A program made the translations under genes and the position numbers. From contig UWYS01000009.1 in the NCBI GenBank assembly GCA_900291925.1, positions 496,001 to 560,000 of the forward strand: a stretch of 64,000 nucleotides of DNA, read 5' to 3'. Below are positions 1-64,000 of the stretch, piece after piece. This stretch comes from Thecaphora thlaspeos (lineage: Eukaryota > Basidiomycota > Ustilaginomycetes > Urocystidales > Glomosporiaceae). Numbering within the stretch: position 1 is the first letter of the stretch; every line of letters begins with the position of its first letter. The notes under the pieces are model-generated. The model ran no database searches. It was not told the origin of the DNA and was given only the letters and a program-made list of their open reading frames with translations.

Positions 1-298
1 CGCCAGGAGAAGAGGCGGCGCTGTTGGGCATGCTCATTGAGTACTCTGAGAGGGCGGAGCTCAGGGAGTGGGGGTTGAGATGGGCGGGGATGGCAGGACC
101 CCCTCCGCTGGCGGCGAAATGCGATAACTGAGCGTTTGCGTAGGCCAGCGCCGAAGCGGTGTAGGCGCCCGAGGGGGAGCCAGGCGCCGTGATTGACTGG
201 CCCGCGTTGGGCTGCTGCCGGTGTGGCGAACGTGTGGAGCCCAGGGCAGGGCTATTGGCTCCCGACCCAGGGAAGGACATTGTGGTGTTCATGTCCAT
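1..298 (-). CDS. N-terminal fragment of an unrecognised low-complexity protein (runs off left edge)
   Basis: An ATG at 298-296 opens a frame that stays open to base 1, giving 99 codons without a stop. The start reads MDMNTTMSFPGSGANSPALG and the rest is rich in Ser, Pro, Ala and Gly, with phrases such as SRSP-like and HSLSSALSEYSM. I see no domain. Fungal transcription factors and signalling proteins often begin with a disordered stretch of this kind, but that is only analogy. The nearest upstream ATG (312) is out of frame. The body of the gene lies outside the window, so length and function cannot be judged. An unusually long pyrimidine-rich stretch on its strand lies upstream, which would suit a long regulated leader. 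Confidence 0.5.
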   Translation of the reverse strand, partial: MDMNTTMSFPGSGANSPALGSTRSPHRQQPNAGQSITAPGSPSGAYTASALAYANAQLSHFAASGGGPAIPAHLNPHSLSSALSEYSMSMPNSAASSPG

Positions 299-312
299 CG
301 CTCTAGCACCAT

Positions 313-2586
313 GCCAGTGCCAGAAGTGCTAGAGGCCGCTGCAGGATGGGTTGCGGGGAGGGGCCTTGGGCGCAAGGGAAAAGAGAAACGAGGGCGGAGG
401 GACCGACGTTCGGAAGCGTGCCTATGCCCAGAAGGTGCAAGATCAGCTCGTGGACAGCCGTCTGACTGAGCAAAGTCTCGGCAAGAGGGCGAACGTAGCC
501 ACCAGATTACGGAGCGACGGTCGAAGGGAACGGATCAGCCCTTGCAATGTCTAAGCGCCGAGCGGCGTTCAAGGAAGAAGCGCTGCGAGGTCGCGCTGAT
601 GCGGGAGTGGCGGTCGCGTCCGAGGCGAGCCGGTGTCGAGCCGGTGTCGAGCCGGTGTCGAGCCGGTGCGGTGCGGTGCAATGTGGCGCGAAGGGTTGCG
701 AATTTGGCTCGGGCGACACGGGACAATTCAGGGGAGCGAGGGACCGGTGTCGGATAAGCCGAACAGACGGAGGCGGATGCAATCCGTGAGTAGCGAGGCG
801 CTTTGAGACGAGCAGATTACGAGGGAGTTGGAGGCGGTAGCCGGTGTTAGATCGAGCTAGCGATGCCGACAAGTAGCCGGATGTCGAGTCGATAAACACG
901 GTGCGATAGAGGTCGAGGCGGGCGGACGTGGCTGCGATAGATCCGTGTGGAGAAACGAATGAGGCACCAAAGGACGATGATGGCGGTGTGGAGCCGGGCA
1001 AAGAAGAAGCCGATGGGAGGTCGGTCCACGCGGATGTTCCGATCTCGGACGGAGCCTATCGAGTCGAGTGCAAGCAAAGCACTCGAAAAAAAAAGAGGTC
1101 GGGATAGAAGAGGAGCTGCGGTGGAGGCAGAGGAGGGTGGGTGGTAGGGGAGGGGTCGAAGAAAAGAGGCAAGGATAGAGGACGTAGCTCGGCGAACGGA
1201 AAAGAGGAGCCTCGATAGCGCGATAGCTCGGCGGCGTGTGGTCTAGGATGGTGGTGGTGCGGGATTGGCCAGTCGCGAGGGGGTGACGTTGGTGAGCAAG
1301 CGAGAGCGATGGATGGACAGAGGGGAGGCGCGAGAGACAAAGCCCGCGAAAAAGGGTGACACCGTGCGTGCGGGCGTGCGGGCGCATGCTGGGGAGGGCA
1401 GGCAGGCAGGGCGAGAAAGAGAAAGGAGGGGCTTTCAAGCAAGCCGAGAGGGCGGGTAGGCGAGCGGAGGCTGCGGGTGAGATCAAGGCAGGGCGAAGCG
1501 CAGGGCAAGAGGCCAGGTCGCCTGGAGCAAAAGGGCTGTGCGGAAGCGGAAGCAGGCCAAGGACCGGTCTGGCCCAGAGGCGCGACAGACACGGCCAGTG
1601 AAAAGGACGCGGGTGCGGATGAGGGTGAGGGCGGAGGCGAGGCGCAGAGGCGCAGGCAGGAAGGGAAGAGAAAGCGAAAATGCGGTTGGCAGCGGCACTC
1701 CAACGAGGTCACTGCGCTGCTCCTGCCCTCCCGTAAGCAGGTCAGGTCAGGCCTCCTTTCGAGGTCCGGTCCGCCGCCTATATGCCACATCCTCGTCGTA
1801 CGAGAGGGTCAGGTAAGGCCAGACAGGGACGCTGGAACGTCTGGCGGTACAGCACCAGGAGCCTCTGGTCTTGCCGTTGCCGCTCCGCTCCGCTCTCGAC
1901 CGGCCCGCGTGTGTGCACCCCGCCGATGCGGCAAGTCTCTAACTATATGCTGCTATATGCTCGTGCAGCGTCACGGCCTTCATCCACCCCACCGTCGATC
2001 GATGCTCATCTAACCCTCCAACATCCCCTTTCGAGACCGCCAGCGTCGGCGACGGCTGACAGACCTCTGATGGTGTTGTCAGCACAGCAGATAGCGACCA
2101 CCAAAGGCCGGCGGGGAAGAGGGAGGCCTGAATTCATTTAGGCGACATGCGCAGCGCGCAGGGGGGCAGATCTTGCGTGGCGATCTGCAACTCCGCGACC
2201 GCACGTCCAAGCGTTACCGGCTCGCTTTGACGACGCGGAGACCATCTCCAGGTCACGCGTACTGGCGTACGACGAGTGCTAGGGCAGCCAGGCGGATGAG
2301 TACAAAGGCAAACGGCCGTGTGCGCGGCGGGGAGAAGGTGACCCATGGCTAGTTAGCTGGAACCGGAGCTGTGGCCGGAGCCGAAGCCGGAGCGATGCCT
2401 CCTCCACACGACCGTGCGTTCCCAGGCCGTGCTTGTCCGGGCCCGTGCACGACACCTAAAGCACCTCGCCTTCCCCAGATAGGGCTCCATTGGCTGCTCT
2501 GTTCAATGGAGCACACGATCTCTTCCTCTCAGACGCTCTGATGACATTGCACTAGTGTCACGTCACGACCCGGGTATCCGTCATTT
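313..2586. other. 2.3-kb intergenic region; long strand-biased (purine/pyrimidine) sequence
   Basis: No convincing gene is seen. From about 940 to 1700 the plus strand is strongly purine-rich (the minus strand is CT-rich), as in long 5' leaders of smut-type fungi, and this faces the gene that starts at 298. A short 11-bp tandem repeat (unit ggtgtcgagcc, about three copies) lies near 626-680. Several long open frames here lack homology-like composition and overlap each other in opposite strands, so I treat them as GC-driven. Confidence 0.5.
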
Positions 2587-3790
2587 TTAGAGGCGCTGGC
2601 GTGCGCAGTACCAGGCGATGCGCTGGATCAGGTCGGTGCAAGTCGGCGTGTCGAGCCTATGGCCTACGGGCGGGACGTGGACGAACATCACATCCGTCTT
2701 GCTACGCTTCTCTGCACCCTCCGTCGCGGCGGCAACATCGCCTGCCTTCTGTTTCTGCTCGGTCGCACGACGTTTCGCTTCCGCGAGCGAGTTATAGTAG
2801 ATGAACTCGCAGAGGTAGAGGCCAGCGTTTATAGACGGCTTTACGTCCTGTTCTCGTTGGGATGGCCGCGGCAGTCAAATGGGAAAATGTCTTGAGACGT
2901 CAGGACGCGAGCTTTGAGTCTACAGCAGGGAGAGCGAAGTAGCGACCAACAGCGACCGGAACCCACACTCACCTCGATCCCCTGCTCTTCCAACCACGCG
3001 AGAAGCCCTTGGACATCGATGTCGGTCCTCTGCACCTGCGCAAACTGCTCGTACCCCTTTCCGAAGCCTCTCGTCCTGCCATCCTTCGCCGAAAGGGATT
3101 GCGAGATGGCCTTCTCCGTCTCCTGTGTCGGGTCCATGTCGCCAGCCGCTGGCCCGGTGGCGGCAGAAGTCTGTACGACCGGTGGTAGACAGTCGCCCGC
3201 GTCGGGCAGGGTGTAGCCCGTCTTTCGTGCTAGCGTCTCGCATTCCAGTCCACCCCTCGCGCCAACTCCGACGTGTAGGATGAGGTCCCAGTCTTCTCCC
3301 TCGCTCGCGTTCGGTGGCCTGATAGCGTATCCCTCGGGGTAGGATTTACCCTCCTCGCCCGCGAGATCCGAGGCGGAGTCGCACCGTGAGTCGAACCATA
3401 GCTTTGCATCGGGAGAATAGGGAATCTTGGCGCCGTGCAGACGTGGGATGGTATCGAGGATGGAACCGTAGTGGACGGGGAGCTGAATGCATTGGATGTG
3501 CGCCCGCTGTCTCCCGTCGGAGGCGGCGGTGGTGGTGGTCTGGGAAGAGGGTGGATGAGAGAGGTCGAGACGCCGATCGTGCAGAGGCTTGACGGCTAGC
3601 CAGGAAGGGTTGTTGACCACCGACTGAAATGGCTGTTGGGAGGGGATGGTCCGATAAAGACGAGCCAGCCACAGTGTCAGCCTCCCCTCGAACGTCCGAG
3701 GACACATCTGAACCGCAAATGGGCACGTTCGGAACTCACACCGTAGCCGGTGATCAGGACCTTGATCTCGCTTGGTGGTGTAGGCGCCAT
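2587..3790 (-). CDS. Pyroglutamyl-peptidase I (peptidase family C15), three exons
   Basis: This cytosolic cysteine peptidase removes N-terminal pyroglutamate from peptides. The exons are 3740-3790, 2973-3632 and 2587-2847; both introns have GTGAGT donors and CAG acceptors and keep phase 0. The joined product is about 323 residues, longer than the bacterial enzyme (about 210) because of a low-complexity insert near residues 40-60. Joining exons 1 and 2 restores the N-terminal motif LITGYGPF followed by NNPSWLAV. The likely catalytic triad of the family is present: Glu149 in GLECETLA, Cys250 in NAGLYLCEFIYY, and His294 in MFVHVPP. The start at 3790 directly begins the conserved beta strand. Identification is strong; substrate range cannot be read from sequence. 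Confidence 0.9.
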
Positions 3791-4243
3791 GGTGTCGTCG
3801 GAACGTAGCAGGAGGTGTGAGGCTATGGACGAAGGGAGAAAAGGTGAGGAATCGCATCGTACGCAAGGACAGAGCGACCGACACGGCTCCGTTCGGAATA
3901 TGGGTTTCCGGAGCCGCGCCAGTCGGGTTCGCGCGACGCTGGCCATCCTTGCCCAGTCGTACCTCTGTGCGGACATGTGCGAGGCTCTCGCAGCTGCTAG
4001 TTGATCGACTGCTTCGTCGAGAGGACGCACCGCACGGAAGAGACACCACCACACAGGCCGTCTATGAGCCGTGGCAACGCAAAAGCCATCGTGGAAGAAA
4101 GTAACAGAGAGTAAACCGAAATAAAACCCCACAGAAAAGAGGCACGAAAATCCGCAGGCTGTCGCTCTACCATAGGAGTTGTGCGTATCTGAGAAACTCT
4201 GTTGGCATGTTCGTTGCATACACGTAAGAACGGGACCAAGAAG
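3791..4243. other. Intergenic, 453 bp, between two minus-strand genes
   Basis: The region holds the promoter of the pyroglutamyl-peptidase gene and the 3' end of the Noc1 gene. I see no further gene or clear signal. Confidence 0.5.
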
Positions 4244-7200
4244 CTAGAGCTTGCCTTCGTCGTCAGAGTCCAGCATGTGGGCATAGTCTTCGGCGTTGGC
4301 AAACATGGGCAGTGCCTTCCTCTTCTTCCTCCTCGAGCTCGACGTCTCGCCGTCGGCGCCTCGCTTCTTGCCCGCCTTGCCTCGCTCCTTGCCTGCCTCG
4401 TCGTCCTCCTCCTCATCGTCGTCATCATCTGACCCTTCGAATTCGGCAAAGGGTACGAGGTCATCCTCGTCCTCCTCGAATACGTCTTCTCCGTCGTCGC
4501 TGACGTCGTCCATCCCACCGGCTGAAGCGTCGTCTTCGGAGAACTCCATGCCTTCCAATGCCTGCGGTCCGTCGTCCGAATCGTCGTCATCCTTCGAGTC
4601 TGAAGCGGCTTCCATCAGTCCCTTGATCTCGCGCTCCGCCTCGCTGTCGGCGTAGTCGAACTCGTCGTCGTCGTCGTCGTTCGAGGAGTCGTTGTCGGCG
4701 GCGCCTCCTTCGACGTCGCTGTGTTCCATCGCATCCATCTCCTTCTTGTTGGGCATCGATGCCTTCATCGCCTTCCAGATCTCCCTCTCCTCGGGATCGT
4801 CCTCATCGTCGGAAGACGGCAGTGGCTCGTCCTCGTCGTCGTCCACCTCGGCCTTCTTCACATCCTTCTTCTTCCTGCGTCCGGCCGTCTCCTCGTCGAT
4901 GTCCGACAGAGCCAGGGCGTCTTCATCCTCGTCGTCCTTCTTCAACGACGTGTCAGGTCTCTTGGACTTGAGGTTGAAGAACTGGTGGAAGAAGAGCTGA
5001 TCGACGGGGATGTTGCCGGCGTCCTTCTTCCAGAACCTGGCGTCGTTGACGTACTCCTCCTCGCCCATGCCGTGGTCGCGCGACCGCGTGACGGCCTGAC
5101 CGGCGCCCGAGACGTTGGCGCCGGCGCCTGGCTGCATGATGCTGACGCCGCGGTTCGCCGCCTTGGTCTTGGGGTTGCGGTAAACGAAGCGGTCGAGGAA
5201 GTGCGACAGCGTGTTGAGGCTCAGATCGGCCGTCGAGGTGATCGTCTGCGACTGGAGCAGCTGCGAGGCGTGTAGCGCAACGGAAGGGTGGAAGTGCGAC
5301 AACAGAGGGACAACATCCCACAGGCAGGTGAGGTGGGCGTTGGCGAAACGAGGGTCGCGCTTGCGGCCCGAGTAGGCCTTGGAGTCCTTGGCGCCAGCGG
5401 CGGCGGCATTCTTCTTCTTGGCTTGACCGTCCTCGACAACCTCCTCCTCCTCCTCCTCCTCGCTGTCGGCAACATCCTGGAAGTGCTCCACTTCGTCGTC
5501 CCCCGGGTCGGTGAGCATCACCTTGAGGCCGGGCTGACGCTGGAAGAGGCGGCCCAGGAGGAACAGACAGCCGCAGATGAACGGCGGTTGGTGCTGCGAG
5601 AGGACCTGGCAGATGCGCTTGACAAAAGCCTTGGTCCGGTCGAGCTCCTGGTCGGCTTTAAGCGACTGGAAGAGGAGGTTGAGGTACATGGCCTGCTTGC
5701 TCGACGTCTCGAGGCGCGGGTCGAACAGGCTATCGTAGAGGACGCGGTAGAAACGGTCGGTGATGGCAGTCGAGCCGAGGGCAGCGCCGCCACTGTAGGC
5801 GGGGGCGTCGCTGCCGGACGACGATGATGATGCGGGGCCGCTGATCGTCAGCTGGAAGATGAGTTGGAGCGCCTGGATGCAGATGTTGAAGGTGCCCGAG
5901 TGGGTGATGCGGAAGAGCGTGGCGATGTGCTTCTCGAACAACTCGTTGTCGACCTTGGCAAAGGGGAAGGCGCGGCGGACACCGGCCAGGATGGCGGCCA
6001 TCATCTTGGCGTCAGCATCGACAACCGCCTTGGGCTCTGCCTGAGCCGTCTTGCCCTTGCTCTTGCCCTTGCCCTTGCCGCCCTTTCCACCCTTGCCCTT
6101 GCCCTTCTTGCCATCGCGCCAGCGGCCCTTATCCTTCTTCTTGGGCTCGACGCTCTCCTGCGCCTCGCCCTCGGCCTCCTCCTCTTTGCCGCCCTTGGCC
6201 ACCTCAGACTCGCGCAGAACGCCCTCGAACAGGTCAAAGTAGAGCAGGATCAGCTGGTTGGCCGTCTCGACGTCGCGCACCGTCAGGACGGTCTGGTTGA
6301 GAGTGAGAACGCCGTAGTAGCGCGCGTGAGCGTTGTGGTTCTGCGCCGTGTTGCCGTCCTTATCGGTGAAGGTGGCGGTCGGCTTGAGGACGAGGTTGGC
6401 CACCTCCTTGACGACGATCAGCTTCATCGCCGGGTGGGCTGAGAGGAGCTCGAGCAGGTGGTTGCTCGTCTTGGAGGCAACGCTGCGCTCCGAGTCGCCA
6501 AGCTTGTTGACCAGCAGGCGCAGCAGATTCTGCTCCTGTTCCGGCTTGTCGCGCAGCAGCACAAAGATCTGCGTGACGGCCTGCTTACGCACGAACGCGA
6601 TGGGGTCCTGCGATTGCACCTCGAGGATCTGCAGGAAGGTGAAGTAGAACTTCTTCAGGTAGTCTTCGAACGCCCAGAGCAGCAGGTGGGCGCGCGCCGC
6701 CTGCTGGGCCGCGGCGTCGGCCGAGTCGAGCGCCTCGGAGGCAGTCGCCAGATGCGGCTGGTCTCGGAAGTAGAAGAGCTTGCGCTCGCTCAGGCCGCCG
6801 CCACCGGCCAGCCAATCCGCCAGCGCGCGCGTCGTCTTGCCGGCCTCTTCTCTGCTCTTCTTCTTGGCCATGTTGAGTAGCGAGTCCATGGCGCGCATGT
6901 TGTGAACGGGGCTGCTCTGCACCAGCAGCGTCAGCGCCGAGATCCGATCCGACAGCGTTCCGCCTCCCTCGGACGACAGCAGCGTGCGGACGAAACGTGC
7001 ATCGGACGCCGAGAGGGTGCCGACGCTCCCGCCGGCGCTCGAGAGGGCGGTCTCGGAGCCGGTGATGTCCTCGTAGGCGCGATTCTCATCGCTGAGGAGC
7101 TGCGTTCCGATCTCGAGAAGTTCAGCGATCCTCTCGTTCGACAGCGAGACGGCCGGGCCCGAGGTCGAGGTCGACGGTAGGCTTGGCAGCGTTGCCTTGG

Positions 7201-8092
7201 ACCACTGCGGTGCAGGCTCGAGCCGCAGCGAGCCAGAGCCCCCTGATCGCGAGGAAGATGCCGTCTTGGCGACGCCGTCGTCGTTGAACGTCATCCGTTT
7301 CCCCTTGGGTCCGCTCTGTGCGGGCTCGGCGAAACTCTGTCGGGCTGGCTGCTGCTGCTTGACTTTGGACTTCTTGGCGTCGGCCTTCTTTTTCTGTTGC
7401 GCCTCCTTTGTCGCGGCGGCGGCCGTGTTGTCGTTCTTCTTGGCGTTGGTGTGGGTCTCGACAGCAGGCGTAGCGGCGGTGGGCTTGGTCTGCTTGACCT
7501 CCTTTTGCTTTCCGTTGGCGGCAGTGTTTGTGGTGGTGGCGGCACCCGCAGCGGCCTTTGCCTTTGCATTTGCCTTGACCTTGGGCTCGGGAGCGGACGA
7601 ATCGGACTGGAGCTGCTTGAGGAACGATGCGACCTCGGACGAGATTCCAACCTGTCGGGAAAAGGAAGGCGAGGGTCAGCATGCGGCGGGACTCGTCGGC
7701 CATTCGCTTTAGCCCTGCTCTCTGTCCATACTTACAGCGTCTAGCTCCTCGTCTCCTGCTCCCTTGCCCTTGCTTCCGGCCTGCTTGACAAGCTCGAGAT
7801 CCTCGGCGGTGCCTCCGAAGCCCTCTATCTCCCTCAAGAGCGTCTCATCGTCGACGCTCGCCTCCGAGTCGTACCCGCCAGACTGGCTCTTTTGTGCCTT
7901 CTTCTGCTTCTTCTGTGCGGTCTTGGTTGGCGCCGCGTCTGCTGATGCTGGAGATGCGGCGGCGGCGCTGTGTTGGAGGGATGCTGCCTTTGTTGTTGGC
8001 TTGATGTGCGCCGGTCGCGAGGCGGGCGATGGCGCGGGCGCCGACGAAGGACCCTTGCCCTTCTTGTCCTTGGGACGGAAGTCTCTGGTCAT
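4244..8092 (-). CDS. MAK21: Noc1/Mak21-type ribosome biogenesis protein (CBF/Mak21 family)
   Basis: Members of this nucleolar family (Noc1/Mak21, CEBPZ) form a heterodimer with Noc2 that escorts pre-60S particles. The exons are 7736-8092 and 4244-7651, with an 84-bp intron (GTAAGT...CAG) joined in phase 0 between Ala and Val. The product is about 1254 residues, near the family size. An N-terminal basic, disordered segment (residues 1-240) is followed by HEAT-like helices, for example FVRKQAVTQIFVLLRDKP, and then by the CBF domain with PPFICGCLFLLGRLF and LTCLWDVVPLLSHFHPSVAL. The C-terminal 250 residues are highly acidic (runs of Asp, Glu and Ser), ending in a basic patch, as in the yeast protein. 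A Lys/Gly-rich insert (GKGKGGKGGKGKG) lies in the middle. The gene is transcribed in the same direction as its neighbours. Confidence 0.93.
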
Positions 8093-8162
8093 CGTGGAAG
8101 CGAAGGTGGATGTATGCGTGTATGATTTCGTTAATCTCTACCGTTGCAGTTCACAAACGATA

Positions 8163-8271
8163 GGATGAGGATGAGGATGAGGATGAGGGGAGGGGAGGGG
8201 AGGAAGGAGGAAGGAGGAAGGAGGAAGGAGGAAGGAGGGAGGAGGGAGGAGGGAGGAGGGAGGAGGGGAGA
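8163..8271. repeat. Microsatellite: (GATGAG)n followed by (GGAAGGA)n and (GGAGGGA)n
   Basis: A purine-only tract on the plus strand lies just upstream of the Noc1 start at 8092. Hexamer units come first, then heptamers. On the transcribed strand it is a pyrimidine tract within the likely promoter or leader. Confidence 0.9.
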
Positions 8272-8945
8272 GGCGTTTGGTTGTGGGCTGCAAGCGTTTT
8301 CGCGCCTCGTTCTGGAGTTGAGTTCTTCTTCGTCCAAATACCCTCACTTTGCGGGAAAAAAATCGCGAGCTCCCCTCCGCCCCCGCTCCCGTCTGCCGAG
8401 CTTTCTTGCTGTCAGGCCAAGCCGCGCCTTTGTTGCTTCTATCTTCTCCCTTCTCGCAACTTCACCATCGAGCCCCCCAAAAGATACCCTTGTCTCGACA
8501 TAGCCAAGGTGCTGCGACTACAAGGACGACGAGACCGTTTGGCTGCGCATACATCCCACGACACCGCTCACTCTCTCCCCTGCTTGCACACACAGTTCCG
8601 GGTCCAGGAAGGTTTGCTCTTCAGTGTACATTCGACATCCTTTGCTTAAGCGTCGCAAGTGTGTCGTGCGGTGGGGCGCACAGGGGAAACCCGTTCTTCA
8701 CAGGCCCCTTGCGCTCCCCGCCGGCTTAGAGCCCACCAGCTGTAATCTGTATGTTACAGGTTTCACAGAAGCGTGTCTCGTCATCGTTTTGGTTTGGCTA
8801 TGAGTTTGTGTGTGTATGGTCGCATGTGCGGGTGTGCGCGCACAGGTGGGGTCGGGGGAATGCATAGAGACGCGTAGAAGGGGGAATAGGGGGACGGGTC
8901 AAGGTAGAGCGAGAAAACGATGGCGCTGACGGGCTGGCTTGTCGC
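8272..8945. other. Intergenic between uL14 stop and the Noc1 promoter repeat
   Basis: About 670 bp. It should contain the 3' end of the uL14 transcript and the Noc1 promoter. No gene is seen. Confidence 0.5.
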
Positions 8946-10214
<1,269 letters not shown>

Positions 10215-13200
10215 CTTGAAGGACTATGGGTGCGGCGGAACACGTTTTCGATTGGCGACGGTATGAGGTGATGGCAGAGATGCGAAGGTAGAGAGCACGG
10301 TCGAAGCAGAGGTTTGTGCGTGTGTCGTTGGGTCGCAAGGGCCAGGGACAGGGGGAGAAGGAGGAATTCGAGGTTCGAGTTCAGGTCAGAAAATACGGCA
10401 ACACGAGCAAAAGAAACCTTTGCTGTCCTCTGCTGCCAGATCAAGATGCGCCCTCGCTCCAGAGAACGTGCCTGTGCCGCACTGATCGAAGACTTTGTAG
10501 TGGGCTGTCTTTGTTCTTTCGTCCATTGGCCTGATGTGTCGTAGGTCGATATGTGTCGAGCCGGATCAGAATGAGTAAAGAACCCGCTTAGTCGATCTGT
10601 CGTCGCCGTCGTCGTCATTGAAGTCGGCTGGGCGGCTCTGGACCACCGCAGCGCTTCGCTCGCTACAGGGAACGACATAGTTGTCCTAATGCGTGTGCAA
10701 GCGATACGTGTCGGACTCGGGAGGACGTGCGGCGTGACCAATGTGTCGAGAGGCGGATAAGTCGGTCGTTTCATTACGACGCCATGTCGCCGCCGTCGTC
10801 GTCCATTACTCCTCGAATCTCGTTCTTCCTCTGAGCGGCAGAGATATGTTCCGATTGCTGTCCGAGGGCGCATATACGATCCTGACAGCGGTCATGGGCA
10901 GGCGTTTGCGGCGGCGGCGGCGGACGAGACTCACCTTGAAGGGGGGGGGCGAGGGGGATGGGTGTTAGTAGGTGGTTGTTGCAGAGGGGCGAGATCGACG
11001 ATAGGGGCTGGTTCGGCCACCCCGCCAGCCCCCTGCCGTTGCTGCTGCCGCGCCGCCGCCTCAGAAGGATCCGCTCCCTACCCACGCCCGCGCCTGCCGC
11101 CCTGGTCCTCGCCCTATGGCCTGGCCCTGGCTCGCCCTCGCCGGCCGCCTTCCATTTTTTACCGTCCGCCCAAAATTCGACGCGGCCCTGCATTTATCTC
11201 GCGCGAAACAATTTTCGGCCGGGGAAAGTCACGTGTAACTGATCTTTTAGAAATGCAAAACGGAACCGGCCTCGCTTCCGGGCCTCTTTCTGCTCAGCCC
11301 TCGTCGCCAACGACGCCGGTGCTCGACATCACCTCCGTCTCTCAACTGGCCAGGCCCTTCTGTATGGTGGTGGCTTCAACGGATAGCAGAAAGCAACAGC
11401 AGCCGGACGGCCTCTCGTTGCGCCGGCCCTCCTCACTGATATGTGTCATTGCAGGGGAAACCCCAGCACACTCGCTTTCTTCCGTCGTCTTCTTCCCGTC
11501 TATTGTGGCGGCGCACTCTGGGTCTGGACACCGATTTGCAGCATTCAGGTGGACGCTAGGCGCCTCGCAACCGCAAAACGGCTGACTTGGACGGTCCATG
11601 CTGAGCGCCCTAACCTTGTTCTCTGAAAGTCGCTTCGGAGAATGTACCTTTCGGTCGCGAACACGCCGGCTCTTTGGCGACGAGAACCAACATCGACGAG
11701 ATGAGATGCCAGCGCTCATCATGTCCGGTGCCCTTCTCCTAGCGACTTTTGGCCAGGGGCCGGAAGCCGAGGCACAATGAATAACGAGCGCGGCTCGCCG
11801 ATCCTCGACCTCAAGCCGCGGGGCGGCTATCTTGACGACGAAGGCTTCGTCGGACTGGCAAGAAGATTCTTTCATCTTGCTCGTCAGCGACGGTGATGAG
11901 AGATTCGCTCAATCGACATCTGCGTTTAGCGTAGCACACCCGCTTTGGCGCAGAGCGAATCTTGTCAGCCACACGAGAAGGGCTGGATGCTCGACGCGGC
12001 AGGCGACTACGCCATGCTGCCCTGTCTCATGCCGCATAGAGCCTCGCCTTACCACGCTTCCTCGCCACCTCCGGCAACAGTGACGGCGATTCGAGCTGAA
12101 GACATGGAGGACCGTGACTCGATAGCGACGCTGCAAAATGCAGTGCTCGATATTCGGAGAGAAGCATCCCCTCATCCACTGCACCGTGACCCTCTCAACG
12201 CTGACTACGGAGACGCCGTAGGCTCAAGATGTTCGAGGATTTGCGGCAGAGCAGTACTCTCACTTCAGGACGAAGCCGGCCTTTTACCCCCTGCCTACTT
12301 CCATAGTGGAACACTCTGATGTTAGCGGTCGTCTCAACAGCGTCACGAGCAGCACCGACGATCTTGGGCCGAGTTTGTGATACGACTCTGTCGATATGCA
12401 GCGATAGTCTTTCGCAAGCACCTTCGACTGAAGCTGGGGTCAACCAGAACGAGACTCGGCCACCTGTGCCTTCTGTCTTTATCGCCGCCCTCGCGCAGCT
12501 CTCTTCCACTTCCACCTCGTAATGATGGCTGACAAGTGACTGAACCGGCCAGAGCATTGAATGACCGAGCCATTCGTCGAGACGAAGCAATGGGACTGAT
12601 GAAGAGGATGAGAAAAGCGTTTCGGCTACGTTGTACCGACGAGATGACCGTGACGATGTTGGCGACACCGGCAACCGACAACGCAAGAGCCTTGCCAGCA
12701 CGTTGGTCTCGTTCAGGAAACGCAGGCGGTCGAGTCGCGACGCCGCTGGTCGAGTTCGCTTGCTCAGACCTGGAGGAGTGAAGAAAGCGCGGCGCTGCTC
12801 ATGGAGCCGTCGAAGGCTTGGTTTGGGTAGCGCTGGGGTGTCGCGGGGCAAAGAGAAGGAATGTCGAGGGCGAGGAAGGTGGTTGTGGGGCGTACTTATG
12901 TCTGCGCAGTTGGTAGAGGGCGTTGCCGGGGGCAGGACCCTGCATCTGTCAGAATCACGTGCATATGTACAGCGTATACGGACGTGGTCCGCCTGGCGCC
13001 AGAGAGAGGCACCTGAGCAGTGTCTTGTCCGGCTCGGCGCTCACCAGCATCGATAAGGGTCGAGCGCGCGTCCTCCATCCCTCCCCACACGCCGTCTGAC
13101 AGCCCATCGTCCCTGGATCTTCGCTCCCACTCTTCACTACTGTTCCACCACAAAGGTCGACCAACTTACGACGCGATTTCGTGCGCCGCTCTTCGAATCC

Positions 13201-13254
13201 GTCTCGCCGTCGCCCTTCAAGCCTTTCCCCCGTCTTCCCTCTCCGACGTCCACG
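10215..13254. other. 3.0-kb divergent intergenic region between uL14 and the F-box gene
   Basis: The region separates two divergently transcribed genes. The part next to 10214 is pyrimidine-rich on the minus strand, as expected for a ribosomal protein leader. An E-box (CACGTG) lies near 11230. I could not assemble a convincing conserved gene here; a possible two-exon model around 11251-11580 is listed among the rejected items. The region could hold non-coding RNA or a poorly conserved gene. Confidence 0.4.
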
Positions 13255-14850
13255 ATGCTCGCCGATCTGCCCCTTGAGCTGCAGACTTACATCCTTATCT
13301 TCCTCCCCGCCCGCACCCTCGTCAAGACGCTCGGTCGCACCGATCGACACTTCAGCGTCCTCGTCGACGTCCATTTCCGGCGCTACATCCGGCGCATCCT
13401 CTCGGTCGGCCCTTACTCGGACTCTCTCCGTAGCGAAACCGGCGGTGTAGCTCTCGAGTTCGAAGCCCAACGCCCCATTGACACCGTCACGGCCAAACAT
13501 ACCCTCCACTTTAGCCACTTTACCGACAGCAACGTCGGACACGATGGCAACGGGGCAAGGGACAGCAACGACAGCAAGGTGCCCTTGAGCAGGGCCATCT
13601 TCTCGTTCTCCGAGATGGCCGAGAGCGAGATTGCAGGCCGCGCATCTCTCAGTCCTGAGCAGAGGTACGCTGAGCAGCGGCGGTACAGCGGAAGCGCCTT
13701 TCAACCTTTCATCCCGACGCTCCATCCAGATGACCTCCATCGAGTCAGCCGCGGCATCTGGACCAGCTCGGTCGAGGTCAGGAACCATTTGCAAGGTTGT
13801 CAGACGCCTGAAGGCTCGGCAGCTCCTACGCCCGCAGCCGACGACGCCGAGGCATCCACGTCGACCGATCCGCCCTTTCCCTTCCTACGTACCTCTCTGC
13901 CAAACAACAACCAAGCCCATCCTCCCCCTCCTCCGATCGGCCAAGGCAACGCCGCCTGGTCTGCCCGTCAACGTTTCACTACCACCCTCTCACCGACGGA
14001 GACGAGCACAATGCAAAGCCTCGAGATGCCTCTCGACGCCTACGACTGGCAAGGACCCTCGGGCGCCTCGTTGCGGACCTCTCTCGCCACGTTCGGCTCG
14101 AGCGCAGCGGGTCGTCCGGCATGCTACGCGTTCCAGCTCGATCCCCTGGACAGCTTCGAGAGTCTCATCCTCACGCTGAGCGCGCGCAAGTGTACGCTGG
14201 ACATTGCAGAAGCTTTTACCGGCCGGACGAGCGGGCGCAAGGTCAAGTACCACCATACGATCGCAGAGGGTCTGGATAGAGTGTTTCGCAGCTTTTTCGT
14301 CTCGCCGTCCCCGCCGCCACTCGACAGTGGACCTTCCGGCTCGCAAGACGTCGGGGAAGGCAGCAGCAACAGCGGCGGCGAGACATCGACGCATAAGGAG
14401 GCCGAGGCGATGGTAGCCAGCATGTCTACACTTCACTCTGCTTTCGGACCGATCAACCGCCTTGTCCCTCGTCCACCGCCCGCGACAACACTGCTACCTG
14501 CACGGCGTCAGCTAGAGTTCGACACGCCCTCCTGCCTCCTCACCATCCAACCACATCCTACCTTTTCCGACTTGTCCCTCCACCCGGCACACAGTCAGCC
14601 ATCACACGACTACCTCTACTCTTCACTCACCTCTCACTACGCTGCACTCAGCTCGCACGATCGCGTACAACTGACGTTTCACTGCGAACACGTCAGTATC
14701 AATGCGGGCCGGCTGTGCGACAGTCTAGAGGTGTTGGAAGATGCGGTCGTCGAGGCGGAAGAAAGAGCGAGGTGTGCCGCTTTGAGGTTCCCAACCCTCT
14801 TGGTGGGCACCTCGTCCACCACCTTGGCGTGGGGTAGAGATGGAGTGTGA
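13255..14850 (+). CDS. F-box protein, otherwise unrecognised
   Basis: This is a single open frame of 531 residues. The first 45 residues form an F-box-like module: MLADLPLELQTYILIFLPAR is followed by a second helix ending in DRHFSVLVDVHFRRYI. F-box proteins bind Skp1 and bring substrates to SCF ubiquitin ligases. No WD40 or leucine-rich repeats follow; the rest is mixed alpha/beta with two low-complexity stretches near residues 205-245 and 345-385. The C-terminal 100 residues look structured and may bind the substrate. The ATG lies at the start of the F-box in good context, so the start is favoured. The gene is convergent with the Tgl2-like lipase, with about 300 bp between stops. The substrate is unknown. 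Confidence 0.75.
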   Translation: MLADLPLELQTYILIFLPARTLVKTLGRTDRHFSVLVDVHFRRYIRRILSVGPYSDSLRSETGGVALEFEAQRPIDTVTAKHTLHFSHFTDSNVGHDGNGARDSNDSKVPLSRAIFSFSEMAESEIAGRASLSPEQRYAEQRRYSGSAFQPFIPTLHPDDLHRVSRGIWTSSVEVRNHLQGCQTPEGSAAPTPAADDAEASTSTDPPFPFLRTSLPNNNQAHPPPPPIGQGNAAWSARQRFTTTLSPTETSTMQSLEMPLDAYDWQGPSGASLRTSLATFGSSAAGRPACYAFQLDPLDSFESLILTLSARKCTLDIAEAFTGRTSGRKVKYHHTIAEGLDRVFRSFFVSPSPPPLDSGPSGSQDVGEGSSNSGGETSTHKEAEAMVASMSTLHSAFGPINRLVPRPPPATTLLPARRQLEFDTPSCLLTIQPHPTFSDLSLHPAHSQPSHDYLYSSLTSHYAALSSHDRVQLTFHCEHVSINAGRLCDSLEVLEDAVVEAEERARCAALRFPTLLVGTSSTTLAWGRDGV

Positions 14851-15154
14851 GTCTCGCCAGCGATGGCTTGAGGCAAGTTGCGCTGTGAGAGAGAAGCGGA
14901 AAGGGTCCGCAGGTCGGTCCGAGCGGCCGGCGCTGCGCTGCTCTTGCCACTTGCAAGTTCTACCCCGTCGCCGCCGTCGTTCCCGCTCAGTGCACACCGA
15001 CTCCACCCTTACTTGCCTGCTCTGCCTTTTCGTGCAATTATTCGATGTGCTTGTGTAGATTACAGCGGCCCGTGTATAGGAAGCCCTTTGAACGAGAAAG
15101 CAAAGCGAAGGTAGAGGTTGGTAGGTAGTAGAAGAGTGCATACGTCGAGGCACC
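14851..15154. other. Convergent intergenic, 304 bp
   Basis: The 3' ends of the F-box and lipase genes meet here. I see nothing else. Confidence 0.5.
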
Positions 15155-18031
15155 TCAGAACCCTTCTACGCGGAGATGGCGACACAGCGCGACCCAGAAT
15201 CGTTCGAGCTCGTCGGGCTGCGGCGCGGGTTTCGCCTTGGCCTTCGTGGATGTGAACGAGGAAGCGGCGAAGGTGGCGTCGCCGCTGCCTGTCTCCGGCT
15301 TGGTCGTTGTGCCCGCGCTCTCCTGTCTCCCTGCAACGGTAGAGTCCGAGGCGATGGCCAATGTCGAGATGCCCGCGGTCCTGGCAGACGATGCCGAGCC
15401 GCTCTGAGATGATGATGCCGACGACAGAAGGCTGGACGCGTCGCTGCCTGGGCCTTCTGCCATCACCATGGATCGCTGCTGCTGCTGCTGCTGCGACGAA
15501 GCCGGTCCGCTGCCATCGGTGAGGCCGGCCGTGACAGGGTGGTATAGCGTCAGGCTCATCTCCGAGATGAGCCTGTCGCGCTCCGCCGCCTGTGCCCTGC
15601 GCTCGATGTTGCGCTCCGGCAGTCGGTCCGAGATCCACGCGGCGATGTCGGTGACGAGCAAATCGTCGTTCTGCGACGTAAAGCTCGACCCTACGCCGCC
15701 GCTGCCGCTTTCGTCCTCCTCCATTCCTTCTGTGTAAAGGACGGCGGGCGTCTCTTCGTGGTCGGCATCCTGGAGGCTGACGCCCGCCCAGCCTGCCTCG
15801 TCGGCAATCGCGGCGTAGTTGCGCGGGGACTTGGCCGAGGCGGCTGAGGCCTGTCCTCCGTCTTCTGTGCGCTTCGCATCAGCTGTCCCCTGGCGCGTCC
15901 CCTTGTCCGTGTCGCTCCGCCCGCTGAAGAGGAGCTGGTTGATACTGGCCCAGCTTGCAGAGTCATCCTCCTTCTGCTGCTGGCTCGCCGAGAGCGCTTC
16001 GGCCTTGCCCGCCATCTCGGCCTTACTCTGGTACGGTTTGCCCGTGGCCGGGTTGACCTTGCCCTTCCAACGCGGTGCGCCGCCGCCTCGGAGGTCCCAA
16101 TGGTCGCATCCTTCCATGATGCCGAGAAACTCGCCCCACTTGGCGCTCTTGACGCTAACGAGACCGTCATTTCCCTGATTCTGGCCGCCCAGCGCGTCAG
16201 CGCTTCCGTCAGACTCGCCGCCAACCGTCCGGCTCTCGGCCGCCGCATCGAGGATCAGTTTCGGCAGCCAGAGCGGATGCCAGATGGCCAGGCTGGGCGT
16301 GCGCGCTGCGACACTGTAGTACTTGACGTCGGGCGAGTTGGGCGTGGCCGGATTGAAGACCTCGGCCATGTACCGCGTCGACAGCATCGCGTATGCCGGC
16401 GTGTCTAGGAGCGAGAGCATATAGGCGCTGAACGAGCCCGAGAGCGACGAGAGGGCCTTGGCGAACGACGACAGGCCAAATGGCAGCGAGGATCCACCCT
16501 TGTTGCTCTTGACAGACTCTTTGACGCTGTCGGCGACCTTGTTCTCGCCCTCCCGGACCTTTCTGTGCGACTCGTCGTCGCCGCGGGACTGCGAAATGCC
16601 GACGGCTTCGGCAGCACGATCGACCGCCTCGAGGACCGCCGATGCAGCGGCGACGCCGGCAGCCTCGACACTCGACGAGATGTCCTTGTCCCCGCTGCTG
16701 GTCGGAGATGAGGCGTCCTGACCCTGCTTGGCAGGCGCAGGCTCAAGAGCGGGCGAAGTTCTCCCTTCGCCGGACCGCTTGTCGTTGTTGGGACGGGAAA
16801 AGAGGGGTGCCTTCAACGAGTACGGAAGACGCACTGGCTCGCCGTTGCGCTTTCCGCTCTGTAGAGCCGAGTTGGCGCGATTGGCGCGAGCCTCTTCGAT
16901 AGCCTTTTCGATGTACTCGTTGCCAATGCCAATGTTGGCGTTGCACCAGTCCATGAAGGGGCTCCCACGGTGGGGCGTGCTGACCGTCGTTAGGCTGACG
17001 GGTATGTATTCTTCCAGCTTCGGCTTGATGTTGGCGATGAGGTGGCGGACGTCTAGGCCGCCCATGCTGTGGCCGATGAAGTTGAGCTTCTGACCGCGCA
17101 CGCCAGCCTCGTTGCTGCAGAGGAAGCGGTGCAGCGCCTCGGCGCGGCTCTGAATGCTACCGGTCGGAGGTACGCCGTGGATAAGGACGTCGGCGCCGAC
17201 CCTCTTGCGCAGGATGTCGAGCACATTGGCCCAGTAGTGGATCTCGAGTCCGAAAAAGGGTCCGCGCACATCAAAGCCGTAGAGACCGTGGCAGAGGACG
17301 ATGGGGTACCGTGGGGCAACGACGGGGTCGTAGAGCGAAGGGTGCCGGATGTGGTCGTAGATCCTGCCCTTGCCCTCTGCAGACCGGTCGACCTTCTTTG
17401 CGGCCTGGGCCCCTTGTTGCCCTGACGTGATCCTAGAAGACTGTTCCGAGTTTTGGGAGGAGGAAGACCGCAGGAAGGACAGTCCGAGCCGGTCGAGCCA
17501 GGAGTCGTGCGACGAGTGCGAGTGGGCCAGCGAGCCGTACTTGGCCGTCCAGTGTAATGTGGATGATGCGGCTGTGCTGTGCGAGGACTGGCCGCGGGAG
17601 TCGGACAGGACGGAGTCCTGCAGCCTTCGTGTGCTCTGCTGTTTCGCCGAGCTGGACGTGTGAAGCCTTCGTGTGGACGAGGCGGTGGTGTAATATCCAG
17701 TAGGAAAGGGGCGGCTGGCGCTACTGCTGCCCCGTAAAGATGCAGACAGCAAGGCCGTCTGGGCGCCCGAGATGTGAGAGGTGGGCGGTTGGGAGGCGGA
17801 GCCTTCGAAGTAGGAGACGGCGGCGATCCAGCCGAACAGTGCAACGAGACCGTTACGGGAGTGACGAAGGGCGGAGGCTGACGACAACTGCTCGGAGGGT
17901 AGTTCGCAGACCACGCCGTCCAGCGACGTCTGCAGACGCTGTCGCAGCAAGCTGCCGATTGTCGGGTCATGGGGCAGGTGGTGATGCCGCGGGTAGGCAC
18001 GATGCACGCGTAGCACAGCAGAGGCCCACAT
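15155..18031 (-). CDS. Tgl2-like triacylglycerol lipase (alpha/beta-hydrolase), probably mitochondrial
   Basis: This is a single open frame of 958 residues. The core begins at about residue 242 with YPIVLCHGLYGFDVRGPFFG (the oxyanion-hole HG motif). The nucleophile elbow GHSMGG puts Ser at 322, followed by TVSTPHRGSPFMDW. A likely acid and base lie far downstream, in GNDGLVSVKSAKWGEF and EGCDHWDL. This matches the Tgl2/bacterial-type lipase family, which hydrolyses triacylglycerols; yeast Tgl2 is mitochondrial. The N terminus (MWASAVLRVHRAYPRHHH) is basic and could be a presequence, and a hydrophobic segment lies at about 60-75. A low-complexity insert of roughly 130 residues, rich in Ser, Ala and Lys, separates the Ser from the rest of the core, which explains the large size. 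Location is inferred. Confidence 0.85.
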   Translation of the reverse strand: MWASAVLRVHRAYPRHHHLPHDPTIGSLLRQRLQTSLDGVVCELPSEQLSSASALRHSRNGLVALFGWIAAVSYFEGSASQPPTSHISGAQTALLSASLRGSSSASRPFPTGYYTTASSTRRLHTSSSAKQQSTRRLQDSVLSDSRGQSSHSTAASSTLHWTAKYGSLAHSHSSHDSWLDRLGLSFLRSSSSQNSEQSSRITSGQQGAQAAKKVDRSAEGKGRIYDHIRHPSLYDPVVAPRYPIVLCHGLYGFDVRGPFFGLEIHYWANVLDILRKRVGADVLIHGVPPTGSIQSRAEALHRFLCSNEAGVRGQKLNFIGHSMGGLDVRHLIANIKPKLEEYIPVSLTTVSTPHRGSPFMDWCNANIGIGNEYIEKAIEEARANRANSALQSGKRNGEPVRLPYSLKAPLFSRPNNDKRSGEGRTSPALEPAPAKQGQDASSPTSSGDKDISSSVEAAGVAAASAVLEAVDRAAEAVGISQSRGDDESHRKVREGENKVADSVKESVKSNKGGSSLPFGLSSFAKALSSLSGSFSAYMLSLLDTPAYAMLSTRYMAEVFNPATPNSPDVKYYSVAARTPSLAIWHPLWLPKLILDAAAESRTVGGESDGSADALGGQNQGNDGLVSVKSAKWGEFLGIMEGCDHWDLRGGGAPRWKGKVNPATGKPYQSKAEMAGKAEALSASQQQKEDDSASWASINQLLFSGRSDTDKGTRQGTADAKRTEDGGQASAASAKSPRNYAAIADEAGWAGVSLQDADHEETPAVLYTEGMEEDESGSGGVGSSFTSQNDDLLVTDIAAWISDRLPERNIERRAQAAERDRLISEMSLTLYHPVTAGLTDGSGPASSQQQQQQRSMVMAEGPGSDASSLLSSASSSQSGSASSARTAGISTLAIASDSTVAGRQESAGTTTKPETGSGDATFAASSFTSTKAKAKPAPQPDELERFWVALCRHLRVEGF

Positions 18032-20000
18032 GCCGCGGGATAGAGGCCGTCCACCGGGCTTGGTACTGGCGTGTTGGTTGATTGGCTGCGACCGCAGTTG
18101 AAGGGACCTTACCGGAGCGCCCTTGAACAGCTAGCGCGAGTGGATCTATCCCGAGGTCCTATGTCGAGCCTTCGCGGAGCGGCATAAGCGGCGGTGCTCC
18201 CGGCGCTGGTACGTTTGGCTCCGTCCGAGGCAGAGGATGAGGACGGGATCTCGATCCGCAAGGGCAAGGCCAGGATTCGCAGCGGGCGTCTGGTCGGGGG
18301 CTTTGAAGGGCTAGTCTGCTGTGGAGCTAGCCTTTAAGAGGTGCTTGGAGTCGAAATGCTGGATTCGACGACGAGAATAGCGTTCTGCGCTAGGATGCGA
18401 GCGGTCGATGCAGTTGTCGTAGTGATGCGGGGTCGGACGAAGCCGATCAAGGGCGGGCAAGGATGCTGAGCAGATGGTAGCAGATGGAGGGCGGAATGAA
18501 GATGCAGATGTTCTGGCCGAAGGTGAACGTTGCCGCGGTCGAGCAAGCGTAGACAGGGAAGCCGTCGCGAAGAGAGGGGGCTGCTGGGACGGGTGGGCCG
18601 GTAGGGTATGATGGAGGAGAGAGGAAAGGCGAGACAGACGGCGAAAGGGGCGGCTTGCAGATGCTGCTGTTGAGGAGGAGGCCGAGGAGGCTAGGCCGAG
18701 GCGAGAGAGCGAAAGAGGGGACGTCGTCGTCGCTGCATGTCGTCGCCTTTGCCTCGGTGCGAGCCGTGGGCTTGAGCTTTAGCAGCTTGTTTGTTGAGTT
18801 GGCTGCAGGGTGGCGTGGCGGCGGCGTCCGCCTTCTTGCCTCGCCTCGCCCCGGGCTGGCTGTCTCGCCCGCCTCTCTTCGCTGCACGCCCCAACATTTG
18901 AGGCCGACCCACCGGGCGACCGAGGGACCGAGGGACCGACTTGACCGCGAACGAGCAGCTCTCTTTTCCAATTTCCGGGGCGGAGTTGGTCGGCACCACT
19001 CCGCGTCTCATCGTCGCCTGTCGTCGTCACCTTGCCACCCCCTTTCACGATGGCGCCTGAACACCACGCCACAAAGGTGCTGCACTCGTCACAAGGGCGG
19101 TGCAAAATCGCTGGCCGGCCGCCCGGCCCTCGCGGAGAAGCAGAGAGGGGCTGGCTCCACAACGAGGATTGGGTCCTGAGGTCACAGGCGAGGATGACAA
19201 CGACAACTTTCCGCCGAGCACGCCGAGAGACCGGACGGCGCAGGATAGGGGCGTAAATGATGACCACCGTTGCTGCTGGTGAAGACGATGATGCCGCCAC
19301 CGCCTCCGCCCCGTAGGCAGCCACGACACGTTGCTACCCTCTCGTGGTTTGGCCCCTGTCTGCCTGGTTTGGGGGGACTGCCCCCCCCTCCACAAGTTCG
19401 GCTCTTCCTCTTTCCGCCCGAGAGCTAGGGACGGACTCACTCACGCGACAAAGCGACAGGCTCTCGGGGCCGTTAGCTGGGCGGGTGGAGCTGCTGCGAG
19501 AAAATCCAAGCCAGGGCCCAGGTCACGGGTGTGAGGAGACTCCACCCCTTTCGGCAAAGAAACAACGACAGCGATAAGGCCGTGGAAAGAAGGGTTCATC
19601 GGCGAGCGTCTTGGTGGGTATCTACCACCAACACCTCCCAGCACCAGCAAGCACCCACCGACCACCGCCGGACGGCCCCTGTCCTGACACCCCCGATCGA
19701 GTTCAGGCCAAGCGTAGTCCTCGTCGCAGCCACAGCTCTCCTCTCTGCCACCATCGGCCGAGGTCCGCCTACCTTCGGAAGACGCCGACGCCGACATCGA
19801 TAAGGGCATCCTCCGAAACACTGGGCGCCAGGCCGAGGCCCTCTTGAGGCTGCGTCACGCGTGACTTTAGCAAGGCCAGCACGGAAGGCACCTCTGCTCA
19901 GCGCGCATCTATCAAGCAGAGCTGCCTCTCTTTCCCGCACTCTAGCCTTTGCCCTTTGGAGCCCGCCCTTTCCTCCTTCCACCGCCGCCAGCCCGCCACC
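18032..20000. other. 2.0-kb divergent intergenic region
   Basis: This is the shared upstream region of the lipase (minus) and the DnaJ gene (plus). Open frames on both strands overlap each other and have no recognisable content. No RNA gene or repeat was seen, apart from a short poly-C near 19380. Confidence 0.5.
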
Positions 20001-21771
20001 ATGTCGGGGATTACAGTCCAGTCCCGTCCAAGGCAGGCCTACGTCGCCGTACCCTGTCCCTACACGGACTGCCGCTCGTCGATCGAATATCTCCCGCCCC
20101 CCGCCTCGGAGCTAGCAGCGCTGCCCTCGAGTGAGACGTCGTTCAAGGTGGCATGTTGCAAGTGTAAGAAAAACTTCGAGCCGCCAGGCGCACCCAAGCT
20201 CGTTCGCGAGGCCAAAAAGAGCGGCGGAAAGGACGGTAATCAGGTCCGCAAGCGCAGAATAGGAACGGACGACCACCCCCTCGACATGACATACTACGAC
20301 ATCCTCGGCATTCCCTCCACTGCGACGCTCGACGAAATCAAAAAGGCGTACAGGAAGCTCGCCATCAAGCTTCATCCGGATAAGAACCCCAACAACCCAG
20401 AGGGAGAGGAGAAGTTCAAGGCACTCGCCACCGCCTATCACGTCCTCTCGGACCCAGGGCTTAGGCACAAGTAGTGAGTTGAGAGTGCGTCGGTTGCAAC
20501 GTAAGAAGCAGCGACAACGCTCTGACGCTCGGACAAGCGCTTGCCACTGTCGTCTCGTTCCCTATACCCCCTTTCTTCGCACCTTTCCCCTCTGCAGTAA
20601 CGAGTTCGGCGCATCCACACCCGGCCTCACGCCAGAAGACGGCTTCGTCGACCCGGAGGAAGTGTTCGGCAGCCTTTTTGGTGGCGAGCGCTTCACCGAT
20701 ATCATCGGGACCATCAGCATTGGCAAGGACATGAAGGAGGCGCTTCAGCAAGACTCGGAGGAGCTCGAGAAGCAGGCCAACGGCGAAGGAGGCGAGGCGG
20801 GCGGCGAGGGCAAGGACAAGGTGCAACTGACGCCCGAGCAGAAGGCGGCCAAGGAGGAAAGGGAGAAGAAGCAGGCTGACGAGCGCGCCAAGCAGCGCGA
20901 AGAGCGCGTCTCGCAGCTGGCCGAGAAGCTGATCCGAAAGCTGAGCATCTTCACCGAAAGCGTGCGCAACGCGGGCGACGAGAAGCTCGAGCGCGAGGTG
21001 GCAACGAGCTTCCGCGAAATCACGCGCATCGAGGCCGAGGAGCTGAAGAAGGAGAGCTACGGCGTCGAGCTGCTGCACGCCGTCGGCTTCGTCTACTCGG
21101 CCAAGTCGAAGCACTACCTCGCCAGCACGGGCATGCTGTGGGGGATCGGTGGCATGTTCCACTCGGCCGCCAACTCGATCCACGTGGTGCGTGAGACGGT
21201 CTCGACGGTTCGGGCTGCGCTCGAGCTCAAATCGGTGTTCGAGGAATTGGCGAAAGCAGAGGAGCAGGGCATCACCGAAGAGCGAAAGAGGCAGCTCGAA
21301 GAGGCCGCCGCCGAAAAGGGGATGCGCGCCCTCTTCAAGGGCGCCAAGCTTGAGGTCGAGAGCGTTATCCGTGATGTCGCCGAGCGCGTGCTCTACGACG
21401 GCAACGTCGGCAAGGAGACGCAGAGGTTGAGGGCAACCGCTCTCGGTATCGTGGGAGAAGTGTACTCGGGCGTCAAGAAGGAAGACGACGCAAAGATCGA
21501 AGGCGGCGCTGCTGCAGACTCGACTGGCGCGACACCATCGGCGGGAACGGGGGCGGCGGATGATTTCGTAAAGGTCGAAACGAAGGCGAGCAAGGAGAGG
21601 GGTGCAGCGGCGACCGCGGCGGGGAGCGAAGAGGTCAGACCACCGAAACGTGACGTCCCAGCGCCGCCTACCGCCGACGGCTCGCCCGTCCAGCCGCAGC
21701 AGAGTGACGATCAGCCTCACGAGACGTACAAGCGTTATTCGAGGTCGTCGCAGAAGCCGGCTTTTGCCTAA
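20001..21771 (+). CDS. DnaJ (Hsp40) protein with N-terminal zinc-ribbon-like module and DnaJ-X region
   Basis: The exons are 20001-20473 and 20598-21771; the 124-bp intron (GTGAGT...CAG) splits the Tyr of RHKYNEFG, a classic J-domain end. The product is 548 residues. The J domain (about 96-162) contains [20 protein letters not shown] and the HPD tripeptide at 125-127, which stimulates Hsp70 ATPase. After it comes the region shared with fungal Caj1/Djp1-type proteins ([21 protein letters not shown], later [21 protein letters not shown]), consistent with the DnaJ-X domain. Unusual is a Cys-rich module before the J domain: Cys19 and Cys24, then Cys52, Cys53 and Cys55, which could bind zinc. The C terminus is disordered. 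The ATG sits in a strong context (gccaccATGt). It is convergent with the ubiquitin protease gene. Confidence 0.88.
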
Positions 21772-21985
21772 GCCTGGACGGCCCTGTCGTCGGTCGGCCA
21801 CCTTCGTTCCGAGCTCGCCGTCACTGTCTCCTCTTCTTTTGGTCGAAAGCACACATACCAGACACCGAAGCGTAACGATACGATACCACATCCCTTCCCA
21901 CTTCAGCCACCTGCCTTTCGGTCTGGACAAAGTGAGAATCGCTCGTGGTCACCACTACTAAAAGTACAGCGGGCCCATTCGTGCG

Positions 21986-24253
21986 TCAGAGACGCACCGA
22001 TGTCTCCCTCGACGCAGGTCTGAAGCTCCAACGATGTACGATCCTCGGCCTCAGATTCGTCGGCTTGAAGCCTACCGTGCTTCCGTCTTCTTCCTTTCTC
22101 AGCGTTTGCAGCTCCCCTTCCCGCTCTTCGATGTGTGGTTGTGGCCGTTGCAGCATCGAAGCTACCGCTGCAGTCGAAAGAGGTTGGAGGTGCGGAGGTG
22201 GGCTCTGAACGAGTTCGTAGAAGAGCATAAAGGGGTTTTGCGAAAGAACCTCTTCCACTCCTTCGCAAGGTCGGACGGTTTCGTCTGAGATTCGAACCCA
22301 TTGGTCTTCGTTCGCTGTCGTCGCCGGGTCGTCGTCCGAGGTGGAAGGGCTGGATGACGAGGGAAGGCGTCGAAACGAGACATAATGTCCAAACGAGTGT
22401 CCGCCGTAGTGCACCGTGACGCTACAAAGGCGGAACCACCTTTTGTCACCCACCACCTCGTCCCCCTTTTCTCGCCCTCCTGCAGCGGCAGCGGCAGCTT
22501 CAGCGTCCATAGTCCTTCTCCCGTCTGTCCCGAACGATCCGCCCACACAGAACGGCGAGACGTCGAGGTACTCGGGGAAGAGGACTGTGCGATCGTTCTT
22601 GCTTGCCCCTCCCCACACCGAGGCAGCGCTGAACATGGACCGATTAAGGTGTAGCACCAGCACGCGCGGCAGGCGCGAGAGCATGTGCTGTTTCGTCGAC
22701 ATTCGCGAGGGTTGTCGGTCCAGCTTGAGGCCAGAGAGGACGTGGAAGAAGGGAGAAGAGGGGTCGTGTTCCAGCGTTGCTAGCTCGTCCTCTGACAAAC
22801 CGGATGAGAGGACTTTGACGAGCCGGGTCTCGCGAGATTTGGCGTCGCGTAGACGCTTCTTCTTGGCCGCTGAGGGTTTGGATGTTTCAACGGCGTGTGC
22901 TGCTTGGCCGTTTGATGGACCATGGCCGTTGGCATGGCCATTCGTCATTGCTGTGCCGCCGCCGGCGGGGGCCGTTTCAGCGGACGCAGAAGCCTCGAGC
23001 CGCATCACCTCAATCCTTGCCTTCTCCCTCGTCCGAACCAGACTACAGCGCCAGCATATCCACTCTACCGGCTCGAGTTCGCACCATGCCGCCAGACACT
23101 CCTCCACGCTGCACGCGTTGGTGCCCGTCAGCTGTGATGTGCGCATCGCTTGGTGCCGCGGCGGGAGGCTGAGACTGATCTCTTCGGTCGAAAAGTGGCG
23201 GATCGCCTCGAGGTAGCCGCAGTCTAGGCAGATGGTGCGCTGGGCGAGGAGGGTGTTGAAGGGCGAGACTTGTGGTGTCGCCTCGGCTGCTTTGGGCCGC
23301 TGCCGGAGCGACGAGGCGGGGAGAAACGAGGACGGGAAGTGCTGCGGCTCCTCCTGCAGCGTCGAGAGCGAGTCGACGCAGCTGCGGCTCTGGACCAGGC
23401 GAGGGTCCGAATAGAACCCCTTGTCGCTCCATGGCAGGCTGGGTCCGATCAAGCCGCGGAGGCCGGCTTCCCGCTCCGCCTGCGTCTCGTCCGCCTCTCG
23501 CGATACCGCTAGCATCTCTTCCTCGATGACGCTGCTGAGCAAAACAAAGAGCTCGTGCGCATCCTGCTGCTGATGGGCAGAGACGAGCGAGCGGAGCGGC
23601 GAGCTCGGAAGTGATCTCAAGGCGTTGACGAGCGCCGTCGGGTTGATCGCGGAAGCGCGGCGATCCGGCGTATTGAGGGCGTCGATGAGCTCGAGCAGGG
23701 CATCCGTGGCAGGAGTAGGGACATCCCAGCGCTCTGCAGCCTCGACCACGTCTGCGAGGTGCTGGCGTAGAGCGGGTATGGAGGCGAGCGACTGGACGGT
23801 CGAGTTGAAGAAGCAGGTGTTGCCCGTGTTTCGCAGGCCGGGGTGGTGACCCTTTGCGGGCGATGCGGACTGCTTTACCTGCCTGAGACCGCCGAGGCGA
23901 GTAGCTGCGTCTGGATTGAGCGAGCTGGGCCCGGCCGCGACCCTGCGCAGCGGTTTGGCGTGGGTAGGCTTGTGTGTCAGCGCCGACGCGGAGGGGAGGA
24001 GCGAGAGCGCACCGAGACCGAGGCCGGCGGTGATAGTAGACATCGACTCGCCCAGATAAAAAAGGATGTCTGCTGGCTGGACGTTGCGTACGAGGATTGC
24101 GATGAGCGCTGCGAGCGTGAGGGTGACGAGGGCGGCAACAAGCTGGTGGAGGATGGGTGCCGGGTAGGGGAAGAGGGCGAGGAGACGGTAGGACTGCCGG
24201 AAGGGCGGGTCGATCAAGACGAAGCCTGTAGTCGTCGTGCTCGAGGCCCGCAT
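21986..24253 (-). CDS. Ubiquitin-specific protease (USP/UBP family) with N-terminal membrane anchor
   Basis: This is a single open frame of 755 residues. The Cys box GLRNTGNTCFFNSTVQSLAS places the nucleophile at Cys147; the QQDAHELF block follows, and the His box YGGHSFGHYVSFRR places the base at about His623. A CxxC pair in TICLDCGYLEAI and another in EWICWRCSL suggest the usual zinc-stabilised finger. Residues 33-56 form a strong transmembrane helix (LHQLVAALVTLTLAALIAIL), so the enzyme is likely anchored with the catalytic domain in the cytosol, as for yeast Ubp1 or animal USP30. Which membrane is not visible from sequence. The stop is 214 bp from that of the DnaJ gene. Confidence 0.9.
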   Translation of the reverse strand: MRASSTTTTGFVLIDPPFRQSYRLLALFPYPAPILHQLVAALVTLTLAALIAILVRNVQPADILFYLGESMSTITAGLGLGALSLLPSASALTHKPTHAKPLRRVAAGPSSLNPDAATRLGGLRQVKQSASPAKGHHPGLRNTGNTCFFNSTVQSLASIPALRQHLADVVEAAERWDVPTPATDALLELIDALNTPDRRASAINPTALVNALRSLPSSPLRSLVSAHQQQDAHELFVLLSSVIEEEMLAVSREADETQAEREAGLRGLIGPSLPWSDKGFYSDPRLVQSRSCVDSLSTLQEEPQHFPSSFLPASSLRQRPKAAEATPQVSPFNTLLAQRTICLDCGYLEAIRHFSTEEISLSLPPRHQAMRTSQLTGTNACSVEECLAAWCELEPVEWICWRCSLVRTREKARIEVMRLEASASAETAPAGGGTAMTNGHANGHGPSNGQAAHAVETSKPSAAKKKRLRDAKSRETRLVKVLSSGLSEDELATLEHDPSSPFFHVLSGLKLDRQPSRMSTKQHMLSRLPRVLVLHLNRSMFSAASVWGGASKNDRTVLFPEYLDVSPFCVGGSFGTDGRRTMDAEAAAAAAGGREKGDEVVGDKRWFRLCSVTVHYGGHSFGHYVSFRRLPSSSSPSTSDDDPATTANEDQWVRISDETVRPCEGVEEVLSQNPFMLFYELVQSPPPHLQPLSTAAVASMLQRPQPHIEEREGELQTLRKEEDGSTVGFKPTNLRPRIVHRWSFRPASRETSVRL

Positions 24254-24675
24254 GCTCTTGCGGGGGCGTAGAGGTGCTGGCGATGCCTTGTTGCTGGCTG
24301 CTCTGCCCGCTCCCTCGCCGGCGAGGTGGTAGAGGTGGGCGCGGGTAGACTGACGCTAGCCGTGTGACGGCGGCCGTGGCATCTGCGATGATGTCGGTAT
24401 GGCAGACGGAAACGCCAGAGTGGCTGACGGGGCTGGATGTCTGAGTTCGCGCAACGGCCAAGGGACGTGAACTGCGGCTGAGCCGGGTAAGGATGGTGGT
24501 GTGCTGGAGCACGATGACGACTCCAGCTTCGTGGCACTTTCTCGTCTCCGCGTTCCTTCGGCCCTGCTAGACAGGGCACCTTGCATCGGGACCCGATCCG
24601 CGGCAAAGCAGCGTGAGAGACGCTAGAGAAATCGGGCATACCGGGGTGATCTGAGTGGGTTGAAGGATCAACGCG
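24254..24675. other. Upstream region of the ubiquitin protease gene
   Basis: About 420 bp of ordinary GC-rich DNA before the composition changes. I see no gene. Confidence 0.4.
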
Positions 24676-24696
24676 AAAAAAAAAAAAAAAAAAAAA
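24676..24696 (+). repeat. Poly-A tract, 21 bp
   Basis: An uninterrupted run of 21 A sits exactly at the left edge of a stretch of lower GC, 14 bp before the 32-bp repeat array. Confidence 0.95.
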
Positions 24697-24710
24697 CGAA
24701 CCGCATGGAA

Positions 24711-24925
24711 GAATCGGGCTGCCACGACAAAATCGGCCATTAAAAATTCGGCCACGTGAAAGAGCCGCGAAATAAAAGTTTTTATTTCGGCCGATACAAA
24801 TAATGCGCGCGTAAAAAAGTCGCGACTACAAATCGGGCTGCCCCAACAAATCGGCCGATACAAATCAGGGCTTCCCCACCATTTCGACCAATATAAATCG
24901 GGGTGCCTCAACGTTTCGGCCGATA
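24711..24925. repeat. Degenerate minisatellite, period 32 bp, seven units
   Basis: Units start at 24711, 24743, 24775 (short, 22 bp), 24797, 24829, 24861 (33 bp) and 24894. Each ends in a variant of cggccgata (for example cggccatta, cgcgaaata, cgcgacta) and most begin with (c)aaatcgggctgcc or similar. The period is held almost exactly while the bases have drifted. Since 32 is not a multiple of three, the repeat is unlikely to be coding. Confidence 0.85.
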
Positions 24926-27232
24926 CATAAAGGGCGACCGTTCGGTACGCTCTCGACAGCGTCAGGGGAGAGCGAGAGCGAGAGCGAGGGGGATCGAATT
25001 TCATCGTGTAATCCGTGGCTTGGCGCTGCAACCGACCGCGCGGTCCACCGTATGACCCTCGCAACGCTTACTGTAGAGCGCTGGAGCGCAACGAACGATT
25101 CTAATATTCATTTCGGGCACTGGAGAGTGGCCACAATACCAGGTCCCGTATCTACAGTAAGAAAACGTCGCGAGGCAGAACGACCTTGTGGTCGCAAGGA
25201 ATTTAAGACCTGATTTTGGCCAGAAATGAATGCTTGGTTTCAGTCCAAGTCGTCGATGGGTCGATACCATCTGTATGTACCCTTTCCGCCAGCGTTGCGA
25301 AATTTTATCCAGTCGTCTCAAGCGAGCGCTGACATCGTCCTCCGTTCTTGATATTACTTATTTGGTTCTAGGTCGCCCACGATGTCGTACATATAAAATA
25401 CTTGGGTTGTCGCTATTCGTCAGTTGAAATGGAGGCAACTAAAGAGAGCAGGGCAAAGCGAAGCAAGTCTAATCTGTTGGCGATCGGCCGCATCGGATCT
25501 GAGCCCGATGCAATCGGACCGGTCGGGCTGCGGGTAGAAGCCTTGCGGAACGCCGTCGGCGTCCCAAGAGCATCTCAGAGACCCAAGGCATGCTTGTGGG
25601 ATTGCTGGGGACCGTCTAATGTACAAATAGAGGCTCCTGGGCACCATCGTCGAGCTGGAATGAATCATCCTTGACATCTATCTTCTACATAATCAAGGCC
25701 GAAGTGCCTTTAGCTGCGTCCTTATTCGATCGCCGGTTAAGTAAAGTCCGATCCGAGGTCCGGTCATCGATCGTCGGCTTGCCGTACGTTGGTCTCAGGG
25801 TGCGTCGGGCCTGAGCAGCTGTGCAGCCGTGTCGGGTCACAACAGGCATCGGCATACATACATACAGTACATACAGTAACTACCAATTTGATAGGGCTGG
25901 CCTAGCTTGACTGTTCTCGTAAAAAAGCGTTCAGGTACTTATGTAAGTAGCAAGGCCGGCCGCAAGGCGCTTCAGTGTGAGCATTAGTTACATGCTGGTG
26001 AGCGACATCTTCATCGGCCGATGGTGCGGATGGGCCGTGTGTGGGGCACGCGCTAGGGAGGGCCTCGGAGTATGTAAAGATGGGCGATGCCGCATGAACT
26101 CACACAAACGTGACCCTTTACTGTATTCAAACTGTTGGCCGCCCGCCCGCCTTTAATGGGCTGACAAGAGGCCGGCCTCTGGCGTTTTCCCCTGCTGTGC
26201 CCCAAGACGTCGCGCTGACGGGCAGCAGGCATTGTCCATATCTCGCCGGCACGTCCCGAAGCACACAGCGCCCATCACAGACATCCGACTCACCACGCCA
26301 GGCAGAGCGTGGGAGCGGTGTCTTTCCGAAGCAGTCACCATCGTCGGTCGTTGCCGATTCCTGAAACATGAAGACGGGCAGCGCCGAGAGGGAGCGGCGT
26401 GCGTCAAGCACCTTGCCTCGGCCTTGGAATCACAATCATGTATGTAGGCACTAGCCCCCGTCGGCGTGGTGCGCCATATTGCTACCTCTTGCTTACACAT
26501 ACGCGGCTGTCCCTCCCCTGGCGCTCGATGGCTCGACGGCTCTAGGGCGCAACAAGCCCGCAACTTGACTCGGAAACGCCTGCCCTGCTTGCGTTTGGCC
26601 CGAGTCGGAAGGAGCGCTGCTGACGCGGTGGGCGGGTGCAAGGGCGCCCTTCGCTCCGCCTTGTTGGGTTGCCTCGTCAAGCAGTTGCTCTCGCTCTCTC
26701 TTCCTCTCTTTCTCTCTCTCTCTCTCTTACCGTGCTGTCATCCTGCGAAAGAGGCCGGCATCTTGTCCGCTCGCTGTAGCAGTTGTACTGTATGTGTTCC
26801 TCATCGATCGTCATCCGATCCCCCTCGCCTACCGCACTCGCAGCAGGTTCCTGACCACCACCTCGCTCCTTACCAAATCCCACTCTACGGCACGACCCCT
26901 CCGCCCATCACCGCCCCCAAACAACCCATCTTCCCCTCGCCTGCAGTGCCCCCGCCCCCCCCCCCCCTGGTCCCCCACACACGCCGCACCACACTCTCCT
27001 CCTCCGCTTGTCCCTCCGTCTCTTCCCCACCATCCTTCGCCTCTTTATCCTTCTAGCTTGTCGGCTCGGATGATCCCTTCCTTTGCTCCTTGATCTCTCT
27101 CCGACTCTTCTCTCCCCAGCCCTGGAACTTATTCGACCACCGACAAACCCACTTTCTATCCTATCGACTCTACAGAGGGCAAGGCCAACAGACTCCCTGG
27201 CGCACTTCCCACCAACCCTACACACACACACC
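24926..27232. other. Gene-poor island of lower GC, then promoter of the secreted hydrolase gene
   Basis: From about 25000 to 26460 the sequence is visibly richer in A+T than the rest of the window, with short stop-rich frames on both strands and no gene I can recognise. A short CATA/CAGTA repeat lies at 25853-25879 (catacatacatacagtacatacagtaac). Copies of TACAGTA/TACTGTA lie at 25069, 25153, 25863, 25873, 26119 and 26786. From 26690 on, the plus strand is pyrimidine-rich (a CT run at 26698-26728, a C11 run near 26960), as in a fungal promoter and leader for the gene at 27233. Confidence 0.5.
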
Positions 27233-28651
27233 ATGCGCCTCGCCTCCCTCTTTGTGGCCGCGACCTGCGCGCTCGCCTCGACCTCGGCCGTCCAGGTCGC
27301 CCGCTCCGGCTCCAAGCGTGCCCTTGAGCCGCGCGATGCCTCTACCCTGTTCGCCGCGGAATTCGGCGCGACGGCCAAAAACGACGACGGCGAAGACCAC
27401 GGCTTACCGAAGGTTCCGGACGGAGCGGAGCTCGTCTCGCTCGCCGTCGGGACAGAGGGCAACGAGGTGGCCGTATACTGGGCCTCTGACCCTAAAAACA
27501 CCGAGGCCAAGCAGGCCTTCGTCATCATCCACGGCAGGATGAGGGACGGCGATGCCTACTTCACCACGATGAATAGCATCCTCCAGAGCGCCATCGATGA
27601 TGGCCACCCCTCCGCCGACCCCAACGCCATCGTCGTTGCGCCGGAGTTCTACTCGGCCAAGCTGAACGAGGGGCAGTACGACGACAACCAGCTGGCCTGG
27701 GCCGACGTCAACGCCTGGCAGGCAGGTGAGGCGGCCATCCACCCGGAAGGCGCCACCGAGTCATCCTTCGACGCGCTCGACGTCTTCGTCGACGAGTTCA
27801 ACAACAAGACCAAATACCCGGCCATGGAACGGCTCATCTTTGTCGGACACGGCGGCGGCGGTCAACTGCTGAACCGCTACGCCATCGTCGGCAAGGACGC
27901 TCCCTCTGACCTCAAGATCCGTTGGATCGCCGGCGACCCTTCCTCAGCGCCCTACTTCACCGAGGACCGACCCGTGACGGACGCTAGCATCGCGACAAAG
28001 GAAGAGTGCCCGCTGTACAACACGTGGCGATACGGCTTCAACAACTTCACCGGGACCCTCCAGGGTCTCAAGACATCGCAGGAGTACTTTGCCCAGACGA
28101 TCACTCGCGATGTCCGGTACGTGGTCGGGTACGACGACACGTCGACTAGCGGCGATCAGTACTGCATGGCTCTGCTGCAGGGTGGCGAGCGTCGTCGCGA
28201 CCGCAACCTGAGCTGGTGGAAGTACATCAACACGCTCGCCCGAACCGCTGAAGACGTCAGCGGCTTCCCGGGTAACTTCAGCGATCTTCCGGATTGGTCT
28301 GACGTTTCGCGCAACGTCATCAGTCATACGATGACCGTCATCGAGGGGGCGGATCACGATGCAGAGGAAGTCTTTGGTTCGGACGACGGAAGGGCCGTCT
28401 TGTTCGACGATTCGGACGTCCCCACCGGTTGGAGACCAGACGGCTGGAACGCAAATGGAAACGGCCAGGTCGTAGCGGCGGCGGCGGCATTGTCTTCGCC
28501 CCTCCCCGCCACCATGACGCCCACTGGCTCGAAAAAGGCAGTGAGCGAATCCTCCGTCTCGTCGTCGGCGGCATCGATGAGCATGCGTACGGTGATGGTC
28601 AAGCCACTACTAGTCCTTGCCGCTATTCCTGCCATTCTCCTCCTTCTCTAG
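27233..28651 (+). CDS. Secreted alpha/beta-hydrolase-like protein, GPI-anchor candidate, nucleophile Ser replaced by Gly
   Basis: The product has 472 residues. A signal peptide (MRLASLFVAATCALASTSA) is followed by a KR site near residue 28. The hydrolase-like core has a strand with AFVIIHGRMRDGDAYF, then a cap region, and the elbow strand RLIFVGHGGGGQLLNRYAI at 200-218. The canonical elbow is G-x-S-x-G; here it reads GHGGG, with Gly207 (codon GGC) at the nucleophile position. A His candidate remains in EGADHDAEEVFG. Several N-x-S/T sites occur. The C terminus ends in a Ser/Ala-rich stretch and a hydrophobic tail (KPLLVLAAIPAILLLL), the pattern of a GPI signal. It is thus probably a cell-surface protein without classical esterase activity. 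The start at 27233 (caccATGc) gives the signal peptide; a longer upstream frame lacks one. Confidence 0.75.
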   Translation: MRLASLFVAATCALASTSAVQVARSGSKRALEPRDASTLFAAEFGATAKNDDGEDHGLPKVPDGAELVSLAVGTEGNEVAVYWASDPKNTEAKQAFVIIHGRMRDGDAYFTTMNSILQSAIDDGHPSADPNAIVVAPEFYSAKLNEGQYDDNQLAWADVNAWQAGEAAIHPEGATESSFDALDVFVDEFNNKTKYPAMERLIFVGHGGGGQLLNRYAIVGKDAPSDLKIRWIAGDPSSAPYFTEDRPVTDASIATKEECPLYNTWRYGFNNFTGTLQGLKTSQEYFAQTITRDVRYVVGYDDTSTSGDQYCMALLQGGERRRDRNLSWWKYINTLARTAEDVSGFPGNFSDLPDWSDVSRNVISHTMTVIEGADHDAEEVFGSDDGRAVLFDDSDVPTGWRPDGWNANGNGQVVAAAAALSSPLPATMTPTGSKKAVSESSVSSSAASMSMRTVMVKPLLVLAAIPAILLLL

Positions 28652-28984
28652 TAGAGCCTCTTTTCGACAGACTTGCTACACTACACTATCCCTTGATGTT
28701 GTTGATATATGATCCGGCATCATCTTTCCCTCGAGCGTATCACACTCATTAAACCATCATCCTCCCCACCTCACCTCATCGAGCTCTACCGGCCATCTTG
28801 GACGACTATGCCCTAGAGACCTCACTACTAGGGACCTTGCTTCACACTTTCCTGCGGGACGGGGGATCCACATTGGTATATAAAGGGAGGAAGAAGGAGA
28901 TCGAGCAGCACAGTCTCTCTCGAAACGATGAGGAGGATGGGTGACATGGCGTTATAAAAAGGTAGATGGTAGCTCCAGCACGCT
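28652..28984. other. Convergent intergenic, 333 bp
   Basis: The 3' ends of the hydrolase gene and the Zn2Cys6 regulator meet here. A TATATAAA string at 28877-28884 has no start codon in a useful place, so I do not call a promoter. Confidence 0.4.
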
Positions 28985-31900
28985 TCAGAACTCGCCCATT
29001 GACGTGTTGTTGGTGGAGTTCGATGGGTCGAGAGGATAGACGAATGGCGCTATGCTCGTTTGCCCTCCAGCGACGCCTCCCTGCTGCTGCCGAGGCGGTA
29101 CCGCCTGGCCGGGTCGCACATTACCGTTAAAGAACGCAGGGTAAGGCAGTGCGCTGGCGTTGTCGTTGCCGCGTTCTTCCTCGAAGCCGCCGGGTGGCAG
29201 TCGGCACTGGCCCAGTTGTGTAGAGGACGTGACCTGGGCCAGCATCGAGAGGCCGTCCGTCGGCTGTGAGTGAGGCGCCTGCTGTCGAGCACCGTTCTGC
29301 TGCGACGATGACGCCGGATCGCCGCCTCGACCTTGCTGCGGCTGCGCCGCACCGTTGCCAAAGAAGCCGTCAAACTGTTGCTGCTGCTGCTGCTGTTGTG
29401 GGTTCGCGCCAGCCGGATACTGGTAGGCGCCCGTGGTCTGCTGCACAAAGGGCGCGTTCATGGCGATGTTTTCATTCCAGAAGAACGATTCAACGTCAAA
29501 GATGCCCGGCGCAAAGTTCAGGTCGGCCGCATTGAAGCCCTGCTGCTGCTGCTGCTGCGCAGGAGCGCCGGGCAGACCAAAGGCAAACTGCGACTCGCTC
29601 GGTAGAGCTGTGCTCTGCGGGACTGGCGCGTCGCTGGTTTGGCCTTGTATCGGCTGAGCGGCAGGTGGCTGTTGACCATGTGACGGCCTAGCGGGAGTGG
29701 CGGCCGGCTCGCGTGGCATGACCTTGTCTTCGCCCGCTGAGGCTTGCGCCTTGGTGGTGGCATCGGTCTCGGCGATCCAGGCCGACGCGGTGGAGCCGGC
29801 CGGCGCGACGGCCCCGCCGCCCTGCTGTGCCGCCATTTGCTGCTGCTGCTGTTGGTGCTGCAGCATGCCGAGCGCTGCGATCAAGGGCCTTCGCGCCGGG
29901 GTCTTGGTCGCCTTGGAGGCATCCTCGCCGACAAGGGCAAAGCTGTCGAGCAGCAGTTTCTGCGCCGAGGCGGCGGGCCAGGTGTCGGCGAGTTTCTTAA
30001 GCCACTTGCGGCACAACCCGTACCTCCGCCGCGCATCGGACGAGATTTTGGCGTCCGGCAGCCTCGCGTTAAAGACAAACATCACGGCCGCCGTAAAGAG
30101 GCAGTAGCCCAGGTCGGTCGATAGCCGGTCGACGAAATCTGTGGAAGACTGCTCAAGCAGGTCGCAGATCGTGTTGGCCGCCTCGGTACTTTTCCGATGG
30201 CTGTCGTTGGCGATCACCTCGGACAGCGAGAGCCCTTCCTCCTGCGGAATGAATGGCCGGTGGAGCAGCAGGCGAGCAGTGTAGTGCCACAGGTTGAGCG
30301 CGAAGAAGCTCGGCAGTGGGCCGTCGCGCGTCTCCTGGTCGAGGTGGAGGTGCTTGGGCAGCTTTGCCTGCCAGTCGGTCAGCTCCTTGTCGAGCTCGGC
30401 CATTACCTTGCCCTTGCCCTGCTTCCGCAGCAGCGTCTTGCGACGCAGCGAGTGGACCTCATCCAGGATCCGCTCGACGATCTGGAACAGGTGGATGCCC
30501 CAGTTCAGACAGGACGGTGCGTGCAGATGCCTCGGCGCCTCTTCGGAGGCGCGCTCTGCAGTCGCCGGCTGCTGCCGACCATCGTTGTCGCTCTGCATCT
30601 CGGTCTGGTCGACCCACAGGTCGAGCTCGTCCTCTGCCGTTTCCGAGAGCAGCGGCACGTCGCAGTCTTTGGCCCGCAGCCCGACCGGCCGTCCCATCTC
30701 AGCACATAGCACCTTATCCATGATGTAGCAGTGCCAGATGAGCCGGATCCGCGTCTCTCGCCGCAGCGGGTCGTCGATGATCTCGGAACGATAGATCGGC
30801 CATCGATGCAGTCCGAGGTCGACCGCCATCGACGAGGCCAGGTTCTGGAAGTTCCATGCCCGCGAGAGATCGCCTGTGCCGTGCGAGTAGAGGCAGAGCA
30901 GCCAGCATGACTGGATCGTCGGGATATCTGGCCTCATTCCCTTCAGGAAGAGGTGGCGCTCGGCTGTTTCGCTAAACAGCTGGGCCCGCTGGTGATCGTG
31001 GGCGACGCGCTTGTGGTCATCGTCGGACGATGCAGCGTTGCGATTGGCCGGACCGGGGACGATGCACGCTGCAATGGCGTAGATCGAGTAGAGGAGGCAC
31101 GGCTCCAGCTCTTGGCGCAGCTGCTCGACAGGAATCCCGGTCATGTACGGTTTGTAGAGGATGGGCCAGAAGGGGTGAAAGCCTTGCCAGTAGTAACGGA
31201 AGAGCCGAGCATGCTCGTCGTCCGAGACTATCGGGTTGACGGGGGCCACGCTGCCGACAAGCTGCTGCTGCTGCTGCTCCTTTAAGCTCTTGGATGGATC
31301 GTGCTGCCCCGCGTGCTTGGGAGAGGAGTCCTTGCGCAGCAGGGTAGGCGACCGAGCATGCGAGCTCGGCGGCGTATCGCCCCCGCCGGACTGGTGGCTG
31401 CCGGCGGTGCGGGGCGAAGCGATCGGTACAAAGACGGGCTGTCCCTGGAGGTTGTAGTTTGTCTTCCGGCCTCCCATCCATTGATTGGACGATTCAAGTT
31501 TAGATCTTGCAACAACCAAAGCCGAGCTCGCAGAGCCGGGATTGCCCTGCTGCTGCGCGGGAGCCGGAGACTCGGCCCTGTGCTGCTGTCGTTGGAGAAT
31601 CCCAATGCCTGAGCTCGATCCGCGGTAAACCTGCTCGCCCATCTGCGTGTCGCCGATGACGTCTTCATCCGACGCCTCAGACGACTCGACGCCATCACCT
31701 CCGCCGCCTCCGCCTCCTCTAGCACCAGCGGCTCCTCTGGCCCGCGATGCGGCGAACTTGACCTCTCGGGCCTCTTCCTTGACCGCGGCAGCGGCGGTAG
31801 ACGACGAGTCAGCTGCCGCCCCTTCGGCCCCGGCCTGAGCCCCGGTTTGCCCCTTGTCTGCCTCAGCGTCCTCCTTGCTGAGGCCGAGCTCGCGATTTGC

Positions 31901-32960
31901 CGTGACACGCAGGATCTCGGAGCCCGCTTCTTCCTTGCCGAGGTGGCTGATGAGGTCGCGCACCGTCGTCTCGAGCGATCGGACAAGCTTAGCCTTGGCG
32001 GACTCCTTGGGCCCAGACCGAAAGCCTTTAGGTGGACCCCGCCTTAGTCCGGTGTGGTTGTAGGTGCAGACCGAGCCTAGGACCTGGCAGACCGAGCACT
32101 CCGGTTGGCCTGCGATGAGATGGAAGGTTGGGCCGGGAAGGTACAGCAAGGTGAAGGTCAGTGGGGCACGCTCACCTAGGACAACCGTCGTCCGCTCGCG
32201 TGGCATTGGATGTGAGGTCAAGGCGCTACCAGGATCACTCACGTCCATCGCATCTCCGTTTCTTTGTGCTGCAGGGCTGGCAGGCTTTTGCCACACGGCC
32301 AGTAGCCTTGCTGTCCTTGCCATCGCTAGAGGCCCCGGTGCGAGCTATATCGACGCTCGTCTCGCGGCTGGCCGGAGGCTCTTCGGCGGCCTTTTTGCGT
32401 TTCTTCGCCCGGGGCTTGGACTGCTTGCCGCCGCTGTTCTCCGTGTGCGAGGCTTCGGAGAGGTCGGCCACATTGACCAACGGCGAATCTGGCGGTGGCA
32501 AAACACCCATAGACGACGACGATGCGTAGGTGGCGAGGTGCTGCTGCTGGAAGGGTGGGGCATGGCTGAGCTCGGGGTTCGACCTTTGCAAGGCCGTACG
32601 GTAGGAGTATGGGTTGGGGCGGGGAGACGAGTAGGGCGAAGCGCGCCCGCCACCCTGTGATGCGGATGCGCTGTTGGCCGAGTGATCTGGGTGCTGGAGC
32701 TGGTGAGCTGCGGGCGATGGATGGCTACTGCCGGATGGACCGCCGTAGGCACTGCCGTACTGATATGTGGAAGGGCTGGCGAGCGGCGAGCGCTGATAGG
32801 CAGGGTGGGCGTGGGCGTGAGCGTGGGCGTGGCCATAGGCGCCATGGGTATGGCTGTGACTGCCGTGATTGTGATATGCCGGATGTGGGCCGCCGCCGCC
32901 GCCGCTACCGGGAGCCTGCCCCGCGGGCGATGCGGGACATCCGTCCCTGCTGGGCTGCAT
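28985..32960 (-). CDS. Zn2Cys6 transcription factor with fungal-specific regulatory domain
   Basis: The exons are 32243-32960 and 28985-32109; the 133-bp intron (GTGAGT...CAG) splits the zinc cluster. The joined cluster is C-x2-C-x6-C-x6-C-x2-C-x6-C, from CQPCSTKKRRC (Cys227, 230, 237) to ECSVCQVLGSVC (Cys244, 247, 254), a canonical binuclear GAL4-type DNA-binding motif. The product is about 1280 residues. The middle-homology (Fungal_trans) domain is at about 430-700, with LFRYYWQGFHPFWPILYKPY and RIRLIWHCYIMDKVLCAEMG. The N terminus is disordered with a His/Ala run (HAHAHAHAH); the C-terminal 350 residues are Gln-rich with several poly-Gln tracts, likely for activation. It is a nuclear regulator; the target pathway cannot be read. 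The overall order resembles sugar or xylan-type regulators, but I do not assign one. Confidence 0.9.
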
Positions 32961-33928
32961 CTTGTGAGCCCAGGACGTGCTTCTTCAATGGCTGTCTCGG
33001 ACCGCTTCCGAGGGGGTCAAGGCGCCGGAGCGAGGCAGGCGGGGTGCCGCGACGGCTGGGCTTGACGACGAGATCTCGCGCGATAAGGATCTTGCCACCA
33101 GACGGTGAGCAGATGGGCCTTCGCAAAGCTCGTACACGTGTGATAGGATTATTGTGTCGAGATACAATAATGGGCTGAATCGGACGATGCCGGTGGATGG
33201 GTTCGCGACGAAAAGACCGCGGGAGGGCTGAAGGAGGTGTGCGGGCGGGGCTCCTGCTCTGCGCCCTGCGTCGCGGAGCCTGGTCAGATAGAGCCGGGAT
33301 GAGGATGGCGAGGTGATCGCTGCTCGTGCAGGTTCGGGCTGGGCTAGGAGTGATGGAGTGGGGACGGCTGTCGTGGACGTCGCGGTGGTGGCGGCGGCGG
33401 CGTCGATGAGGGTTGGATGACGCGGGCGCCCGTTTTTCTCGCGACGGCGAGAGCCGGTGGAGCGTGTGCGCAGACTTCCAGGCAGCAGGCCACGGGGCCG
33501 TCGCATGCAGGAGCCACAGCTGAGCTGGCTCTTTGGCATCGGCAACGCAGATATACGCATCAGCGGGAGAACCACGCTTCGACGGCGTCGACCGGTCATG
33601 GAGCAACCCTTTCTGCGCTCGACAACGCTATCCGATGCCTCTTTCGAGGCATACATGCGCACTTTCAGCGTCTGACTTCGCCTCAAGGATGAGAACAGAA
33701 CGGACGCCGGTTCCACCAGCTGCAAACCTTGCGTACAAGCCTCGACTTGCACCTTCCGTTACTCAGGGCTCTCCAACATCTGCGTCTCGACATGCTACAC
33801 CAAGCGCCCACTCTTGAACCTATGGCAGACAAGAGCTTGGTTCTGACCCGCTTCACGACCATACGGCGATGTGAGCCGTGCACAGAAGAAATGATGGTTG
33901 TAGTTACAGGTATCTTGCGTTTAGACTG
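32961..33928. other. Upstream region of the Zn2Cys6 gene, 968 bp
   Basis: The region lies between two minus-strand genes. The pyrimidine-rich stretches on the minus strand suit a long leader for the regulator. No gene was recognised. Confidence 0.45.
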
Positions 33929-34510
33929 TCATGCCGTCGCCGGTTCCGCCGCCGTGTCCTTCTTGCCTCTTTCAAAGGGCCACAGCCAGCTCGTCCATCC
34001 GTCAGCCTTGGCTCTCAGCGCACCCGCCTCCTGTCTGACTCCCTCGACCGCCCTGCCCGCTACACCTTTGCTCGTCTGTTCGATCTGCTCGTCGAGCTTC
34101 CTGATCTCTTGCGCATATGTATCGCTCTTGGCATCGGCCAACGTTCTCTGTTCCTCTCGGTCGAGGAGGTTCCACAGTAAGTGTAAGGCGAAGTAGCTGC
34201 TCGAGCCGTAGGCGAGTATGCGGAGGAGCGCAGGAACGATCTCGCGGTAGAAGAGGGCATGACGAGACGGAGGCTGGCCCGCCTTCCATTCCTTGCGTAG
34301 ACGTTTGGCCTCGAGGTACTCGAGCGCTTCGTTGCGCGGTTCTGTCGGCGGTTGCGGCTGCTGGTGCTGCTGCGGAGGTGGTGGCGCGTAGAGAATCCTG
34401 CGAGAGGTGTGAAGACGTTGCCTGCTGAGGGGCGCGGTCCGAGCGATGATCGTAGAGGGAGCCAGCGGGCCGGTGAGGGCGACAGCCTGTCTCGATGGTC
34501 CGGCAAGCAT
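33929..34510 (-). CDS. Small mitochondrial membrane protein, unrecognised
   Basis: A single open frame of 193 residues. The N terminus is basic and Ser/Ala-rich with a likely cleavage region (RQRLHTSRRILYAPPP), typical of a mitochondrial presequence. One transmembrane helix is visible at about 95-117 (IVPALLRILAYGSSSYFALHLL). After it comes a charged helical segment likely to form a coiled coil (ADAKSDTYAQEIRKLDEQIE). I do not recognise the family; many fungi have small inner-membrane proteins of this build. It is divergent from the Dad3 gene with 542 bp between starts. Confidence 0.6.
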   Translation of the reverse strand: MLAGPSRQAVALTGPLAPSTIIARTAPLSRQRLHTSRRILYAPPPPQQHQQPQPPTEPRNEALEYLEAKRLRKEWKAGQPPSRHALFYREIVPALLRILAYGSSSYFALHLLWNLLDREEQRTLADAKSDTYAQEIRKLDEQIEQTSKGVAGRAVEGVRQEAGALRAKADGWTSWLWPFERGKKDTAAEPATA

Positions 34511-35052
34511 CTTGGTGTTGGCTGAAGAGCGGGCGGACGCAGTGAAAGGACGGTCAGCTCAGAGGACACTCCTTGAATCTTGTTGACAGTCGGCAGCTTC
34601 GGCAGACGTTGTGCTCACAGATGGACAGAGGTGGAGATGGGCGGGGGTGAGGTTGGTGGAAGGGGAACTCGAAGCCTTCTGCAGAAGGGAGCCGCGGAGG
34701 GGAGGCCCATGCCCAAGCTCCACTTTTTTTTCTCGCGCTTCGCCTGCCCGATGCCGTCCTTACCCGGCCGGCGCCAGCTTCCCCGATGCAGGAGCGGAGG
34801 TGTTGTTGTCCTCCTTTCGACACCAACACCAACGTCAATCTGCCCCGCCCCACCCCGTCCAGCTCGACCTCACCTCACCATCGATCCGCCGACACACTCC
34901 AAGCTCGAACTGACACATACCATCAAGCATTCTCGCCCCTACCTTTGCATACATCGCCCAGGGCACGCTCCAGCATAGTCGCACGAGCCAGTCTCTTTCG
35001 CAGAACAGGCCTCCGCCCCTATCCCACTGCTAGCATACATCCTACTACAAAG
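34511..35052. promoter_or_regulatory. Bidirectional promoter region, 542 bp
   Basis: The region lies between the ATG of the mitochondrial protein (34510, minus) and that of Dad3 (35053, plus). The plus-strand half is pyrimidine-rich up to the Dad3 start. I see no defined box. Confidence 0.5.
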
Positions 35053-35675
35053 ATGGCAACGATACAAGGCGTACTCGCCAAGGTATCCGCCGTTCCCGGA
35101 TCCCAGACTCCCTTTGTCAACCCATACGCTGGCAACCGCGCCCTGTCGGAACAAGAGCAGGAGCTGTTGGGCGAGTATGCTCGGCTGGCTGCTACCATCA
35201 ACCGAGTAAGTGTCGCCCACCTATGCCCTGTCCGTCTTTCCGCCATCCTTTTCAGGACTTCCATCTCTGGAACTACTAAGAGCTCGATCTGATCATCTCT
35301 TCGTTACTTTACGACGCAACGCAACAGACAGCCCACCTCTCCTCGCTCCTCTCCTCTTCCACCGCACACGCGTCCCTTCTCTCGCAATTACGCATCCTCG
35401 AACGCAAGATGGGTCTGGTCCTGACGCTCTTCAAGGCATCAGTCTGGGCCATCGTACAGGAACAACAAGAGGCGGCCGAAGCGGAAGCAATGGCCGTGGC
35501 GGCGGAACACGAAGCGCGGATGCAGCAACACATGGATGGATTCGCACAGGATCCCGCGCTCGAGATGGGACTGGGCTTGGGCGGCGGTGGAGGCTACGGA
35601 GATGGAATGGATGGTGGTGACAGTCTGTTCATCGCCGAGGGCGGAGACGAGACTGTTATGGGCTATCGGTATTGA
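35053..35675 (+). CDS. DAD3: DASH complex subunit Dad3, two exons
   Basis: The exons are 35053-35205 and 35328-35675 (intron GTAAGT...CAG, 122 bp, phase 0). The product is 166 residues. The DASH (Dam1) complex is a fungal kinetochore ring that couples chromosomes to microtubule ends. The conserved core is clear: NPYAGNRALSEQEQELLGEY in exon 1, and LRILERKMGLVLTLFKASVW in exon 2, matching the helices of yeast Dad3 (for example its segment around KIGLVGTLLKGSV). Yeast Dad3 has 94 residues; here an acidic, Gly-rich C-terminal extension of about 55 residues follows the core (GLGLGGGGGYGDGMDGGD). The start gives a short N-terminal extension before the first helix. Confidence 0.88.
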
Positions 35676-36250
35676 GAGTCGAGGCGCGTGCAGGATTAGG
35701 TTGGATGGGTCTCGTCGCTTGTATCACTATCTCTCGCAGCGAAACGACAGAGCGGCGCACGCACGCGTCGTCACCTGCTCGACGGCTCTTTGGCGTCTTG
35801 ACCGTACCGCAGATGCGAGCAGGTGGAGCTGCCGACACTGTTCCCGCGTTTCGCACTCGTTGTTTCGACTCGTCGATCTCACCACGGCAGGATCGAGCCA
35901 GACAGTGCGAGATCGACAACAGTCGAGCTGGATAGATGGCCGGACTGTCATCCGACCATCCAGACCACCCTTGCCTCTTTCCGCCTCACCGCTTATTCAT
36001 CGTGCTCGTAGCCTAACAAACTGGCGTGCAAAGCTTCACCGCGCAGAGATGTGGCACAGATGCAATGCTCCTCTCTTCCTTGCCGCTTATTCTGGCCCCA
36101 GAGCAGCCGCCGATTCGACATAAAGCCTCGGTCGGTCTTGAAAGGGCACTCTGCTCTTCGATCGCCGTCTGACCATCTGTCTGTGGCCTCTTCACAGAAT
36201 GTTAACGGGGCAGAATGTGGGCTTCAATTCGAATGACCTAAAGATGACAT
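35676..36250. other. Convergent intergenic, 575 bp
   Basis: The 3' regions of Dad3 and of the complex I 9.5-kDa subunit gene meet here. No further gene was seen. Confidence 0.45.
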
Positions 36251-36966
36251 CTATTCGTCGTCGTATGCGGTGACCTGCTTCCTCTCTCGTTGCGGGACTA
36301 GCGTGTTCCAAATCAAAAGCGGGCATCACGGAAGGAGAGAAGCCGAGGGTCAGCTTGCTGAGCAGAGCGTTTGATCCTTTGCTAGATGCCCGTTCCGCCA
36401 GAAGCTCTACCCGCCGCGGACCAGCTTGTGGGAGCTTGTAATCGCGCGCCGAACACTCACGAGGGTAGGATGTGGGGACCTTTTCCGAGGGCTTCCAGCC
36501 GTAAGCCTTTCGGATCGGAGGAACGGTCACTACCGCGAGAGGGCCTGTGGTGGTAGAAAAGCAGCGTCGGAAGCACAGATTCGCCAATCAGCGATGCTGC
36601 CCTCGCTAAAGTTAGAGACAAAAGCGTTCGAGCTGGGAGGACATCTGGTCAACCCACCGATGGAACCAACGAGGAGCGAGAAGAAGACGACTGGGTGCTC
36701 GTGTGCCGAGTGTTGCTGTGAAGGTCAGTTTTAAATTCAAAGAAAGAGAGCGAGAGCGTGGTCAGTGGACGCCGTCAGGATTGAAGGACCGGCTGATGAT
36801 CCCGAAGGGCAGCGGCTGATGGCTTGGTGCGCCGGAAAGGCAGGCCAGGAGCCGTCCCCGCCGCTTGCCCTTGATAGCGACGCCGATTCGAGGTCCAAAG
36901 CAGACGTACGAGGTATCGGTATGTGTTGCGGAAGGGGCTGAATACGGAGGAAGCGAAAGACGCCAT
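36251..36966 (-). CDS. nuo9.5: NADH:ubiquinone oxidoreductase 9.5-kDa subunit (complex I), four short exons
   Basis: The exons are 36910-36966, 36658-36715, 36461-36544 and 36251-36297. Introns are 194, 113 and 163 bp with donors GTACGT, GTGGGT and GTGAGT and AG acceptors; all phases agree. The product has 81 residues: it starts MASFASSVFSPFRNTYRYL, continues with the membrane segment HPVVFFSLLVGSIGPLAVVT, then the family signature VTVPPIRKAYGW, and ends SYPLPQRERKQVTAYDDE. This is the layout of the fungal 9.5-kDa single-span accessory subunit of mitochondrial complex I: aromatic N terminus, one span running into VPPIRR, Pro-rich loop, and a C terminus near TGYDDE. No single open frame shows it, because each exon encodes only 15-28 codons. 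Confidence 0.88.
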
Positions 36967-37095
36967 GTTGAGTGTGGTCGGGCGGAGGTTGGGTGGGCAG
37001 GTGGAAGGTGTCGGGCAGGATAGATTGTGTGAGAGAGCAACGGGTGCGGGGGAGGCTTGGGCGGGCGATTCGAGGTTACGGAAACGGGCCCTAGG

Positions 37096-37114
37096 CCCCC
37101 CCCCCCCCCCCCCC
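37096..37114 (+). repeat. Poly-C tract, 19 bp
   Basis: An uninterrupted run of 19 C, 130 bp upstream of the nuo9.5 start (poly-G on its coding strand). Confidence 0.95.
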
Positions 37115-37469
37115 GTACCCGTGATCGATCGGAGCCGACCAGGCGCAACAAAACCGGGAGACGGCCTTGGCACAACACGCTGCTGTGCCAATAAAAAAGG
37201 GCCCGATGTGCTCGTACTTATGCTGCCCCGAACTGATTGCGAAAGAGCGATGCAGGTGGCACATGGTCCCAGCATGCTGCATGGCAGGCTGAGCGGAGGA
37301 ACACGCAGTCTGACGTCATTGTCCTGGATTCTGCTGCCTCGACCACTGTACGTTACCGTTTCGAGCAACTCTCGACCTTTGCACACGAGCCCGTCGATGC
37401 TGAGCTGTTCGTCGCAGTGCAGATGACGAAGCGCTCGCTGTCTCCGTCCATGGTCGGCAACCGGGCCGC

Positions 37470-37543
37470 GGGCGGGCTGGGGGAGGGGAGGGCGCGACTC
37501 GCCCGTGGGCGGGCTGGGGGAGGGGAGAGCGCGACTCGCCCGT
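37470..37543. repeat. 37-bp tandem duplication
   Basis: The units at 37470-37506 and 37507-37543 differ at one base (gggaggggaggg against gggaggggagag). The sequence is G-rich with a gcgcgactcgcccgt tail. Confidence 0.95.
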
Positions 37544-37898
37544 GGGCCTGTGTCTGACATGGCTAGCCTCGCGCACCTGCGAGCCTGTCGGCGGGGTCTT
37601 GGCTTGTGACCCTGGCCTGCCTGGGCTGGCTGCCTCCTGCTCTCATCCGTGGTCGGGCTACTGCCGACACAAGCAAGGCTCCTTGGTCCATCCCCTTGCT
37701 CTCTTTCCCATCCACCACCAGCACCAATCATTCATATCCACCGTCTCATTCACTTCGTCTGGTATTCTCGATTCCTGCCTCCATCCGACGACCCGCTCCA
37801 GCTTGTGGAGCTAGCCTGCCCTTTGAAGCAGCCTGCAGCAGAACACGCCTTCCAGCGGTCCCCTCGTGTCCGTCTCTCCCTCGCCACAACCGCCCGCC

Positions 37899-40800
37899 AT
37901 GTCGAGCCACCACCCCGGCGAAGGCTGGTCGGACCGCAACCCCGTCCCGACAGTCCAGGAGTTCCGCGAGATCGAAGCGCAGCGTGAAAGGACCGCTCGC
38001 GAGAATCAGTCCAAGCTCGCCCAGAGCGAGGCCGACGAGCTCGCGCCGTCTCAGGCTCCCACCTCGGGTGCGGCCCCGGCCGTCGGAACTAGCTACGAGG
38101 GCCTGCGCCAGCGCAAGAGCGCCTCGAGCAGCGCAGAAGGCGCCTCCACCGCCGGTCCGCCGGTCCCCGCAAAGAACAGCAGCGATTCCGTCCTTGCCGC
38201 CAAGAAGGATGAGGGCGTGAGCGGTGCGAGCGGTGGTCTCGAGGAAAAGGAGAGGATCAAGAAGATGCAACAGCCCAAGGGCAAGGCCAATGAGTTCGAG
38301 GCGCAGGGCGAGCGCATCGTGACGGACCCCACCACCGGCGGTGACGTCCAGATCCGCGATGCCGCCGAAAACTCCAAGATCGACCCAGACAAGCTCGACT
38401 CTCGCTACGGCTCAGGCTTCTCGTCCCACGTTCCCAAGGACAAGAGCAAGCACGCCCCACTGCACACCGCTCCTTACCCCGCCGAGCCTTCCAACATCCT
38501 CCTCCAGACCTTCCCCCCTCCCGTCGACACCGACGCCCTCCAGCGCCTCAAGGGTAGCTTCCAGCAGCTTGCCATCGGACTGGCGGCGGCCTTGGCCGTC
38601 ACCTGGTTCTTTGTCGCGTTCGGCGCCGGCTGGTTCCGCTTCTTCCTCCGCACAGGCATCCTCGCCACCATCGGCTTCGGCGGCTGGACCGGCCTTAACC
38701 TCGCCTCGCGCAAGATCGAAAAGGAGATGGAGCACATCCGAGCGGAGATGCACAAGCAGCGCGGCCAACAGCACTCGCCCCCCATGCCAGAGAGCGTCGA
38801 ATGGGTCAACGCTGCCATCGCCACGATCTGGAAGCAGATCAACCCGGACATGTTCATCTCCATGGCTGACATGGTCGAGGATATCATGCAGCAGTCCCTG
38901 CCAGGCTTCGTGGACGCCGTCAAGATTGACGACATCGGTGAGTCGCGTTCCCGATGCTTTCCTAGGCTTTTCCAGACTTCCTCCTGCCTTCTTGCTCCTT
39001 CGTACGCCTACGGAACGCCCAACTGACTGTTTCGTTCTCCTTTCCGACCCGCAGGCATTGGCGAGAACCCGTTCCGACTAGTCTCGATGCGCGGACTGGC
39101 CGACACCATGGGCGACAAGGAGTACCCGCGCGAGGAGTGGATCGACCAGGGCAAGAAGGAAGAAGCCAAGGCTGTCGCCGCCGGCAACCAGAACGGCAAG
39201 GATGTGCCCTCGGCCGTCGATGATGTTGATGGCGACGGCATTGCCGACGACGATGAGTCGGGCGACTTTCTCAACTACGAAGTCGCGTTCAGCTACTCGG
39301 CCAAGCCGGGTCAGTCGAACAAGGACCGCGCCAAGAACATCCACCTGATGCTTGAGTTCTTCATTGGCGCCTACGACCTCTTCCAGATTCCGCTGCCCAC
39401 CTGGATCCAGATCGAGCACATCTCGGGCACCGTCCGACTTCGCTGCCAGATGGTCCAGCAGGCGCCCTACATCCGCAACCTCACTTTCACGCTGATGGGC
39501 GTCCCGCGCGTCGAGATCTCTGCCATCCCCATGGTCAAGGCGCTCCCCAACGTGCTCGACCTCCCACTCATCTCGGGCTTCGTCCAGTCGTCGATCGCGG
39601 CCGCCGCCAACATGTATGTCGCCCCCAAGAGCATGACGCTCAACATGGCCCAGATGTTGGGCGGTGACGGCATCAAGAAGGACACCGACGCCGTCGGAGG
39701 TGAGTTTGCTACTCTCCGGTGGCTGTGCTGGCGCTGCAGCGGTCTGAAAGTGTTTGTGCCTCAAGCTGACTCTTTTGACCTTCGATTTCTCTCGATCTCC
39801 CGCTCTCCACAGTGCTCGTCGTCGACATCGAGTATGGCGCTGACCTCAGCGCCCAGGACGCCGGCGGCAAGGTGAGCAGCAATGGTGACGGCGATGATCC
39901 GATTCGTGGAAGGGGTTTATGAAGCCTACCACTAACTACTAAAACTTATCTTCCAAATCCCCACCAGAGCGATCCCTACGTTGTTCTGTCATTTGCCAAG
40001 TTCGGCCGCCCCCTATACTCTTCGCGCATCATCTTTGAGGATCTGAACCCGGTCTGGATGGAAACGGCCTTCCTCTTGGTGACCAAGGACGACATCCGCG
40101 CCAACGAGTCGCTCAGCATCCAATTGTGGGACTCGGATGCCCGCACAGCCGATGACATAGTCGGGCGCGTCAACAAGCCGCTCAAGGAGCTCATCGCCGA
40201 CGCCAACAAGATGCAGGATCGCAGTGACAAACTCATGGGCTTTGAGGACGCCGACGACATGCCCGGCACGCTGAAGTGGAAGGTTAGTTCGGGATCTGGA
40301 CTTGTTGCGCGTCCTTCGATCCACACGCGCCAGCGGTATAATCGCTAACCCATTGCGATTGTCCTCTGGCCTCTCTTTGGCTCTCTCGACTCGTTCAGGT
40401 GGGCTACTACGAAAAGGTCGACTTCAACAAGGCTCTCATGCACCAGAAGAAGAAGGACGAGATGTCCAAGGCCGAGCAGGCGACGGAGCGAAGCGGTTCG
40501 GCAGTCGACAGCGAGGCCGAGACCATCGCGCTACACTGCCCGCCCGACCCGGAGTACCCCTCGGGCATCCTCAGCATGATTGTCCACCACATCTCGGGGC
40601 TGGAGAACCGTGAGGTCGAGAAGGGCGTCATGGGCAAGGAGCGCGAGGGCACCCACGGCCAGGACGTCGACGCAAAGGGCCCCGGCGGCAAGTCGCTCCC
40701 TTGCGGCTACGTCGAGTTCATTGTCAACGACGACATCATCTACAAGGTGCGTTCCGAGGTCACCCGTTCCCACCTCTTTCCCTTCAAAAGAGCGCTCGAG

Positions 40801-42201
40801 CTCGTTGAAAATTTCTTTCGCTGACGCTGATCCTCTGCCCTCACTTCCTCTTCATCCCCCGAAACGCTCTAAAATCGTTTTCCGAATCATCAGACTCGCG
40901 TCAAGCAGTACACGAACATGCCCTTCTATGAGGCAGGTACGGAGACGTTCATCCGTGACTGGACGAGGACTGAGGTTCGCCTCGCAGTGCGCGACGCCCG
41001 CCTGCGCGAGCACGACCCACTGATGGGCGTCGTCTCGGTCAACCTGCACAGTTTGTTCGAGGGCTTGTCGCAGGTGATGCAGAGCTTCTCGCTCCAGGAC
41101 GGCGTCGGCTTCGGCAAAGTTCACGCGAGCTTCTGCTTCCGAAGCATTCAGGCCAAACTGCCGAAGCAGCTGCGCGGCTGGGACACGGCCACCGTCGAGC
41201 TGCTCAGCGCCATCACAATCGAGGGCGACGCTAAGCTGCAAAGCAAGAAGATCAAGGTCTCGACTGGCGACGACACGCAGCGCATCGCCCCAAGTCAGGA
41301 GGTGCCCGAGGATGCTGACGCGCTCGTCCGCCTGCCTGTCTACGACCGCTACAGCTCGATGCTGACCTTCGACCTCGGCAGTGGTGTCGGAATCGGACCG
41401 TTCGGCGGCAAGCCCGATGCGATCGCGGTCTGTGCGCTGCGCGACCTGGCCGACGACGACGTGGTCGAGCTCGAGCTGGACCTGCTAGCCGGCGACAACC
41501 TGGGCACGCTCAAGAGGAACTACCAGAACGAGCACACGCGCAAGACGCACCCGCACGAGGTGGTGGGCAAGCTCCGCGTCAAGGTGCGCATCGACGCCGG
41601 CCTCGACGACGACCACATGCGCCTGGCCGAGCACAGCACGGGCCGCAAGGATCGCCACGAGTTTGAGATCTACAACCGCCTCGAGGGCATGCCAAAGCAC
41701 GCCGAGGAGAACGCCCATGCCAACGACGACAGCGTCATTGACTCGCACGAGCGCAAGAGGATCAACAGGGCAAAGACCGAGGCGCTCCACTCGCGACACC
41801 GTGGCGTCATGGGCTACTCGACCGCGAGGACGGGCGTGTGGGCTAAAGGTAAGTAGTGAAAACGTTCGATTGGGCGTGGCGTGGCGTGGCACGTTTCCGG
41901 AGCAGGCGAAGCGAAGCATGTGGCGATGGAAGCTGACGATGATCTCTCAACCCCTTCACTGCAACAACCTCTCTCCTCCGTCTCGTCTTACCCCACCCTC
42001 TCCTCCAATTTGAATATTGCTCGCATGGCATCGATTCGCATCTGCTATCCCCGTCCTCACCGACACCGCCTTCCTTTGCGCTCTTCCGTCGACGTCAATC
42101 AACCTGCGACCTTAGATGGAGTGCGCGACCGCATCCGCCGAGCCTCGGCCAAGCTGCGCGGCAAGCAGACTCGGGACCAGACCATCAAGTCGGAAGCGTA
42201 A
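37899..42201 (+). CDS. SMP- and C2-domain membrane protein, Mug190-like, seven exons
   Basis: The exons are 37899-38937, 39055-39699, 39813-39871, 39968-40282, 40399-40746, 40894-41848 and 42116-42201; all phases agree and the product is 1148 residues. Order: a disordered N terminus (1-210); two hydrophobic stretches near 225-270 (AIGLAAALAVTWFFVAF, then FFLRTGILATIGFGGW) that form a hairpin or two spans; a synaptotagmin-like lipid-binding (SMP) domain at about 300-550 (VEWVNAAIATIWKQINPDMF, VRLRCQMVQQAPYIRNLTFT); a first C2 domain with KSDPYVVLSFAKFGRPLYSS; and a second C2-like domain after residue 730. This is the layout of tricalbin/E-Syt-related proteins and S. pombe Mug190, which tether the ER to the plasma membrane and move lipids. 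The seventh exon adds a basic tail (DRIRRASAKLRGKQTRD). The start is the ATG in cgcccgccATG. Confidence 0.88.
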
Positions 42202-43635
42202 ATCGAGAGGATGCGGGCTCCCACCCAGCCGCCCTGTACCTCTGCCTCTTCTGCGCCTCGCCATCGCCCCTCCTTTTCCGCCTTCTCAGCTCAAATCCGA
42301 TGCGATCTTGCCACGTTTTTCGTCCTTGTCCTCGTCGGCAGGATCGTCATCCGACCCTTGTCTTGCTTTCGGCCGTCGCACCGACTTTCTGTCAGGTTTG
42401 ACGTGACTTTGGTGCCAACATCGAACTCCTGCCGAAGACGGGTTTGTATCGTAGCCTCTTTCCGAATCCTGTATGTACGATCGAACAGCAAAGACCCACT
42501 GAATGACCATGCGATGATGATTCCCCCAAACACACACACACACACAGGCAAGCGAAGATCAGCCAGAAGATGGACCGAGAAGTGCACGGTGGGTGATGTC
42601 CATAGCCCTGTTGGCCTGCATTGCACTTGCCCCGTCTTTCATTGGTTGATACCGGGACCGTCCTGTGCCGTTGCCGCACGACGCGCCGGAGAACCTCGTT
42701 CCGCTCCGCTCGCCGCGCCTTCTCTCGAAACGTCGCCCGCTCATTTGACGATGAACAGGTGTCAAAGCGGGAGAGATAAGCCTGACCCTACGGTACAGTA
42801 CCGACTGGCTGTAAGGACCATCTAGAGAGCGGCTATGCCTTGCTCTCTGACATGCAATGCGACGCTAGACTCTTCATCTAATCGAAACATAATGCACATA
42901 GGTCTGCCTTCTTCTCTCCCCCGCGCAGCAAGTCGAGAGTAGTTACCCTGTACTTGGAGGAAGTACACGCAGCAATCAGGGGCTAACTTTGGACCTCGGC
43001 CTTGTCCGCTATCTACCCATGAAGCTTGACCTGTCATCACGGATGCGAAGCTCGCCAAACGTTGCTCCGGTCCATGTACTGTACTGTATATGGAATCCCC
43101 TCGTCCCAGCGCGCTAACGGTAACGTCGGACCGATGTGCAAGGGCACAGCATCTGCCCGTCGGCCTCGCTACTACAGCAGAACTGCACAACCATCCTCCG
43201 CCACCACCCGGGTGCTACAGTACAGCGCCTACTGGTATCCCGCTTGCTGCTGCTACAGTATTCTCGCGGATGCTTGCGTCTCCCTCGGTTCGCCGGCCAT
43301 GGACCTCTCCGCCTTCCATCCGAGGAGTCACCAAGCAGCGTAGAGAGCAAGGCAACCTCGTCCTACAGTACGGTGGCACGCGACACTCTCAGGCTTGCCA
43401 TCTCTTCCTGGACGGGCTGCGAACCTCCCTCACGATCCGCCATGGTCGCCCAAGCAAGCTCGGAACGATCTGTTCAACATGTATAAAGAGAGCCATGCAC
43501 TCTTCCTCTCTCCACCCTCGATCCTCATCCACCTACCTTTCCTTCCTCTGCTACCTATCCTAGCCTCTTCTCCCCTCACCTCCCCACCTTAGACACACCT
43601 AGATCGCCTCCAACCCCTCTAGACCTACTTTAAAG
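42202..43635. other. 1.4-kb intergenic region upstream of the metalloprotease gene
   Basis: The 3' part of the SMP/C2 gene comes first, with a (CA)n run at 42530-42547. From 42790 to 43370 there are several TACAGTA/TACTGTA heptamers (42794, 43077 and 43082 overlapping, 43216, 43254, 43364). From 43490 the plus strand is pyrimidine-rich up to the start codon. No gene was recognised. Confidence 0.55.
43482..43487 (+). promoter_or_regulatory. TATA box (TATAAA) of the metalloprotease gene
   Basis: TATAAA lies 154 bp upstream of the ATG at 43636 and is followed by a CT-rich leader, a usual spacing for a regulated fungal gene. Confidence 0.5.
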
Positions 43636-44571
43636 ATGCAGTTCAAGCTCTCCATCGTCTTCTTGGCGCTTGTTGCCGTCCCCGCCGCTCTGGCCGGTAC
43701 GATCCCCAAGCGTGGTTGCGGTACTACCGAGATGCAGGCCGAGCACGAGGCCAAGGTGCAGCTGCGCCTCTCGACGGTCCGTGTCGCCGCTGCCGCTGCT
43801 ACGTGCATCCCCGTCTCGTGGCACACCATCACCGACGGTTCGAGCGGAGAGCTCAACGCTTCGGTCGTCCAGGCTTCCATCGACATGCTCAACAACGACT
43901 GTAAGTTCAAGGGCGCTTGCGTGTTAGGCCGCCCGGGACCAGAAACAAGCAAGGTACTGACTGACCCAAGCGTTCAATCCCTTTCCCCCTTCCCCCTTGG
44001 TGCGGGTACGATAGATGCCGGTACGGGCTTCTCGTTCTACCTCTCCGCATCCGAGACGATCACCAACAGGTCTTGGTTCACGGGTGTGGACCAGGGCACG
44101 ACGGCCGAAGCGCAGATGAAGAACCAGCTTCGCGACGGCGGCGCGTCCACCCTCAACATCTACACTGTCGAGTTTGGTGCCTCTGGACTGCTTGGCTATG
44201 CAACCTTCCCGTGGTCATACACTAGCGCTCCCAAGGATGACGGAGTTGTCATTCAGTGGGACACGTACCCTGGAGGAAGCAAGGCACCTTTCAACCTGGG
44301 TCGTACGCTTACTCACGAGGTTGGACACTGGCTCGGTCTGTACCACGTCTTCCAGGGCGGTTGCACCGGATCGGGCGATCAGGTCTCCGACACCCCCGCT
44401 CAGAGCACCGCCACTAGCGGTTGCCCCACCCGACAGGACTCCTGCCCCAACGTCGCCGGTGTCGACTCTGTCAAGAACTTCCTCGACTACTCTGATGACT
44501 CCTGCATGAACCAGTTCACTGCTGGCCAGACTAGCAGGATGACTAGCATCGTCGCTGTCTACCGCAAGTAG
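43636..44571 (+). CDS. Secreted zinc metalloprotease, family M43 (pappalysin/MEP1-like)
   Basis: The exons are 43636-43900 and 44015-44571; the 114-bp intron (GTAAGT...TAG) splits a Tyr and yields NNDYAGTGFSFYLS, the family pattern. The product is 273 residues. Residues 1-20 are a signal peptide (MQFKLSIVFLALVAVPAALA), followed by a short propeptide with KR near 26. The zinc site is HEVGHWLGLYHVF, the HExxHxxGxxH motif of metzincins, followed by disulfide-type cysteines (GGCTGSGDQVSDTPAQ, GCPTRQDSC) and NFLDYSDDSCMNQFT, which contains the Met-turn equivalent. It should be an extracellular endopeptidase; fungal homologues are often induced in nutrient scavenging or infection. The intron is a multiple of three with no stop, so a retained-intron reading is also open. 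Confidence 0.93.
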   Translation: MQFKLSIVFLALVAVPAALAGTIPKRGCGTTEMQAEHEAKVQLRLSTVRVAAAAATCIPVSWHTITDGSSGELNASVVQASIDMLNNDCKFKGACVLGRPGPETSKVLTDPSVQSLSPFPLGAGTIDAGTGFSFYLSASETITNRSWFTGVDQGTTAEAQMKNQLRDGGASTLNIYTVEFGASGLLGYATFPWSYTSAPKDDGVVIQWDTYPGGSKAPFNLGRTLTHEVGHWLGLYHVFQGGCTGSGDQVSDTPAQSTATSGCPTRQDSCPNVAGVDSVKNFLDYSDDSCMNQFTAGQTSRMTSIVAVYRK

Positions 44572-45197
44572 ATACCCATCCTCCCCGCCGCACCACCCTT
44601 TCGCGGATGGTTGATAGAGCTTGCTGCTACTACATACCCCGCACACCCCCCGCACTGGGACGAAAGGACGACTCAAAGATAACGAAACAATCAAAACGAT
44701 GACAAGGAACGCTAGGTCACGCTGGATACCTTGGTCGAACCGTCGCGCTCGCTCTCTCATTCGAGGGAGAAAGAGAAGATGAATAGAACAAGAAGCTGGA
44801 GGAATACGGGCGGTGGTTGTATGGACTTGTCTCTCCCCTCTCCCTGCTACGAGGAAGCAGGATATAAGATGACGACTCGTTCCTCTCCACCCCTTCCCAC
44901 CCTCCTCTCGGACCTTGTTTCTCTCTTTCTCTCTCTTTCTGTGGACACAGCCCGACTTGGGTCGTCAGGGAACCTGCAAAAAAAAAACGAAATGGAAACG
45001 AACGATCTCTATACATAGATACGACGGAGTCTGTGAGAAGAGAGAACGAGGCGATCGTCTGCTTCGAACGGCGGATCGGTGGTGTTGCAGGTAGGAAAAG
45101 TGGACGAGTGCGTCCGGGAGTGTTGAAACGTCCTGGCTTTAGATCCCCCCTCCGTCTACCCCCCGGTTTCCCACATCATAAGCGCCGCCCTTGTCTT
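44572..45197. other. Convergent intergenic, 626 bp
   Basis: The 3' regions of the metalloprotease and the unrecognised minus-strand gene meet here. A short CT tract (44920-44941) and A9 are present. I see no gene. Confidence 0.45.
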
Positions 45198-46847
45198 TCA
45201 GCGAGGCATCTTTAAGTTGAGCTGCTTCAAAATCTCCCCTACCGCTGTGGCTCCTCTCGACCGAGGCCGCATCTTTCCATCGTATCCATTCTCCTTTTCG
45301 TTCTCGTCCAAGGACACCTCATCCTTCCAATGCACAGTCTTACGACCTTCCAGAACGGCCAATGCTATCCTCGTCTCCTTTTTTCTCCTCTTTCGTTCCA
45401 TTTCGAGGTACATGGTCGAGGTGTGGTGTCGTCGAGTAGACGGAGAGGGTGAGAGCGAGAGCGACGAGATGGAGAGCGAGGATCGTGTCTTGCCGTCTTT
45501 GATAGATTTGTGGGGACGTTTGGGTGTTTGTAGCAGGTGCCGGTGGGAAGTTGGGGAAGACGATGTCACATCGTGGTGCCGGTTGTCGTGCTCGAGAGGG
45601 TGGGATGGGTCGGCGGTGAAGGTGTCGTGTAGATCAGTCGTTGTGCCGAAAAAGAGCGATGGGATGCGAGGAGGATGTGGATCTTGTGGACACGTCGAGG
45701 AGGATGCACCGTCTTTCGTATCGCTTTCGATTCGACGTGCGGCCGAAGGGTTGATGACGTGAGTAGATGCCCCGACCTTTGCACCACTTCCGTTCGACCC
45801 TTTGAAGAGACTCAACAATCTCTTTCGAGTTCCCATAGTCTGCGTCCTTTCCTCTCGCCTCGAATGCTCTACCACGTCATAGACCAACTTTCCAACACCC
45901 AACCCTCCGCCTCTACCCGGTCGGCGAGATGGTATCGCACACCTTTGAGCGGAGTAGGTCGTGGCGTCCAGCAACGCATCGTCATGGTCCGTATCGACGT
46001 GACGTTGGCGTAAGAGATCCAGGATACTGTTCGGAGTAGGTGGGATGGCCTCGGGTGGCGGCGGAGGACAGGGAGGTAGGTGTGTAGGATGGTACTTTTC
46101 CACCTTGCTACGTGCTTTACCCTGACTGTGAAACGCGACGGGGACGCATGGACGTTCAGGAGGGATATCGATAAGGCTTTGTAAAGGAAGCAGACTGACT
46201 TGCAACCTCACCTTCGAAGCACGGTCAAGGTATCGAGCTGTCGTCTTGAACTTTTGTGCGATAGGGCACGACGACGGATCTGTTGGATACTGACAGGCGT
46301 CAAAGGGACCGTCAACCCTGCTGCGCCGCCGCAGGGGAAGATGTTTGCGCGGTGTATGGAACTTTGCGTCTTCTTCATCGACGAGGGGGAAGAATTGGTA
46401 CGGTATCTTGATGTGCGTTTGGGAGAGGGGGTGTTTGGGTAGTCTGCGAAGCGAATCCCGGTCGATTGGGACGGGAAGGTCAGTATCGATGGGAACGAGG
46501 AAGACGCAGATGCTCAGGCACAACTCACGCAAAGTCGTTCGAGGGACGACATGGTCGAGTTCGTCGAGCCTCATCTCTGACAGGACAGAGGAGAGGGCGC
46601 TTTCGTACGTCGATCTGCACTCTGATGGAACGCGCGCGGTGTGTGGCACGTTGGTGGTGTCGATGGAACGTGGAAAGGGATGGACGCCGTTCGATTCCGA
46701 GGTCACGGAGATGAGGGGCGTACGAGCGTGTCTGCGCGGGTGTAGCAGTGCGGTCTGCTCGTTGGCCGTAGAGTGGGACGGGAGGGGCGTCGCTGTGCTC
46801 ATCAGCCACGTAGGCGAAGGTTGGAGAGTTACGCCGATATGCTGCAT
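45198..46847 (-). CDS. Unrecognised protein, 549 residues
   Basis: The first ATG in this frame is at 46847 (MQHIGVTLQPSPTWL); the open frame extends 26 codons further up without an ATG. The product is Ser, Pro, His and Arg rich. A more ordered part lies at about 70-150 (YESALSSVLSEMRLDELDHV, RELCLSICVFLVPID, IKIPYQFFPLVDEED), followed by Pro-rich linkers (HLPPCPPPPPEAIPPTPNSI) and basic segments (MERKRRKKETRIALAVLEGR, then TVHWKDEVSLDENE). The last 20 residues (ATAVGEILKQLNLKMPR) could form an amphipathic helix. There is no signal peptide, span or catalytic motif. It may be a lineage-specific regulatory protein; I do not assign a function. Confidence 0.55.
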   Translation of the reverse strand: MQHIGVTLQPSPTWLMSTATPLPSHSTANEQTALLHPRRHARTPLISVTSESNGVHPFPRSIDTTNVPHTARVPSECRSTYESALSSVLSEMRLDELDHVVPRTTLRELCLSICVFLVPIDTDLPVPIDRDSLRRLPKHPLSQTHIKIPYQFFPLVDEEDAKFHTPRKHLPLRRRSRVDGPFDACQYPTDPSSCPIAQKFKTTARYLDRASKVRLQVSLLPLQSLIDIPPERPCVPVAFHSQGKARSKVEKYHPTHLPPCPPPPPEAIPPTPNSILDLLRQRHVDTDHDDALLDATTYSAQRCAIPSRRPGRGGGLGVGKLVYDVVEHSRREERTQTMGTRKRLLSLFKGSNGSGAKVGASTHVINPSAARRIESDTKDGASSSTCPQDPHPPRIPSLFFGTTTDLHDTFTADPSHPLEHDNRHHDVTSSSPTSHRHLLQTPKRPHKSIKDGKTRSSLSISSLSLSPSPSTRRHHTSTMYLEMERKRRKKETRIALAVLEGRKTVHWKDEVSLDENEKENGYDGKMRPRSRGATAVGEILKQLNLKMPR

Positions 46848-47035
46848 CGTTGTCTCTGTCTGATTGCTGGCTGCGATGAGAGGATAAAGATAGAGAGGAC
46901 TTGGTGTGGGTGTTGCGACGGACAAGCCTCGAGGATGGTGGCAAGACGGTGGCGACCAACTGGTTGCCGCTCCAGGTGCCTTGTCAGGAGCAGCGGCTTG
47001 TTTACCTCTAAGCTCGCGTCTCTCGCTTCACGTGC

Positions 47036-47066
<31 letters not shown>

Positions 47067-48660
47067 ATCGAATGAGGTCAGTGGGCGGTGTAGGGCCCGC
47101 CAGACGGGGCGGAAGACGGGGTGGGACGTGACGGAGGGCGAAGGACGGACGGACGGACGGACGTAAGGGACCCTCTACGTGCAGACGCGCCGTTTCATCT
47201 CGGAGCATAGAGGTGGGCGGGGTCAATCACGGCTTGCGGAGGCGTGGCGGGAGTGGGGGGCGACATCAGTGCAAGATGTCGGACGTGTGCAATACGGCAG
47301 AGCGAGGGGAGCGAAGAGTGCAAAGGAGAACTAGAGAGAGGGAGAGAGAGAGAAAAAAAGAAAAAAAAGAAAAAAGGGAGACAAGAAGGAATATCATGAG
47401 AATATGGCGAGCCATGGCGACACGGACGGTGGAGGACGCATCCGAAGGCTGCATGGATCGCTGGCGGGTGGGCGCTCGCACGTACATGAGGGCGCCGGCC
47501 GCGCTGCATACAGTACAGTACAGCGATGTACATACAGTTACGTTGGGGACGCCATGAGTCGACGGCTTGGCACAATCGACCCACATCCGCCGCTGCCGCA
47601 GCAGCTGCTGCTGCTGCCAGCGCGCGTCGCGTCGGGGCGCAGAAGGCTGCGCAGTCCCGTCGCTCCGTTGCAGTGTAAGGTAGGTGTAGTACAGTGGTAG
47701 TTACTAGTTACACCACACCGTACTACTGTATGTACAGTACCGTACGTTGCACCCAAGCTTCCTACAGTAGGGGCCGGCTGTCGACGAGGAACGCGCCCTC
47801 TTAGTGCAGCCGACGTCGTCCCTTCTCTCCACTGCCTCCAGCAGGCACGGCTTGCCTGATACCGTTGCAGCGCGCGCGCGCGCCCTTGTGCCTCTCTCGA
47901 CGCAAGGCGCCCTCGCTCGTCGATGCTCGCAGCATTCTATGTGTATTGCCTCGCAGCATTACATATTGCCATTCACATTGCCTCTGCGCTCTCCATACCG
48001 AGCCGGCCTCTGCGCAACGCTCCCAGCAAGGTGGGGCGTGACGCCGAGGAAAAGGACACGCACAGGCAGGAAGAGTGCTTTGCCTCAACAAGGCTGACGG
48101 ATACCGACGACCGCTATCCCGTTGCCCCGCTCCGCATCTCTCCCACATCGTCATGACCGACACATCTCCTTCCCCCGCTCCGCTCCCCGTCTTTGGCCTC
48201 CCTTTCCTTTTACTTACCTCTCCCGGTCCCAATTCCTTGCCTCCCCTCCCTCTTGTACACCACCACCATCTCCTTCTCCCCTTCCCCCCTGCCACTCCCC
48301 TCCTCTCCATGCCACTCCACTGCCCCTCCTTTCCTTGCGCTCTCTCTCTCTCTCTCTCTCTCTCTTTCCAAGGACTCATACTCGTCTCCCCCCCCTCACG
48401 CGCGCCTCGACCACTCGCCTTTGCAGAGCTTCCCTAGTCTGGCATCGACTCTCGCTTCCTGGCCGGTCCAACTAGCAAGCAAGATCTCAGCCCTCGTCTT
48501 TCCTTTGCCCTTCGCCGCGTCAATTGCAGCCGCGCCATCCCCCATCCACCGAATCACGGCAAAGCTCTCTATCAGTACGCTGCCGCAGCGCCCCCTCATC
48601 CGACCAGCGCCCCCTTTACCCTTCCTACTCACCTCCCCTCTCCAAGTCTGATCATCCGCA
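46848..48660. other. 1.8-kb divergent region rich in microsatellites and TACAGTA motifs
   Basis: Simple repeats include (CT)n plus (GC)n at 47036-47066, (GGAC)n near 47142-47163, purine/A-rich runs at 47330-47377, (GC)n near 47869-47883 and (CT)n at 48341-48366. TACAGTA/TACTGTA copies occur at 47509-47520 (overlapping), 47724, 47733 and 47763. A small open frame with a signal-peptide-like start is listed separately. The last 350 bp are a CT-rich leader to the ATG at 48661. Confidence 0.55.
47923..48156 (+). CDS. Candidate small secreted protein, 77 residues (weak)
   Basis: An ATG at 47923 opens a 77-codon frame. Its start (MLAAFYVYCLAALHIAIHIA) is strongly hydrophobic and ends in SALSIPS, a plausible signal-peptidase site. 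The rest is polar and charged with one Cys. There are no known motifs. In GC-rich DNA such a frame can arise by chance, and it could also be part of the leader of the GMC relic. Confidence 0.2.
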   Translation: MLAAFYVYCLAALHIAIHIASALSIPSRPLRNAPSKVGRDAEEKDTHRQEECFASTRLTDTDDRYPVAPLRISPTSS

Positions 48661-50052
48661 ATGAAGGCCTTCTTCGCACTCGCCGTGGCCGCCCTCCCTC
48701 TGATGGCCAGCGCGATGCTCGAGAACCACGCGGGCGGACACCGTCGCGCCTTCAAGCCGCGCCACTTAGGCAGCCACATGACGCGCCGCAGCACACCGGG
48801 CGCCTTTATCGCCACCTCGACCATCGACTCGGGCACGTGACAGCGAAGCTTCAGCCGCACCGCCTACCTCGACCCCATCGCCAATACGCGCAAGAACATC
48901 GTCGTCATCCCCAACCAGACGGTGACGCGCATCGTCTGGAGCGACGACTACCAGGTCGACAGCGATGTGGGTCGACGTGCGCTCGGCCTCGAGTTCGCCG
49001 CGAAGTGATCCTATTGGCGGGAGCGATCGGCTCGCCGCAGATCCTCCAGCTCTCCGGTATCGGTAACCCTTACCTGCTCAAGCAGCACAACATCACCCTC
49101 ATCAAGGATCTCCCCGGTGTAGGCGAGAACCTACAGGACCACCTCGCTTCCTCCGTCGTCTACACTCCCGCCGAAGGTATGAAGCTTCCCACCGCACCCG
49201 TCGCCGGAGAGTCGGCCAAGCAGGCATCTTTCGTCGACTCGTCCGTCGCCTACCTCACGCTCAAGAAGATGTACGGCACAAAGGAAGCGGCCGAGTTCAT
49301 CGAGCGCGCACGTCAGTTTAGCGAGGACTACATCAAGTCGGCCAACACGACGCCCGAGGCGGAAGCGCGGTTGAAAGAAGCAGTACGACCTGCTGCTGGA
49401 CGATCTGCTGGTGGACAAGTCCAAGAACGGCTTCACCGGATCGGCCAAGGGGGCTATGGAGATGCTGCTGGGTATCTCGATGGGTAGCGTGCAGATCGAG
49501 ACGGCGCTCCAGGCTCCCTTTTCGCGCAGTACCATTCAAATTGCCTCTTCCAACGCATTCGACAAGCCCTACATCAACCCCAACTACCTGCAGCATCGTT
49601 CCGACGTGGAACTTCTCCGTTCCGGCTTCCAGGTGGCGCGCAAGATCGGCACCACCGCTCCGCTCAGGGATTTCGTCTCGGCAGAAAAGACACCGGGAGC
49701 CAACGTAGAGAGCGACGAGTGGGACAAGTGGATCGCAAGCGTCATCACGACCGAGTACCACCCTTGCTCATCGTGCGCCATGCTCGACGAGCAGGACGGC
49801 GGTGTCGTCGACTCCACCCTCAAAGTCTACGGTACCAGCAACGTCCGTGTCGTCGATATTAGCATTATCCCTCTCAGTCTCTCGTCCCACCTCCTGAGCA
49901 CCACCTACGCCATCGCAGAGGTGGCGGCCGATATGATCAAGAATTGCTCCGTCGAGCCCATCGAAGAGTGTGACTACGACGACGATGAGGAAGAGGAGGA
50001 GGAGGAGGAGGAGGAGGAAATCGTTCCTGCCAAGAAGGCCGACGAGTGCTAG
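48661..50052 (+). pseudogene. Decayed GMC oxidoreductase (FAD-domain deletion plus frameshifts)
   Basis: The reading starts with a signal peptide ([18 protein letters not shown]) and a 59-codon frame ending in TGA at 48838. In the same frame after the stop comes mid-GMC sequence ([20 protein letters not shown], then TVTRIVW), so the FAD-binding N-terminal part with its GxGxxG motif, about 200 residues, is missing. The frame is lost again near 48997, where GLEFA should run on to [20 protein letters not shown] in another frame. A third lesion, one extra base in the A run at 49374-49376, shifts the frame back. The remaining C-terminal half is intact, with the catalytic-site segment TEYHPCSSCAM and a His in SSHLLSTTYAIAE, and a poly-Glu tail. 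The family oxidises alcohols or sugars outside the cell. No GT...AG introns explain the breaks, so I call it a pseudogene; sequencing error could explain the one-base lesion only. Confidence 0.8.
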
Positions 50053-50640
50053 ACATCTACGCATCGACCCTTTCCCCCTTACCCCTCTAGCCCGTCCGGA
50101 TATACAGCTAGTCATCATCCATTGCTCCGTCAAGTTTCCCCCCGTTCCATTACAGTACCCGTCCGTCCGTCCGTCCATCCGTCCGTCCGTCCAACAAACG
50201 CGTCTCGATCCTCCCGCCGAGGAGTCCGGGACCCTTTTCGCATCCTCCTGTCTTTCCCCTTTGCTTGCCAAAGTGATAGCCTCGCAAATGTCTCCAATTT
50301 AAACCCCCCCCCTCTCTCTCTCTCTCTCTCTTGTCCCTTAGCCTCTCTCATCTGCTCTTTCTTGCCCTAGTCTCGCCAACCACCCTTCGACTTCCTATTC
50401 GATGTTCTATCGTAGCTTTTGCGTTACGATCTTGTCAATACGTCGATCGTTTTTACCCCTTCTTTCAGAGCGCCCGTGAAGGTGCCAAGGCGCATAACAT
50501 AAGCCGTCTCGTCACCCTGCAAGACTCCAGTGACGTCCCCGTGTCGATGGGAAGCACAAGTGACAAGGTGCTTCTGCGCCCTTGTCTGTTCTGTGCCCCT
50601 CGGTTCCTTCCGGCCTTGCCACAGCTGCAGCTTACAGACG
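50053..50640. other. Convergent intergenic, 588 bp, with (CCGT)n and (CT)n
   Basis: A (CCGT)n run with one CCAT interruption lies at 50158-50190 and C9(CT)n at 50303-50331. One TACAGTA is at 50151. I see no gene. Confidence 0.55.
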
Positions 50641-53600
50641 TCACCATCCCTCTTCTCCTCCGTCCCTCTCCGCGCTCACCCCGTCTTTGACTAGTCCAAA
50701 TCGATCGACGACGAGCTGTACAATGTCGCTCCACTCGTACATCGCTCCGGTGCCAAAGTCTCCGCAGGCCAGCTTCTTCTCTATGGGTCCGACTATCTCG
50801 TAGCCCAGCACCTTCTTGACGAACTCGTTGTGGCGCGAGGTGAGCGGGTGCATGTGCATCAGCGTGTTCATCGCGGGGAAGAGGATCTTTGGCGTCGTCG
50901 AGGAAAGGGCGCGAAGGAAGGAGAGCTGGTGTGCGAGCGCGCGCGTCGGTCGAGCAGGACGAAGACGTAGGTGGGATGTATCAGCTGTGCATCTCGCTTC
51001 TCGCAACAATCCGCCTCTTCTGTGGCAATGTCGACCGCGCCGACTCACCAGCAATCCATCGCAGATCCCTCCGTTGATTTTGGCCAGCGTGTTGGCACTG
51101 CACGGTGCGACCAGCACGATGTCGGCCCACCGGCGCAGCTCGATGTGCAGGACGGGGTCGCCGAGCTTCTTCCAGTCCACCCACTCGTCCTCGTCCGTCC
51201 AGAGATGGACACGGGGCTTAAAGAGCTTGCCCCCCTGGGTTTTGGGCTGCGCGTCGTTCTTGCGCCGCACCGCCGCGAGGTTCTCGGCCGCCAGGTCTTT
51301 CACTTTGTAGGTCCGCGTCTGCCCGGCCTCGTCCCCTTGCTCTTTTTGCTGCGAAGGGTTCTCGGCCGTCGAGTATTCGACGTTGAGGCGTTGCAGCTCG
51401 TCGCGGTCGAAGAAATGAAGCGACGAGGCGGTCGGCACCACTTGGACGCGGACGTTGGCGTGCTGCACCAGCGCTACGACAATCGAGGGAACCTTGACGC
51501 TCGCCACGCTTCCGGTGCACGCCAGCACCACGTGGAGTGGCCGATCCGCGGTGGGAGGCCTGGGAAGCGGCGCATAGGGCGACTGAAGCGAGGCCGGGAC
51601 CTTGTCATCGTCGACCGCATCGTCGTGGCCCGGCGACTCCGACCACGGAGTAGGGAGAGCTTGGCTCTCTTTCGAGCTCATCCTTCCCCGAGCGGGCCGG
51701 ACGGCTGGTTTCTGGGGCGGCGGTGGGCCAGACAGTTCGCGGTGGCCGCTGACTGGCGAGGCGAGCAGGGCGGCCGATTTGGTCGGGGCGGGCGAGCCGT
51801 GGACTGACGGAGCACCTGCGCTGCCGGCACGGCCTAGCATGGGTAGGGAGGCGAGCCGGTCGCCGATTGAAGGCTTGTCTCGGCCACCGTCGGAGCTGGA
51901 CGAATTGGCGCTGGACTGCGGATCTACCGCGGTGGCCCTCAATGGCATGCTGGAGCCAGCCGACCGCATGCTCCTCGCATCACTTTCGTCTTGACGGTCC
52001 TCGCCAACGCCGCTCTTTCCGTCGGCCTCGTCGTCGGCGTTTCTGGGGGGGGCAGCCGAAGCGCTGCTACTCTTCCTGGAACGATTGTTGGACAGGGCTC
52101 TTTTGACCTCGTCGAGCGTCTTGGGGCCATCGGCGCGGCTCTTCTCCCACGTCTCGTTGCTCACGGCCATGCCGGCGCCCATCACCCGGCCGAAGGCCGA
52201 AATGCTCGATCCCATCACGCCCGTGATGACCTTGTTCGAGATGCCGGCCAGATCGCCGATCTCCTGCGTCAGCCGTCCCCTTAGCCGGAGCGGCATCGAC
52301 AGCGCGACGCCCTGGCTGGACAGCTCGCGTTCAGCTACAGAAGAGGCTACCGCGCTGGTGGCCATGCCCGCGCCTGCGGACTGAGCGTTCCTTGACGACG
52401 ACGACGACGCCCCCTCAACGGTAGCCTGCGCCTTCGTGCTCGCAGACGACCCGTCGAAGCCTGGGCGGATAGGGCTGAAGGCGCTGACGCGCGAGGCATC
52501 CAGGCCGAGATCCTTGACGTCGACGTTCTCCAGGAAGGCGACGGCGGCCTGGACGTTGACGAGGCAGTAAGTCGTCTCGCCGCGGACCAGACTCTCGGCA
52601 CGGAACCTCTGAATGTAGAAAAGGTTGCTCGCGAGCTTCGGTGGGTTGGCAGAGACGATCGAATAGATGAGCAGCGGCAGGATCAAGTCCGCGCTCGACT
52701 GCTTCGTCGCGACTTCCTTTTCTTTCGATGGCTTCGGCACTTGCTGCACCTTAGCGTGCTTTCCGACGCCCTGCTCTACAGACTCGGCGGAGTTCTCAGG
52801 CGTCCTTGTTTCCGTCTGTGTCTTTCCAATTGGGCCTGGCCCGGCTTCGTGTTGGTCCTCATCATCTGCGTTTGCGTCTTCCTTGAGCCGGATCCCCGGC
52901 AGTCCGGACAAGCCGTCGACGACGACGCGGTGCGCCGCGACGAGCACCTCGAGCTTTGCCTTTGGCGACCGACAGTTGGGCGACTGGAGCTTCTGCAGCT
53001 CCTCGCCGCACGCAGCGACGACGTCATCTAGCCTCTTCGCGGCGGACTCGGGATAAGCTGCATCTCCACCATCGGCCGGCGCATCGAGCCCGAGGTGGGA
53101 AAGTGAGAGGCCTAGCACGTTGAGGGCTGCGATCCGCGAGGTCAGCGCATCGTCGTGGTATTCGTCCTTGGACGTCGGCGGGCAGAAGATGCGGTCGTAG
53201 ACCTCCTGCGTGACAGCCGACTCCACCACCTCGAGCAGCTCGTCGGTCCGATCCATCGATGCCTGCTGCTCCTGCAGTGAGGCGTTACGGGACTGGATCA
53301 AAGCTGACCCCTTCCTTTCGAGCTTCTCCTGCTCAACGCTTTCGAGCTGGCTGCGGAGGCTGGCAAAGAAGTCCTGAAAGTTTTCCGACATCTCATCCGG
53401 TCCCGCCAGATACGGCACGCTTGCCAGCGCCACGGGCGAGATATCCCTCGTAGGGGAGCGCAGTGACGCGCCGCCGGCGTTGGGCGGCGACCATGATGCC
53501 ATTTGACCCTTCACTACACCTCCAATGGCGCTCTCAACGCCTGGCAAGCTTGCGCCCGACGCCTGGACCGCCGGAGGAACAAACATGGCCGAGAAGCTCG

Positions 53601-55518
53601 AGACGACCTCGATGATGCCTGCGTCGACGCCAGCCCGCCGCAAACGCTCGACGATGCGCCCAGCCATGATCTTGCCGACGGCGCGCAGCACCGACGAGCG
53701 TCGGATGACTCGATCGACGACCCACACGGAGATCGTCCTCTCCGGTCTCGTTGTGGCGGTGGCGGGGCCGGGAACATGTGCCAATGATGCGCCATCCGTC
53801 GCTGTCCTTTCCGGTGTCTTGGCTGCGGCCGTATCGGTCGAGCTTCGATCTGCTGCTTCGTCCGGAGCCCCAAGGTGGCCCTCGGACTGCAACCTTGGAC
53901 CGCTCGATGGCCTGGTCGGAAGCGGAGACTCTGTGCCGGACTGGTCGGCCTCCTTGCCGGTAATGCCGGTCAGCCTAGCGGCTTCCACCAGCTCGGACCC
54001 AAGCGTTTCTTCCGGGCCGCCTTTATTTCGCTCGCGGCCGCTGCCGCCGAACAGGCTGGCAAACGACGCCGAGGCCCTCGATTCTGCGACGTTGAGGCGC
54101 GAGCTGGACTGGGTGCGCGTCCTTGCATGTGAGCGGCGCGACTGCAGCGGCGGCGGGAGGGGGAATTCGGCCCTGTACGCGCCCAGCTCGAAGGTAGGGA
54201 AGGCGAGCGTGGCCATAGACTCGAAGGCGGCGTCGCTCGAGACCGGCAGGGGTGCCAGGCCGTCGAGCATCTCGCGCCTCGATGTGGCGTCTTGGAGGGC
54301 GCCGACCACCGTTTCTGCGCGTGGGACGAAGCTTCTCATGACGGCCTTGAGCGGCCGATCCGCCTTCTCCTCCTCGAGGCCGTCCTGATCCCCCTTGCTC
54401 TTGCCCTCACGAACCCTCAGCTGACCCCTTAGCCCCGACAGAGTGACAAAGGAGGGTGCCGCGCCACTCGGGACGAGGGCATTGGTGAGCGAGGCGGGGG
54501 ACGGTCTGGCCTTGGCCGAAGTGTGCTCATTGAAGATGAGGTGGTCGTGGGCAAACGAAAGGCTGAGGCGCGAGCCGGACGAAAAGACCGAGGGCGGCTC
54601 CCTGGGAAGCAGCATGGTCGCCTCGCCGCTCGCCACCAGCGACGCTATTGTCGCCCACTCGCCCTCGCTGGCCGCTTGGAGGGCCTCGAGGATCATCCAG
54701 CCGGCGCTCTTGTCGTCGAGGCCGAGCTGCCTAGCGCCTTCCTTCATCTCGCTCAGCTCCATCTTGACGAGCGCCAGCGCGGCAGACGCAGCCGCATTCG
54801 ACGATGCCGTCGGCTTGAGCGACTGCGGCCGGCCAGAAAGCTTGGACTCGGAAAGTGTCACCGCCTGCCTGCCCGTGAACGAGGGGAACGACGGCGACGA
54901 GCTGAGGAACGAGCCGACGCCGCTCGGAGGTGGCGGATGGGCCGCTGCGGCCACGGTCGTTGATGCGGTGCTGGGAGACGAGGAGTGGGAGGATGAGGCC
55001 TGTTGCGCCAGGCTGAATTGTGAGCTGTGGGACTGGAAGACAGGGTGGGCGGTGCGGAGGATCGATTGGCGCTGGCGCGGGGCGTAGCTAAGGCTGTGGT
55101 AGGTCTTGCTCAACGACAGCTGTTGCGATGACGGTCCATCCGACGAAGGGGAGGAGGCTGAGTCATGCTGCGATGCGGCTGATGCTGCTGCTGCTGTCGT
55201 GTCGCTTGTCCTGCCCAAGCCGAAGCCGATTGTGGCCCTGCTCCAATCCCTCGGGCTGGTCCCGGGCTGAGCGGATGAGGCCGAAGAGGGCGAAGAGGGC
55301 GAGGGGCTGCACGAGGCAGTGACGACCCCTGCGTCATGTGAGGTGACCCTGAGACGGGTCGTATCGCTAGTCAAAAGCCCATCGGAAGCGCCGGCCCTTC
55401 CGGCGAAGCCGAGATCGATGCGGTCGGGGACGGCGAGGCTGTTGGGAGATGGCGACCGGGTGCGGTCGGGGCCCGTTTGCCCTTGGACAACGAGAGGGTG
55501 GCTAGGGCGGCCCGTCAT
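50641..55518 (-). CDS. VPS9-domain (Rab5 GEF) protein fused to a Hal3/Cab3-type phosphopantothenoylcysteine decarboxylase
   Basis: The exons are 51049-55518 and 50641-50925; the 123-bp intron (GTGAGT...CAG) restores CDGLLLSFLRALSS. The product is 1584 residues. Residues 1-700 are mostly disordered. A VPS9 domain lies at about 755-1000 (DELLEVVESAVTQEVYDRIF, ADLILPLLIYSIVSANPPKL, GETTYCLVNVQAAVAFLENV); this fold activates Rab5-type GTPases on endosomes. After a linker comes a flavoprotein domain (1327-1560) of the Hal3/Coab family: LHVVLACTGSVASVKVPSIV, the catalytic His1458 in LHIELRRWAD, Asn1510 in the PAMN motif, and Cys1544 in LACGDFGTGAM. All three residues needed for PPCDC (the third step of CoA synthesis) are present. 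The frame is continuous between the domains. An internal Met1280 could start a free PPCDC, so two products are possible. Confidence 0.85.
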   Translation of the reverse strand: MTGRPSHPLVVQGQTGPDRTRSPSPNSLAVPDRIDLGFAGRAGASDGLLTSDTTRLRVTSHDAGVVTASCSPSPSSPSSASSAQPGTSPRDWSRATIGFGLGRTSDTTAAAASAASQHDSASSPSSDGPSSQQLSLSKTYHSLSYAPRQRQSILRTAHPVFQSHSSQFSLAQQASSSHSSSPSTASTTVAAAAHPPPPSGVGSFLSSSPSFPSFTGRQAVTLSESKLSGRPQSLKPTASSNAAASAALALVKMELSEMKEGARQLGLDDKSAGWMILEALQAASEGEWATIASLVASGEATMLLPREPPSVFSSGSRLSLSFAHDHLIFNEHTSAKARPSPASLTNALVPSGAAPSFVTLSGLRGQLRVREGKSKGDQDGLEEEKADRPLKAVMRSFVPRAETVVGALQDATSRREMLDGLAPLPVSSDAAFESMATLAFPTFELGAYRAEFPLPPPLQSRRSHARTRTQSSSRLNVAESRASASFASLFGGSGRERNKGGPEETLGSELVEAARLTGITGKEADQSGTESPLPTRPSSGPRLQSEGHLGAPDEAADRSSTDTAAAKTPERTATDGASLAHVPGPATATTRPERTISVWVVDRVIRRSSVLRAVGKIMAGRIVERLRRAGVDAGIIEVVSSFSAMFVPPAVQASGASLPGVESAIGGVVKGQMASWSPPNAGGASLRSPTRDISPVALASVPYLAGPDEMSENFQDFFASLRSQLESVEQEKLERKGSALIQSRNASLQEQQASMDRTDELLEVVESAVTQEVYDRIFCPPTSKDEYHDDALTSRIAALNVLGLSLSHLGLDAPADGGDAAYPESAAKRLDDVVAACGEELQKLQSPNCRSPKAKLEVLVAAHRVVVDGLSGLPGIRLKEDANADDEDQHEAGPGPIGKTQTETRTPENSAESVEQGVGKHAKVQQVPKPSKEKEVATKQSSADLILPLLIYSIVSANPPKLASNLFYIQRFRAESLVRGETTYCLVNVQAAVAFLENVDVKDLGLDASRVSAFSPIRPGFDGSSASTKAQATVEGASSSSSRNAQSAGAGMATSAVASSVAERELSSQGVALSMPLRLRGRLTQEIGDLAGISNKVITGVMGSSISAFGRVMGAGMAVSNETWEKSRADGPKTLDEVKRALSNNRSRKSSSASAAPPRNADDEADGKSGVGEDRQDESDARSMRSAGSSMPLRATAVDPQSSANSSSSDGGRDKPSIGDRLASLPMLGRAGSAGAPSVHGSPAPTKSAALLASPVSGHRELSGPPPPQKPAVRPARGRMSSKESQALPTPWSESPGHDDAVDDDKVPASLQSPYAPLPRPPTADRPLHVVLACTGSVASVKVPSIVVALVQHANVRVQVVPTASSLHFFDRDELQRLNVEYSTAENPSQQKEQGDEAGQTRTYKVKDLAAENLAAVRRKNDAQPKTQGGKLFKPRVHLWTDEDEWVDWKKLGDPVLHIELRRWADIVLVAPCSANTLAKINGGICDGLLVSRRGRHCHRRGGLLREARCTADTSHLRLRPARPTRALAHQLSFLRALSSTTPKILFPAMNTLMHMHPLTSRHNEFVKKVLGYEIVGPIEKKLACGDFGTGAMYEWSDIVQLVVDRFGLVKDGVSAERDGGEEGW

Positions 55519-56268
55519 GGCTGCCAGACACGTATCGCCAGCGGAGAGGAATTAGCGAACAAACTTCGCCGGGGGAGTCGGCCTGTGGTGGGCGAGAGCT
55601 CTCGAGGTGACGTTGTGTTCGTCGGGCAGCAGCGTCGTGGGTCCTGCGGAGTGGTACGCGTTGTCTGGCCGTGGCGCCGGGTTTCGTCGGGAGGGAGCTT
55701 GTTGTTGGCGAAGGGAAGCCAAGGCGACGATGATGATGACGACGACTTACGACGATGTCGACGATACGATGGCTGCTGGCGGTGGTGGTATGCAAGGAGC
55801 CCTAAACCTTAACCATCAGACAGGCCGGTCGGGCGAACGCGGTGCACGGTCCGCTGCAGGTGGACCCTGACGGCCAACGCCCCGCTGGCACGGAAAGAGG
55901 CCGGCGGCGTCGTTCGCTCGGGCACGTTTCTTACTGCTCGATCTCTTTCTCTTCTCCTCTCCTCGGTCCTTTGCCCGCTTCTTTCTGCCTCATCTCACTG
56001 CCCATGCCACTCATAGTCCATCTGCTATACCCAGAGCCGCTCTCTGTTCGCCTCACGAAGACCTGAATCACCTGCTTCCGCCATGGTCTTGCCACTGGCG
56101 CCTCTCTATCCGTAGCGGGCCGCATCGCAGGGTGTGGCGGGCAACGGGCAACAGGCAACCAGCAACCGGCAAGCACTCAGCTATCGAACGACTCTTTGTC
56201 GGTGACATCGGAAGAGCAGCGTCAGCAGCAACAAAGATTGCGGCGCCCATCGTCTCGTCTCGCCCGCC
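55519..56268. promoter_or_regulatory. 750-bp bidirectional region between the two fusion genes
   Basis: It lies between the ATG of the VPS9-PPCDC gene (55518, minus) and the ATG of the cPLA2-AcpS gene (56269, plus). A short tandem of GGCAAC-type units is present at 56140-56174 (gcaacgggcaacaggcaacc and on). No TATA box was recognised. Confidence 0.55.
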
Positions 56269-59200
56269 ATGCCGTTGCTGGTCTCGCTCCGCCAGTCACC
56301 CACTTACCTCTATCTCAAGGTCTACCTTATATGCTCCCTCGTCTCCATCTTCAAGACGGCGCCCGTATCGTCCCGTCTTGACAATGGCAAGTCGATCCTT
56401 CTGCTCCGGACCGGTACCGCTTCTCGATGCCAGCAGGCCAGCACCACCGCTTCTACCGTTACCGACGGACGTGGCCCACCCTCGCGTGCCCGCATCCTCC
56501 TCGACAGATGGAGGCAAAGGGCGCAGGATATGGCCGAGATCGGGCGACTGATGGAGAGAGACAATCGTGACGTTGTCAGCTACCCCGAGCTGCGATGGGA
56601 TGCCACTGTGCGCCGGTCTTCGCAGCTGCATCGCGAAGAGAGGCGTTTCGTCGAGAGTCGCAGACGCCTGATGTCGTCCGAGGGGACCGACGCTCTTCAC
56701 CGCTTCCTCGGTCTGCCCGCATCGGAGCGCGTCCATCCCGCCGACGTCCCGCTCGTCGCCCTCGGAGGCTCCGGCGGTGGCTATCGCGCCACCTACGGCT
56801 TCGCCGGCTTTCTCGAGGCGTCTAAGCGGACCGAGCTCTGGGACTGCCTGACGTGGACGGCCGGCGTCAACGGGAGCTGCTGGACGCTGGCGGCCTACTA
56901 CACCATCGCCTACCACGACACGCGCAAGCTGGTCAAGCACTTCATTGCCACCGCCGGCGAGCTCACGCACCCGATGAGCGTCGAAGCGCTCGACACGGTG
57001 GCGCGCAGCAGCAGGGGCGTCTACTTCCTCCTCGCGCCGCTCCTGCGCAAGGCGCAAGGCGGGCGGGTTGGACTCGGCATCATGGACCTCTACGGGACGC
57101 TGACGACCAGCTACCAGTTCCTCTCGCGGGAGCCGCGCGCCCGCCTGAGCCGCGCCACGTTCCAGCTTTCCAAGATCTGGCGGCGCTCGGGCCTCGACCG
57201 GGGGCTGGAGCCGATGGCCCTCTTCACAGCCGTCCGGGTGGCACCACACGACTCGCCCGGCGTCAAGCCGCACAATGACTCGTCCATGAGCAAGGGACGG
57301 CCTCCGCAACGGGCGCTGGCGCAGCACCAGACTTCGACCTCGGCTTCGAGCCCGCCGACCTCGACTAACGTCGCCGAAGCCCACCGGCATGGCAGCAGCG
57401 CGAGGGCACCAACGGATGCAATCGCCATCGCCGCCGCCGACGCGGTCAGTGACGCCACCGACGTTCTCGCCCTGCCGGACCCAAAGGGCTACTTTCAATG
57501 GTTTGAGATCTCGCCGCTCGAGGTTGGCAGCTCCGGCGTCGAAGCCTTCATCCCGACCTGGTCCTGGGGCCGGGCTTTTGTTTCGGGACGGTCGCTGCAC
57601 CGCCTTCTGGAGCAATCGATGTCGCTGTTGCTTGGGCAGTGCACCAGCGCTCCCGCCGGGCCGCCCACCGGCTACGTCTCGGCGCTGCTGGCGTCGCTGC
57701 CGAGGGGCACCGTCATGAGCCGTCTGCTGATGTTGTTCAATCACTTCATCCGGCTGAAGCGCTGGGAGAGGCGGTGGGGCATTCCCATCCGCGCCGGCGA
57801 CGAGCCGAACCCGTTCTACGGCCTCAACACGCGGCCCGACCAGCGGACGACCGGCGAGGTTGGCAAAGGCAACGCCGGAGGAGTAGAGACGGACCGACGC
57901 GACGAGCGAGCCGGTGCCGGTGCCGCACAGGTTCTCGGAATCGGCATCGACATCCTGCACCTACCTCGACTGCAGCGGCTGATGGCGCGCCAGGCTTCGC
58001 GCTCTGCCGCCGGCTCATCCGCGACGTCAACAGACCTGCGAGGTGCAGCACTGGCCAAGCTGGCTCGTAGAATCCTCTGCCGTGCGGAGCTGGACGAGTT
58101 GGAGGCGTTGCAAGCTTGGTTGCTGCTGTCAGACGGATCTGACGCGAGACGGGCGGAGAGCAAGCTGGTCCGCTCCCTGGCGGTGCGCTGGTGCGTCAAG
58201 GAGGCGGCCTATAAGGCCCTCTACCCGACCCACGTGGTGTCGTGGAAGGACCTTTGCCTCGAGAAGCCACTCTCGGTTGACACGTCGGACCATGAGGATT
58301 TGGTAGCCAAGGAGGAGAGCGGGCATAGGAGCAGGAAGCCGCAGCTCCGTCTGTCCGACGAGTGGCTTACCGTGAACGCAGATGCAAAGGAGGAGACACA
58401 GGCGGGCGTGTTTAGCACCCGCACGGGCGGTGGCGGCGTTGTGCCGAAGCTCCACGCCAGCGTCTCGCATGATGGAGACTACGTCGTCGCCAACGTCTTG
58501 GCACTCCGGGGCGAGGACGCAAGGATGCGCTCGCAGGACTGGGAACAGAGCATCGACATACCCTCTCTCCGAGCTTCTGCCTGTGACGACTCTAGACCTC
58601 GCGCCACTTCGTCGCCCTCGCTGCCGGCCACCAGCAATCCAGGCACTCGCCACAGCGACGCGCCTACCTACATCGCTGAAAGCACAACGTCTGACGCCAT
58701 CACCAGCGATTCAGACCACCACCACGCGGTGACATGGGAGACATCGTCGCGCATTCGCCTCATGGACAGTGGGATGTCCAACAACCTACCCAATCATGTC
58801 CTCGCACGCAAGGAGAGGCGGGCGGACGTCATCATCGCGTTCGACGCCTCCTCGGACGTGCAAAAGGGGTCGGCTTTGCAGCGTATCCGCAACTTTGCCG
58901 ACGACTGCGGCATCCGGCTACAGGTGCGTCCTACTACCACCACGACGTCGGAGCAGCGTGCGACGAAAGAGGGTGGGGAAGGCGAAACAGCGAGAGAGGT
59001 AGAGGAGAGGTAGAGGAGCGGTTCAGGGATAGACACTCACAGAGGATCGACGCTTGGAGGATTAGGAAGGCTGATGACGTTCCGATGGAAGGGAAGGATA
59101 TCGGCAGTGGTGGCGAAGAGCGATCGCCGGATATACGTTTCGTCTACTGCCCACTCCTGCCCAACTCGATCCAACCAGACTTTGATCCGTCGGTGAGATT

Positions 59201-59498
59201 TCACTCTGCTTACCCACTTGTGCCTTCCCTGTTGCCGTGCTGGATGTTGGATGCTGACTCCATTCTCCTTGTCGTTTCTCATCCTGTCCTGCGACCTTCC
59301 TCGTTGGCTTCACGTCAGACGGCCAGCTTTTTCAACTCTTATAATCTCGTCTGGACGCCGGAGCAGGTCGAGACGTTGATCCGCACCTTGTCCGCCAACC
59401 TGGAGCGACACGCCATCCATACGATCCGAGAGACGATCCGAGAGGCGTACGAAGCCAAGAAAGTCGTTCGGCTCGCTAAGGAGCGCGATCGCACCTAA
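56269..59498 (+). CDS. cPLA2-family protein with an embedded AcpS/Ppt2-type phosphopantetheinyl transferase domain
   Basis: The exons are 56269-58923, 59043-59192 and 59319-59498 (phase 0), giving 994 residues. The cPLA2 core is split. Its first half has ALGGSGGGYRATYGFAGFLE (Arg173 of the oxyanion site) and WTAGVNGSCWTLAAYY, where the usual nucleophile of GxSGS is Asn201. Its end has IRLMDSGMSNNLPNHVLARK (Asp833), FVYCPLLPN and NSYNLVWTPEQVE. Between them, at about 555-747, sits a holo-ACP synthase domain: LGIGIDILHLPRL (metal Asp561), the RILCRAELDELE segment, RWCVKEAAYKALYP (Glu645, Lys649) and ASVSHDGDYVVANVLAL. The key AcpS residues are kept, so this domain should transfer 4'-phosphopantetheine from CoA to a carrier protein, possibly mitochondrial ACP. 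A hydrophobic stretch near 12-28 may target or anchor it. The start is in good context (cgcccgccATG). Confidence 0.88.
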
Positions 59499-59592
59499 AG
59501 CTGGTCTCACAAGTCTCTGTTCTGTATTAGTAGCTGTAATGCTTTGGTCTTTTCCGTCGAATGATGCTCTTAGAGCTGAGATGGGATGTATG
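59499..59592. other. Short convergent gap, 94 bp
   Basis: The stops of the cPLA2-AcpS gene and of the next minus-strand gene are less than 100 bp apart, so the 3' UTRs must overlap or be very short. Confidence 0.5.
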
Positions 59593-61347
59593 TCAACGCG
59601 GCTGGCCCTTAAGCCAAGCTTCCATCCAGTCGGCGGTACCTGCCGCTCTCGGTAGGACAGCCGGCGGAGACGGAGACGAAGACGATGATGTGTCCGTCGT
59701 CGAGGCGGTCGGTCGGGTGTTGCTGAGATGACCCCAGAGGGCCTCGAGACGCTGGATGGCCTTCTTCCGCGAGTCTTCAGTGAGGGTCCCATCGGGTGCC
59801 GTTGAAGGTTGGCCGACGGCTTTACGCATGGTGTCGGCTAGGGTTGGAGGAAGGCCGTACACGTCCTGTACAGTGGCGAAAACAAAAGATAGAGGGGAGG
59901 ACGGCAAGGACGAAGAGGGAGAGGATGAGTGAGGTCATATCTCTCCGGAACAGAGCGGACAGGGTGCACTCACATCGACGTAGGAAGAGTGCGGCAACCA
60001 CTCGACGATCCTTTGTACAGCTCTTTGTCCACGCTCGACCGACCATTCTCCTTCCTGCCCCTCGCCATCCGCCTGCACTTCCTTGACCTTCTCTCCGCCT
60101 CTCCCCTCGAAATTCCCTCTGAGAGCCTCCTCGGCCGTCGCAGCATACACGCCTTCCCTCGTCTCTTCATCGTCCGCTCTCGGAGCTATCCCCTCGACCT
60201 GGCGGATCGCGTGCTCTCCGTCCGTCTGAGCGGCCGATAGGGCTCGATGCATCTCCAGCTGTTGCCTCGTCACGCACAGGTGGGCAGGGAGGGAAGGCGA
60301 AGGTGGTCGCCACTGTGTCGGGAGAGATGAGAGCGTGCCGGCCGATGTCCGATCCCAGGCTGGTTTGGCGTACTCAGTCGCGCAAGGTCCTTCCACCGTC
60401 TCTTTGGCTTCGTCGGCGGAGAGGAGGGCCATGAAGTCGGACGAGGCGTCGGTAGCAGTAGAATGTGCCTCCGAAGGGGCGGTGCTGATCTGTCTAGCTT
60501 GTTCGACGTGGAGCGAGGGAGGGGGGAACTCGACACCGCCTAGACCGCTGGCCCAGCGGGCGTTCCAGTCGGCGTCCTGGGCGAATTCGCGCTGCTCGGC
60601 CGTCAGACTGCGAGCGCTCGCTTCGGCGTCTCGCCATACTGCATCCATGCCGGCTCCCGCACTATCGCTGACGTGGAGTCCCTCAACCGCCCGAACCTGG
60701 GCGTGCAGAGCGTGGTCGAGGTCGGCGCTGCAGCCGTAAGCTCCGATCCGGTCGGGAGAGTAGGCGTCGAGACCCTGCTGAGCGCGCGAGGAGGCTTCGA
60801 AGGTAGTCGGACTGTACCAGGTGGGCACGTTCGATGTGCTGGCGAGGTGCAGCGCCGCAAAGGTATCGAACTGCTGCGAGGCGAGCCTGGCTTGTGCGCT
60901 GCCGTTGTCGGCATGGGTGGCAGATGGAAAGGTGGTGCTGCCGCTGCTGCCGGAGGCGCCGGGGCCGGACCGGCTGCTGCTGCTACCGCTGAGGTCTGCC
61001 AGCATCGACGCTCTCAAGTCGTCGTTTGAGATCGAGCCTCCGCCCTGCTGCTGGCCTGGCTGATGGTAGGCAGCAAATTCGCCCTTACCGCCCGAAGCCG
61101 AGGCAAGCAGGGATCCGAGCTGGTTGCCGGCCATCGTGGAGCGTAAAGAAGCAGCAAGCGAGTTGGCGAGAGATACGACAGGGCGACCGCCTTGAATGCT
61201 GCTGTCTAAGATAGAGGCGCCGTCTTGCTGTTGCTGTGGCTCTTGCTGTGGCCGAGACGAGGCACTGGTCGGGACATTGGAGGCGAAGGCGGAGGCGGCC
61301 GCGGAAGGACCTTTGCCCTTACCCTTGTCGCGAGGTTGGTCAGCCAT
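59593..61347 (-). CDS. Unrecognised disordered protein, 548 residues, two exons
   Basis: The exons are 59974-61347 and 59593-59865; the 108-bp intron (GTGAGT...CAG) joins SSYVD to DVYGLPPTLADTM in phase 0. The start MADQPRDKGKGKGPSAAASA follows a CAG, so a further 5' non-coding exon is possible. The protein is Ser, Ala, Gln and Gly rich, with more ordered parts near 190-300 (AYGCSADLDHALHAQVRAVE, SLTAEQREFAQDADWNARWA) and a conserved-looking C terminus (RAVQRIVEWLPHSSYVD, AIQRLEALWGHLSN, GTADWMEAWLKGQPR). Trp-containing amphipathic segments recall peroxisomal co-receptors such as Pex20, but no clear WxxxF/Y motif or N-terminal Cys is seen, so I do not assign it. Confidence 0.6.
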
Positions 61348-61565
61348 CTGTGCGCAATCCGACGGGCAGCAGGTTCGAGGTTGGAGAAGAGACGAGCCGG
61401 CGGATGTAGGAAAGCTGGGTGGTACTGGCTCGGGTGCGAGGTAGATGGAGGTTGGAAGGTCGAAAGAGGAGGACGGGAAGGGAAGGAGGACGACAAAAGG
61501 CCGGGCCAAGCTCCAAGCGAAGCCGACGCACGGGCAACAAGTGGAGGTCGTACTGTGGCCGGGCG

Positions 61566-61613
61566 AGTCGTTGCAGTCGTGCGAGTCGTCGCAGTCGTGC
61601 GAGTCGTCGCAGC
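61566..61613. repeat. 18-bp tandem repeat, about 2.6 units
   Basis: The unit is gagtcgtcgcagtcgtgc. It lies upstream of the gene starting at 61347, within its probable promoter. Confidence 0.85.
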
Positions 61614-61705
61614 CGCCCTGTGAACCCTGTAGATTAGACTTGCTCACGCGCCTCGGCCCTTTTAAATGGACATCGATCACCTCAGCCACAGCACAAGCCG
61701 CATTT

Positions 61706-62869
61706 TCACGCAGTGCTCACTGGACCCAGACCGGGGGAGGCGCCCTTCGGCGGTGGCACCGAAGGGCAGTGTGGGACTCGTACCGCACGAAAACACCTCT
61801 CTCGCCGTGTTGGCCCGTCCAAGTCGCCATGGGTCGCAGACAGGCTGCGACCCGTGCCGCACCGTACCTGTCGATGCGAAACTAAAGAGCAGAAGAGAGA
61901 GGTAGAAGGGGTCGGCTTCATGATCGAAATACCGACAGCCTTCGTAGCAGGCGCAGCGGCAGGCAATGGCTGACGAGCGACCGTCGCGACTGGCATTATT
62001 CTCCTCGACAGGGAACGCTGGTCAAACGAGGCAAGCGGACGCAGGCTCAGAGCGGAGCGACGGATCGGCGTCGCGACCGGAGCAGCCCTCGGAACCATCG
62101 AGGCTGCAACCGTAGCGACGACCGAGACCGCCTCCCACTGGACCCTGCTGTTCGCCTGCTTCGCCTCGAGCCTGAGCGCGGCCTGCTGCTCCCCGTAGAT
62201 CCCGGTCTGCCTGAGCATCGGGCGTGCGGGGGAGCGCCGCGCTTGACTCACCTTTCCTCCCTCCTGCCGTCCTTCCCGTCCTCCCCTGACGCCACGGCGG
62301 CCGGCGACCCAGGCATGGTCGTCCCGCCCAAGGTCCGGGAGGCCAGCCGACGCCTTGTCGATCTCGTCGTAGAGCCTCTTAACCCAACCCACCTTCGGCG
62401 CATCCACATAGGACATCGCCTCCATCTTCTGCGCCACCGGCGCCGCCATCTTTGCCTTGGCCTCCACGGCCACTTTGGCCGCCGCTGCGTTCTTTGGCGC
62501 CACCACCGCCTCCTCCGACCCCTCCTTCGCAGGGCAGACCGCCTGCTCGGCCGCCAGAGAGATGCCTGCCGTGCTGACGTTGTCGACGACCCCGGCGGTC
62601 ACGGGGAAGTCGGGCAGAACGTCGGCCTGGCGGGCGATCTCTTTCAAGGCGACGTCGCAGATAACCCAGGCGAAGTCGGAGTCACCGCTCCCCAGCTTTT
62701 TCTCGATGCGAGCGAGCTCCTTGTCGCCACGACGGCGAGGACCCACGTGGCTTACGACACCCAGGTCGAAGTCGGGGAGGCCGGCAGCGACACGATTGAT
62801 CTCGTCGAAGAGGGAGGCAGAGCCCTCCTTTCGCATGTCGATGAGGTTGAAGTTGTCGAGCTCGAGCAT
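61706..62869 (-). CDS. Unrecognised Ala-rich protein with an internal repeat, 387 residues
   Basis: An open frame from the ATG at 62869. The first half has a repeated motif: SLFDEINRVAAGLPDFD at about 20-36 and RLYDEIDKASAGLPDLG at about 165-181, separated by acidic and Ala/Lys-rich sequence (AAAAKVAVEAKAKMAAPVAQ). The second half is basic and Ala/Val rich (VSVVATVAASMVPRAAPVAT). A possible donor (GGTGAGTC) occurs near 62250 and an acceptor-like pyrimidine tract near 61885, so the 3' half could include introns and the last 50 residues are doubtful. I see no known domain, span or signal peptide. Confidence 0.5.
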   Translation of the reverse strand: MLELDNFNLIDMRKEGSASLFDEINRVAAGLPDFDLGVVSHVGPRRRGDKELARIEKKLGSGDSDFAWVICDVALKEIARQADVLPDFPVTAGVVDNVSTAGISLAAEQAVCPAKEGSEEAVVAPKNAAAAKVAVEAKAKMAAPVAQKMEAMSYVDAPKVGWVKRLYDEIDKASAGLPDLGRDDHAWVAGRRGVRGGREGRQEGGKVSQARRSPARPMLRQTGIYGEQQAALRLEAKQANSRVQWEAVSVVATVAASMVPRAAPVATPIRRSALSLRPLASFDQRSLSRRIMPVATVARQPLPAAAPATKAVGISIMKPTPSTSLFCSLVSHRQVRCGTGRSLSATHGDLDGPTRRERCFRAVRVPHCPSVPPPKGASPGLGPVSTA

Positions 62870-63812
62870 GTTGGTCGAGTGATAAGGTTAGGTTTACGGA
62901 TAGTAAAGTGAAGAGTAGTGTCAATGTTCTGATCTCGTAAAGAGTGAGGGAAGAGTGAGGGGAGAGAGGGAAAAGAGGGGGATGGTCAGGGACCCTCTAC
63001 TGATATGTACTGCCCTTGGCGGCCCCCTCCCTTTCCTTTCGCCCCCTCGTAGCTGGTTTGGCTCGCTGGACATGGCCAAGGGGTTGTCTTCTTGGCTGAC
63101 CTGGCCGGGCTCTGCTTTTCGACAATGGGTGGTCGGTGGACCGGATCTTGTGATGGAACCTGGCCTACTTGATCTCGCTCTGGCTGCAGGGGCGTGATGT
63201 AGGCTATCTGGCGGTTTCGCTCAGGCCGCTGGGGCGTAGTCTGGGCTGAGTTGGCCTGGTCTCCCGATTCCTTCCGAGCCTGGGTATGCATGGCGTTGTT
63301 TAAATTCAGGAGCACACGGTTGACAGCAGACGAGGTCGAGTGCAGGCGCACGGCCGCAAAAAAGTTTCAATCACACCGGCAAGAGCAGCGCTTGGGTAAC
63401 GAAGCTGCTCCGGGCGTCTTGATGGTCGCCCGGTCGTTTGACGTTCCGGTCGGAGCGGCACGGGTGATTCCAAGAGCAGCTGCTTGCTTGCAAGAGAGCC
63501 TGCGCGCGAGAGAGAGAGAGGGAGGAGGATAGTCAGCGAAAATTGGGCAGCACGTACTGGCTGGAGGAATGTTCGGGTAAGACTTCCAGCGAAAACAGAA
63601 GTCTCACGATGGACAGGTTCGGAACAGCAAATGCACCAAGTAGGTGAGAAGCGGGAGGGTACGGGAAAGTACGGAGCACGAGGAGAGGAACGAGGACGCC
63701 CGCACGAAGAGGAAGGCTGGCTGGCAGATCACAAAGGATATGTTGTGTAGGGTGCGCGGTCACGGGTAGAAGTTCAGGCTGCGGCTGCGGAAGCAAGGAG
63801 AAAGGAGGTGGC
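62870..63812. other. Intergenic, about 0.94 kb
   Basis: This is the promoter side of the gene at 62869. No gene was recognised; a purine-rich (GA)n stretch lies near 63508-63530. Confidence 0.45.
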
Positions 63813-64000
63813 GACATACATTGCGGAAAGAAAAGTCAGCATACATCCAGGAAGAGAAGGCGGCATACATCCAGGAAAGCGAGGATCGTATACGAGGGAA
63901 GAATAAGCGGCATACATTGAGGTAAGCGAAGGTCGGGTAGGTTGAGGGAGGGAGAGGCGGCCTAGAATGAGGAGATCAAAGGCAGAACACATCGAGGAAA
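63813..64000. repeat. Degenerate minisatellite, period about 25 bp, seven units plus, running off the right edge
   Basis: Units start at 63813, 63839, 63863, 63888, 63910, 63935, 63960 and 63985, 22-26 bp each. Most begin gcatacatccaggaa or a variant (gtatacgaggg, gcatacattgagg) and end in a purine-rich aagcga or gaaggcg part. Both ends cannot be judged since the array reaches the window edge. Confidence 0.75.

What the first reader, a model, noticed from the sequence alone, without database searches (positions are those of the whole stretch)
56269..59498. AcpS/Ppt2-type phosphopantetheinyl transferase embedded inside a cPLA2-family protein
One continuous frame reads cPLA2 N-terminal core, then a complete-looking AcpS domain (residues about 555-747, with GIGIDI, RWCVKEAAYKAL and VSHDGDYVVA), then the remaining cPLA2 core with its catalytic Asp. 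This is a domain insertion, not an end-to-end fusion. I know of no such arrangement; fungal mitochondrial PPTases (Ppt2) are normally free proteins. It could place carrier-protein activation at a membrane surface.
Basis: partly seen in the sequence, partly recalled or inferred. Interest (0 to 1): 0.95.

Follow-up and report, generated by a model that had tools for sequence, protein, structure and literature searches.

The report
Carrier-protein activator inside a phospholipase-like protein
In this smut-related fungus the only mitochondrial-type enzyme found for switching on acyl carrier proteins is built into the middle of a phospholipase-like protein; relatives in some other fungi kept the phospholipase but lost the inserted enzyme's key residues, while here it is the phospholipase that has lost its key residue.

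Summary
One open frame, 56269-59013 (+), reads cPLA2 core, an AcpS-type phosphopantetheinyl transferase (PPTase), then cPLA2 core. Both parts match Pfam above cut-off, and both folds appear in a model of the closest relative.

It is not unique. It is the usual form in smut fungi: 22 of 22 fetched smut-type proteins keep the PPTase motifs. In the window's genome it is the only AcpS/Ppt2-type PPTase found; the other two ACPS matches are the FAS domain and an Sfp-type enzyme.

(1) Eleven proteins, eight of them from named ascomycetes, carry the insert at the same site without either metal ligand; core positions are kept, and the one modelled has the AcpS fold. (2) In the window the cPLA2 nucleophile is Asn; it is Ser in 119 of 120 relatives and Gly in one. 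The frame also stops before the conserved C-terminus. Guest and host seem to have lost function in different lineages.

Most likely it activates mitochondrial ACP, with the cPLA2 body as carrier; activity and location are inferred. My text searches found no description.

The parts
56269..59013 (+). continuous open frame, 914 aa: cPLA2-like protein with embedded AcpS-type PPTase
56296..56367 (+). conserved N-terminal hydrophobic, acid-free segment (residues 10-33), proposed membrane or mitochondrial targeting signal
   Evidence: invariant columns; no D/E in the first 36 residues in 19 of 20 smut-type proteins, the one left being unscored; 2.9% of 36-residue windows elsewhere; function inferred
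56590..57822 (+). cPLA2 body before the insert (residues 108-518), with oxyanion/Arg motif GSGGGYR at 56767-56787
56869..56871 (+). codon AAC (Asn201) at the position of the cPLA2 nucleophile; Ser in 119 of 120 relatives, Gly in one
57928..58524 (+). inserted AcpS/Ppt2-type PPTase (residues 554-752)
   Evidence: fold in relative P0002
57937..57954 (+). GIGIDI, with the metal-binding Asp (residue 561)
58189..58215 (+). WCVKEAAYK, with Lys-Glu and second Lys
58465..58476 (+). SHDG motif of the PPTase
58525..58734 (+). variable low-complexity linker back to the cPLA2 body (residues 753-822)
   Evidence: pLDDT under 50 at 708-789 in relative P0002
58735..58908 (+). cPLA2 body after the insert (residues 823-880) with catalytic Asp833 in DSGMSNN (58765-58785)
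59011..59013 (+). stop that ends the frame, in a short tandem duplication; homologous C-terminal coding follows in another frame
59025..59192 (+). C-terminal coding homologous to P0002 (PDIRFVYCPLLPN...DFDPS), out of frame with the main ORF
   Evidence: by reading
59193..59318 (+). proposed intron (GTGAGA...CAG, 126 bp), phase 0
   Evidence: by reading and by match to P0002; no transcript data
59319..59498 (+). last exon, TASFFNSYNLVWTPEQ...RDRT stop

Best explanation
In Ustilaginales the fungal Ppt2-type holo-ACP synthase is carried not as a free protein but as a guest domain in a loop of a group IV cPLA2-like protein, between the nucleophile and the Asp of the dyad. Shown: the architecture, its conservation, the intact guest motifs, no other AcpS-type match in this genome, and a client (a mitochondrial ACP gene). 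Inferred: the guest transfers 4'-phosphopantetheine from CoA to mitochondrial ACP and is needed for mitochondrial fatty acid and lipoate synthesis; the host body and its conserved hydrophobic N-terminus deliver it to mitochondria or a membrane. In this genome the host is probably no longer a phospholipase and serves as carrier and scaffold only.
Against: No expression, activity or localisation data. An Sfp-type PPTase is present and might serve mtACP, as the single human enzyme does. The N-terminal segment resembles a signal anchor as much as a presequence, and the free Ppt2 proteins of Melampsora, Sporobolomyces and Botryobasidium begin almost directly with the domain, without an obvious presequence, so a mitochondrial role for the basidiomycete enzymes is itself by homology. 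The frame break near the C-terminus could mean that the whole gene is decaying in this strain, or an assembly error.
Confidence: 0.7

Rival explanations
1. The insert folds but is not the physiological mtACP activator: the Sfp-type PPTase activates all carriers, and the embedded domain is a structural or regulatory module of the cPLA2-like protein.
For: In 11 of 11 insert-bearing proteins outside the smuts the metal ligands are lost but the insert is retained, and the one modelled (P0022) has the AcpS fold, so a non-catalytic use seems to exist in the family.
Against: Catalytic motifs are kept in 22 of 22 smut-type proteins; columns invariant there include the Asp and Glu that are kept in 0 of those 11.
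Confidence: 0.15
2. The PPTase is released as a separate protein, by an internal start or by proteolysis at the disordered linkers, so that the fusion is only a way of encoding it.
For: Both linkers are low-confidence in the P0002 model (479-518 and 708-789). A Met at residue 483 begins a basic stretch before the insert (by reading).
Against: The same Met and stretch exist in most insert-free members aligned, so they did not evolve for this; no transcript data.
Confidence: 0.15
3. In the window the gene is a decaying pseudogene (nucleophile lost, frame broken), and its PPTase is carried along.
For: Asn at the nucleophile; stop before the conserved C-terminus; five changes at columns that are at least 98% identical among the others, against 0 in 15 and 2 in one of the 17 other smut-type rows of the alignment and 16 in the last, the partial, long-branched P0111.
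Against: The frame through the PPTase is open with the motifs kept; the N-terminal body is still 75% identical to P0002; the downstream coding is conserved; no other AcpS-type match exists here; five such changes are not extreme for the whole set (P0066 has 6, P0026 and P0048 5); the body's relative-rate excess is not significant (21 against 13, p 0.23).
Confidence: 0.13

Closest known systems
Fungal mitochondrial PPTase Ppt2 / PptB (S. cerevisiae, C. albicans, A. fumigatus)
   Same: AcpS-type domain with the metal-binding Asp and Lys-Glu motifs; client mtACP present
   Different: C. albicans Ppt2 is a protein of 135 aa; here the domain sits inside a cPLA2-like protein. No ascomycete or yeast Ppt2 sequence could be aligned here
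Fungal cytosolic-type phospholipase A2 (Sporothrix SSPLA2, Aspergillus PlaA; human group IV cPLA2 1cjy, 5izr)
   Same: GGG/R motif, catalytic Asp, fold of the relative P0002; the GVSGS nucleophile motif reported for SSPLA2 (PMC2694196, passages) is present in the relatives
   Different: Carries a PPTase between nucleophile and Asp; no C2 domain found; in the window the nucleophile is Asn
PPTase domain of fungal type I FAS
   Same: An ACPS-family PPTase built into a larger enzyme
   Different: That one is C-terminal (L001) and acts on the ACP domain of the same protein; this one is inserted within another fold, and Pfam found no ACP domain in the protein

Membership tests
AcpS/Ppt2-type phosphopantetheinyl transferase (PF01648) | profile match above cut-off | tested here: met
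   33.3 bits against 25; NCBIfam bacterial AcpS models match below their cut-offs
AcpS/Ppt2-type phosphopantetheinyl transferase (PF01648) | metal-binding Asp and Glu, with Lys residues | tested here: met
   D561, K644-E645, K649
AcpS/Ppt2-type phosphopantetheinyl transferase (PF01648) | AcpS fold | tested here: met
AcpS/Ppt2-type phosphopantetheinyl transferase (PF01648) | transfers 4'-phosphopantetheine to mtACP | not testable with these tools
   needs an assay
Group IV cPLA2-like (PF01735) | profile match and glycine-rich oxyanion motif with Arg | tested here: met
   49.3 bits against 23; GSGGGYR
Group IV cPLA2-like (PF01735) | catalytic Ser in GxSGS | tested here: not met
   GVNGS in the window; Ser in 119 of 120 relatives, Gly in P0098. 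The window protein is therefore a cPLA2-like homologue, not filed as an active cPLA2
Group IV cPLA2-like (PF01735) | catalytic Asp | tested here: met
   D833 in DSGMSNN
Group IV cPLA2-like (PF01735) | N-terminal C2 domain (vertebrate members) | tested here: not met
   no Pfam match; fungal SSPLA2 also lacks it (PMC2694196, passage)

The most novel reading that the evidence does not exclude
A single insertion of a basidiomycete-type Ppt2 into a cPLA2 gene made a bifunctional protein that then took reciprocal paths. In smuts the guest replaced the free essential enzyme and stays active, even where (as here) the host has lost its nucleophile. The gene also reached ascomycetes, by transfer from a smut, where the guest lost both metal ligands and was kept as a pseudo-PPTase fold (perhaps to trimerise the phospholipase or sense ACP/CoA) or deleted several times.
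Probability: 0.35. Interest if true: 0.82.

Novelty: new variant of a known kind. Interest (0 to 1): 0.65.

Why it matters
The mitochondrial PPTase is essential in A. fumigatus and C. albicans and is proposed as an antifungal target (PMC4659657, abstract and Introduction). If the reading holds, smut fungi have exchanged the free enzyme for one embedded in a lipid enzyme, which links carrier-protein activation physically to a phospholipase-like fold. The family also gives a natural experiment: the same insertion with guest and host motifs intact (the other smut-type proteins), guest intact and host probably dead (window), guest dead and host motifs intact (11 proteins, eight from named ascomycetes), and no insert (Fusarium and others). 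Two dead inserts bear the source label holo-ACP synthase (P0026, P0050), so the case also warns about annotation.

Tried and rejected
Insert as an intron: rejected. There is no stop, coding-like GC3, only two sites fit the donor pattern I used in 57760-58760 and both lie at the WCVKEAAYK codons, and it is conserved coding in relatives.

Assembly chimera of two genes: rejected, because records of ten named species show the same joint.

Insert tree as proof of transfer: not accepted. The 11 inserts from outside the smuts fall inside the smut inserts (sister to Testicularia, 93/83), but a tree with smut inserts held together is not rejected (AU p 0.154). No ascomycete free PptB was in my set, and the branch between all inserts and all free Ppt2 is weak (84/39). 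The body tree was a quick search without outgroup, and it holds P0111 on a very long branch.

Relaxed selection on the window's body: not shown. 21 against 13 changes, p 0.23, and five changes at conserved columns is joint third of 51 rows. In one search I had compared the window at a 98% threshold with seven other rows at 96%; one search repeats it for all 51 rows by one rule.

Nucleophile: an earlier count (49 of 49 Ser) covered only the rows of one alignment; one search covers all 120 relatives and shows one exception, P0098 with Gly, an insert-free unnamed protein.

Mitochondrial location of fungal PlaA: recalled, not confirmed; the PlaA and PptB papers are not held, and the searches and the passages I looked at gave no localisation statement (searches; passages 38, 41, 75, 76). 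Basidiomycete against ascomycete origin of the guest could not be tested directly. A relative in viral contigs: none. Rhizopus P0243/P0244 and unnamed P0134 (ACPS beside an abhydrolase) may be adjacent-gene models; not pursued.

Rows dropped: 18 of 121 proteins left out of the body alignment as partial or redundant, then 28 of those 103 as near-copies before the tree. The residue census used 50 of the 121 proteins plus P0242; the four smut-type rows left out there were checked by motif.

Full report
WHAT IS THERE. The frame 56269-59013 on the plus strand is open for 914 codons. Pfam finds the cPLA2/lysophospholipase domain PLA2_B (163-327, 49.3 bits) and ACPS (557-661, 33.3 bits), both above their cut-offs. 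Human cPLA2 aligns with residues 108-212, 408-461 and 808-863 (human 144-239, 343-396, 521-579; only the first stretch is significant by itself), so the ACPS domain sits between the nucleophile region and the catalytic Asp, in the stretch that corresponds to human residues 396-521 (the cap/lid region, a name I recall). The AcpS motifs GIGIDI, WCVKEAAYK and SHDG start at 557, 641 and 733.

IT IS A CONSERVED ARCHITECTURE. A protein search with the whole frame gave relatives with both Pfam domains (172 hits, best 120 listed): Pseudozyma flocculosa (64% identity over 100%), Melanopsichium, Testicularia, Ustilago trichophora and U. hordei, Pseudozyma hubeiensis, Sporisorium scitamineum, S. reilianum and S. 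graminicola, plus unnamed proteins; Kalmanozyma (a protein model without the N-terminal part) was added by a search with the insert alone. All 22 smut-type proteins (P0001-P0020, P0111, P0242) keep the three motifs. In an alignment of 103 family members the residue count between the insert's flanking columns is 100 or less in 71 rows, 189-239 in the 11 rows described below, and 197-303 in 21 smut-type rows.

THE ONLY PPT2-TYPE MATCH IN THIS GENOME. The ACPS profile has three matches in the 20.6-Mb genome: one downstream of ketoacyl-synthase domains (FAS), one with AASDHPPT_N (Sfp-type), and this. A free Ppt2 of Tilletia finds only this place. There are two PLA2_B matches: this and a full-length one of another type on C2. 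A client exists: a mitochondrial ACP with LGLDSLDAVEVV and a basic start.

THE DEAD GUESTS. Eleven proteins outside the smuts carry the insert at the same place: eight from named ascomycetes (Stachybotrys, two; Paramyrothecium; Ilyonectria; Thelonectria; Dactylonectria, two; Mariannaea) and three unnamed that fall among ascomycete rows in the body tree. At the metal-binding Asp they have Ser (10) or Gly (1); at the Glu they have Ile, Met, Ala, Val, Ser or Thr. Of 44 insert columns invariant in 18 smut-type rows, these 11 keep none at D528, R604, E609, K630, K661 and Y696 (P0002 numbering) but all 11 at G526, L535, A565, E573, K608, A610, A614, W623 and P684. The one modelled, Stachybotrys P0022, still folds as AcpS (mean pLDDT of the model 60.3, but 81-96 in 14 of the 15 blocks of 531-680; TM-score to listed AcpS chains 0.66-0.82). 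Catalysis is very probably gone; the fold seems kept. Their cPLA2 Ser, Asp and GGG/R are kept. Pfam finds ACPS above cut-off in only one (P0027) of the nine scanned, and no match at E up to 1 in three.

THE PROBABLY DEAD HOST. In the window the nucleophile position is Asn (AAC, 56869-56871); it is Ser in 119 of 120 relatives and Gly in one, P0098. Four further changes fall at columns at least 98% identical among the others (P317A, P447L, L466P, N505I). With the nucleophile that makes five, against 0-2 in 16 of the 17 other smut-type rows aligned, but 16 in P0111 and up to 6 in insert-free rows, so this alone proves no decay. The frame stops at 59013 within a short tandem duplication although homologous C-terminal coding follows in another frame and through an intron to 59498. 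An intron, an assembly error or real decay could each explain the stop; I cannot tell which. The relative-rate excess of the body over P0002 is not significant (21 against 13, p 0.23), and the insert shows none (4 against 4).

HISTORY. In the body tree (75 rows, insert columns left out, quick method) smut-type rows are one side of a branch (SH-aLRT 99), and the 11 rows with a dead insert need 3 changes, at least 2 on starred branches, among insert-free rows. I read this as one gain and several losses rather than repeated gains at one site; the tree cannot tell gain from loss by itself. In the insert tree the 11 form one clade (100/99) inside the smut inserts, sister to Testicularia (93/83), which would mean transfer from a smut, but holding smut inserts together is not rejected (AU p 0.154), and ascomycete PptB could not be included.

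MECHANISM. Most likely the guest loads 4'-phosphopantetheine on mtACP, as Ppt2 and PptB do (PMC4659657, Introduction and one Results section read; PMC3360786, passages). The N-terminus (MPxLxxLRQSPTYLYxKVY...APVSSR in most smut-type rows) is strongly conserved and free of acidic residues in the first 36 in 19 of 20 smut-type, 10 of 11 dead-insert and 11 of 16 insert-free proteins (one, none and five of these were not scored because of odd starts; P0056 has one Glu), against 2.9% of windows elsewhere (1095 of 37485). That fits a mitochondrial or membrane signal, which is inference. Against it: several free basidiomycete Ppt2 proteins show no obvious presequence. AcpS enzymes are trimers (recalled), so the insert may also trimerise the host; not tested.

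LITERATURE. Ten full-text searches were made. Three combined PPTase with phospholipase terms: one, one and no paper, of which I saw listings only and opened neither. The others asked about Ustilago PPTases, PlaA, PptB/Ppt2 and Ustilago cPLA2. PMC13208730 on Ustilaginaceae does not contain the word phospholipase (passages). None of what I saw describes a PPTase inside a phospholipase. The library holds open-licence PMC papers only.

VERDICT. A real, conserved domain insertion, present in databases as a domain pair but, as far as these searches go, undescribed. The new points are the sole Ppt2-type copy in this genome, the apparent reciprocal loss in guest and host, and presence in two phyla.

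Noticed in passing
L018 624-4034 (G000 contig C6, about 1,041,620-1,045,030): The genome's Sfp-type PPTase is also part of a fusion: one 1136-aa frame with indoleamine 2,3-dioxygenase (PF01231; profile run only on the later part, positions 293-411 of 412), a low-complexity linker, then AASDHPPT_N and ACPS. With FAS and this finding, all three ACPS matches lie in larger frames.
   Followed up: partly
window 50641-55518 (-): Divergent neighbour: one 1625-aa frame with a VPS9 domain and a Flavoprotein (PF02441; phosphopantothenoylcysteine decarboxylase/Hal3-like by reading) domain. A likely coenzyme A pathway gene beside a coenzyme A-using PPTase may be chance or a shared promoter.
   Followed up: partly
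P0134 (protein without organism name): ACPS domain joined to a phospholipase/carboxylesterase-like hydrolase (Abhydrolase_2) in one predicted protein; may be an adjacent-gene model.
   Followed up: no
P0026, P0050: Members labelled phosphopantetheinyl transferase (holo-ACP synthase) by their source although both metal ligands are lost: likely misannotation.
   Followed up: yes
P0098: An insert-free relative without organism name has Gly at the cPLA2 nucleophile position, a second loss besides the window's.
   Followed up: no
window 58990-59015: Short tandem duplication where the main frame stops, while homologous C-terminal coding goes on in another frame.
   Followed up: partly
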